Below, piece by piece: positions 1 through 36,867 of a stretch of DNA of 36,867 nucleotides (the first letter of the stretch is position 1; each line of letters begins with the position of its first letter). The position numbers and the translations under genes are program-made. Below the pieces are notes generated by a model that had not been told where the DNA came from, ran no database searches, and saw only the letters and a program-made list of their open reading frames with translations. The stretch is from contig JAIBBF010000027.1 in the NCBI GenBank assembly GCA_019694795.1, positions 1 through 36,867 on the forward strand. Direction: 5' to 3'. Source of the stretch: Flavobacteriales bacterium. Its GTDB lineage: Bacteria > Bacteroidota > Bacteroidia > Flavobacteriales_D > UBA2798.

Positions 1-798
1 CAATGGCCGGCGCTTTCGGGTACTTTCGTTACCACTTCTGCTTCTTACGATCAGCATGTGGAATCGATTTACGGTGGTATTGGATTATTAGTGACCAACG
101 ACAAAGCCGGTGAAGGAACCCTGAATACAACTACTGTTTCCGGAATTTATGCTTATCAATTAAAACTCGGTAGAAAATTCTCTTTACGTTTCGGTGTACA
201 GGCTACTTATTTCCAAAAATCGCTCGACTGGAGCAAGCTCACCTTTGGTGATATGATTGACCCTCGTCGCGGTTTCGTTTACCAAACCGGAGATGTACCA
301 CGCGGAGGATCGGTTGGTAATGTTGACTTCTCTGCAGGTGTTCTCGGTTTCTCCGAAAATTTTTACATCGGATTTTCTGCGCATCACTTAACTGAACCGA
401 ATGAATCATTAGTTACAGGAAACAGTCCGCTGCCCATGAAAATTTCTGGTCACGCCGGTGCAGTTATTCCTTTAAACAACAATAAATACTCTACCAACGA
501 AGCAACGATTTCGCCGAATATCATGTATCGTTCGCAAGGCACCTTCCAGCAATTGAATATGGGATTGTACATCAATACCAAAAACATTGTGTTTGGAGCA
601 TGGTACAGAAATAAAGACGCATTTATTGCATTAATAGGTATCCAGACCGATGTGGTTAAAATCGGATATTCCTATGATGTAACCATATCGAAATTGACCA
701 ATGCATCGGGTGGATCTCATGAAATTTCCATGGGAATCAACATTCCGTGTAAACCTAAAAAGCGGAGTTTCAGAACGATAAGCTGTCCTTCGTTTTAA
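1..798 (+). CDS. PorP/SprF-family type IX secretion membrane protein (5' truncated)
   Basis: The frame is open from the first base of the window, so the N-terminus and signal peptide lie outside it. The visible start, QWPALSGTFVT followed by SYDQHV and a GGIG turn, is the typical early part of PorP/SprF proteins. The rest alternates aromatic/hydrophobic strands with glycine turns, as in an outer-membrane beta-barrel. Known family members are T9SS-associated and often help attach adhesins or cargo at the cell surface; the exact partner here cannot be read from sequence. The gene ends with TAA, 81 bases before gldJ on the same strand. The GTG at base 58 should not be taken as the start because homologous sequence precedes it. 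Family confidence is high; orthology to porP or sprF specifically is open, since Bacteroidota carry many paralogs. Confidence 0.88.
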   Translation, partial: QWPALSGTFVTTSASYDQHVESIYGGIGLLVTNDKAGEGTLNTTTVSGIYAYQLKLGRKFSLRFGVQATYFQKSLDWSKLTFGDMIDPRRGFVYQTGDVPRGGSVGNVDFSAGVLGFSENFYIGFSAHHLTEPNESLVTGNSPLPMKISGHAGAVIPLNNNKYSTNEATISPNIMYRSQGTFQQLNMGLYINTKNIVFGAWYRNKDAFIALIGIQTDVVKIGYSYDVTISKLTNASGGSHEISMGINIPCKPKKRSFRTISCPSF

Positions 799-867
799 TT
801 TGACAAAAATTTGTAACCAAAGAAGTAACATCTACTTATAAAGTAAAATTCAGCAGGAATATTAATT

Positions 868-873
868 AAGGAG
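868..873 (+). promoter_or_regulatory. Shine-Dalgarno-like AAGGAG before gldJ
   Basis: A purine-rich AAGGAG lies 3 bases before one ATG (877) and 6 bases before a second in-frame ATG (880). The spacing favours 880. Strong SD motifs are uncommon in Bacteroidota, and none of the other starts examined in this window has such a clear one. Confidence 0.5.
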
Positions 874-879
874 AAAATG

Positions 880-2826
880 ATGAAGCAGACGAGTTTAAGA
901 TGGTTTGGAGTTGCAGTAGCAGCGACTCTTTTTGTCTCTTCTTGTAAGTATGAAACCTCCCCTGTTACCGGATGGGATTATAACAATCCGGATAATGGTG
1001 GTTATCAAAGGGTTCCTTACGAAGAGCAGGAAACCGGTCCAGGTTTGATCCTCGTGGAGGGAGGAACATTCACTATGGGACGTATCGAGCAGGATGTGGT
1101 TCATGACTGGAACAATGTTCCCCGTCGTGTTACTGTATCATCCTTCTATCTGGATGAAACTGAAGTAACCAACTTCAACTGGTGCGAATACTTGTACTGG
1201 TTGAAACGTGTTTATACAGAGTTCGGTCAGATTTACATCAATGCATTACCTGATACATTGGTATGGCGTGAAAAACTGGCTTACAATGAACCATATGTAG
1301 AATATTACCTGCGCCACCCGGCTTACCGCGATTATCCGGTGGTTGGTGTTAGCTGGTTACAGGCAAATGAGTTCTGCGCATGGAGAACTGACCGTGTAAA
1401 CGAATATATTTTGATTCGCGAAGGCGTATTGAACTGGGATGCTACCCAGCCTAACGATCCATTTACTACAGATGAGTATTTGAGTCAGCCTGGTGGTGTA
1501 GCACACTCCAATGGTGTTGAAAATTTATTGGTTGACCTTAACAAGCAACAAAATCCGGGACCAGGTAAAAAAGGTAAAAAAGCCTTAGGCCGTCGTCACG
1601 TTCGTATGGAAGATGGTATTCTTCTTCCACGCTACCGCCTGCCAACTGAGGCTGAGTGGGAATACGCTGCTTATGGTCTGATCGGTAACTCTATCGAAGA
1701 ACGCGTTGTAGAACGTCGCTTATATCCTTGGAATGGTCACTGGGTACGTAACCCGGAGGCTAAATGGCAAGGTGAAATGTTAGCTAACTTCGTTCGCGGA
1801 CGTGGTGACTATATGGGTGTTGCCGGTAAACTGAACGATGCTGCTGACATTACTGCTCCGGTAACTTCTTACTGGCCTAACGATTACGGTCTGTATAACA
1901 TGGGTGGTAACGTATCTGAGTGGGTAATGGATGTTTATCGTCCTTTAACTTCTGAAGATGCAGACGAATTCCGTCCATTCCGCGGTTCTGTTTTCAAAAC
2001 CAAAGTGCTTAACTCAGAAGGTATTGTTGACAACAAACACGAAGAAACCATTTATGATATCGATGCTATGCGCATTTATCTGGATTCATTCCGTGTTGCC
2101 CGCAGAAATGCAGATCGTTTAACCATGGAAGAAGATTCATTAATGGGCTTCCTGATTGACATCGTGGACTCAGCGATCACCGTTAAAAACAGCTTCCGTG
2201 CATCTTACAAATACAAGCACAACCCTGTTCGTGAAAACGAGCAAATGATTCAGGCTTCTATTATCATCCGTGAGATCTTCGACGCTGCTTTAGTTGACTT
2301 TGAAACCAATCTTCAGGATTCTGATCCGAAATATGAAAACTATCAAATCGAAATCATTCCGGTGATTCGTGTTAAGATGGCAGATTTCGTGATTAACACT
2401 CCGGGTAATATCAAATGGAGAGAAGTTACTGAAGAGGAAAATCTGGATCGCAGAAACTATCGCAAATCAGACAATATCGACTATTTAGATGGTGATATCG
2501 CTTCTTCTCAGTTGTACAACAACTCGAAAGAAATCGAAAACATCAACACCGACAAACGCTGGCAGGAAAACATCATGTACCAAAACCGTTTCGAAGGTGT
2601 AAATCGTCACGATAACTCTTCTACTCCAACCACGTTAGTAAGTAACCGCACACGCGTTTACAAAGGTGGTAGCTGGAGAGACCGTGCCTACTGGATGAAC
2701 CCTGGTACTCGTCGCTACCTCGATGAGCGTCGCGCTACGGCTACCATCGGATTCCGTTGTGCAATGGATCGCCTTGGAAGTCCAATCGGATTAGGCGGCA
2801 AGAAAAAGAAGAAAAAGAAAAAATAA
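880..2826 (+). CDS. gldJ: Gliding motility / type IX secretion lipoprotein GldJ
   Basis: This is a lipoprotein of the FGE-sulfatase (SUMF1-like) fold. An N-terminal signal ends in a lipobox (FVSSC, Cys about residue 22). The fold opens with LILVEGGTFTMGRIEQDV and continues with YLDETEVTNFNW, RLPTEAEWEYAAYG, LYNMGGNVSEWVMDVYRP and closes near residue 600 with YKGGSWRDRAYW and GFRCAMD. A roughly 200-residue insertion (about 370-575) sits between the last two blocks. Insertion and motifs fit GldJ better than its paralog GldK. In Flavobacterium johnsoniae GldJ forms part of the gliding track and stabilises GldK. The upstream gene is a PorP/SprF-like barrel; gldKLMN are not in the window. The C-terminus is a run of eight lysines encoded by an A/G-only tract. 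Codon use (GGT, GCT, CGT, AAC) suggests strong expression. A terminator follows within 9 bases. GldK is the alternative assignment. Confidence 0.82.
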   Translation: MKQTSLRWFGVAVAATLFVSSCKYETSPVTGWDYNNPDNGGYQRVPYEEQETGPGLILVEGGTFTMGRIEQDVVHDWNNVPRRVTVSSFYLDETEVTNFNWCEYLYWLKRVYTEFGQIYINALPDTLVWREKLAYNEPYVEYYLRHPAYRDYPVVGVSWLQANEFCAWRTDRVNEYILIREGVLNWDATQPNDPFTTDEYLSQPGGVAHSNGVENLLVDLNKQQNPGPGKKGKKALGRRHVRMEDGILLPRYRLPTEAEWEYAAYGLIGNSIEERVVERRLYPWNGHWVRNPEAKWQGEMLANFVRGRGDYMGVAGKLNDAADITAPVTSYWPNDYGLYNMGGNVSEWVMDVYRPLTSEDADEFRPFRGSVFKTKVLNSEGIVDNKHEETIYDIDAMRIYLDSFRVARRNADRLTMEEDSLMGFLIDIVDSAITVKNSFRASYKYKHNPVRENEQMIQASIIIREIFDAALVDFETNLQDSDPKYENYQIEIIPVIRVKMADFVINTPGNIKWREVTEEENLDRRNYRKSDNIDYLDGDIASSQLYNNSKEIENINTDKRWQENIMYQNRFEGVNRHDNSSTPTTLVSNRTRVYKGGSWRDRAYWMNPGTRRYLDERRATATIGFRCAMDRLGSPIGLGGKKKKKKKK

Positions 2827-2834
2827 TCCAACAT

Positions 2835-2863
2835 AAAAAGCCCTCCCCGCGGAGGGCTTTTTT
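2835..2863 (+). terminator. Rho-independent terminator after gldJ
   Basis: The perfect GC-rich stem AGCCCTCC / GGAGGGCT with a CCGC loop is followed by a T run and preceded by an A run. It closes the porP-gldJ unit and could also work on the opposite strand. Confidence 0.9.
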
Positions 2864-2883
2864 ATTTAAGGAAATTATGATTT

Positions 2884-2900
2884 GTATCAACAATTGATAC
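2884..2900. promoter_or_regulatory. Palindromic operator candidate upstream of the MarR gene
   Basis: GTATCAA and TTGATAC are perfect 7-base inverted arms separated by CAA, ending 30 bases before the MarR ATG. A TTTG (2881-2884) that could be a -33 element overlaps its left edge. MarR dimers classically bind short palindromes of this size in their own promoter. The site is therefore a candidate autoregulatory operator for the marR-paaZ unit; this is inferred from position and symmetry only. I did not find a second copy before other genes here. Confidence 0.5.
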
Positions 2901-2930
2901 GACCGTAAAGATCTTTTGTATTTTTACATC

Positions 2931-3383
2931 ATGAAGATTGAAGATGAAATCAAGCAAAAGAAATTCGCGTCCGAATTTCATAAAGCACAGGTAAATATTT
3001 TGTTTACCTCATCGTGGCTGGGAGCACAAATGATGCACATTCTTAAACCTCACGGCATTTCCTCCCAACAGTTTAATATCATGCGGATTTTAAGAGGACA
3101 ATATCCTAATCCTGCACCATTAAAATTATTGACCGAGCGCATGATCGACCGGATGTCGAACACATCACGTCTGGTGGAAAAACTGGTACAGAAAAAACTG
3201 GTGGAACGAAAAGTATGTAAGGACAACCGCCGGCAGATTGATATCGTGCTCACCGAAAAAGGAATGACACTGATTAACCTTGTTTCGGAAGATGTAGACA
3301 AATACTTTAAAAAAGTACAAATCATCACCAATGAAGAAGCGAAAGAATTAAATCGTATTCTTGATAAACTTAGAGGTGAATAA
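2931..3383 (+). CDS. MarR-family transcriptional regulator
   Basis: The 150-residue protein has the MarR winged-helix layout: N-terminal dimerisation helix, GISSQQFNIMRIL (helix 2/3), PLKLLTERMIDRMSNTSRLVEKLVQKK recognition region split over two helices, wing VCKDNRRQIDIVLTEKG, and a C-terminal dimerisation helix. The ATG at 2931 is preferred over a TTG at 2916, which adds five non-conserved residues. It lies 30 bases before paaZ on the same strand, so the two are probably co-transcribed. A palindrome just upstream is a candidate autoregulatory site. MarR proteins often sense small aromatic acids or CoA thioesters, so phenylacetyl-CoA-type ligands are plausible for this one; that is inference from the neighbour only. 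Confidence 0.9.
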   Translation: MKIEDEIKQKKFASEFHKAQVNILFTSSWLGAQMMHILKPHGISSQQFNIMRILRGQYPNPAPLKLLTERMIDRMSNTSRLVEKLVQKKLVERKVCKDNRRQIDIVLTEKGMTLINLVSEDVDKYFKKVQIITNEEAKELNRILDKLRGE

Positions 3384-3413
3384 TTGAAAGAATACCATAC
3401 ATAAAATCAGAAG

Positions 3414-5459
3414 ATGAAACTTCAAAATTATATCAGCGGACAATGGGTAGCCGGAGAAGGCGACGGACAAGTTTTGTTTAATGCCATCACAGGTGAAGAA
3501 ATTGCCACCGCATCCAGTAAGGGCATCGACTTTGCAGAAGTGCTTAATTACGGAAGAAAAGTAGGAAATCCCGCCTTACGTAAACTCACGTTTCAGGAAC
3601 GCGGAAGAATGCTTAAAGCATTGGCGATGTACCTGATGGAACGCAAAGAAAATTATTATAAAGTTTCTGCTGCAACCGGAGCAACACGTGCCGACAGCTG
3701 GATTGATATTGAAGGAGGAATCGGTAATTTATTTGCCTATGCAAGTTTACGCCGCCAGTTTCCCAATGAAACCTTTTGTGTGGAAGGTGAAATAGCTAAA
3801 CTTTCGAAAAACAACACATTTATTGGTCACCATATCTGCGTTCCCAAACGAGGAGTTGCTGTTCACATCAATGCATTTAATTTTCCGGTATGGGGCATGC
3901 TGGAAAAAGTTGCCGTTAATTTTTTAGCCGGTGTTCCTGCTGTAGTAAAACCCGCAACCGTTACTTCTTTTTTAACCGAGGCAGTAGTACGCGATATTAT
4001 TGCATCCGGAATTCTACCGGAAGGCGCTTTACAATTGATCTGTGGCTCTGCAAATGGCATTATTGATCATGTAATTTCTCAGGATGTAGTCACCTTTACA
4101 GGCTCTGCCCACACCGGTAAAATGCTGAAATCTCACCCGCGTTTAATTGAAGAAGCAGTTCCATTCAATATGGAGGCCGATTCACTGAATGCAATGGTGC
4201 TGGGTGAAGATGTAAAACCGGGATCGGCTGAGTTTGATATTTTCATTAAGGAAGCCACACGCGAAATCACCATTAAAGCCGGACAAAAATGTACTGCCGT
4301 TCGTCGACTCATTGTTCCGGCTCCATTGATAGAAGATGTTCAGATTGCTCTCGGAAAACGTCTTGCTTCCACCGTAGTTGGTGATCCTTCCAAAGAAGGT
4401 GTTCGCATGGGCGCCTTGGCAGGAAAAACACAAGTGAAAGAGGTTCTGGAGAAAATTGATATTCTGAAAAAAACACAGGAAGTCGTGTTTGGCGATTTAT
4501 CTGCATTCGAAGTGGTAGGTGCCGATAAAAACAAAGGCGCATTTTTACCTCCTGTTTTATTCCTGAATAAAGATCCGTTTAAAAATCAGGATTGCCACAA
4601 TATTGAAGCGTTTGGACCTGTATCTACTATTATGCCCTACAAAGGCATAGAAGAGGCCATAGAACTCGCGCAATTGGGTAAAGGATCATTGGTAACCTCC
4701 ATGATCACTGCCGACGACAGACTGGCCCGTGAATATGTATTAGGTGCTGCTCCATATCATGGACGTATTCTCATTTTAAACGAAAAATGTGCGAAGGAAA
4801 GTACCGGACATGGTTCGCCGATGCCCATGCTAACACATGGTGGTCCCGGTCGCGCTGGCGGCGGTGAGGAAATGGGTGGAAAGCGTGGCGTATTTCATTA
4901 TCTGCAACGCACCGCCATTCAGGGTCACCCCACTACCCTTACCAACATCACCAATCAGTTTATGGTGGGATCGGAATACAAGGAAACTCCGGTACATCCT
5001 TTCCGTAAGCATTTTGAAGAATTGGAAATCGGAGAAACCGTATTTACGCATAAACACACCGTAACCGATGCGGATATTGTAAATTTTGCCAATGTAAGCG
5101 GCGATAATTTCTATGCGCACATGGATGCTACTTCTTTAGAAGGAACCATTTTCGAAAGAAGAGTAGCGCACGGCTATTTTGTACTTTCTAAAGCGGCCGG
5201 ACTATTTGTAGATCCTAAAAAAGGACCGGTATTGTTAAACTATGGTCTCGATGAAGCTCGCTTTACCAAACCGGTTTATCCGGGAATGACAATCGCCGTA
5301 AAATTCACGGTGAAAGAAAAAATCGATCAGGAAAAACGAAATGAAGAAGATATCGCGAAAGGAATCGTGAAATTTCTGGTAGATGTATATGATGAAAGCG
5401 GAGAAACCGTCGCCATTGCCACCATTCTCACCATGGTGAAGAAGTTGGATCAGAATTAA
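3414..5459 (+). CDS. paaZ: PaaZ: oxepin-CoA hydrolase / 3-oxo-5,6-dehydrosuberyl-CoA semialdehyde dehydrogenase
   Basis: This bifunctional cytoplasmic enzyme of aerobic phenylacetate degradation opens the oxepin-CoA ring and oxidises the resulting aldehyde. The 681 residues match the usual family length. Residues 1 to about 515 are an aldehyde dehydrogenase domain, with catalytic Glu254 in NMEAD and Cys293 in [10 protein letters not shown]. Residues about 530-681 are a MaoC/hotdog hydratase domain, with Asp564 and His569 in [10 protein letters not shown], followed by VAHGYFVLS. These positions closely parallel E. coli PaaZ. It follows a MarR regulator by 30 bases and ends at its own terminator. 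No paaABCDE, paaG, paaJ or paaK lies in the window, so the rest of the pathway would have to be elsewhere. A standalone aldehyde-detoxifying role is possible but less likely given the intact hydratase residues. Confidence 0.94.
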
Positions 5460-5461
5460 AT

Positions 5462-5490
5462 AAAAAACCGCCTCGCCAGGCGGTTTTTTT
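5462..5490 (+). terminator. Rho-independent terminator after paaZ
   Basis: CCGCCT / AGGCGG stem with CGCC loop, an A run before it and seven Ts after it, three bases past the paaZ stop. Confidence 0.9.
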
Positions 5491-5589
5491 GTTTCTGACC
5501 AATTTCAGTTTTATCCATCATCATTTCTGATCTGCCTCATATTTTTCAATGTTGATGTGGGCGATGTTTGTATCGTAAAACTTACGCAT

Positions 5590-5775
5590 ATGAAACGTTC
5601 AACTATCGCATCAATCGTTATTCTGCTGATTATGATTTACCCTTTCAAATTGGCCTATTTAAGTACTGAAATTCATGGCATGGTTCCAATGGTAGGATTT
5701 CTGATCACCGTGTTTGGATTCCTTGCGATACTCACGATAAATTCTTTTGGTGGCAGTTCGAGAGAAACCCACTAA
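5590..5775 (+). CDS. Small two-helix membrane protein, function unknown
   Basis: The 61-residue frame starts at an ATG (MKRSTIASIVILL). It has two hydrophobic stretches, about residues 5-22 and 30-50, and a short polar tail ending SSRETH. The frame remains open upstream to 5557 but that extension contains no good start context. I do not recognise a family. It is flanked by a terminator on each side (paaZ terminator upstream, long hairpin at 5812-5850 downstream), which suggests a separate short transcript. Coding potential is modest because the frame is short; the regular hydrophobic pattern and positively charged N-terminus support it. Confidence 0.5.
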   Translation: MKRSTIASIVILLIMIYPFKLAYLSTEIHGMVPMVGFLITVFGFLAILTINSFGGSSRETH

Positions 5776-5811
5776 TTGTCCGTTCTTTTATCCTCTCTTC
5801 TGGTTTTTGGT

Positions 5812-5850
5812 GTCAAGAGCTGCGGCGTCCCGTAGCTCTTGACTTTTTTA
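5812..5850 (+). terminator. Strong long-stem terminator
   Basis: GTCAAGAGCT pairs with AGCTCTTGAC; the stem extends through a G-T wobble and CGG/CCG to about 14 pairs around a CGTC loop, followed by six Ts. It closes the small membrane protein transcript and insulates the gene at 5888. Confidence 0.9.
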
Positions 5851-5887
5851 TACAGGTACCATTTCGATTTTATCATTATTTTCGGCT

Positions 5888-6226
5888 ATGGCATACTGGA
5901 AAAAACAACTCCCCAACCCACCCTATTATGCGGTGATTTTCATTTCAACCCGAAGTAATGAACTGGAAGGTTATGCGGAAATGGATGAATTAACCCTCCG
6001 TTTGGCCACTGAGAGTGAAGGTTTTATTGGCTATGAAAGCATTAAATCGGGCAATCAGGGCATTTTTATTTCGTATTGGGAAAATGAAGAAGCCATTGAG
6101 CGCTGGAAACATCACCCGGTACATTTGGAAGCCAAGCAAAAAGGATTTACCCTTTGGTACGAAAAATTCATTTCGCAGGTATGTTTGGTACAAAGTTCAA
6201 GAGAACACCTGTTGCAGGGGAAATAG
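5888..6226 (+). CDS. Antibiotic biosynthesis monooxygenase (ABM)-fold protein
   Basis: The 112-residue protein is a small ferredoxin-like alpha+beta barrel of the ABM superfamily. The pattern is a first strand YYAVIFISTRS, a helix with ATESEGFIGYESI, strand GIFISYW, then ENEEAIERWKHHPVHLEAKQKG, the typical helix with His-His and a nearby Glu. Many such proteins are annotated as antibiotic or heme-degrading monooxygenases, but most small members are unassigned, and no substrate can be read here. It is 47 bases upstream of the crotonase-like gene, which has its own promoter box, so a shared operon is uncertain. Confidence 0.8.
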   Translation: MAYWKKQLPNPPYYAVIFISTRSNELEGYAEMDELTLRLATESEGFIGYESIKSGNQGIFISYWENEEAIERWKHHPVHLEAKQKGFTLWYEKFISQVCLVQSSREHLLQGK

Positions 6227-6250
6227 GATGTTCTATTTGACTTAAAATCT

Positions 6251-6258
6251 TAATTTTG
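6251..6258 (+). promoter_or_regulatory. Bacteroidota-type -7 box before the crotonase gene
   Basis: TAATTTTG is a perfect match to TAnnTTTG and lies 15 bases before the ATG at 6274. A -33 TTTG at suitable distance is not clear. The box argues against the TTG at 6256 being a start codon. Confidence 0.5.
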
Positions 6259-6273
6259 AACAAAACATTTTCA

Positions 6274-7047
6274 ATGAGCACCATTACGGAACAAGGGCAC
6301 GTAAAAACAAACGTTAACAACGGAATTGCGGAGGTGGAATTTTTTCACCCCATGAGTAATTCCATGCCCGGTAAACTTTTAAATCAATTGGCCGATACCA
6401 TCACGGAGATCGGAAAAAATAAAGATGTAACCGTTATCATTTTACGTTCATCGGGAGATAAAGCGTTTTGTGCCGGTGCTTCATTTGATGAATTGATTTC
6501 GATTAAAGATTTTGAAACCGGAAAAAAATTCTTCTCCGGATTTGCCAACGTGATTAACGCCATGCGTAAATGTCCGAAATTTATTATTGGACGAATCCAG
6601 GGTAAAGCAGTTGGTGGTGGCGTTGGATTGGCTTCTTCGGTTGATTATTGTTTTGCTACTTCTGCTGCCTCTGTAAAATTATCGGAACTGGCAGTGGGAA
6701 TTGGTCCATTCGTTGTTGGTCCCGCCGTTGAACGTAAACTCGGATTATCGGGGATGTCGGAATTGGCCATTAATGCTACGGAATGGCGTTCTGCCGAATG
6801 GGCAAAAACAAAAGGTTTATACAACGAGGTTTTTGAGAGCAGCGAACAAATGGATGCCGCTATTCAAACCCTCGCCGATCGTTTATCGAAATCCAACCCC
6901 GAGGCGATGTCGATGTTAAAATCGATTTTCTGGCAGGGAACTGAACATTGGGATGAGTTGCTGTATGAACGCGCCGGCATGAGCGGAAAATTAGTATTAA
7001 GTGAATTCACGGTGAATGCCATTAATTCATTTAAAGGAAAATCTTAA
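6274..7047 (+). CDS. Enoyl-CoA hydratase/isomerase (crotonase) family protein
   Basis: The 257-residue protein has the crotonase fold: ILRSSGDKAFCAGASFDEL forms the first oxyanion-hole region (AFCAG), and IQGKAVGGGVGLASSVDYC the second. Rat enoyl-CoA hydratase uses two glutamates, 144 and 164. Here the first is replaced by glycine (Gly118 after GGG-V) and only the second is kept (Glu138 in LSELAVG). That single-acid pattern is more usual in isomerases or other crotonase reactions than in hydratases, so a delta3-delta2 enoyl-CoA isomerase-type or atypical activity is possible. The start at ATG 6274 is chosen because the earlier TTG lies inside a promoter box. DUF349 follows 33 bases downstream. 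Which CoA ester it acts on is unknown; proximity to paaZ hints at aromatic or fatty acid catabolism. Confidence 0.9.
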   Translation: MSTITEQGHVKTNVNNGIAEVEFFHPMSNSMPGKLLNQLADTITEIGKNKDVTVIILRSSGDKAFCAGASFDELISIKDFETGKKFFSGFANVINAMRKCPKFIIGRIQGKAVGGGVGLASSVDYCFATSAASVKLSELAVGIGPFVVGPAVERKLGLSGMSELAINATEWRSAEWAKTKGLYNEVFESSEQMDAAIQTLADRLSKSNPEAMSMLKSIFWQGTEHWDELLYERAGMSGKLVLSEFTVNAINSFKGKS

Positions 7048-7080
7048 TTAGTAAACGTCCATTTATAAAATACCTATACC

Positions 7081-8757
7081 ATGAATTTTGCGGAGATCAA
7101 GTTGCGTTTGGAGGAATATTTAAAGCATCCGAGTTTTGAAGAAATCATGAATGATGCCGGAGATTTAATCCGGGATTTTCAACATCTCGTAGAAAAACAT
7201 CCTGTACGTGCCGAAACCGGTGAAGAAGGAGAATATGATACGAGTTACGATTTCATTGAGGAAATCCGTGAAATGGTAAAGGACTACCGTGTTCGTCGTG
7301 AAGAACTGCGCAAGAATAAAACGGAATCTGAAAAATCGAACCTGAAAGAAAAACAAGCGATTCTTGCTGAGATTTTAAGGGTAATCAGCGAAGAAGAAAA
7401 TATTTCGAAAGCCTATCAGCAATTCAACGATTTAAAAGATAAATGGAGAAACATTGGTTCTGTTCCTTCAGATAAACATCACGATATTCAACGCGAATTT
7501 TCCCGTCTCTCGGAATTGTTCTATTACAACATGAACATTTACAAAGAACTTCGCGAAAACGATCTCAAAAAAAATACGGGATCGAAAATGGAATTGGTGG
7601 ATAAACTGATTGCTCTGGCCGAGAGTAACAGTCTGCGCGATCTGGAAGGTGGACTAAGAGCTGTTCAACGCGAGTGGGATCATACCGGTGCCGTGCTGAA
7701 AGAAAAATGGGAAGATATCCGGAATCAGTATTGGGATTTGGTGAAAAAAGTGGAAGATAAAATCCATTCACTTCGTGAAGAACGCGAGAAAAAACAAGAA
7801 GAATTTTTGGCCGCTAAACGTCGGTTAGTCGAAAAAGCCAAAGAAGTAGCAGCGCGGGAAAATACCAACCAGAAAGACTGGGAAAAACATACCGAGGAAT
7901 TACTTGCTCTGCAAAATGAATGGAAGACCATTGGTTTTGCCGCGAAAGAAGAAAATGAAAAAATCTGGCAGGAATTCAGAAGTGTGTGTGATGGATTTTT
8001 CGCTTCGAAAAAAGAATTTTTCGGTGAACTGAAAAATGTTTTCGATGAGAACAAGAAGAAGAAACAAACGCTGATTGAAAAAGCGGAAAAATTAAAGGAC
8101 AGCAATGATTGGAAGGAAGCCGGAAATCAACTGATTCAATTGCAAAAAGAATGGCAAAAAATCGGATCTGCCGGTAAAAAAGCAGAACATCCTTTATGGC
8201 TTCAATTCCGTGCTGCCTGCGATGCGTTTTTTAATCGCAAAAAAGAACATTTTGCAGCACAGGATTTAGCCCTGGAAGAAAATCTCCGCAAAAAAGAAGC
8301 ATTCATTGCTTCATTAGCGAGCATGGAAATCACAGGCAGCGATGAAGAAAAAATCGCACGGTTAGGCGCTATCAGCAAAGAATTCTCTTCACTTGGCGAA
8401 ATCCCCATGAAAGAAAGAGAACGCGTTTCTAAAAGCTTTAGAACTGCCCTGGAAGAGCTTTCACAGAAAATCAATATCGACCCCAACCTCAAGGAGACTA
8501 CCTTATTGAAATCGAGAATTGCGGCATTGCAACAATCGGACAATGCGGAATATTTATTAGCGAAAGAAAAACAACAAATCCGCGATAAGATCAACCGCAA
8601 TAATGAGGAGATCATTAAGCTGGAAAACAACATGGGATTCTTCGGTAATTCCAAAGGTGCCTCTGAAATGCTGAAGGATTATCAGGTTAAAATTGATGAT
8701 TTGAAAAAGCAAAACGACAGCCTGAAAGAAAAACTAAAACTCTTTCCAAAAAAATAA
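7081..8757 (+). CDS. DUF349-repeat coiled-coil protein
   Basis: The 558-residue, lysine- and glutamate-rich, mainly helical protein has about five DUF349 units, each built around an LxxEWxxIG-type turn: KDKWRNIGSVP (about 115-125), REWDHTGAVLKEKWE (about 197-212), NEWKTIGFAAKEENEKIW (about 280-297), KEWQKIGSAGKKAEHPLW (about 355-375), and a diverged one, KEFSSLGEIPMKERERV (about 430-446). A C-terminal coiled coil (about 490-558) ends the protein. No signal peptide or membrane segment is visible, so it is cytoplasmic. The function of DUF349 proteins is not established in Bacteroidota. Two long antisense frames over this gene are by-products of its AAA/GAA-rich codons. A terminator follows directly. 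Confidence 0.92.
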   Translation: MNFAEIKLRLEEYLKHPSFEEIMNDAGDLIRDFQHLVEKHPVRAETGEEGEYDTSYDFIEEIREMVKDYRVRREELRKNKTESEKSNLKEKQAILAEILRVISEEENISKAYQQFNDLKDKWRNIGSVPSDKHHDIQREFSRLSELFYYNMNIYKELRENDLKKNTGSKMELVDKLIALAESNSLRDLEGGLRAVQREWDHTGAVLKEKWEDIRNQYWDLVKKVEDKIHSLREEREKKQEEFLAAKRRLVEKAKEVAARENTNQKDWEKHTEELLALQNEWKTIGFAAKEENEKIWQEFRSVCDGFFASKKEFFGELKNVFDENKKKKQTLIEKAEKLKDSNDWKEAGNQLIQLQKEWQKIGSAGKKAEHPLWLQFRAACDAFFNRKKEHFAAQDLALEENLRKKEAFIASLASMEITGSDEEKIARLGAISKEFSSLGEIPMKERERVSKSFRTALEELSQKINIDPNLKETTLLKSRIAALQQSDNAEYLLAKEKQQIRDKINRNNEEIIKLENNMGFFGNSKGASEMLKDYQVKIDDLKKQNDSLKEKLKLFPKK

Positions 8758-8761
8758 AAAG

Positions 8762-8788
8762 ATGCCGCCTCAGAGCGGCATTTTTTTT
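8762..8788 (+). terminator. Rho-independent terminator after the DUF349 gene
   Basis: ATGCCGC / GCGGCAT stem around CTCAGA, with eight Ts. The following 240 bases to the E1 gene hold no convincing gene, only a possible inverted repeat (8973-9026). Confidence 0.9.
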
Positions 8789-8972
8789 GAAGTTATCGCC
8801 TTCTTTCTATCAGAAATGTTGGAACCTCATTCATTCTTTATACCCAAAAATGCTCCCTTACAAATTGCATAGCAAAACATCTCTTTGGCAGAAAGCAAAT
8901 TAGCGGAAATGGAGAAAAATAAAATTTCACAAAAGAAGGGAAATACCAATAAAAATTTCGATTTTAACCATA

Positions 8973-9026
8973 ACCGTAAAACTTTATTCTTTCGTTTTTG
9001 TATATTGCAATAGAAACTTTTACGGT
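8973..9026. repeat. Inverted repeat flanking the E1 leader
   Basis: ACCGTAAAA (8973-8981) and TTTTACGGT (9018-9026) are perfect 9-base inverted arms separated by 36 bases. The right arm ends one base before the E1 start codon. It could be a spaced operator pair or a stem that hides the start codon. A pair of this length and spacing can occur by chance in a window this size. Confidence 0.35.
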
Positions 9027-9027
9027 G

Positions 9028-11130
9028 ATGAGCGAATTGACAACCAAACATGCGCCCGAAAAAATGGGTCAGATGGATCAGAAAACTTTGTTGAAGGCCT
9101 GGGAATTGATGTGCACGGCAAAAGCCATGGCTGAGTTGTATGAGAAGAATAAAGAAGTGACGGCAAAATATGTTCATGCGACTTCGCGTGGACATGAGGC
9201 TATTCAAATTGCGCTTGGATTGCAATTAAAAGCACAGGATTTTTTATCGGCCTATTACCGCGACGATTCCATGTTGTTATCCATTGGAATGACACCCTAT
9301 GAATTGATGCTTCAACTATTGGGGAAACGCGACGATCCATTTTCCGGTGGTCGACATTACTACTCGCATCCTTCACTCCGCAGAGATCATATGCCGAAAA
9401 TTCCCATGCAATCTTCCGCAACAGGTATGCAGGCGATTCCTACTACCGGCGTGGCCATGGGATTAAAATACAGAGAGCAAACCGGAATGGAACCGGATCG
9501 TGGTTTAGAAAATCCGATTGCTGTTTGTTCATTGGGAGATGCCTCCATCACCGAAGGTGAAGTAGCGGAAGCTTTTCAAATGGCAGTGCTAAAAAAATTA
9601 CCGATTCTATATTTGATCCAGGATAATGAATGGGATATTTCTGCCAATGCAAAAGAAATTCGCGCACAGGAAGCCTGGGAATATGCACAGGGATTTAAAG
9701 GACTCGAAGTTCGTCGCGTTAACGGAAGTGATTTCGTTGAGTGTTATACCGTCATTCAGGAAGTTCTTGAACTCATCCGTAAAGAGCGACGTCCATTCAT
9801 GATTCATGCAAAAGTTCCATTGCTCAATCACCACACGTCAGGTGTTCGGAAAGAATGGTACAGAGAAGATTTGGAAGAGCAAACGAAACGTGACCCATTT
9901 CCGTTTTTCAGAAATCAACTGTTGGAATCCGGAATTAGAGATGGTCAACTCAAAGAACTTGAAATTTTCGCTGAGCTGGAAGTCGAAAAACAATACAAAC
10001 AAGCACTCGCTGCCGAAGATCCGCAGCCGGATGATATTTACAATGCCATCTTTGCTCCTACTCCAATTACAGAAGAAAAAGGGGAACGTTCTCCGAAAGG
10101 AAAACAAGCAACGGTGATGGTCGACTCTGCCCTATTTGCTATTCGCGAATTAATGAGCAAGCATAAAGAATGTTTGTTGTACGGACAGGATGTTGGTCAC
10201 CGCTTAGGTGGTGTATTCCGCGAAGCTGCAACACTGGCACAGACATTCGGAAATGAACGCGTGTTTAATACACCGATACAGGAAGCATTTATTGTTGGAT
10301 CTACAGTTGGAATGAGTGCAGTTGGATTAAAACCCATTGTTGAAGTTCAATTTGCAGATTATATCTGGCCGGGTTTAAATCAATTGTTCACCGAAGTTTC
10401 GCGCTCCAATTATTTATCGAACGGAAAATGGCCGGTGAGTATGATTTTACGTGTTCCCATTGGCGCTTACGGAAGCGGTGGTCCTTATCACTCTTCCAGT
10501 GTTGAATCGGTGGTATCGAATATTAAGGGAATTAAAGTGGCTTATCCTTCTACCGGAGCAGATTTAAAAGGTTTGATGAAATCGGCCTATTACGATCCGA
10601 ATCCGGTAGTGATGCTTGAGCACAAAGGTTTATACTGGAGTAAGCTAAAAGGCACGGAAGAAGCACGTACCATTGAGCCGGATGAAGATTATGTCATTCC
10701 TTTTGGAAAAGGAAGAATGGTGCAGGAATCGGATAAAGATTTAGCAGCAAAAGGGGAAACCATGACCATTATTACCTATGGGATGGGTGTGTATTGGGCA
10801 AGAAACGCATGCAAGAATTTAGGTCTTACCGATAAAGTTGAAATTATTGACTTACGCACACTGGTTCCTTATGATGAGGAAATGGTGTTTGAATCGGTGA
10901 AGAAAAACGGAAGATGTATGGTGCTTACCGAAGAACCCATTACCAATTCATTTGCACAGGCCATTGCAGGAAAAATTTCGGAACAATGTTTTAGATTCCT
11001 CGATGCACCGGTCGTTGCAAAAGGAGCCATCGATTTACCGGCAATTCCATTGAACAGTACCCTGGAAGCAGCCATGTTGCCAACGGTACCCAAAGTGGAG
11101 AAATGGATTGAAGAAGTTCTACAGTATTGA
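9028..11130 (+). CDS. Fused alpha/beta 2-oxoacid (branched-chain type) dehydrogenase E1
   Basis: The 700-residue thiamine-diphosphate enzyme catalyses decarboxylation of a 2-oxoacid and transfer of the acyl group to the lipoyl E2. The alpha part (about 20-345) contains the Mg-ThDP motif, starting GDASITEGEV near residue 170 and ending with QDNEW about 30 residues later, and the phosphorylation-loop-like HTSGVRKEWY. The beta part (about 360-700) starts TVMVDSALFAIRELM and has GQDVGHRLGGVFREA, FADYIWPGLNQ and ILRVPIGAYGSGGPYHS. Alpha and beta are separate chains in many bacteria but commonly fused in Bacteroidota. Motifs such as GGRHYYSHPSLRRDHMP favour the branched-chain (2-oxoisovalerate) type over pyruvate. 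The ATG at 9028 is preferred to a TTG at 8998. E2 and E3 are not in the window. Confidence 0.92.
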   Translation: MSELTTKHAPEKMGQMDQKTLLKAWELMCTAKAMAELYEKNKEVTAKYVHATSRGHEAIQIALGLQLKAQDFLSAYYRDDSMLLSIGMTPYELMLQLLGKRDDPFSGGRHYYSHPSLRRDHMPKIPMQSSATGMQAIPTTGVAMGLKYREQTGMEPDRGLENPIAVCSLGDASITEGEVAEAFQMAVLKKLPILYLIQDNEWDISANAKEIRAQEAWEYAQGFKGLEVRRVNGSDFVECYTVIQEVLELIRKERRPFMIHAKVPLLNHHTSGVRKEWYREDLEEQTKRDPFPFFRNQLLESGIRDGQLKELEIFAELEVEKQYKQALAAEDPQPDDIYNAIFAPTPITEEKGERSPKGKQATVMVDSALFAIRELMSKHKECLLYGQDVGHRLGGVFREAATLAQTFGNERVFNTPIQEAFIVGSTVGMSAVGLKPIVEVQFADYIWPGLNQLFTEVSRSNYLSNGKWPVSMILRVPIGAYGSGGPYHSSSVESVVSNIKGIKVAYPSTGADLKGLMKSAYYDPNPVVMLEHKGLYWSKLKGTEEARTIEPDEDYVIPFGKGRMVQESDKDLAAKGETMTIITYGMGVYWARNACKNLGLTDKVEIIDLRTLVPYDEEMVFESVKKNGRCMVLTEEPITNSFAQAIAGKISEQCFRFLDAPVVAKGAIDLPAIPLNSTLEAAMLPTVPKVEKWIEEVLQY

Positions 11131-11144
11131 AATTTTTTGCTACA

Positions 11145-11164
11145 TTGAAGAAAACCTTCTTCGA
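11145..11164 (+). other. Short hairpin touching the start of the PKD-protein gene
   Basis: TTGAAGAA and TTCTTCGA pair over eight positions (one G-T) around AACC, reaching the A of the ATG at 11164. There is no T run, so it is not a classic terminator. It might slow translation initiation; it is short and AT-rich, so it may be incidental. Confidence 0.3.
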
Positions 11165-12447
11165 TGAAAAACATTCTACCCGCTGTATTCGCGTTTTTTT
11201 TCGCGGTACAATTTTCTCTTGCACAGAATTCCTATTGCGATTCGACCGGTAACGTAGTTATTTTCTCCAATTACGATGGCGGAATTTTAAACATCAATGT
11301 GGATGTGGACATTCCGAATTTAAAAATTGGAATTACTACTTACGAAGCCGCACAAATCAACATCAGCGGAACCTATGCCTCGAATGTTACCGAAGTTGTT
11401 TATGCCGGCTACATTGGCACGAATGATAATTGCGGACTCGGCGTAACCAGTGTCTCCATCAACGGTGCGGGAACTGCAACCACCAATATTCTTCAATATC
11501 CCGCTGCGACTATTAGTAATCCGAATGGCTACAATTATATCATTTGTGCCTATAGTTGCGACATCAACACCAATCAGGGAGGATGCAATACGGTGGACCA
11601 GATCAGCGGATTTTTTCTGAATCACTTCGGTGGATCATTGCTGATGCATCAAACCAATTACAATTGCTGGCAACCTGCCGTTACACGAAATATTTCTTCC
11701 GGTGGAAATTGTTGCATTACTCCTCCCCTTCCTCCCAATGCAAATTTTACAGCGAGCAACACCACCATTTGTGCCGGCGATTGTATTGACTTTACCGATC
11801 TCTCTGCCAACGCACCTACTATGTGGAACTGGTCCTTCCCCGGAGCATCCACTACTACGTCGGGCAACCAGGATCCAAGCGGAATTTGTTATCCCACTGC
11901 AGGAAATTATACGGTAACGCTCACTGCGGGGAATGGACAAGGCAGCAGCACGCACACAATGAATATCACTGTAAATGCAAATCCTTCTACTCCGGTCATC
12001 ACTCAAAATGTTGGCGTATTATCCACCAGCGGCGGCATCAGCTACCAATGGTTCCTCAATGGAAATCCGATCTCGGGTGCGAATGCATCTTCTTACACGC
12101 CGACATCCAATGGAAGTTACACAGTTGAAATTAGCGATGCCAATGGTTGTACAAGTGTTTCATCTGCATTTGCGTTTAATAGTCTATCAGTAGATGAAAA
12201 CGCCTGGAATGAAATCACCCTACAACCCAATCCGAGTCAAGGCTCGTTTAAAATTTCCGGTTGCAAAAATCTCTTACCTGAAAAGATTACCATTCTCAGC
12301 AGCGAAGGAAAACTGGTTTATTCGAAATCAATTCAATCAGAATCAGATTTAACCATTTTCAATTTTAACCTTGCTCCGGGAGTGTATTTTGTCGCCATGA
12401 AATTCGAAAGCGGGAACGCCGTGAAAAAACTTTTAATCACCGAGTGA
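11164..12447 (+). CDS. T9SS-exported PKD-domain protein with type A sorting domain
   Basis: The 427-residue protein begins with a clear signal peptide (MKNILPAVFAFFFAVQFSLA, cleavage before QN). After a Cys-rich N-terminal region of unknown type, residues about 193-270 form a PKD-like domain (ANFTASNTTICAGDCIDFTD, MWNWSFPGA, YTVTLTAGNG). Residues about 275-340 are Ig-like (ISYQWFLNGNPISGANASSY, GSYTVEISDANGC). The C-terminus (about 345-427) is a type A T9SS sorting domain: LQPNPSQGSFKIS, ILSSEGKLVYS, LAPGVYFVAM and a basic end KKLLITE. It should therefore be exported by the Sec and then the type IX systems and attached to or released from the surface. No enzymatic motif was recognised. It is separated by 62 bases from the WD40-caspase gene, which has the same orientation. 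Confidence 0.85.
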   Translation: MKNILPAVFAFFFAVQFSLAQNSYCDSTGNVVIFSNYDGGILNINVDVDIPNLKIGITTYEAAQINISGTYASNVTEVVYAGYIGTNDNCGLGVTSVSINGAGTATTNILQYPAATISNPNGYNYIICAYSCDINTNQGGCNTVDQISGFFLNHFGGSLLMHQTNYNCWQPAVTRNISSGGNCCITPPLPPNANFTASNTTICAGDCIDFTDLSANAPTMWNWSFPGASTTTSGNQDPSGICYPTAGNYTVTLTAGNGQGSSTHTMNITVNANPSTPVITQNVGVLSTSGGISYQWFLNGNPISGANASSYTPTSNGSYTVEISDANGCTSVSSAFAFNSLSVDENAWNEITLQPNPSQGSFKISGCKNLLPEKITILSSEGKLVYSKSIQSESDLTIFNFNLAPGVYFVAMKFESGNAVKKLLITE

Positions 12448-12509
12448 TAATAGGGTATTTTACGGATGGATTTTATCAGGATTAAAATGCAGTTTTGAAA
12501 GAAAATCTC

Positions 12510-15500
12510 ATGAAGAAACTGATCTTCATTTTTGTATTTACCTCTCTTTATAATTGTGCTTTTTCGCAATTAAAATTTATTCCCCAAACGGGTCACGCCG
12601 GTTGGTTCGAAATGGAAATTGCTCCCGATGGGAAACGCATGGCCAGTGGTGGACCCGAAGGCAAATTAATTCTGTGGGATCTTTCTTCGTACAAAGCCAT
12701 CTGGCAGGAATACGGACATAAAAGTGCCGTAACAGCAATTGAATGGCGATTCGATAACCGTTATTTTCTCTCTGCATCGCTCGACTCCACCGTTCAGATT
12801 TACGATACGGAAGGAATGAAGAGTGTGATCACCTATCATCATTTTTACAGCGTAACAGCCGCTTCTTTTAATCCGAAAGCCGATTTGGTGGCCTATGGCG
12901 ATGATCATGGAAACATACTCATGTATCACCTTGTGAAAAATGAAGAAATAATCCGCATCAATGCAGGCTCGGAAATTACAGGATTAAAATGGGCTGCGAA
13001 TGGATTGGTGTTGTTTGCTTCTACAGCAGATCACGGAGTGATGGCCTATAGCATGGACACCGGAAAAAAAATTCTGGACATGGAAATAAAAAGCGGATGC
13101 AGCGGATTTCAATTAACGCCCGACAATTCCCTTTTACTCATTCACTCCAATGATGGAATCACTGAATTATGGCAGGCTACAACAGGAAAAAGTCTGGGAA
13201 GTGTAGAAAGTACGATCAGCAGTGATAGAAACGGAAATCAATGTTGGGTAGAAGCAGCAGGAACTTACGACGGAAAATTTGCAGTTACATTCGACAAAGA
13301 AAAACATTTAAAAATCGGTCACACCACCGAAGCAATGACGCTTATTTACAATACGCAAATGTTGCAGAGTGATATCCGGCTTATTAAGACAAGTCCCGCC
13401 AACAATCTTTTTGTGATGGCTGATGTTGACGGTGGAATTTGGATTTGCTTTTTTAATGAATCCGATTTTAAAGCTGAGCGTCGCCTATTCTGGCATAAAC
13501 TGTTGTATGAACCGGAACGCATCCACCAATTGTATTTCAGAAAAAATGACGACATCCTCACCATGAAAGGAGGATTTCAATACGATTTTAATTTCACCAC
13601 CGGCGATCTTTCCCGAAGAGAAGATGACTCTACCGTAGTAGAAAATACAAGTACGGTGATGCGCTATTTTTCTCCATCTAAAATGAAAGATGGCATTTAT
13701 TACGGGGTACATACAACCAGGGACCTGATGTATAAAATAGTTGGAGATAATGTTTTTTCCATTCCCATGTTTGCTTATACAGAGGATACTTCCATCATCG
13801 GGTATATCGATAACAAACAAGTCAATTTTTACCATCTGGATGAAGCCCGTTTTCTGCTACAGAAAAAAATAGATGATGCTTCCTCAACTATATTATTTAA
13901 CGGGACCTTGAATAATCGTTTTATACTTCAAGACAAAAAAGGATTGCACCTGATCGATTTAAAAACGAATTCAACCATCGATTTATCTAAATCGGCAAAT
14001 CATCAATACCGCTGGTTATCGTCCGACAATAACGGCAGTTTTATTCTTGCCGCAGATGAATCCGCTACGCTTCATCGCTGGGATCTTCCTTCGGGGAATT
14101 ACAAAAAATTAAGTGGTGATATTACCCAAAGTAAAATCGTGATTTTTGAGATTAGTCCCGACGGAAAAAAACTGGTAGCCGGCGAGCTGAATAAAAGCCT
14201 TAATGTTTACGATCTGGAAAGCGGGAAAAAAACAAATACGCTTAACGCAGATTTACCTCACTTAATGGCCATTTCCATTAGTAAAAACGGAAAATTTATT
14301 GCCCTTTCAGATTTAGATGGTGTAGTGCATGTTTACAGTTCAGATTTAACAAAAAACATCATCAACATCATTCCTTCTCCGAGCAATGGATTGTTAGCTT
14401 ATACACCGGATCACTATTACATAGCAACAAAAGAAGCCGCTCAAAATCTGGCTATGGTCAACGGCAAAAACAGTGTGGGATTCGAGCAAATCGATTTACG
14501 CTATAATCGTCCCGATAAAGTTTTAGCGCACATCGGAAAGGCCGATCCTGATTTAATCAGTGCTTACGAACGTGCATGGAAAAAAAGAATGGAGCGCAAT
14601 GGTATTAACAACACCCCACTCAATCCGGTAGTTCCTCAACTTACAATTCGTGATCTGCAAAAAATTCCTTTAACCACGGATCAGGATAATCTCAATTTAA
14701 CCGTTCAGGTAAAATCGGAATCGGAATTAAAAGCTGTTAAAGTTTGGGTGGAAGGAGTTCCGGTGTTTGGTAAAGAAGGTGTAGCCATTAGCGGAAAATC
14801 GGGCGAAAAAAATCTGAATATTCCCTTATTATACGGAACCAATAAAATTGAAATTGCCGCTATTGGAAAAGACGGAACGGAATCGGCCAAGGAAGAATTA
14901 TTGTTGATGTGTAAAAAAGAACAGAAACCGGAATTGTATGTATTGAGTATTGGCGTGAGTAAATACAAGGACAGTCGCTTTAATTTACAGTTTGCCGATA
15001 AGGATGCTAAAGATATTTCTTCTGTATTTTCTTCTACCAGTGCTTTCGCAAAAGTTCATCAGCAAACCATTACCAATGAGGAAGCCACCCGCGAAAAAAT
15101 TCTGGCTGCGAAAAAATTTCTACTGCAATCGAAAAAAGAAGATGTAGTGGTAATATTCGTTGCGGGGCACGGTTTACGTGATGAAAACCTGGATTATTAT
15201 TTTGCTACTTACGATATCGATTTCAATCATCCAGCCGAACGGGGATTATCGGATGTGGAAATGGAGAGCATGACAGATGGAATTGCCGCACTAAGAAAAT
15301 TATTGTTTTTTGATACTTGTCTAAGTGGTGAGGTCGACAAGAATGAAATTGAATCCGAATTAACCATGAATGCACCAGCCGAAAATGTTCAATTTAGAAA
15401 TCCGGGTGTTGGCTTAAGAAATAAAAACGGAATCGGTATTAAAAACGCTGCTTTCCTAATGAAGGAGATTTTTAATGATGTTAAACGCGGAACAGGTGCT

Positions 15501-15746
15501 ACCATTATCAGTTCTGCCGGTGGAGCCGAATTTGCGATGGAGAGTAAAGAATGGAAAAATGGTTTGTTTACTTATTGCCTGCTTAACGGAATGAAAAATA
15601 AAGCTGCCGATAAGGATAAAGATGGTGAAGTAAGTCTCAATGAAATTCAACGATACATCCGGAAGGAAGTGACCCAACTTTCCAAAGGAAAACAAATTCC
15701 GGATTTTCGTGCCGCGAATATGGAGCTCGATTTCAGAATGTGGTAA
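12510..15746 (+). CDS. Exported WD40-caspase (peptidase C14) protein with EF-hand-like loop
   Basis: The 1078-residue protein has a signal peptide (MKKLIFIFVFTSLYNCAFSQ). A first WD40-type propeller spans about 25-330 (blades ending LILWDL, VQIYDT, ILMYHL, TELWQA). A second spans about 440-620 (LHRWDL, LNVYDL, VHVYSS). An Ig-like linker (about 710-800) follows. The caspase-fold domain starts near residue 807 (LYVLSIGVSKYKD) with catalytic His887 in VAGHG and Cys937 in FDTCLSG. Near the end, residues 1034-1045 form a 12-residue DxDxDGxVxxxE calcium-loop motif. There is no T9SS sorting domain, so the mature protein probably stays in the periplasm or at a membrane. Caspase-like enzymes cut peptides after basic or acidic residues and some need calcium; the target here is unknown. 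ATG 12510 is preferred over TTG 12495. Its stop codon abuts that of the convergent metZ. Confidence 0.88.
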   Translation: MKKLIFIFVFTSLYNCAFSQLKFIPQTGHAGWFEMEIAPDGKRMASGGPEGKLILWDLSSYKAIWQEYGHKSAVTAIEWRFDNRYFLSASLDSTVQIYDTEGMKSVITYHHFYSVTAASFNPKADLVAYGDDHGNILMYHLVKNEEIIRINAGSEITGLKWAANGLVLFASTADHGVMAYSMDTGKKILDMEIKSGCSGFQLTPDNSLLLIHSNDGITELWQATTGKSLGSVESTISSDRNGNQCWVEAAGTYDGKFAVTFDKEKHLKIGHTTEAMTLIYNTQMLQSDIRLIKTSPANNLFVMADVDGGIWICFFNESDFKAERRLFWHKLLYEPERIHQLYFRKNDDILTMKGGFQYDFNFTTGDLSRREDDSTVVENTSTVMRYFSPSKMKDGIYYGVHTTRDLMYKIVGDNVFSIPMFAYTEDTSIIGYIDNKQVNFYHLDEARFLLQKKIDDASSTILFNGTLNNRFILQDKKGLHLIDLKTNSTIDLSKSANHQYRWLSSDNNGSFILAADESATLHRWDLPSGNYKKLSGDITQSKIVIFEISPDGKKLVAGELNKSLNVYDLESGKKTNTLNADLPHLMAISISKNGKFIALSDLDGVVHVYSSDLTKNIINIIPSPSNGLLAYTPDHYYIATKEAAQNLAMVNGKNSVGFEQIDLRYNRPDKVLAHIGKADPDLISAYERAWKKRMERNGINNTPLNPVVPQLTIRDLQKIPLTTDQDNLNLTVQVKSESELKAVKVWVEGVPVFGKEGVAISGKSGEKNLNIPLLYGTNKIEIAAIGKDGTESAKEELLLMCKKEQKPELYVLSIGVSKYKDSRFNLQFADKDAKDISSVFSSTSAFAKVHQQTITNEEATREKILAAKKFLLQSKKEDVVVIFVAGHGLRDENLDYYFATYDIDFNHPAERGLSDVEMESMTDGIAALRKLLFFDTCLSGEVDKNEIESELTMNAPAENVQFRNPGVGLRNKNGIGIKNAAFLMKEIFNDVKRGTGATIISSAGGAEFAMESKEWKNGLFTYCLLNGMKNKAADKDKDGEVSLNEIQRYIRKEVTQLSKGKQIPDFRAANMELDFRMW

Positions 15747-16916
15747 TTACAATTGAGCCAGCGACTGCTCCACATCGGATATGATATCATCGATATGTTC
15801 CAGTCCAACCGAAATACGAACCATGCCCGGTGTAATTCCAACGGCTAATCGTTCTTCTTCGCTTAATTTGGCATGCGTTGTAGAGGAAGGATGAGATGCT
15901 ATACTGCGTGAATCTCCAAGATTAGCAGTAAGTGACAACATCCTTAATCCATCCAAAAATTTTCTTCCGGATCCTATTCCGCCGTTTAATTCGAAGGTGA
16001 CCAATGCGCCTCCGCTATCCATTTGTTTTTTAGCAAGGGTATAATGAGGATGAGAAGGTAAAAAGGGATAAATCACTTTCGAAATTTCTTTTCTGCTTTC
16101 CATCCATTGCGCCAGTTTTAATGCGTTGGTACATTGACGCTCCATTCGCACTTCGAGTGTTTCGAGTGATTTAGAAAGCATGTAAGCATTAAAGGGTGAT
16201 AAGGCGGGACCCGTACTTCTGCAGAACGCATACACTTCTTTAATGAGATGTTTGGGTCCGAGTACCACACCTCCCATCGTTCTTCCTTGTCCATCAATAA
16301 ACTTGGTAGCAGAATGAATCACCAGATCAGCGCCCCATTCGATGGGACGCTGCAATAAGGGAGTAGCGAAGCAATTGTCGACCACCAACAGCAACTGATG
16401 TTTTTTTGCAAAGGCAGCCACCCATTCCAGATCGATAATTCCTAGTCCCGGGTTAGTGGGTGTTTCCACGTATACCATTTTTGTACCGGGCTTCACTTGT
16501 TTATCCCAATTGGCATAATCGTCGATATCGACATAATCGGTTTCGATATTCCATTTTGGAAATATTTTAGAAAACAAGGTATGCGTTGCTCCGAAAATAG
16601 AACGGCAGGATAAAATGCGATCGCCGCTTTTTAATAATGCTCCAAAAGTTGCAAATACGGCAGCCATTCCGGAAGCGGTAGAAAATCCGGATTCGGCGCC
16701 TTCGAGTATTCTCATTTTTTCGGTAAACTCATCCACATTCGGATTGGAGAAACGTGAATAAATCGGACGCTCAATTTCATCGGCAAAGGCAGCGCGCATT
16801 TCTTCGGCATCGTCGAATACAAAACTCGAAGTAAGATACAGCGGAACGGAATGTTCTTTAGCAGGAGATTTTTCCGTTTGAATCCGAACTGCTGATGTAC
16901 TTTTTTTCTTTTTCAT
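15747..16916 (-). CDS. metZ: Trans-sulfuration PLP enzyme, probable O-acylhomoserine sulfhydrylase
   Basis: The 389-residue Cys/Met-metabolism PLP enzyme probably makes homocysteine from O-acylhomoserine and sulfide. It shows YSRFSNPNVDEFTEKM, the cofactor-binding TASGMAAVFA region (STASGM at 79-84), ETPTNP (about 151) and the PLP lysine Lys205 in HSATKFIDGQG. The length fits MetZ or cystathionine gamma-synthase/lyase rather than the longer (about 430) MetY. With metX adjacent, the acyl donor is likely O-acetyl- or O-succinylhomoserine. The start overlaps the osmC stop by four bases (ATGA), implying translational coupling. The stop codon touches that of the convergent caspase gene (TAATTA). 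Cystathionine gamma-synthase activity cannot be excluded from sequence. Confidence 0.85.
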   Translation of the reverse strand: MKKKKSTSAVRIQTEKSPAKEHSVPLYLTSSFVFDDAEEMRAAFADEIERPIYSRFSNPNVDEFTEKMRILEGAESGFSTASGMAAVFATFGALLKSGDRILSCRSIFGATHTLFSKIFPKWNIETDYVDIDDYANWDKQVKPGTKMVYVETPTNPGLGIIDLEWVAAFAKKHQLLLVVDNCFATPLLQRPIEWGADLVIHSATKFIDGQGRTMGGVVLGPKHLIKEVYAFCRSTGPALSPFNAYMLSKSLETLEVRMERQCTNALKLAQWMESRKEISKVIYPFLPSHPHYTLAKKQMDSGGALVTFELNGGIGSGRKFLDGLRMLSLTANLGDSRSIASHPSSTTHAKLSEEERLAVGITPGMVRISVGLEHIDDIISDVEQSLAQL

Positions 16917-17338
16917 AATCCCGCGCCATTTACCTCAATACGATAACGAATACTTGCAGTTGGCTCCAGTGTTTTTGCCACGGAACAATATTTATCCATC
17001 GATAATTCAACAGCACGTTTCACTTTATCGGCATCCAGTTCTCCCTGCAAGCGAAAAATGACTTCTATCGATTTAAACAATGAAGGTTCTTTTCCTGCTT
17101 CTCGTTCACCATGAATTTCAATATCGATATCGCTGGCTACCTGACGTTGTTTTTGAAGAATGGAAACCACATCTATTCCACTGCAACCGCCAAGAGCAGC
17201 GAGCAATAATTCCATCGGACGAGCACCCTTTCCTTCTCCACCAATGGCGGGATTGGCATCCATATCAATGGTGTTTCCACTTTCGTTGTGTGCTCGGAAA
17301 TGGAACTTGTCGTTTTCGCGGTGAACTTTAATTTTCAT
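16913..17338 (-). CDS. OsmC/Ohr-family peroxiredoxin-like protein
   Basis: The 141-residue OsmC-fold protein has the two family cysteines: one in AALGGCSGIDVVSILQ (about residue 52) and one in MDKYCSVAKTL (about residue 115). The conserved GEGKGARPMELLLAAL segment precedes the first. OsmC/Ohr proteins reduce organic hydroperoxides with a thiol pair, usually in the cytoplasm; the subgroup cannot be fixed here. The ATG at 17338 is chosen because upstream codons in the frame overlap a -7 box (17357-17364). Its stop overlaps the metZ start by four bases, so the two form an operon driven from the shared metX-osmC intergenic region. Confidence 0.88.
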   Translation of the reverse strand: MKIKVHRENDKFHFRAHNESGNTIDMDANPAIGGEGKGARPMELLLAALGGCSGIDVVSILQKQRQVASDIDIEIHGEREAGKEPSLFKSIEVIFRLQGELDADKVKRAVELSMDKYCSVAKTLEPTASIRYRIEVNGAGL

Positions 17339-17356
17339 AGTTAAAAAGGAATAGGA

Positions 17357-17364
17357 CAAAGATA
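17357..17364 (-). promoter_or_regulatory. -7 box for osmC-metZ
   Basis: TATCTTTG on the minus strand matches TAnnTTTG and lies 18 bases before the osmC ATG. A clear -33 element was not seen. Confidence 0.5.
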
Positions 17365-17408
17365 GAAATATTGTCCCCCCTCCCCGAAATCTGACTTTAC
17401 AAAAACAC

Positions 17409-17416
17409 TATTTTTG
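17409..17416 (+). promoter_or_regulatory. -7 box for metX
   Basis: TATTTTTG on the plus strand matches TAnnTTTG and lies 9 bases before the ATG at 17426, implying a very short or leaderless transcript. It is divergent from the osmC box, 44 bases away. Confidence 0.5.
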
Positions 17417-17425
17417 CCCTACCCC

Positions 17426-18448
17426 ATGCGAAAGATTTTTACCTATAACCTCCCTTTCTCGCTCGAATCCGGCGAAGTCCTTCCCCGATTGGAAATTGCT
17501 TATCATACCTATGGTCAGTTTCAACCCGGCAAGAACAATGTGGTATGGGTCTTCCATGCCCTTACTGCCAATAGTGATGCATCGGATTGGTGGAGCGGAT
17601 TGGTGGGTGAAGGCAAATTGTATAATCCCCAGGATCATTTTATCGTTTGCGCCAATATCATTGGTTCCTGTTACGGATCTACCGGACCATTGAGTGTAAA
17701 TCCCAAAAGTGGTCAACCTTATTTTCATTCTTTTCCATTTATCACCATACGTGATATGGTGAATGCACACCGCTTGCTTCGTCAGTTTTTAGGCATTGGT
17801 AAAATTCAATTCGGACTTGGTGGTTCTATGGGTGGATATCAATTACTCGAATGGGCCATTCAGGAACCGGATCTCTTTGAAAACATCGTTTTACTGGCAA
17901 CCTCCGCCAAAGAATCGGCATGGGGAATTGCTATTCACACAGCGCAACGCATGGCCATTGAATCGGATGCCACCTGGAAAGAAGAGCAAGTTCATGCAGG
18001 TAAAAACGGTCTTAAAACGGCTCGTGGAATCGGAATGCTTACGTACAGAAATTACGAAACCTTTGTAAAAGCACAAAGCGATTCCGATGAACGCATCCGC
18101 GATTTTAGTGCTGATTCCTATATCCGATATCAGGGCGATAAATTATCGATGCGCTTTAATGCTTTCTCCTATTACACCCTCAGCCGGGCGATGGATAGTC
18201 ACGATATTTCCCGCAATCGCATATCACCGGAGGTGGCCCTGCAAAAAATAAAATCCAAAACGCTGGTCATTGGCATTTCGAGCGATATTTTATGTCCACC
18301 CGCCGAACAGGAATTCCTCGCTAAAACCATTCCCGATGCAACACTCAGCATCATTGATTCGTCGTACGGTCATGATGGCTTTTTAATTGAGTTTAAGGCC
18401 ATTTCCGAACAAATATCTTCCCGATTCGGCGACCTGATCAGATATTAA
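17426..18448 (+). CDS. metX: Homoserine O-acetyltransferase family protein MetX
   Basis: The 340-residue alpha/beta hydrolase-fold enzyme acylates homoserine in the methionine pathway. It starts LPFSLESGEVLPRLEIAYHT, as in the family. The nucleophile is Ser134 in GGSMGGYQ, the Asp is in GISSDILCPP and the His in SYGHDGFLIE near the C-terminus. NIIGSCYGSTGP, the family's substrate-pocket segment, is present. The ATG at 17426 directly follows a -7 box; a TTG at 17414 lies inside that box and is rejected. The divergent osmC-metZ operon supplies the next step, sulfhydrylation. Acetyl versus succinyl donor preference cannot be read reliably by eye. Confidence 0.93.
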   Translation: MRKIFTYNLPFSLESGEVLPRLEIAYHTYGQFQPGKNNVVWVFHALTANSDASDWWSGLVGEGKLYNPQDHFIVCANIIGSCYGSTGPLSVNPKSGQPYFHSFPFITIRDMVNAHRLLRQFLGIGKIQFGLGGSMGGYQLLEWAIQEPDLFENIVLLATSAKESAWGIAIHTAQRMAIESDATWKEEQVHAGKNGLKTARGIGMLTYRNYETFVKAQSDSDERIRDFSADSYIRYQGDKLSMRFNAFSYYTLSRAMDSHDISRNRISPEVALQKIKSKTLVIGISSDILCPPAEQEFLAKTIPDATLSIIDSSYGHDGFLIEFKAISEQISSRFGDLIRY

Positions 18449-18511
18449 GTTTAGGTTTAGTAATTGTGACGATTTTTGCCGTAATTTTACATAACCTTAG
18501 AAAAGAAAACG

Positions 18512-20608
18512 ATGAAGAAAATTCTTCTGTTTGTTGCATTGTCGGCTTCTTATGAACTGGCATTTTCCCAATGTAATTTATCCATCAATCCTTCGCAGGA
18601 TACCCTCAACTGTGGTGGTGGAAACGTGAACCTTCAAGCGGTTTCGAGCGGTGGTGGAACATTTGCACTGGCGAACGATTTCAACCTTGGAAATGCCGGA
18701 TCCGGATGGAATATTTCTCCTGCCGGTACCTTTACCAATCCATGCGGACCCGCTCTCGACGGAACGACCTATATGTGGATGGGTGACATGACCGCAGCCC
18801 CAAGAACATTGCAAACCGCCCCTTTGGATGTATCCTGCGGAGGCGATATTTGTTTCGATTTTAAAATGGCTGTACAGGGTCTTGGATCACCATGTGAAGG
18901 ACCCGATTTAACCAGCGAAGGAGTTTACCTGGATTGGTCGATTGACGGAGGTGTTACATGGACAACCATCAACTATTTCCAACCCAATCCCGGCGGATGT
19001 TTAAATTCTTCGAATGGCGGATCAGGTTGTGACGGCGATTATACTGCATGGGCGAATTATTGTTTTACCATTCCTCCCGTTGCGCAAACAACAACTACCA
19101 TTTTCCAATGGTGGCAAAGCGGAAGCTCCGGAAATTTATACGACCACTGGGGAATTGATAACGTAACCATTTCATCCCTGAATTGCTCCGGTTATTATTA
19201 CGACTGGACACACATTCCCGGTAGTCCGGATGATTCCCTCATTACAGAAAATATCACTACTACAACTACTTTCGATGTATTATATACCAATGGCGTAGAT
19301 GATACCTGTTATGCTTCCATCACCATTGTGGTTGACACTACACTTGATGTCAGTTTAACCTCCACAAACGAAACCTGCGACGATGCCAATAACGGAACCC
19401 TGGCCACAACTGTAGGAGGAGGATTTAATCCATACACGTATGTATTGGTAGGACCATCCGGCTCCAGTAATTCTACCGGAAATTTCAGCGGTTTAATTGA
19501 TGGAAACTACACCATGCAGGTAACTGATAATATCGGCTGCTACGGAGAACAAACCGTTACGATACAACCCGGAAATCCGTTGAGCGGAAATGCAAATACG
19601 GTATTAGAAAGTTGCAATGGCGCCAATGATGGATCGGCAACTTTAACCGGCAGTGGTGGAAATGGAAATTATACTTATGCAATCAGCGGACCTATCTCTG
19701 CAAGTAATTCAAGTGGAAATTTCATTGGATTACCTTCCGGAAATTATTCGGTAAACGTAACCGATAATCAGGGTTGTGCCGGTACCTTTACATTCACGCT
19801 GAATGCTGGTCCAACCGTTAACGGAAATATCAATACAACACCTGAAACCTGTTTCGAATACAACAATGCACTTGCAGTTCCATCTGCCAATGGAGGAACA
19901 GGTCCTTACACCTACATTCTTTCCGGTCCTGTTAACGACACCATTAGCTCAGGAAACTTCAACAATCTTCCTGCAGGTAATTATTCAGTTTTAGTTACTG
20001 ATGCCAACGGATGTACAGATGTACTCACGTTCACATTGAACAATGCAACTCCGGTGGTGGCAGACTTTACTGCATCACCAGTGGTGGGACCAGCACCTTT
20101 AACGGTGAATTTCACCAATCTTTCAACTGGAGCAACCAATTTCAATTGGATTTTCGGTGATGGCAACACCTCTAACGCCAGTGATCCGAGCAACACGTAT
20201 ACAACAGAAAGTACATTTACTGCCATCCTCATCGCATCGAATGGTCCTTGCGTTGACACGGCCATGATCGACATTACCACATTAACTTCTTCTTTCTTTT
20301 TACCCAATGTATTTTCACCCAATGGTGATGGAGACAATGATGAATTTGAATTCCAACCCATGAATGTGGTTTCATTAAGCGCACGTATTTACAATCGCTG
20401 GGGAACGCAAGTGGCAGAAATTACTTCTCCTACCGGAAAATGGGATGGAAAAGATAAAGGCGGAAAAGAATGTCCTGATGGTGTTTATTATTACGTTTTA
20501 GAAATCAACACTGCCGTTGAACCTACCGTTTACGATCCGAATCCGAGAGAATTAAGCGGAACACAATTTACCTTCAATGGAACGGTAACACTGATTAGAA
20601 AAAAATAA
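18512..20608 (+). CDS. SprB-repeat/PKD surface protein with type B T9SS sorting domain
   Basis: The 698-residue exported protein has a signal peptide (MKKILLFVALSASYELAFSQ). A Cys-rich N-terminal half is followed by three tandem SprB-like repeats of about 79 residues starting near 286, 365 and 444, each with an E-T/S-C start, a GNY core and (V)TD-N-GC end. A PKD domain covers about 511-592 (FTASPVVGPAPLTVNFTN, FNWIFGDGN). The C-terminal 100 residues (FFLPNVFSPNGDGDNDEF, IYNRWGTQV, WDGKDKGG, CPDGVYYYVL) form the gliding-motility-associated CHU_C/type B sorting domain. It is expected on the cell surface as an adhesin-like protein secreted by the type IX system, perhaps with a PorP/SprF partner. 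It is followed by a bidirectional terminator. Ligand unknown. Confidence 0.9.
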   Translation: MKKILLFVALSASYELAFSQCNLSINPSQDTLNCGGGNVNLQAVSSGGGTFALANDFNLGNAGSGWNISPAGTFTNPCGPALDGTTYMWMGDMTAAPRTLQTAPLDVSCGGDICFDFKMAVQGLGSPCEGPDLTSEGVYLDWSIDGGVTWTTINYFQPNPGGCLNSSNGGSGCDGDYTAWANYCFTIPPVAQTTTTIFQWWQSGSSGNLYDHWGIDNVTISSLNCSGYYYDWTHIPGSPDDSLITENITTTTTFDVLYTNGVDDTCYASITIVVDTTLDVSLTSTNETCDDANNGTLATTVGGGFNPYTYVLVGPSGSSNSTGNFSGLIDGNYTMQVTDNIGCYGEQTVTIQPGNPLSGNANTVLESCNGANDGSATLTGSGGNGNYTYAISGPISASNSSGNFIGLPSGNYSVNVTDNQGCAGTFTFTLNAGPTVNGNINTTPETCFEYNNALAVPSANGGTGPYTYILSGPVNDTISSGNFNNLPAGNYSVLVTDANGCTDVLTFTLNNATPVVADFTASPVVGPAPLTVNFTNLSTGATNFNWIFGDGNTSNASDPSNTYTTESTFTAILIASNGPCVDTAMIDITTLTSSFFLPNVFSPNGDGDNDEFEFQPMNVVSLSARIYNRWGTQVAEITSPTGKWDGKDKGGKECPDGVYYYVLEINTAVEPTVYDPNPRELSGTQFTFNGTVTLIRKK

Positions 20609-20628
20609 TAAAATAGAATCAAAAGTAA

Positions 20629-20655
20629 AGGTCATCTGAACGATGACCTTTTTTT
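20629..20655. terminator. Bidirectional terminator between convergent genes
   Basis: AGGTCATC and GATGACCT form a perfect stem around TGAAC, with a run of seven Ts on the plus-strand side and short A-rich sequence on the other. The T run touches the stop codon of the leftward NlpC/P60 gene. Confidence 0.8.
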
Positions 20656-21133
20656 ATTTCAATAATCGGCGAACCGAAATAAATCGCGAAGGATAATTGG
20701 AATTTTCGTAATCGGTAATGACCACTCCGGGATGTTTTTTGGAAGAGGAAGCGTGAATGAAATGAATTTTTTCGGTGGTATCGCTGATGATGATTCCTAC
20801 ATGTCCCACCGATTTATCATTCGGATTAGTTCCGCGGAATAAAATTATATCACCTTTTCTGGCTTCTTTTAATTCAATGGCTTCACCGGTATTAGCTAAA
20901 CCTGAAGAAGACCGTTGAATGCTATATCCGAAACGGGAAAAAACATAATGCACAAAACCGGAACAATCGAAACCCGATGGTGAAGCACCGGCCCATACAT
21001 AAGGCGTACCCAAAAATTCTTTTGCATACGACACCACAGAATCTGCAATGGAAACAGAATGATTCACCGCCAGAGAATCGGAAGATGAAGGTCCACCCTG
21101 CAACATCGCCGCTATGTAAAGTGCTTTAATCAC
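20654..21133 (-). CDS. NlpC/P60 family peptidoglycan hydrolase
   Basis: This C40-family cysteine peptidase, about 160 residues, cleaves D-Glu-linked peptides in peptidoglycan. The catalytic Cys lies in PSGFDCSGFVHYVF, His in KSVGHVGIII and the polar third residue in IHFIHASS; the domain starts ADSVVSYAKEFLGTPYVWAGAS. The N-terminus is unsettled. A TTG at 21151 gives the longest frame but precedes a -7 box at 21138-21145. GTG at 21133, used here, would give an almost leaderless transcript and a short hydrophobic N-terminus. ATG at 21106 would remove that segment. It follows hisIE by 48 bases but seems to have its own promoter. Confidence 0.88.
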   Translation of the reverse strand: MIKALYIAAMLQGGPSSSDSLAVNHSVSIADSVVSYAKEFLGTPYVWAGASPSGFDCSGFVHYVFSRFGYSIQRSSSGLANTGEAIELKEARKGDIILFRGTNPNDKSVGHVGIIISDTTEKIHFIHASSSKKHPGVVITDYENSNYPSRFISVRRLLK

Positions 21134-21137
21134 ACTA

Positions 21138-21145
21138 CAAAAGTA
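21138..21145 (-). promoter_or_regulatory. -7 box for the NlpC/P60 gene
   Basis: TACTTTTG on the minus strand matches TAnnTTTG. It lies in the hisIE-NlpC gap, so the hydrolase is probably transcribed independently of the his genes. Confidence 0.45.
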
Positions 21146-21181
21146 CGGCAATCGAAAAAAAAAGCGAAATTTTCTGTCACA

Positions 21182-21772
21182 TCACTTGTGACGTGAAGCC
21201 AGGACTTCAATTACATCACTCAGTTTAAAACCTTTAGCCTGTAATAAAACCAGATAATGAAAAAGCAAATCGGCCGATTCATTGAGAAATAATTCCTGAT
21301 TCTGATCTTTTGCTTCAATCACCACCTCAACGGCTTCTTCGCCCACTTTCTGCGCAATTTTATTTATTCCCATAGCAAAAAGTGAAGCAGTATATGAACT
21401 TTCAGGATTTTGATTTTTTCGTTCCGATATGACTTCTTCCAATTTGGAGAGAAAAGAAATATCAATTGAATTTTTTTCGTTCCAGCAGGTATCTGCACCG
21501 GTGTGACAAACTGGTCCCACCGGGTTAACTTTAAACAACAACGCATCCGCATCGCAGTCGACCGCCCATGAAACGAGGTTTAAAAAATTCCCGGACGACT
21601 CACCTTTCGTCCACAATCTGTTTTTACTTCTGCTGAAAAAAGTAATTTGTTTTTCGTTTAAGGTTTTATCAAATGCTTCCTGATTCATATAACCCAGCAT
21701 TAACACTTTACCTGAGTGATGATCCTGAATAATGGCAGGAATTAATCCGTTGGAATCGTAGTTTATATTCAT
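21182..21772 (-). CDS. hisIE: Bifunctional HisIE: phosphoribosyl-AMP cyclohydrolase / phosphoribosyl-ATP pyrophosphatase
   Basis: The 196-residue fusion catalyses the second and third steps of histidine synthesis. Residues 1 to about 105 are the HisI cyclohydrolase (VLMLGYMNQEAF, FFSRSKNRLWTKGESSGN, DCDADALL, CHTGADTCW with the zinc/Mg ligands). Residues about 110-196 are the HisE helical domain (YTASLFAMGINKIAQKVGEE, AVEVVIEAK, ESADLLFHYLVLL). It is the last his gene of the cluster, eight bases after hisF. Confidence 0.96.
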   Translation of the reverse strand: MNINYDSNGLIPAIIQDHHSGKVLMLGYMNQEAFDKTLNEKQITFFSRSKNRLWTKGESSGNFLNLVSWAVDCDADALLFKVNPVGPVCHTGADTCWNEKNSIDISFLSKLEEVISERKNQNPESSYTASLFAMGINKIAQKVGEEAVEVVIEAKDQNQELFLNESADLLFHYLVLLQAKGFKLSDVIEVLASRHK

Positions 21773-21780
21773 AGCTGAAG

Positions 21781-22536
21781 TTATAGACGGACAGAAATAT
21801 GTTTTGATTTTAAGTAGGCTTTTAATTCGGGAACGGGTATTTCCCCAAAGTGAAAAATACTGGCTGCCAATGCTGCATCCGCTTTTCCATTGGTAAACAC
21901 TTCTTCGAAATGCGCCATTGTCCCTGCGCCCCCACTGGCAATTACAGGAATATTTACCGATTCGGATAATTGACGAAGCGCTGAACAGGCAAAACCTTGT
22001 TTGGTTCCATCATGATCCATTGATGTAAATAACAATTCCCCTGCTCCTCGTTCTTCTGCTTCTTTTGCCCATTGAAACAGATCCAGATCCGTTGCAATTC
22101 GTCCACCGTTCAAATGCACTTTCCATTGATCATTCACCAAACGTGCATCGATGGCAACAACAACACACTGCGATCCGAATTTAGCCGCCAGTTCGGTGAT
22201 TAATTCAGGATTTTTTACGGCCGAGGAATTGATTGAAATTTTATCGGCGCCGGATTGTAATAAAACGGAGACATCTTCTACAGAGGAGATTCCGCCTCCC
22301 ACCGTAAATGGAATATTAATCGCCTGTGCAATTTTTCGCACTAATTCACTAAGTGTTTTTCTTTTTTCGTTGGTGGCAGTAATATCTAAAAACACCAATT
22401 CATCTGCACCAGAATCGGCATATGCCTTTGCCAGCTCAACGGGATCACCGGCATCACGAAGATCAATAAAGTTGACGCCCTTCACCGTTCTTCCGTCCTT
22501 AATATCCAGACATGGTATAATTCGTTTGGTCAGCAT
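21781..22536 (-). CDS. hisF: Imidazole glycerol phosphate synthase, cyclase subunit HisF
   Basis: The 251-residue TIM barrel uses ammonia from HisH to make imidazole glycerol phosphate and AICAR. The catalytic aspartates are Asp11 (CLDIKDG) and Asp130 (VVAIDARL). Phosphate-binding loops FTVGGGISS and [11 protein letters not shown] are present. It lies between hisA (14-base gap) and hisIE (8-base gap). Its partner HisH is encoded about 3.2 kb upstream, beyond two polyamine genes. Confidence 0.97.
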
Positions 22537-22550
22537 ACTCCAAAACTAAA

Positions 22551-23270
22551 TCATGCGTGAAACAAACTCAAATCGTTTAATTTGATTTTGCCCTCATAGA
22601 TGGCTTTACCAATGATGCATGCGTACAATCCTTTCTCTCTTAAACGGTATAAATCATCCATCGATGCCACGCCGCCACTTGCAATCAGTTTTAGATTAGG
22701 AGTTTCATTCAAAATTTTCTCGTACAAAGCGAATGAAGGTCCTTCCAACATTCCGTCTTTGCTAATATCGGTACAAATGCAATATTCAATTCCCTTTTCG
22801 CTATAATCACGAATAAAATCATAAATGAATTCATCCGTTTCTTCCAACCAGCCGGAAACTGCAATGCGTTCGTTTTTTGCATCTGCTCCCAGAATTATTT
22901 TTTCGGATCCGAATTGGGAAATCCAGCTTAGAAATGTTTCTTTATTTTTAACGGCAATACTTCCGCCGGTAATTTGTTTTGCTCCACATTCAAATGCAAT
23001 GCGTAAATCGTTGTCGGATTTTAATCCACCTCCAAAATCGATATGCAGCGATGTTTCGTTGGCTATTTTTTCAAGGACTTTCCAATTGATAATTTTTCCT
23101 GCCTTTGCCCCATCCAAATCCACCAAATGCAAATTCCGAATTCCCGCATCCTGAAATTGCATGGCGATTTCGAGTGGATGCTCGTTATAAATTTTCTTCT
23201 GGCTATAATCGCCTTTGGTTAGCCGGACACATTTTCCGTCGATGATATCTATGGCAGGAATTAATCGCAT
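22551..23270 (-). CDS. hisA: ProFAR isomerase HisA
   Basis: The 239-residue TIM-barrel isomerase (Amadori rearrangement, fourth step of histidine synthesis) has Asp8 in [14 protein letters not shown] and Asp130 in [13 protein letters not shown] as the acid/base pair, plus DFGGGLKSD and [12 protein letters not shown] phosphate loops. It starts 13 bases after the stop of nspC and is followed by hisF after 14 bases. It is therefore very likely co-transcribed with the decarboxylase gene upstream. Confidence 0.96.
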
Positions 23271-23283
23271 TAACCAATTTTAT

Positions 23284-24420
23284 TTAACTCATTCTTGATT
23301 TATAATCTTCATATCCGAATTTACGGATCAGTTTAAATTGCTGATCGGCAGTCCACATTCCATAGGAAGGATGTTTCACTCCATTGAACATGGTGGTCTT
23401 TACCATGGTATAGTGAATCATATCATCAAACACCATTGTATCGCCGATCTGCAATTCCTTTTCAAAGGAATATTCGAACATATAATCGCCACTTAAACAA
23501 CTGGTCCCTCCCACCCGATACGTCGGTTTTCCCTCTACAGGATCCGTAGCTCCCCAGATTTTGGGTCGGTATGGCATTTCAAGACAATCCGGCATATGTG
23601 CGGTAAAGGAAACATCCAGCATAGCAGTTTTAACACCGTTATTTTCCACGATATCGAGTACGGTCGACACGAGATAACCCGTTCGCCATGCAAAGGCTGA
23701 GCCGGGCTCTAAAATCACTTGCAGATTCGGGTAGCGTTGTTTAAATGCTGTTAATACACCAATGAGATGTTGAATATCGTAACCTTCGCGCGTCATTAAA
23801 TGTCCGCCACCAAAATTCACCCATTTGCATTGTGGTAAAAGATGACCAAATTTCTTTTCGAAAGCCTGCAGTGTTTTTTCAAGTGTATACGAATCATTTT
23901 CGCATAGGGCATGAAAATGTAAACCTTCAATTCCTTCCGGAAGTTTTGCACCAAAATGTTCGGAAGAAACACCCAGTCGCGAATTGGGTGAGCAGGGATT
24001 ATACAATTCGGTGGTTACTTCCGAATATTCGGGGTTTACGCGAATACCGATTGACACCCCTTTTACTTTGCATTTTTCTTTATAGCGTTCAAACTGCGAA
24101 AGCGAGTTAAATGTCATTACCGAAGAATATTCGAGTAATTCATCCACCTCATCAGGAGAAATCGCTACTACGTAGGAATGCGCTTTGGTTTTCATTTCTT
24201 CATAACACAAACGCGCTTCATTGAGCGAACTGGCGGTAGCACCTTTGATGTATTCGCGCACAATTGGGAAAGTACTCCACATGGAGAAACCTTTAAATGC
24301 AAGAATAATTTCTACACCTGCCGATTGAGCAACGTGGCGAATCAGCGATAAATTTTTTCGCAATAATTCTTCTTCAATCACATAACAGGGCGCCGGTATT
24401 TTTTCGATTTCTATAGCCAT
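23284..24420 (-). CDS. nspC: Carboxynorspermidine/carboxyspermidine decarboxylase
   Basis: The 378-residue PLP-dependent enzyme of the alanine racemase/ornithine decarboxylase fold makes spermidine or norspermidine from the carboxy precursor. The PLP lysine is Lys43 in ILAFKGFSMWSTF. Downstream are VNFGGGHLMTREGYD, the EPGSAFAWRTGYLVS phosphate loop and the GTSCLSGDYMFEY motif with the active-site cysteine. The gene for the preceding enzyme lies upstream, which supports the assignment over other group IV decarboxylases. The ATG is only nine bases from the end of a terminator's T run. hisA follows after 13 bases. Substrate chain length cannot be determined from sequence. Confidence 0.93.
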   Translation of the reverse strand: MAIEIEKIPAPCYVIEEELLRKNLSLIRHVAQSAGVEIILAFKGFSMWSTFPIVREYIKGATASSLNEARLCYEEMKTKAHSYVVAISPDEVDELLEYSSVMTFNSLSQFERYKEKCKVKGVSIGIRVNPEYSEVTTELYNPCSPNSRLGVSSEHFGAKLPEGIEGLHFHALCENDSYTLEKTLQAFEKKFGHLLPQCKWVNFGGGHLMTREGYDIQHLIGVLTAFKQRYPNLQVILEPGSAFAWRTGYLVSTVLDIVENNGVKTAMLDVSFTAHMPDCLEMPYRPKIWGATDPVEGKPTYRVGGTSCLSGDYMFEYSFEKELQIGDTMVFDDMIHYTMVKTTMFNGVKHPSYGMWTADQQFKLIRKFGYEDYKSRMS

Positions 24421-24428
24421 AACGTGCT

Positions 24429-24462
24429 AAAAAAAAGGCTGAATTCAAATCTGAACTCAGCC
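24429..24462 (-). terminator. Strong terminator between the two polyamine genes, possibly an attenuator
   Basis: On the minus strand GGCTGAGTTCA pairs with TGAATTCAGCC (one G-U) around GATT, is extended by AAA/UUU, and runs into eight Ts. It ends nine bases before the nspC start. The upstream segment CTGAACT-AAAT-CAGC, which includes the synthase stop codon, could instead pair with the terminator's left arm (GCTGAGTTCAG) through 7 plus 4 base pairs. That makes a possible anti-terminator. The alternative fold is only a reading by eye. Confidence 0.85.
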
Positions 24463-24485
24463 TTTCATGATAAATAAAAGCTGAT

Positions 24486-25691
24486 TTAGTTCAGTTCAAG
24501 ATCTACATTATGCAATTCATGCCAAGGCAATCCTTGTTTGTTTAATTGTTCCATGAACGGATCCGGATCGAATTGTTCAACATTGAACACACCTGCTCCA
24601 CCCCATTTTCCGGTTAAGAACATCATTGCACCAATCATAGCAGGAACACCGGTAGTATAACTTACGGCTTGCGTTCCGGTTTCTTTAAATGCAATTTCGT
24701 GCGAGCAATTGTTATAAACGTAGTACGTTTTTTCTTTACCGTCTTTTATTCCTTTAATTCTGCAACCAATGGAAGTTTCTCCTTTGTAGTTTTCACCAAG
24801 GTCACCCGGATTAGGAAGAACGGCTTTTAAAAATTGAATCGGAACGATTTCTTTTCCTTCATAAATGATAGGATCAATACGCGCCATTCCGATGTTTTGT
24901 ATAACGCGGAGATGGGTTAGGTATTCCTGACCGAATGTCATCCAGAAACGCGCACGCTTAATGGTCGGGAAATTTTTCACCAACGACTCCAGCTCTTCGT
25001 GATAGATGAGGTAGGATTCTTTGGGACCAATATTCGGATAGTTCAAGGGCATGTGAATTTCATGCGGTTCGGTTTCTACCCATTGTCCGTTTTCCCAATA
25101 TTTACCTTTTTGAGTCACCTCACGGATATTGATTTCAGGATTAAAATTGGTAGCAAAAGCCTTACCGTGGTCACCTGCATTACAATCTACGATATCGAGG
25201 TAATGCATTTCATCGAAATGATGTTTTGCTGCATAAGCTGCATATACACCTGTAACTCCTGGGTCAAATCCGCAACCCAGAATAGCCGTTAATCCGGCTT
25301 GTTTGAATTTCTCCTGATAAGCCCATTGCCATTTGTATTCAAATTTAGCTTCATCTTTCGGCTCATAATTGGCTGTATCCATGTAATGGGTACCTGTTGC
25401 GAGACAAGCATCCATTATGGTTAAATCCTGATAAGGTAATGCAAGATTAACCACCAATTTTGGCTGATGCTTCTTAAACAATGCGATCAATTCCGCCACA
25501 TTATCGGCATCTACCTGATCGGTTTGAATACTCACACCCAATTGCGCTTTAATATCAGCCGCAATTTTGTCGCACTTGGATTTAGTACGACTGGCAAGAA
25601 CAATCTCAGTGAAAACACCGGGATTCATGGCGCATTTGTAAGTGGCGACTTGTCCAACCCCACCGGCACCGATAATCAGAACTTTCGACAT
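24486..25691 (-). CDS. Carboxynorspermidine synthase (saccharopine dehydrogenase-like)
   Basis: The 401-residue NADPH-dependent enzyme reductively condenses aspartate semialdehyde with a diamine (putrescine or diaminopropane) to carboxy(nor)spermidine. The N-terminal Rossmann motif is LIIGAGGVGQVATYK, followed by the saccharopine-dehydrogenase-like DTANYEPKDEAKFEYKWQWA and ILGCGFDPGVTGVYAAYA. Saccharopine dehydrogenase itself is the main alternative. The neighbouring carboxynorspermidine decarboxylase gene argues for the polyamine role. It lies 61 bases after hisH and is followed by a strong terminator. The product acts in the cytoplasm. Confidence 0.9.
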   Translation of the reverse strand: MSKVLIIGAGGVGQVATYKCAMNPGVFTEIVLASRTKSKCDKIAADIKAQLGVSIQTDQVDADNVAELIALFKKHQPKLVVNLALPYQDLTIMDACLATGTHYMDTANYEPKDEAKFEYKWQWAYQEKFKQAGLTAILGCGFDPGVTGVYAAYAAKHHFDEMHYLDIVDCNAGDHGKAFATNFNPEINIREVTQKGKYWENGQWVETEPHEIHMPLNYPNIGPKESYLIYHEELESLVKNFPTIKRARFWMTFGQEYLTHLRVIQNIGMARIDPIIYEGKEIVPIQFLKAVLPNPGDLGENYKGETSIGCRIKGIKDGKEKTYYVYNNCSHEIAFKETGTQAVSYTTGVPAMIGAMMFLTGKWGGAGVFNVEQFDPDPFMEQLNKQGLPWHELHNVDLELN

Positions 25692-25752
25692 TTCTATTTA
25701 ATTTAAGGCTGCAATAATAGCAATTTTGAACCTACCCTGAAAGAGGAAAATG

Positions 25753-26340
25753 TTATGAAATGGAAAGGAAATTCTGAAGCATCCTTTCCCCGGCCCTTCC
25801 GCTTTTTTCCGGATGAAATTGCACTGCATGGAAATTGTTCCGCTTTAAAGAAGCAGAAAAGGGCAAAATATAATCCGTAATGGCCGAGGTACATAACCCA
25901 GTTTCAGCAAAATAGCTGTGAACATAATAGACAAACTCATGCTCATTCAGTCCCGCATATAAGGTATCGGAATACGACGAAATCGAATTCCAGCCTACGT
26001 GTGGTACTTTTTCGGCAGCAGCAGGAAATCGCATCACCCGGTGAGGAAAAACGCCAAGACAGGTGGTATTTCCTTCTTCTGACGATTCGCAAAGTAATTG
26101 CATACCGAGGCAAATCCCCAAAACCGGTTGCTTTAAAGAAGGAATAACTTGATCCAGACCACGACTTTTTAGAATTTCCATAGCAGAAGAAGCTTCGCCC
26201 ACACCAGGAAAAATAACCCGGTCGGCCGATTGAATCAATTCAGGATCTGCTGTTAGGTTCCCCTTGGCGCCAATTCGCTCCAGGGCGAACAAAACCGACT
26301 GAACATTTCCGGATCCGTAATCGATAACAGCAATTTTCAT
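25753..26340 (-). CDS. hisH: Imidazole glycerol phosphate synthase, glutaminase subunit HisH
   Basis: The 195-residue class I glutamine amidotransferase supplies ammonia to HisF. The triad is Cys77 in LGICLGMQLL, His176 and Glu178 in VQFHPEKSG; FPGVGEASSAM contains the oxyanion-hole glycines. Position is unusual: hisF and hisA lie downstream, but two polyamine genes intervene. hisG, hisD, hisC and hisB are absent from the window. A candidate promoter at 26345-26375 sits just upstream. Confidence 0.96.
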   Translation of the reverse strand: MKIAVIDYGSGNVQSVLFALERIGAKGNLTADPELIQSADRVIFPGVGEASSAMEILKSRGLDQVIPSLKQPVLGICLGMQLLCESSEEGNTTCLGVFPHRVMRFPAAAEKVPHVGWNSISSYSDTLYAGLNEHEFVYYVHSYFAETGLCTSAITDYILPFSASLKRNNFHAVQFHPEKSGRAGERMLQNFLSIS

Positions 26341-26344
26341 AGGA

Positions 26345-26375
26345 CAAAAATGCGTGAAAATTCGGGCTAATCAAA
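26345..26375 (-). promoter_or_regulatory. Candidate hisH promoter
   Basis: On the minus strand TTTG (26375-26372) is followed after 19 bases by CATTTTTG (26352-26345), one mismatch from TAnnTTTG. The ATG follows after four bases, so the transcript would be nearly leaderless. The match is imperfect. Confidence 0.35.
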
Positions 26376-26402
26376 AGCAAAAAAATCAAAAAGCCCCAGG
26401 GA

Positions 26403-26612
26403 TTAATCGTTGAGATGCTGACGAGCGAATTTTACGACGAAGCGCAAGAGGAAGGACATTAACAAACCGACTATGCCAATTACAATTCCCATTATAAAAG
26501 CGGAACGTTCTTCTGCTGTTCCTTTCCAACCTATCCGGGTATAAATAGCGTAGGAAATAAAAAATAAAGACATTGCAATAATTACAAATTGCATTACGCG
26601 AAGAACAATCAT
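26403..26612 (-). CDS. Small two-helix membrane protein next to the sugar transferase
   Basis: The 69-residue protein has two predicted membrane helices (about residues 5-24 and 38-62) separated by a short loop with RIGWKGTAEE, and a basic/polar tail RQHLND. Its start overlaps the sugar transferase stop by four bases (ATGA), a good sign of translational coupling. I do not recognise a family. It could be an accessory of the polyprenyl sugar transferase step, but only the overlap supports that. Confidence 0.75.
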   Translation of the reverse strand: MIVLRVMQFVIIAMSLFFISYAIYTRIGWKGTAEERSAFIMGIVIGIVGLLMSFLLRFVVKFARQHLND

Positions 26613-28021
26613 TTTCCTTTTCCTTTAAAAATAATAAGTAGCGTAAAAAACATGATTTTAATATCGAGAGCCAATGTCATGTTCTCAATATAAATCAAGT
26701 CATATTTCATACGCTGAATCATTTGGTCAACATTCTCGGCATACCCGTATTTTACTTGTCCCCACGAAGTAATTCCGGGGCGCACTTTGTTCAGGTATTT
26801 GTAATGTGGAGCAATGGTAGAAATCTGATCGATATAAAATTGACGTTCGGGGCGTGGTCCAACAAGCGACATATCGCCGAGTATTACATTGACAAATTGC
26901 GGAAATTCATCCAATCTGGTTTTGCGCAAAAAGCGTCCAACAGAAGTGATGCGGGAATCGTTTTCGGAAGATAATTGTGGTCCATTACTTTCTGCATTTA
27001 CCACCATTGAACGAAACTTGATAATTTTAAATGGTCTACCATTTAAGCCCACGCGTTCCTGAAGGAAAAAAATAGGTCCTTTTGAACTAAGTTTTATTGC
27101 TAAAGCAATAATGAGAAATAGCGGTAAACATAAAACAAGTGAAATAAGGGATATAATGACATCCATTAATCGTTTTACGGAGGCTTGCCATGCAGGCATT
27201 AGTTCCGTTTTTATTTCAATTAAAGGTGCTCCGTAAATATTGGTCATTTTCACCGAACCGGTGAGAATATCGTACATATCCGGAATCACGTGCAATTTTA
27301 AATTCTCACCTTCCAGTTCCGAAATTATTTTTTTCAAACTCTCGTGCTCTGAACTTTCAATGGCAATGATAGCTTCTTCAATATTTTTATCCCTTAATAC
27401 AGTTCGAATCTCATTGGCATACTTACCTAAATAAGGTAAATCCGATTCACGTAATTGATTGTCTACTCCATTAATACTTACGAATCCCACAAATTTAAAT
27501 CCGGGAGATTGTTTCATTTCCGAAATCTCGTTGTAAATATTTAATGCATTTGCATTTCCTCCAATGAGCAGGGTATTGAAACCGATTTTCCGTTGATGAA
27601 TTCTCCGCACCAGTCGCGATGTAAAAAAAATACGTGGAATAAACGTGAGAAAAAAGTGGACACTGAACAATACCAAAAAAGCAAGATAATAATGCTTATA
27701 GCTAAACACTTTGTCATCCAGAATTAATACGAAAAACAAAAATAAAACACCGATCAAGGTTTGAATTAATGTAAAACCTAAATCCTGGATTCGGTGTTTG
27801 CGAAATACGTTGGAATAATATCCGCTCAGGTAATACAATGTTATCCAATATACCGGAATAATAATTAATCCGCGGTAGAAATTATCATCCAGAATTAATT
27901 CTGATTTCTCAATGTAAATTTTTCGAAATGCAAAAAAGATCACCCAGGTGATGGCAGAAGAAATCAGATCTGAAACCAGATATTTTGTAACCTGAAAAGC
28001 TCTTGCATTAATTATTGCCAT
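26609..28021 (-). CDS. Polyprenyl-phosphate sugar-1-phosphate transferase (WbaP/WcaJ-type)
   Basis: The 470-residue integral membrane protein starts polysaccharide assembly by moving a sugar-phosphate from a nucleotide sugar to undecaprenyl phosphate. Four N-terminal membrane helices (within about 12-130) precede a Rossmann-like CoA-binding-type domain (about 145-260, TLLIGGNANALNIYNEI). A further membrane segment (about 285-308) leads into the conserved catalytic domain: GPIFFLQERVGLNGRPFKI, KFRSMVVNAE, RKTRLDEFPQFVNVI and DMSLVGPRPE. The start lies inside the 3' end of the upstream lipoprotein gene (14-base overlap), and the stop overlaps the small membrane protein. Sugar specificity is unknown. 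No flippase, polymerase or glycosyltransferase cluster is in the window. Confidence 0.93.
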   Translation of the reverse strand: MAIINARAFQVTKYLVSDLISSAITWVIFFAFRKIYIEKSELILDDNFYRGLIIIPVYWITLYYLSGYYSNVFRKHRIQDLGFTLIQTLIGVLFLFFVLILDDKVFSYKHYYLAFLVLFSVHFFLTFIPRIFFTSRLVRRIHQRKIGFNTLLIGGNANALNIYNEISEMKQSPGFKFVGFVSINGVDNQLRESDLPYLGKYANEIRTVLRDKNIEEAIIAIESSEHESLKKIISELEGENLKLHVIPDMYDILTGSVKMTNIYGAPLIEIKTELMPAWQASVKRLMDVIISLISLVLCLPLFLIIALAIKLSSKGPIFFLQERVGLNGRPFKIIKFRSMVVNAESNGPQLSSENDSRITSVGRFLRKTRLDEFPQFVNVILGDMSLVGPRPERQFYIDQISTIAPHYKYLNKVRPGITSWGQVKYGYAENVDQMIQRMKYDLIYIENMTLALDIKIMFFTLLIIFKGKGK

Positions 28022-28898
28022 ACACGAGCTTTACATTGTCGATGAGCACCAGCGGTTCGGTGATACCCTCATCTTTGGTCATTTTAAAATAAATTTCATA
28101 ATAAAGTGCGTTCAGATTAGAGCTGACCAGCTCCGTCATTTCGCAATACATTTTTTTCCAAACCAGATTTCCGTTATCGTCGTAACTCGGACGAATAATG
28201 GTATTGTCCTGGTTAACCACATTTCCACTCATCACACTGGTTAGTCCAACTGAAAATGTGTTATTGGCTTTATAATTCAATTCCAGATACACCGGAACGC
28301 CACCAATGGGTAAATCAAAATTTTCTGCAGTTGCTGCTTTAAAATAAATCTGATTTGCCGATAATGTCATCACACCGGAAGCTCCTCCTTCGAAATATTC
28401 ACCCGGTGTTGTGGTCCTGGCCATTGATGTATCACTTAACGGATCCTGCAAAAAGGGAATAAAGGGATCCGTAAAATCCTCAATCCAAAAATTCATTTCC
28501 GTGTTCGGGTAATAGGTTACAATTGGCTGATATGCGCCTTGAAGCGTATCCACCATTCCACTACGCAACGTATATGAATTTAAAATATAAGGTTGATAAA
28601 AGGGATATCTTCTTCGGTGAGACGAAATTCCATCTGCCTTTATGCCACCATAAATGGTGATTTTGTGCGGACCATCTCCTATAATAGGTATACGTGCCGG
28701 CAATGAAAAACATCCAACGGCATTATCATCCACATAAACCCATGCGTCAACAATGTCATCCGAATTGGTTCCTTGTCCGGAAGTTGTTTGAACCTGAATA
28801 TCCTTGATGTAAATATAAGATGGCACAACGCCACTATCCTTGTGACAGGAAATTAAGAATAAAGCCAGCAAGAGGCTAAGTGTGTAGCGCGTGTTCAT
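28008..28898 (-). CDS. Lipoprotein of unknown function linked to the sugar transferase
   Basis: The 296-residue protein starts MNTRYTLSLLLALFLISCHK, a lipoprotein signal with Cys18. The mature N-terminal part (about 25-115) looks like a beta-rich domain with VDAWVYVDDNAVGCFSLPA and PHKITIYGGIKADG. The C-terminal part (about 150-296) is also beta-rich and resembles a jelly-roll surface module (VPVYLELNYKANNTFSVGL, PLVLIDNVKLVYG). I do not recognise a named family. The 14-base overlap with the sugar transferase start suggests tight coupling and a role in envelope polysaccharide biology; this is inference. Confidence 0.85.
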   Translation of the reverse strand: MNTRYTLSLLLALFLISCHKDSGVVPSYIYIKDIQVQTTSGQGTNSDDIVDAWVYVDDNAVGCFSLPARIPIIGDGPHKITIYGGIKADGISSHRRRYPFYQPYILNSYTLRSGMVDTLQGAYQPIVTYYPNTEMNFWIEDFTDPFIPFLQDPLSDTSMARTTTPGEYFEGGASGVMTLSANQIYFKAATAENFDLPIGGVPVYLELNYKANNTFSVGLTSVMSGNVVNQDNTIIRPSYDDNGNLVWKKMYCEMTELVSSNLNALYYEIYFKMTKDEGITEPLVLIDNVKLVYGNN

Positions 28899-28943
28899 AC
28901 AAGGGAGTCCCTGAAAGAACGCAAAGTTATCCTTTTTATTTTG

Positions 28944-29927
28944 CTAGGAGATACCTGAAGTGACTTCCATTTTCTCAATCACCTTATAAGCCACATCCAG
29001 CGCCTGTAGTCCGTCCGACAAAGTAACCGGGGGCTGGGTACCACTCATGATGGCTTGAGCAAAGGATTGTAGCTCGTCACGAATGGCATTAGTTTCCTTT
29101 ATATCAGGCTTTTCGAAAAATATTTCGCGTTTACCTTTGTTGCCTCCTAAGTCAATCATAAAGGCAAAGGGGTCGGGTTCTCCCACAGGTTGTTTCATTC
29201 GTACCACTTCCGATTTTTTTTCGAGGAAATCGACGGATATATAAGCATCCCGTTGGAAAAAGCGGGTTTTGCGCATATTCTTCAATGAAATTCTGGATGC
29301 GGTCAGATTGGCAACACAACCATTATCAAATTCGATACGGGCATTTGATATATCCGGAGAATCTGAAACTACGGCTACACCTGAAGCACTGATTCGTTTG
29401 ATGTTCGATTTAACAACACTTAATATGATGTCGATATCGTGAATCATTAAATCCAGCACCACACTTACATCGGTGCCACGTGGATTCCACACCGCTAAAC
29501 GGTGACATTCAATAAACATGGGTTGCTGAAAAAATGGAATGGCTCCTCTGAATGCGGGATTAAAGCGCTCAACGTGGCCGACTTGTCCAATCACTTTCGC
29601 CTCCGCTGCCAGATTCATTAATATTTTTGCTTCATCTACAGTTGTCGTTATTGGTTTTTCCACGAATACGTGACGAAATTTCCGAAGGCATTTTTGTGCG
29701 CAATCGAAATGGGTGATGGTGGGTGTAACAATATCTATGGCATCGCAGGCATCAATCAATTCTTCCATGCTGGAAAAGCGATGCACTCCAAAACGCTCGA
29801 TGGCCTGATCTGCATTCTGATCATCCGGATCGTAAAATCCTACCAATTGCAATTCGGGTACTTCTCCAATGCATTTCATGTGGATTTTACCTAAATGTCC
29901 GGCTCCAAAAACTCCAATCTTTACCAT
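28944..29927 (-). CDS. Gfo/Idh/MocA-family oxidoreductase
   Basis: The 327-residue protein has an N-terminal NAD(P)-binding motif (IGVFGAGHLGKIHMK) and the family's VFVEKPITTTVDEA with the substrate lysine near residue 94. GQVGHVERFNPAF follows, a segment typical of nucleotide-sugar dehydrogenases of this family such as UDP-GlcNAc 3-dehydrogenases. The C-terminal domain is alpha+beta. It is the first gene of the leftward run that continues with the lipoprotein and sugar transferase (45-base gap), which fits a role in making a modified sugar for a surface glycan. No partner aminotransferase is present. The substrate is uncertain. Confidence 0.88.
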   Translation of the reverse strand: MVKIGVFGAGHLGKIHMKCIGEVPELQLVGFYDPDDQNADQAIERFGVHRFSSMEELIDACDAIDIVTPTITHFDCAQKCLRKFRHVFVEKPITTTVDEAKILMNLAAEAKVIGQVGHVERFNPAFRGAIPFFQQPMFIECHRLAVWNPRGTDVSVVLDLMIHDIDIILSVVKSNIKRISASGVAVVSDSPDISNARIEFDNGCVANLTASRISLKNMRKTRFFQRDAYISVDFLEKKSEVVRMKQPVGEPDPFAFMIDLGGNKGKREIFFEKPDIKETNAIRDELQSFAQAIMSGTQPPVTLSDGLQALDVAYKVIEKMEVTSGIS

Positions 29928-30031
29928 AGTTCTATTGTTGAAAAAACTCGTGATAAAATTACCACCCCCAGGGCCTTTACGGAAGCTGCTTCATTGTAAT
30001 TTTCAACAGTGAATTGTCGCTAAGTGGATTT

Positions 30032-30712
30032 ATGCAGATAACGGATTCGTTCAAGCAAAAAGGGATGAGGAGAAAGATGATTGATCGTCTCCGCACCCGT
30101 GGTATTTTCGATGAGCCTTTATTAGAGGCCTTCGATCGAATTCCGCGTCATATTTTTCTTGGTGATAATGCCTTCGATGAGCACGCTTATGAGGAGAAAG
30201 CCTTTCACATTGGTGCCGGCCAAACCATTTCCAATCCTTTTACCGTTGCCTTTCAAACTCAATTGCTGGAGATAAAAAAAGGTGAAAAAGTGCTTGAAAT
30301 TGGGACAGGCTGTGGGTATCAGACTGCAATATTATGTCAACTTGGCGCAAAGGTCTTTTCCATCGAACGTCAGCGCGAACTGTTCGATAAAGCCAAAATC
30401 ACGCTTAATCAACTGAATTTCAGTCCCCGATTATTTTATGGCGATGGATTTAAAGGTCAGCCTGCTTTTGCCCCTTATGATAAGATTATTGTCACCTGTG
30501 GTGCCCCATTTGTCCCCCAGGATTTGGTGGATCAATTAAAAACCGGAGGAATTATGGTTATTCCGGTGGGCGAGACCGAGCAGGACATGATATATATCAT
30601 AAAAAATGCTGACGGTAGTCTTGAAACCAGAGACTTAGGTAAGTTTAAATTTGTCCCGATGCTTGAAGAGAAGCAGCGGTCGAACGAAAAATTATTTTTC
30701 AGAAAACCGTAA
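30032..30712 (+). CDS. pcm: Protein-L-isoaspartate O-methyltransferase
   Basis: The 226-residue SAM-dependent methyltransferase starts repair of isoaspartyl residues in aged proteins. The SAM motif I is VLEIGTGCGYQTAIL. The family signature is present as GAGQTISNPFTVAFQTQLL, and DKIIVTCGAPFVPQDLVDQL lies further on. It starts at ATG 30032; a TTG 18 bases earlier lacks support. It is transcribed away from the Gfo/Idh gene, and the 104-base gap holds only a poor -7 match (TAATTTTC, 29997-30004). Confidence 0.94.
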   Translation: MQITDSFKQKGMRRKMIDRLRTRGIFDEPLLEAFDRIPRHIFLGDNAFDEHAYEEKAFHIGAGQTISNPFTVAFQTQLLEIKKGEKVLEIGTGCGYQTAILCQLGAKVFSIERQRELFDKAKITLNQLNFSPRLFYGDGFKGQPAFAPYDKIIVTCGAPFVPQDLVDQLKTGGIMVIPVGETEQDMIYIIKNADGSLETRDLGKFKFVPMLEEKQRSNEKLFFRKP

Positions 30713-30756
30713 CTTTCCCAAAAAGCGCCCGTTTAACTGCCTGTTTTAAACATTTA

Positions 30757-30786
30757 TTGTTAATAACATCGTTCTTTGTTAATAAC
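30757..30786. repeat. Direct repeat TTGTTAATAAC x2
   Basis: The 11-mer TTGTTAATAAC occurs at 30757-30767 and 30776-30786, a 19-base period, upstream of the outer-membrane protein promoter. Regular spacing of about two helical turns could mean a regulator binding one face of the DNA. No known site is recognised. Confidence 0.4.
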
Positions 30787-30809
30787 TTACTTTCGCCAAA
30801 ATTGGTAAG

Positions 30810-30844
30810 TTTGACTGCCACAATTGATTTGTGGCATAATATTG
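30810..30844 (+). promoter_or_regulatory. Promoter of the outer-membrane barrel gene with an operator-like palindrome
   Basis: TTTG (30810-30813) and TAATATTG (30837-30844, one mismatch) are 23 bases apart, within the Bacteroidota -33/-7 range. Between them lies a perfect inverted repeat, TGCCACAA and TTGTGGCA around TTGAT (30816-30836). It ends at the base before the -7 box. A protein binding there would cover the promoter, so repression is the likely effect. Confidence 0.5.
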
Positions 30845-30880
30845 GTAACTTCATTCGCAAACTTTAAAAACCGAATAACA

Positions 30881-31570
30881 ATGAAAAAGAACCTTTTGCT
30901 TGTTGCTGCATTTGCAGCATTTGGTCTTACAGCTTCAGCTCAGAAGCCTACTGAAGGAAACAACTCTTCACTTGAAGTAGGACTTAACTTCGGAGAAAAC
31001 GGTGGTGAAACTTTCACTGCACCTGCTCTTAAGTATCGTTATTTTATCGCTCCAAACATGGCAGTTCGTTTCGGACTTAGCCTTGATGGTTCTAAAACTG
31101 TAAACAAATTCTACGAAAACGCTGACTACACTGGTGGTACAGGTGAGCAAACTTTGACTGACGGTTCTTGGGCTGTTGCTCCAGGTTTCGAATATCACTT
31201 TGCTGGTACTGACAAACTTTCTCCTTATGCTGGTGTTACTTTAATGTTTGGTGGAATGAAATCTACTGAAGAGTGGGCTAACTTCGACGGTTCTGCTTAT
31301 TCTTCAACTGTAACTGCAGGTGATTTCGAATCTAAAAGCTCAATGATGGGTTGGGGTATCGTAGCTGGTATGGACTACTACTTCGCTGAAAACATCTTTG
31401 TAGGAGCTGAATTTGGTTACATGGGTTCTTCTTGGACTGACAAAGGTGGATCTTCTTCAGTAACTGTAAGTGGTACTACTGTATCTACTACAACTCCTGA
31501 AGGTCTTACTAAGAACTCTGGACGTGGTTTCGGTGCTCAAGCTGGAATCCGTGTAGGTTGGAGATTCTAA
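30881..31570 (+). CDS. Outer-membrane beta-barrel protein
   Basis: The 229-residue protein has a signal peptide (MKKNLLLVAAFAAFGLTASAQ) and alternating strands ending in GFGAQAGIRVGWRF; the terminal aromatic residue is the outer-membrane insertion signal. Strand patterns such as MAVRFGLSLDGS, YAGVTLMFGGM and IFVGAEFGYMGSS fit an eight-stranded OmpW/OmpX-like porin-family barrel. Codons are strongly biased (GGT, GCT, TCT, CTT, AAC) compared with the neighbours, suggesting an abundant protein. It has its own promoter with a palindrome and its own terminator. The ATG at 30881 is preferred because an earlier in-frame start at 30824 lies inside the promoter. Function beyond barrel is unknown. Confidence 0.88.
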   Translation: MKKNLLLVAAFAAFGLTASAQKPTEGNNSSLEVGLNFGENGGETFTAPALKYRYFIAPNMAVRFGLSLDGSKTVNKFYENADYTGGTGEQTLTDGSWAVAPGFEYHFAGTDKLSPYAGVTLMFGGMKSTEEWANFDGSAYSSTVTAGDFESKSSMMGWGIVAGMDYYFAENIFVGAEFGYMGSSWTDKGGSSSVTVSGTTVSTTTPEGLTKNSGRGFGAQAGIRVGWRF

Positions 31571-31592
31571 TCTTAACTGATTATATCAAGCA

Positions 31593-31626
31593 AAAGTCCT
31601 CACCAATGGTGGGGACTTTTTTTTTG
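31593..31626 (+). terminator. Terminator after the outer-membrane barrel gene
   Basis: AAAAGTCCTCACC pairs with GGTGGGGACTTTT (one wobble) around AAT, followed by a long T run. Confidence 0.92.
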
Positions 31627-31630
31627 CGTG

Positions 31631-31638
31631 TATATTTG
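31631..31638 (+). promoter_or_regulatory. -7 box for purK-purE
   Basis: TATATTTG matches TAnnTTTG exactly, four bases before the purK ATG at 31643, directly after the preceding terminator. The transcript would be nearly leaderless. No clear -33 element is visible. Confidence 0.45.
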
Positions 31639-31642
31639 CGCA

Positions 31643-32788
31643 ATGGCACATCACTTTTATCATCCTTCTTTTAAACTTGGAATTTTAGGCGGCGGTCAAC
31701 TCGGCCGTATGTTTATTCAGGAAGCGATTAATTTAAATGTTAATGTCGGCATCCTCGATCCGGACATCAATGCTCCTTGCAAACATTTGGTTGAAGAATT
31801 CACTTGCGGTTCATTGCAGGATTTCGATACGGTGATGAATTTTGGGAAGGACAAAAGTGTGCTTACTATTGAAATAGAACATGTAAATGTTGATGCCCTT
31901 GAAGCATTAGAAAATAGCGGAAAAAAAGTTTTTCCTCAACCCAGGGTTCTTCGCATTGTACAGGATAAAGGACTTCAAAAAGAATTTTACACCCAGCATC
32001 AAATTCCCACGGCACCTTATTTTCTAGTGGAGAACAAGAGTGAAATTTCTACATACGCCGGTGAGTTTCCATTTTTTCAGAAGATGAGAAAAGGCGGTTA
32101 CGATGGTAAAGGCGTAACTAAACTGGATAATCCTGCTGACCTCAGTAAAGCATTTGATGTGCCCAGTGTGCTGGAGAAATTGGTACCCTTTAAAAAAGAA
32201 ATCTCAGTAATTGTATCTCGCAATGAAGATGGAGAAATGTCGCATTTTCCGGTGGTAGATTGCGAGTTTAATCCGGAGGCCAATCTGGTTGAATTTTTAT
32301 TTGCGCCTGCCGATATCGATGAAGCCGTTGAAAAAAATGCAATTGCGATTGCACGAAAAGTAATTGAAGCCTTAGACATGGTGGGAATACTTGCGGTAGA
32401 AATGTTTTTAATGGACGACGGCAGTATTCTCGTTAACGAAATTGCACCTCGTCCACATAATAGTGGTCACCATACCATCGAAGGCAACATCACTTCTCAA
32501 TACGAACAACATCTAAGAAGCATTTTAAATTTACCTCCCGGAAGTACGGACACTTTACGTCCCGCAGTGATGGTAAACATTTTGGGAGAGCCCGGTTTTG
32601 AAGGGGATGCCATTTATGAAGGCCTGGAAAAAATATTGGATATGCCCGGAGTGTTTGTCCATTTATACGGTAAAAAAACCACCAAACCATTCCGGAAAAT
32701 GGGTCACGTTACCATTATTGCCAGCAATATAAAACGTGCCCGCGAAATGGCATTTATTGTAAAAGAAACCTTAAAAGTAAAAGCATAA
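31643..32788 (+). CDS. purK: N5-carboxyaminoimidazole ribonucleotide synthase PurK
   Basis: The 381-residue ATP-grasp enzyme carboxylates AIR to N5-CAIR in purine synthesis. The N-terminal motif [17 protein letters not shown] is diagnostic, followed by [12 protein letters not shown] (ATP-grasp loop) and [18 protein letters not shown] (Mg/ATP site). purE follows after one base, so the two are coupled. A TTG at 31628 is rejected because it lies before the -7 box. Confidence 0.96.
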
Positions 32789-32789
32789 T

Positions 32790-33275
32790 ATGAGCGCGAA
32801 AGTTGGAATAATTATGGGGAGTAAATCGGACTTACCCATTATGCAGGAAGCTGCGGATGTTTTAAAAGAATTCGGTGTGCCATTCGAAATTACCATTGTA
32901 TCGGCACACAGAACTCCCGAACGCATGTTCGATTATGCCAAAACTGCAGCAGAGCGCGGATTGCAGGTTATTATTGCCGGTGCCGGAGGTGCAGCGCATT
33001 TACCGGGTATGACAGCTTCTCTTACTGCTTTACCTGTTATTGGTGTGCCGGTTAAATCTTCCAATTCAATTGATGGATGGGATTCTGTTTTATCCATTTT
33101 GCAAATGCCATCCGGTGTTCCTGTTGCTACTGTTGCATTAAACGGAGCAAAAAATGCAGGAATATTAGCAGCGCAAATTATAGGTGCATCTGATGCAGCC
33201 TTATTGAAAAAAATTGAAGCATTTAAAAAAGATTTAAATGATAAGGTAATGCAGATGGTAAAAGAAATGAAATAA
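32790..33275 (+). CDS. purE: N5-CAIR mutase PurE (class I)
   Basis: The 161-residue enzyme converts N5-CAIR to CAIR. It has the class I signatures [25 protein letters not shown] (with the catalytic His) and [13 protein letters not shown]. It starts one base after the purK stop. Its stop is two bases from that of the convergent T9SS cargo gene, and no terminator hairpin is evident between them. Confidence 0.97.
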
Positions 33276-33277
33276 GA

Positions 33278-34855
33278 TCATTCATTTTTTATCCATTTCA
33301 TCGTTACCACATTCTCCTGATTCTTTATTTGTATCAAATAACAACCTGCGCTTAATTCGGATCCAAATCGGTTATCTGAATTTCTCCAGGAGGGAATTTC
33401 ATTGAGTAATTTTCCCTGGAAATCATAAATGGAAATGGATACATCGCTGTTTACTCCTTCTATGGAAAATGAGTGGATGGAAGGATTGGGGAATAGAATA
33501 TAATTTTCATTCTGTTCCTGTTGAGTAATCGAAGTAGCTGTTGAAAGTGAAACATTGCGCAGTAAAAATTTTCCTTCATCAAAGGGATCATTGCTGGTAT
33601 TAATGGTAATTCCTCCTACTAAAAATCCCGATTCTAACACCAGTGCTTCTCCAATGGATTCATGAAAAGCATAACCTGCATTTCCAAATCCGCTGATCTG
33701 ATTGCTGAAATTAGTTTCCACAAAATGTGTTTCAGTGTAAACACTACCTGAAATGGAGGTATCGTTTAACGAAACAACCGACATTCCGTTGATTTCTGCT
33801 AGTGATGCTGAAGTATAAAACCAAATTTTTCCCTGATCGTTGTATTTCACACTGTGATATAATAAATCTGTTCCAACAGCCGGGGCATCGAGGATTGTTC
33901 CGTTTTCTACAATGAGCGGGATAAAACGATTAATTCCATTGGTAAGAGTTTGTCCAGCATAATTAAAACCAAACACTCCTGTCCCACTTCGGTCGTACAC
34001 ATTAGCGGTTAAACAATAATCATTATTATCATTCACCTGAAGATCTTGTAAATCGAACCCTGCATCGCTGCTGGATAAAACGTGTTGAATGGAAGAAGTA
34101 GTGTTTAGATCCCAGTTAACAATCAACGTCAAGTAATCTGCTGATGCTTCAATTGGATCTAAAGCATAATTATTCATTAACACATTTCGGTCGGCCGCAT
34201 CCGCATTCAATGCCATTATTACACCATTGTTCTGCACAGCGATTTGAAGTTGACTACCCCATGGTGAACCGGAATATGGAAGTATCCATTGTGAAATAAT
34301 TTGAAAATTGGAGTTGATCTGCACAGCGAACACAAATGATGAAGGAGCATTTACGGTTTGTGCAGCCAATGAAAATGTAGGCGCAAACGATTCACCCGTG
34401 ATTAAAAGATTTCCGTTTTGCAAGAGGCTTAGTCCACTGAAGTTAATCGCTCCTGTACTTACTATGGATTGCGATTGCATGGTGATTCCGGTAGTTGAAT
34501 TCAGAATGTGGAGAGAATCGCTGGTAAGCACCATAATATTCCCGCCGGGAAGAAAGACTGCATCCATGGCTCCATGAATGGAAGCATGAATCCAACTTAC
34601 ATTACCATTGCTGTTTTGCAGCATCACAAAAGTGCTTGGTCCCTGATTTAATTCCGGGTAAGTAACATTTCCCAAACTCAAATTTCCTCTGCGAAATTCT
34701 CCAACACTAAGGATATCGCCATTACTATTTTTCTCCATCGATTTCATCCAGCTGGAAGATGTTCCCTGAGCAGAAAGCGCCCATTCTTCATTGGAGATGA
34801 GTTGTGCATTTAATACATTCGAAATTAAAAGCAGAAGGAAAAGCGTCTTTTTCAT
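33278..34855 (-). CDS. Secreted protein with type A T9SS sorting domain
   Basis: The 525-residue protein has a signal peptide (MKKTLFLLLLISNVLNAQ). The body is beta-rich, resembling a series of propeller-like segments (SWMKSMEKNSNGDILSVGEF, VFLPGGNIMVLTSDSLHIL, SLLQNGNLLITGES), perhaps a beta-propeller. The C-terminal 75 residues (YILFPNPSIHSFSIEGVNS, IYDFQGKLLNEI, LSAGCYLIQIKNQ, basic end MKWIKNE) form a type A sorting domain. No enzyme motif recognised. It is probably secreted to the surface or medium. The 137 bases upstream (34856-34992) hold no clear promoter box or gene. Confidence 0.82.
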   Translation of the reverse strand: MKKTLFLLLLISNVLNAQLISNEEWALSAQGTSSSWMKSMEKNSNGDILSVGEFRRGNLSLGNVTYPELNQGPSTFVMLQNSNGNVSWIHASIHGAMDAVFLPGGNIMVLTSDSLHILNSTTGITMQSQSIVSTGAINFSGLSLLQNGNLLITGESFAPTFSLAAQTVNAPSSFVFAVQINSNFQIISQWILPYSGSPWGSQLQIAVQNNGVIMALNADAADRNVLMNNYALDPIEASADYLTLIVNWDLNTTSSIQHVLSSSDAGFDLQDLQVNDNNDYCLTANVYDRSGTGVFGFNYAGQTLTNGINRFIPLIVENGTILDAPAVGTDLLYHSVKYNDQGKIWFYTSASLAEINGMSVVSLNDTSISGSVYTETHFVETNFSNQISGFGNAGYAFHESIGEALVLESGFLVGGITINTSNDPFDEGKFLLRNVSLSTATSITQQEQNENYILFPNPSIHSFSIEGVNSDVSISIYDFQGKLLNEIPSWRNSDNRFGSELSAGCYLIQIKNQENVVTMKWIKNE

Positions 34856-34992
34856 AACCGTGATTGTATGATGTAAAGTTCGCTGATCGTAAAGCCGGAG
34901 AACAGATGATAAACACGGGATTTAGAATGCCGATTCGGTTATGCATTTTTACTTAAAGGACCAGAATGAAATAGGTAGAATTACCTAAGGAC

Positions 34993-36867
34993 TCAGGAAA
35001 TACGTATGGCTAAAACGCAAACATCATCAATTTGCTCATGGTTTCCTTTCCATTGATGGAATGCCTGATGAAGAAAGCTAATCAACTCAGCCGGATGATG
35101 TGAAGAACACGATTGAAGCACTTCTTTCAATCCTTTTACCCTCATTTTTTTTCCCCGGTCGCCACCAAATTGATCGGCATATCCATCGGAGAACATGAGC
35201 AATAAATCATTTTTCTGAAGAATAGTTTGATGGGTGGTAAAAGACTTATGAATATCCATTCCACCGATGGATTGTTTATCGCCCTGCCATTCGAGGATTT
35301 CCTGATTTCGGATAATCCATAGTGGATTATTTGCCCCTGCCCAGGTTAACCGATAATCGGAAGGATCGAAACAGGCGAGAGAAATATCCATTCCGTCGCG
35401 CACTTCTTCGCTCGATTTCGAAAATGTTTTTTCGACTCCAACTGAAACGGCGTCTAAAATTAATCCGGGATCGGTGACATGTTCTTCCAGAATGGTTTTA
35501 GACAATGCATTGGAACATACAACACTCACCATCGCCCCGGGAACGCCATGTCCGGTGCAATCTGCCACACCGAAAATAATTTTAGAATTCAACTGTTCCA
35601 GAAAGAAAAAATCTCCCGCAACAATATCTTTTGGCAAATACAAAACATCGGCTTCACCCAATGATCGTCGAAAATCTTCTATTGGAGGAAGAATGGCATC
35701 TTGTAATCGTTTGGCATAAGAAATTGAATCCAAAATCTCCCGGTTTTTTTCATCCACAATGGCCTTCTGAAATTCGATTTCCCGTTTTTGTAATCGTGTA
35801 ATCCGAAATCTGCGGTACAATAAAATGGCGAATACTGCAATGAGAATTAATGTAATTGAAACACTGATAATAATCAGGCGTTGCCGTTTACTCGCCTCGC
35901 GGTGTACAATTTCTTTTTGTTCCTGTTCTCTGATGAATTCATTTTCCTTCTTGGAGAAATTCAACAACATCGATTGTCGCACCGTTTCATCGCGGTTTTG
36001 CTGACTCTGCAACGAATCGCGCATGGTGATAGAAAGTTTATATAATTCAAGTGCCGATTTGTAATCGCCTTTTTTCTCTTTTACTCGTTCCATCATTCGG
36101 GCAGAACGCATAATTAATTCCGGATAACCCAACTCTTCTGCAATGTCTAAAGCCCGTTGTGCATGTTCTTCTGCTTTATTCATTTCGCCCTTTACCAGTG
36201 CAATTTCCGACATATTCTCATTGGAAAAAGCAATTCCCGATTTATCTCCCACTTCTTCGCGCAGTTGTAAACTTTGCGTATAGCAACGCAAGGCCTGGTC
36301 GTAATTTCCCACCGCATAATAGACCGATCCCATATTGGCAATGGCATAGGACATACTTCGTTTATCTCCGAGTTTTTCAGAATAATTATAGGATTTGATA
36401 TCATGTTCCAATGCCTGCTGATAGGCTTTCATGCGCTCGTAGAGATAACCAATATTGTTATGGACATAGGCCAATCCCTGCAAATCGTTCATATCCATAA
36501 AAATCGATTCCGAATTTTTATAGTACTCCATGGCTAATTCCTTATTTCCTAATTCATCATGCACACTGGCAAGATTTAAATAGCAATAAGAAGAACTTTT
36601 AAAATCGCCAATGGAATCGAGAATTCGAACACTGCGGTACAGGTATTTTACGGAGGTATTCATTTCTCCGAGTTGGTAATAAACCAGCCCGATATCATTG
36701 AGTGCCTCCGCTACATCGAGAGCTGATTGCAGGTATTCAAAAATAAATTTTGCCTTTTCGTATTCACTTTTAGCTTCAAAAACGGAACCTGAATTTTTCA
36801 GCAATATTCCGTGATGAAGATATTGGCGTCCCAATAAATACAAAACCCGATTATTGATTCCTTTATT
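34993..36867 (-). CDS. TPR-membrane-SpoIIE (PP2C) phosphatase, 5' truncated by window edge
   Basis: The frame runs off the window's right end, so the N-terminus is missing; 624 residues are visible. TPR repeats cover about residues 10-270 (for example LNDIGLVYYQLGEMNTSVKY, NIGYLYERMKAYQQALEHD, NMGSVYYAVGNYDQALRCY). A membrane helix (LIIISVSITLILIAVFAILLY) lies near 330-350, followed by a coiled coil. The SpoIIE/PP2C domain (about 395-624) has IVAGDFFFLEQL, ADCTGHGVPGAMVS, SDGYADQFGG and DDVCVLAI, with the expected metal-binding aspartates. This is a common Bacteroidota signalling layout: TPRs are likely periplasmic and the phosphatase cytoplasmic. Its substrate, perhaps an anti-anti-sigma factor, is not visible here. 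Confidence 0.92.
   Translation of the reverse strand, partial: NKGINNRVLYLLGRQYLHHGILLKNSGSVFEAKSEYEKAKFIFEYLQSALDVAEALNDIGLVYYQLGEMNTSVKYLYRSVRILDSIGDFKSSSYCYLNLASVHDELGNKELAMEYYKNSESIFMDMNDLQGLAYVHNNIGYLYERMKAYQQALEHDIKSYNYSEKLGDKRSMSYAIANMGSVYYAVGNYDQALRCYTQSLQLREEVGDKSGIAFSNENMSEIALVKGEMNKAEEHAQRALDIAEELGYPELIMRSARMMERVKEKKGDYKSALELYKLSITMRDSLQSQQNRDETVRQSMLLNFSKKENEFIREQEQKEIVHREASKRQRLIIISVSITLILIAVFAILLYRRFRITRLQKREIEFQKAIVDEKNREILDSISYAKRLQDAILPPIEDFRRSLGEADVLYLPKDIVAGDFFFLEQLNSKIIFGVADCTGHGVPGAMVSVVCSNALSKTILEEHVTDPGLILDAVSVGVEKTFSKSSEEVRDGMDISLACFDPSDYRLTWAGANNPLWIIRNQEILEWQGDKQSIGGMDIHKSFTTHQTILQKNDLLLMFSDGYADQFGGDRGKKMRVKGLKEVLQSCSSHHPAELISFLHQAFHQWKGNHEQIDDVCVLAIRIS

Follow-up and report, generated by a model that had tools for sequence, protein, structure and literature searches.

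We found that the window, the whole 36,867-nucleotide stretch of Flavobacteriales DNA analyzed here, encodes a protein with a predicted export signal in which WD40-type regions are joined to a catalytically conserved caspase domain, and that this protein is one of several related enzymes in its genome. The gene, an intact open reading frame at positions 12510-15746 (+ strand, as are all features of the protein given below), encodes 1,078 amino acids and, as judged from the reading frame, Pfam, and an AlphaFold2 model, is arranged as WD40-WD40-hinge-sandwich-caspase; an in-frame TTG lies 5 codons 5' of its start. The WD40-caspase combination that an earlier note had described is thus real, and the architecture of the protein and its conservation are established as far as sequence can establish them. 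With confidence that stands near the midpoint, we propose that Sec exports the protein to the periplasm or envelope, where it would act as an orthocaspase/metacaspase-type cysteine protease that cuts after Arg or Lys and is aimed by its propellers, both of which would bind a partner or substrate. The hinge and β-sandwich would couple this binding to the caspase domain, while an EF-hand-type loop in the p10-like part would bind calcium, so that the enzyme would be poorly active in the calcium-poor cytoplasm and competent after export.

The catalytic part carries the clearest evidence. The caspase (C14) domain (residues 806-1078; 14925-15743) was delimited by Pfam, profile alignment, and the fold match of the model, with Pfam Peptidase_C14 matching at residues 812-1072 (E 2.6e-16; 60.4 bits against a cut-off of 21.4) and with both dyad residues located where the earlier note had claimed them, His887 at 15168-15170 and Cys937 within the Asp935-Thr936-Cys937 triplet at 15312-15320. 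Structure prediction and a fold search, the check that the note had named, returned a caspase fold: a model of the C-terminal 438 residues, built with 94 sequences, reached a pLDDT of 86.9 and a pTM of 0.88, and its caspase part aligned with GSU0716 of Geobacter sulfurreducens (3bij) as the top-ranked match (Z 22.3 over 222 residues, 22% identity), with MALT1 (Z 21.9, 16% identity) and Arabidopsis metacaspase 4 (Z 21.5) within one Z unit and animal caspases also among the structural matches. GSU0716 differs in being a 285-residue protein without propellers. In the MALT1 paracaspase (caspase-Ig3), the caspase part alone aligned, and an Ig-like domain adjoins the caspase in both proteins, although the sandwich precedes the caspase in the present one; MALT1 cleaves with Arg at P1. 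The sole NCBIfam match of the protein was to the EACC1-associated caspases (NF047832; E 1.7e-19 over residues 813-950), at 70.1 bits, well short of the cut-off of 140. His887, Cys937, Asp935, and Asp832 (15003-15005) were each present in all 94 family proteins. In the alignment Asp832 took the place of the acidic S1 Asp known from metacaspases, and Asp832 and Asp935 correspond to Asp95 and Asp211 of TbMCA2, an equivalence drawn through a profile alignment to Yca1, AtMC4, and 3bij rather than to TbMCA2 itself. According to the available text of two papers, the acidic S1 residues of metacaspases hold basic P1 side chains (PMC6426788; PMC4357240), and the invariant acidic pair therefore predicts Arg or Lys at P1. 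The protein would thus be a protease that cleaves after these residues. The available text on MaOC1 (PMC7935541) makes no mention of calcium, arginine, the P1 position, or autocatalysis.

The N-terminal two-thirds of the protein would supply recognition. A whole-protein AlphaFold2 model built with 24 family sequences reached a pLDDT of 78.8, and in it the first β-propeller (residues 27-317; 12588-13460) aligned with WDR5-type and Thermomonospora curvata propellers at Z about 33 and 2.2-2.6 Å, the aligned structures being seven-bladed; strong WD40-type Pfam matches fell in the N-terminal third, with Pfam WD40 at 65.4 bits. The second, divergent region (about residues 325-651; 13482-14462) matched Pfam eIF2A at 520-652 (E 1.6e-7) and a NUP159-like family at 445-579, and was modeled as all β with about seven strand sets by our own count, with pLDDT below 50 at residues 370-389 and 400-404. 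As this region is locally uncertain in the model and double-propeller alignments of the model gave high rmsd values, two propellers are likely but not proven, so that of the two WD40-like propellers proposed in the earlier note the first holds and the second is probable. The first propeller filled the lists of structural matches to the whole model, which makes the absence of other folds from those lists uninformative. Apaf-1, whose tandem WD40 propellers are tied to caspase control, was among the Foldseek matches, yet the alignment over both propellers was poor (rmsd 14.5 Å) and the likeness is one of analogy only, Apaf-1 being a cytoplasmic STAND ATPase. Between the propellers and the caspase domain lie a conserved helical hinge (residues 653-700; 14466-14609), recognized in the family alignment and the C-terminal model by the consensus YPFEQFDLxYNRPDIVL ... 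AYxKRL, and a β-sandwich (about residues 710-802; 14637-14915) that bears out the Ig-like linker of the earlier note through strands in the models, Pfam matches there being weak and below cut-off.

Export is predicted from the N-terminus. Residues 1-19 (12510-12566) form a Sec-type signal peptide with a predicted cut before Gln20, which satisfied our strict signal rule as the earlier note had led us to expect; it contains one Cys, yet no canonical lipobox, and the signal of the orthologue in a same-genus relative has no Cys. The rule is home-made rather than a validated predictor. After leaving out 3 of the 94 family proteins that were cut at the 5' end, 71 of the 91 5'-complete genes passed, against 106 of 267 neighboring open reading frames of at least 300 amino acids (Fisher p 2.5e-10), on 40% of which the rule thus also fires. 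An earlier, lax rule, which it replaced, had accepted 71 of 75 family members along with 112 of 189 neighbors. When the 20 strict-rule misses were inspected by eye, 19 had a hydrophobic segment that closes with Ala-Gln, Ser-Gln, or Gly-Gln; the N-terminus of the remaining one (L130) was lipoprotein-like. Of 13 other window genes to which the rule was applied, four passed, namely three T9SS-domain proteins and GldJ, and nine failed; one of the nine encodes an NlpC/P60 protein that is possibly exported.

The exit route is most likely Sec, and nothing that we observed points to the type IX system (T9SS). In line with the earlier note, no T9SS sorting domain was found in the caspase protein by NCBIfam at E 0.01, where the products of 11164-12447 and 18512-20608 do score, or among the 25 of 42 Pfam families listed; T9SS export of the protein was rejected on this basis. 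Of the 13 genomes holding family members, 10 gave a match to SprA, a protein of the T9SS translocon, and three did not (two Bacteroides and one Dysgonamonadaceae record, whose genome completeness is not stated), and two of the three family members in these genomes passed the strict rule, while L108 failed with an N-terminus that was still hydrophobic. Together, the signals in genomes where SprA was not found and the missing sorting domain argue for Sec, and would place the protein in the periplasm or envelope.

The feature that could tie activity to location is an EF-hand-type loop at residues 1034-1045 (15609-15644; D-K-D-K-D-G-E-V-S-L-N-E), recognized in the sequence and family alignment by the pattern DxDxDGxVxxxE and located in the p10-like part between model helices 1019-1029 and 1043-1058. 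The canonical loop was present in 67 of 94 family members and in none of 32 distinct other Bacteroidota C14 proteins, a difference (Fisher p 5.8e-14) whose significance is overstated because family members are related by descent. The control set was drawn from 49 loci by removing 11 without the dyad motif, three second copies, and three scoring at least 200 bits with the family profile, a line drawn after the run; 16 of the 32 lay in frames longer than 700 residues. On the fragment of the window protein, Pfam EF-hand_1 scored 19.4 bits (E 7e-4), under its cut-off of 25.4. We suggest that the protein may bind calcium and depend on it, and that calcium could switch the enzyme on after export; as the canonical loop is missing in 27 of 94 members, plainly so in L054, and also in the near relative L139, calcium is possibly structural or dispensable. 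The pairing of an EF-hand with an orthocaspase is not unheard of, since, among archaeal orthocaspases, the available text of PMC6426788 gives 7 with an EF-hand motif and 15 with an N-terminal Big_7 Ig-like motif. Those proteins differ in being archaeal, the term WD40 has 0 occurrences in that text, and we liken them by description, not by sequence.

The protein has close company in its own genome. Of the seven C14 proteins there, six, among them the window protein, have the hinge, the sandwich, and the caspase half in common, and the seventh (on contig 16) is divergent. Among 40 genomes, its own included, six matched at E 1e-20, one merely via a 76-residue piece at a contig end, and a search with the family profile through 392 genomes of the phylum gave matches at 1e-30 in 17, again including its own. 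In the 16 others, one match extended over the whole model and one lay in two neighboring frames, the remainder being partial matches that end near the catalytic Cys; this search undercounts, because few candidates were scored per genome and two of the six own copies were missed. With the window protein alone as the query of named genomes, no relative was found, and with a 24-row alignment as the query there were 486. The best 80 of these were kept as 78 loci, all Bacteroidota wherever the record title is informative; Crocinitomicaceae and other Flavobacteriales account for many of them, and Bacteroidales, Cytophagales, and Saprospiraceae are also represented. Crocinitomix algicola (L096) and C. 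catalasitica (L094) are among the named species with family members. Removal of 8 of the 78 as duplicates left 70, which with the initial 24 make up the 94 family proteins; the divergent C14 proteins L009 and L058 were left out of the family alignments. In a tree made by a quick method, the own-genome copies were scattered, and four of them paired with copies of the same-genus relative, such that the duplications look old.

Divergence among these copies was uneven along the protein. Compared with its five paralogues, the window protein was 45-53% identical in the caspase domain, 30-33% in the sandwich, 30-43% in the hinge, and 10-19% in the propeller regions, the last values coming from global alignments that may be out of register and therefore too low; compared with its orthologue, the corresponding identities were 66%, 51%, 60%, and 53 and 49% for the two propeller regions. 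This pattern fits a protease that stays constant while its recognition parts change, and variable propellers beside a constant protease make the substrate or partner sensor that the earlier note saw in them more likely. Since the six enzymes are alike in their catalytic half but differ strongly in their propellers, each probably has its own partner. The interpretation offered in the earlier note, proteolysis in the periplasm or at the envelope, is supported in part, by a signal for export that comes with no T9SS domain and by a caspase domain that looks competent; family membership, common signals, acidic S1 positions, the EF-hand loop, and lineage-specific residues are observations beyond it.

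Neighboring genes bear on what such a protease might do. Surveying 115 same-strand neighbors within 200 bp of 95 loci with home-built profiles, we found SpoIIE proteins beside six family genes (L062, L078, L085, L102, L104, and L112) and CHAT proteins beside two (L081 and L128), with Pfam in agreement at L078, L085, L102, and L104 for SpoIIE and at both loci for CHAT. Rough chance probabilities were 0.002 for SpoIIE and 0.005 for CHAT; they draw on 11 genomes, each with 10-76 SpoIIE matches and 1-6 CHAT matches, assume 3,500 genes, and concern a pattern noticed post hoc. The adjacency could mean that the caspase is a periplasmic signaling protease partnered by TPR-SpoIIE phosphatases or kinases, or by exported-looking TPR-CHAT proteases, its cut being relayed to the cytoplasm (if the SpoIIE proteins span the membrane, as is assumed) or passed along a proteolytic chain. 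We regard this as unlikely: the adjacency is a post hoc finding, two of the loci (L085 and L102) are closely related, and most family genes, the window's included, have no SpoIIE or CHAT neighbor, the SpoIIE gene of the window lying 19 kb away. That TPR-SpoIIE gene (34993-36843) was accordingly dropped as a caspase partner, the genome having 31 SpoIIE matches. A wider scheme, in which parallel periplasmic caspases are held off before export by low calcium, aimed by fast-diverging propellers, and read out by SpoIIE phosphatases or CHAT proteases as a form of envelope caspase signaling, seems to us quite unlikely. Separately, a protein of ~260 residues with a signal-like start occurs at seven family loci, near the caspase at four, and at three loci a lipoprotein-like gene lies directly 5' of its gene; neither kind of gene adjoins the window caspase gene.

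The immediate surroundings of the window gene could point to another role. A gene for a PKD protein with a T9SS type A sorting domain (11164-12447, + strand; Pfam and NCBIfam), a possible operon partner, lies 62 bp upstream of the caspase gene, and the gene order from 11164 to 22551-23270, the end of the compared stretch, is kept in the same-genus relative with the orthologue within it. Stretches similar to the PKD protein were seen at family loci L113, L063, L131, L049, and L094 (26-37% identity). The caspase gene thus follows a T9SS cargo gene whose place is conserved, and it shares the window with GldJ and a PorP/SprF protein. Gingipains and PorU are exported clan CD enzymes of Bacteroidota, and the caspase could, in a similar role, serve the maturation or quality control of exported and T9SS proteins; this we hold to be improbable, as family members occur in the three genomes where SprA was not found and as nearness to T9SS genes may be chance.

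Lineage-specific changes raise the question of whether the window protein still cuts. Both it and its orthologue depart from the family at seven otherwise conserved positions in the C-terminal half, two of these changes lying beside the dyad: R890, where 89 of the other 92 proteins have Leu, and L938, where 91 of the other 92 have His. Both proteins also have D915 where 89 of the other 92 have Tyr, and Asp likewise stands at the aligned position in AtMC4, 3bij, and Yca1, all of solved structure. Owing to R890 and L938, activity in the window lineage may differ, and its substrate or its control may have shifted. The changes common to the two proteins, on a long stem (0.75 in the quick tree), could also mark a binding protein whose caspase domain has lost cutting in this lineage, which we consider distinctly improbable given that the dyad and both S1 Asp residues are retained and that the caspase domain is closer to its orthologue than the propellers are. 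A self-lysis executioner or defense effector, as proposed for many prokaryotic caspases, is very improbable, for, although the fold is common to metacaspases and PADLOC, applied to the caspase protein alone, gave a weak match to its general caspase model at E 2.2e-7, which leaves a defense role unsupported, the subset of window genes scanned with Pfam or NCBIfam is metabolic, T9SS-related, or signaling, and an exported protease would not meet cytoplasmic targets.

Our preferred reading of a Sec-exported, propeller-aimed caspase has precedents in print. The available text of a survey of 671 prokaryotic metacaspases (PMC3501461) names WD40 as the commonest partner domain (73 of 671), gives an N-terminal helix, possibly a signal peptide, for most of 98 membrane-class sequences, finds no location clue for 529 of the 671, and lists 28 copies in Haliscomenobacter hydrossis (Bacteroidetes). 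The signal-like helices and the 28 copies foreshadow exported, expanded WD40-caspases in Bacteroidota, and leave the view given in the earlier note, that caspase-WD40 proteins are mostly thought of as cytoplasmic, only partly right. As far as that text goes, the present family resembles the surveyed WD40-caspases (PF00656) in joining WD40 to C14 behind signal-like N-terminal helices and departs from them in adding a hinge, a sandwich, and often an EF-hand loop, with the dyad kept in 94 of 94 members. In the literature searched, outside which most subscription journals lay, no account of the family as such, or of its hinge, EF-hand loop, or export, came to light. WD40-caspases that probably carry signal peptides are already on record, and the hinge, the EF-hand loop, and the export of the present family appear to add to that known type. 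WD40 proteins of the Bacteroidota envelope include PG1058, which to our knowledge has no protease domain. The available text of PMC5053529, in which "WD40 repeat" occurs three times, describes PG1058 of Porphyromonas gingivalis as a T9SS component.

Discussion of prokaryotic caspase homologues has mostly concerned death or stress within the cell. A family that bears signals, conserves its catalytic residues, and often carries an EF-hand loop offers a direct test of an extracytoplasmic role for bacterial caspases and of their control by calcium, and, with six divergent paralogues that share a similar catalytic half in one genome, the choice of partner by the propellers would be testable by domain exchange.

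Recurring genes were found on either side of the family genes in other genomes. Directly upstream (12-55 bp), a protein of ~260 residues with a signal-like start is encoded at loci L079 (3136-4002), L072 (3226-4029) and L109 (3635-4420; positions are those of each locus); its cluster comprises 7 loci altogether, and a Pfam search with the L079 copy returned no match. On the downstream side, 8-34 bp after the caspase gene, we observed a small protein with a hydrophobic start at five loci of a single clade (L111, where it lies at 7319-7891, L118, L122, L125 and L137), and the gene that follows it encodes, in the L118 copy, a TonB-dependent receptor.

The caspase domains at loci L081 and L120 showed the catalytic motif ASHG instead of AGHG, with the His/Cys dyad retained in both. 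The Saprospiraceae genome that holds locus L098 has 19 C14 (caspase) matches in total, 5 of which stand consecutively inside 15 kb of a single contig, C36.

Within the window, a TPR-SpoIIE protein is encoded on the minus strand at 34993-36843; SpoIIE matches number 31 across the genome, this one included. The plus strand carries a 558-residue protein with five DUF349 stretches (7081-8757) and a protein combining a Reelin subrepeat, SprB repeats, PKD and a T9SS type B sorting domain (18512-20608). Gliding/T9SS genes are present in the window as well: at 58-2826 (plus strand), the gene for a membrane protein of the PorP/SprF family precedes the one for GldJ, a gliding lipoprotein.
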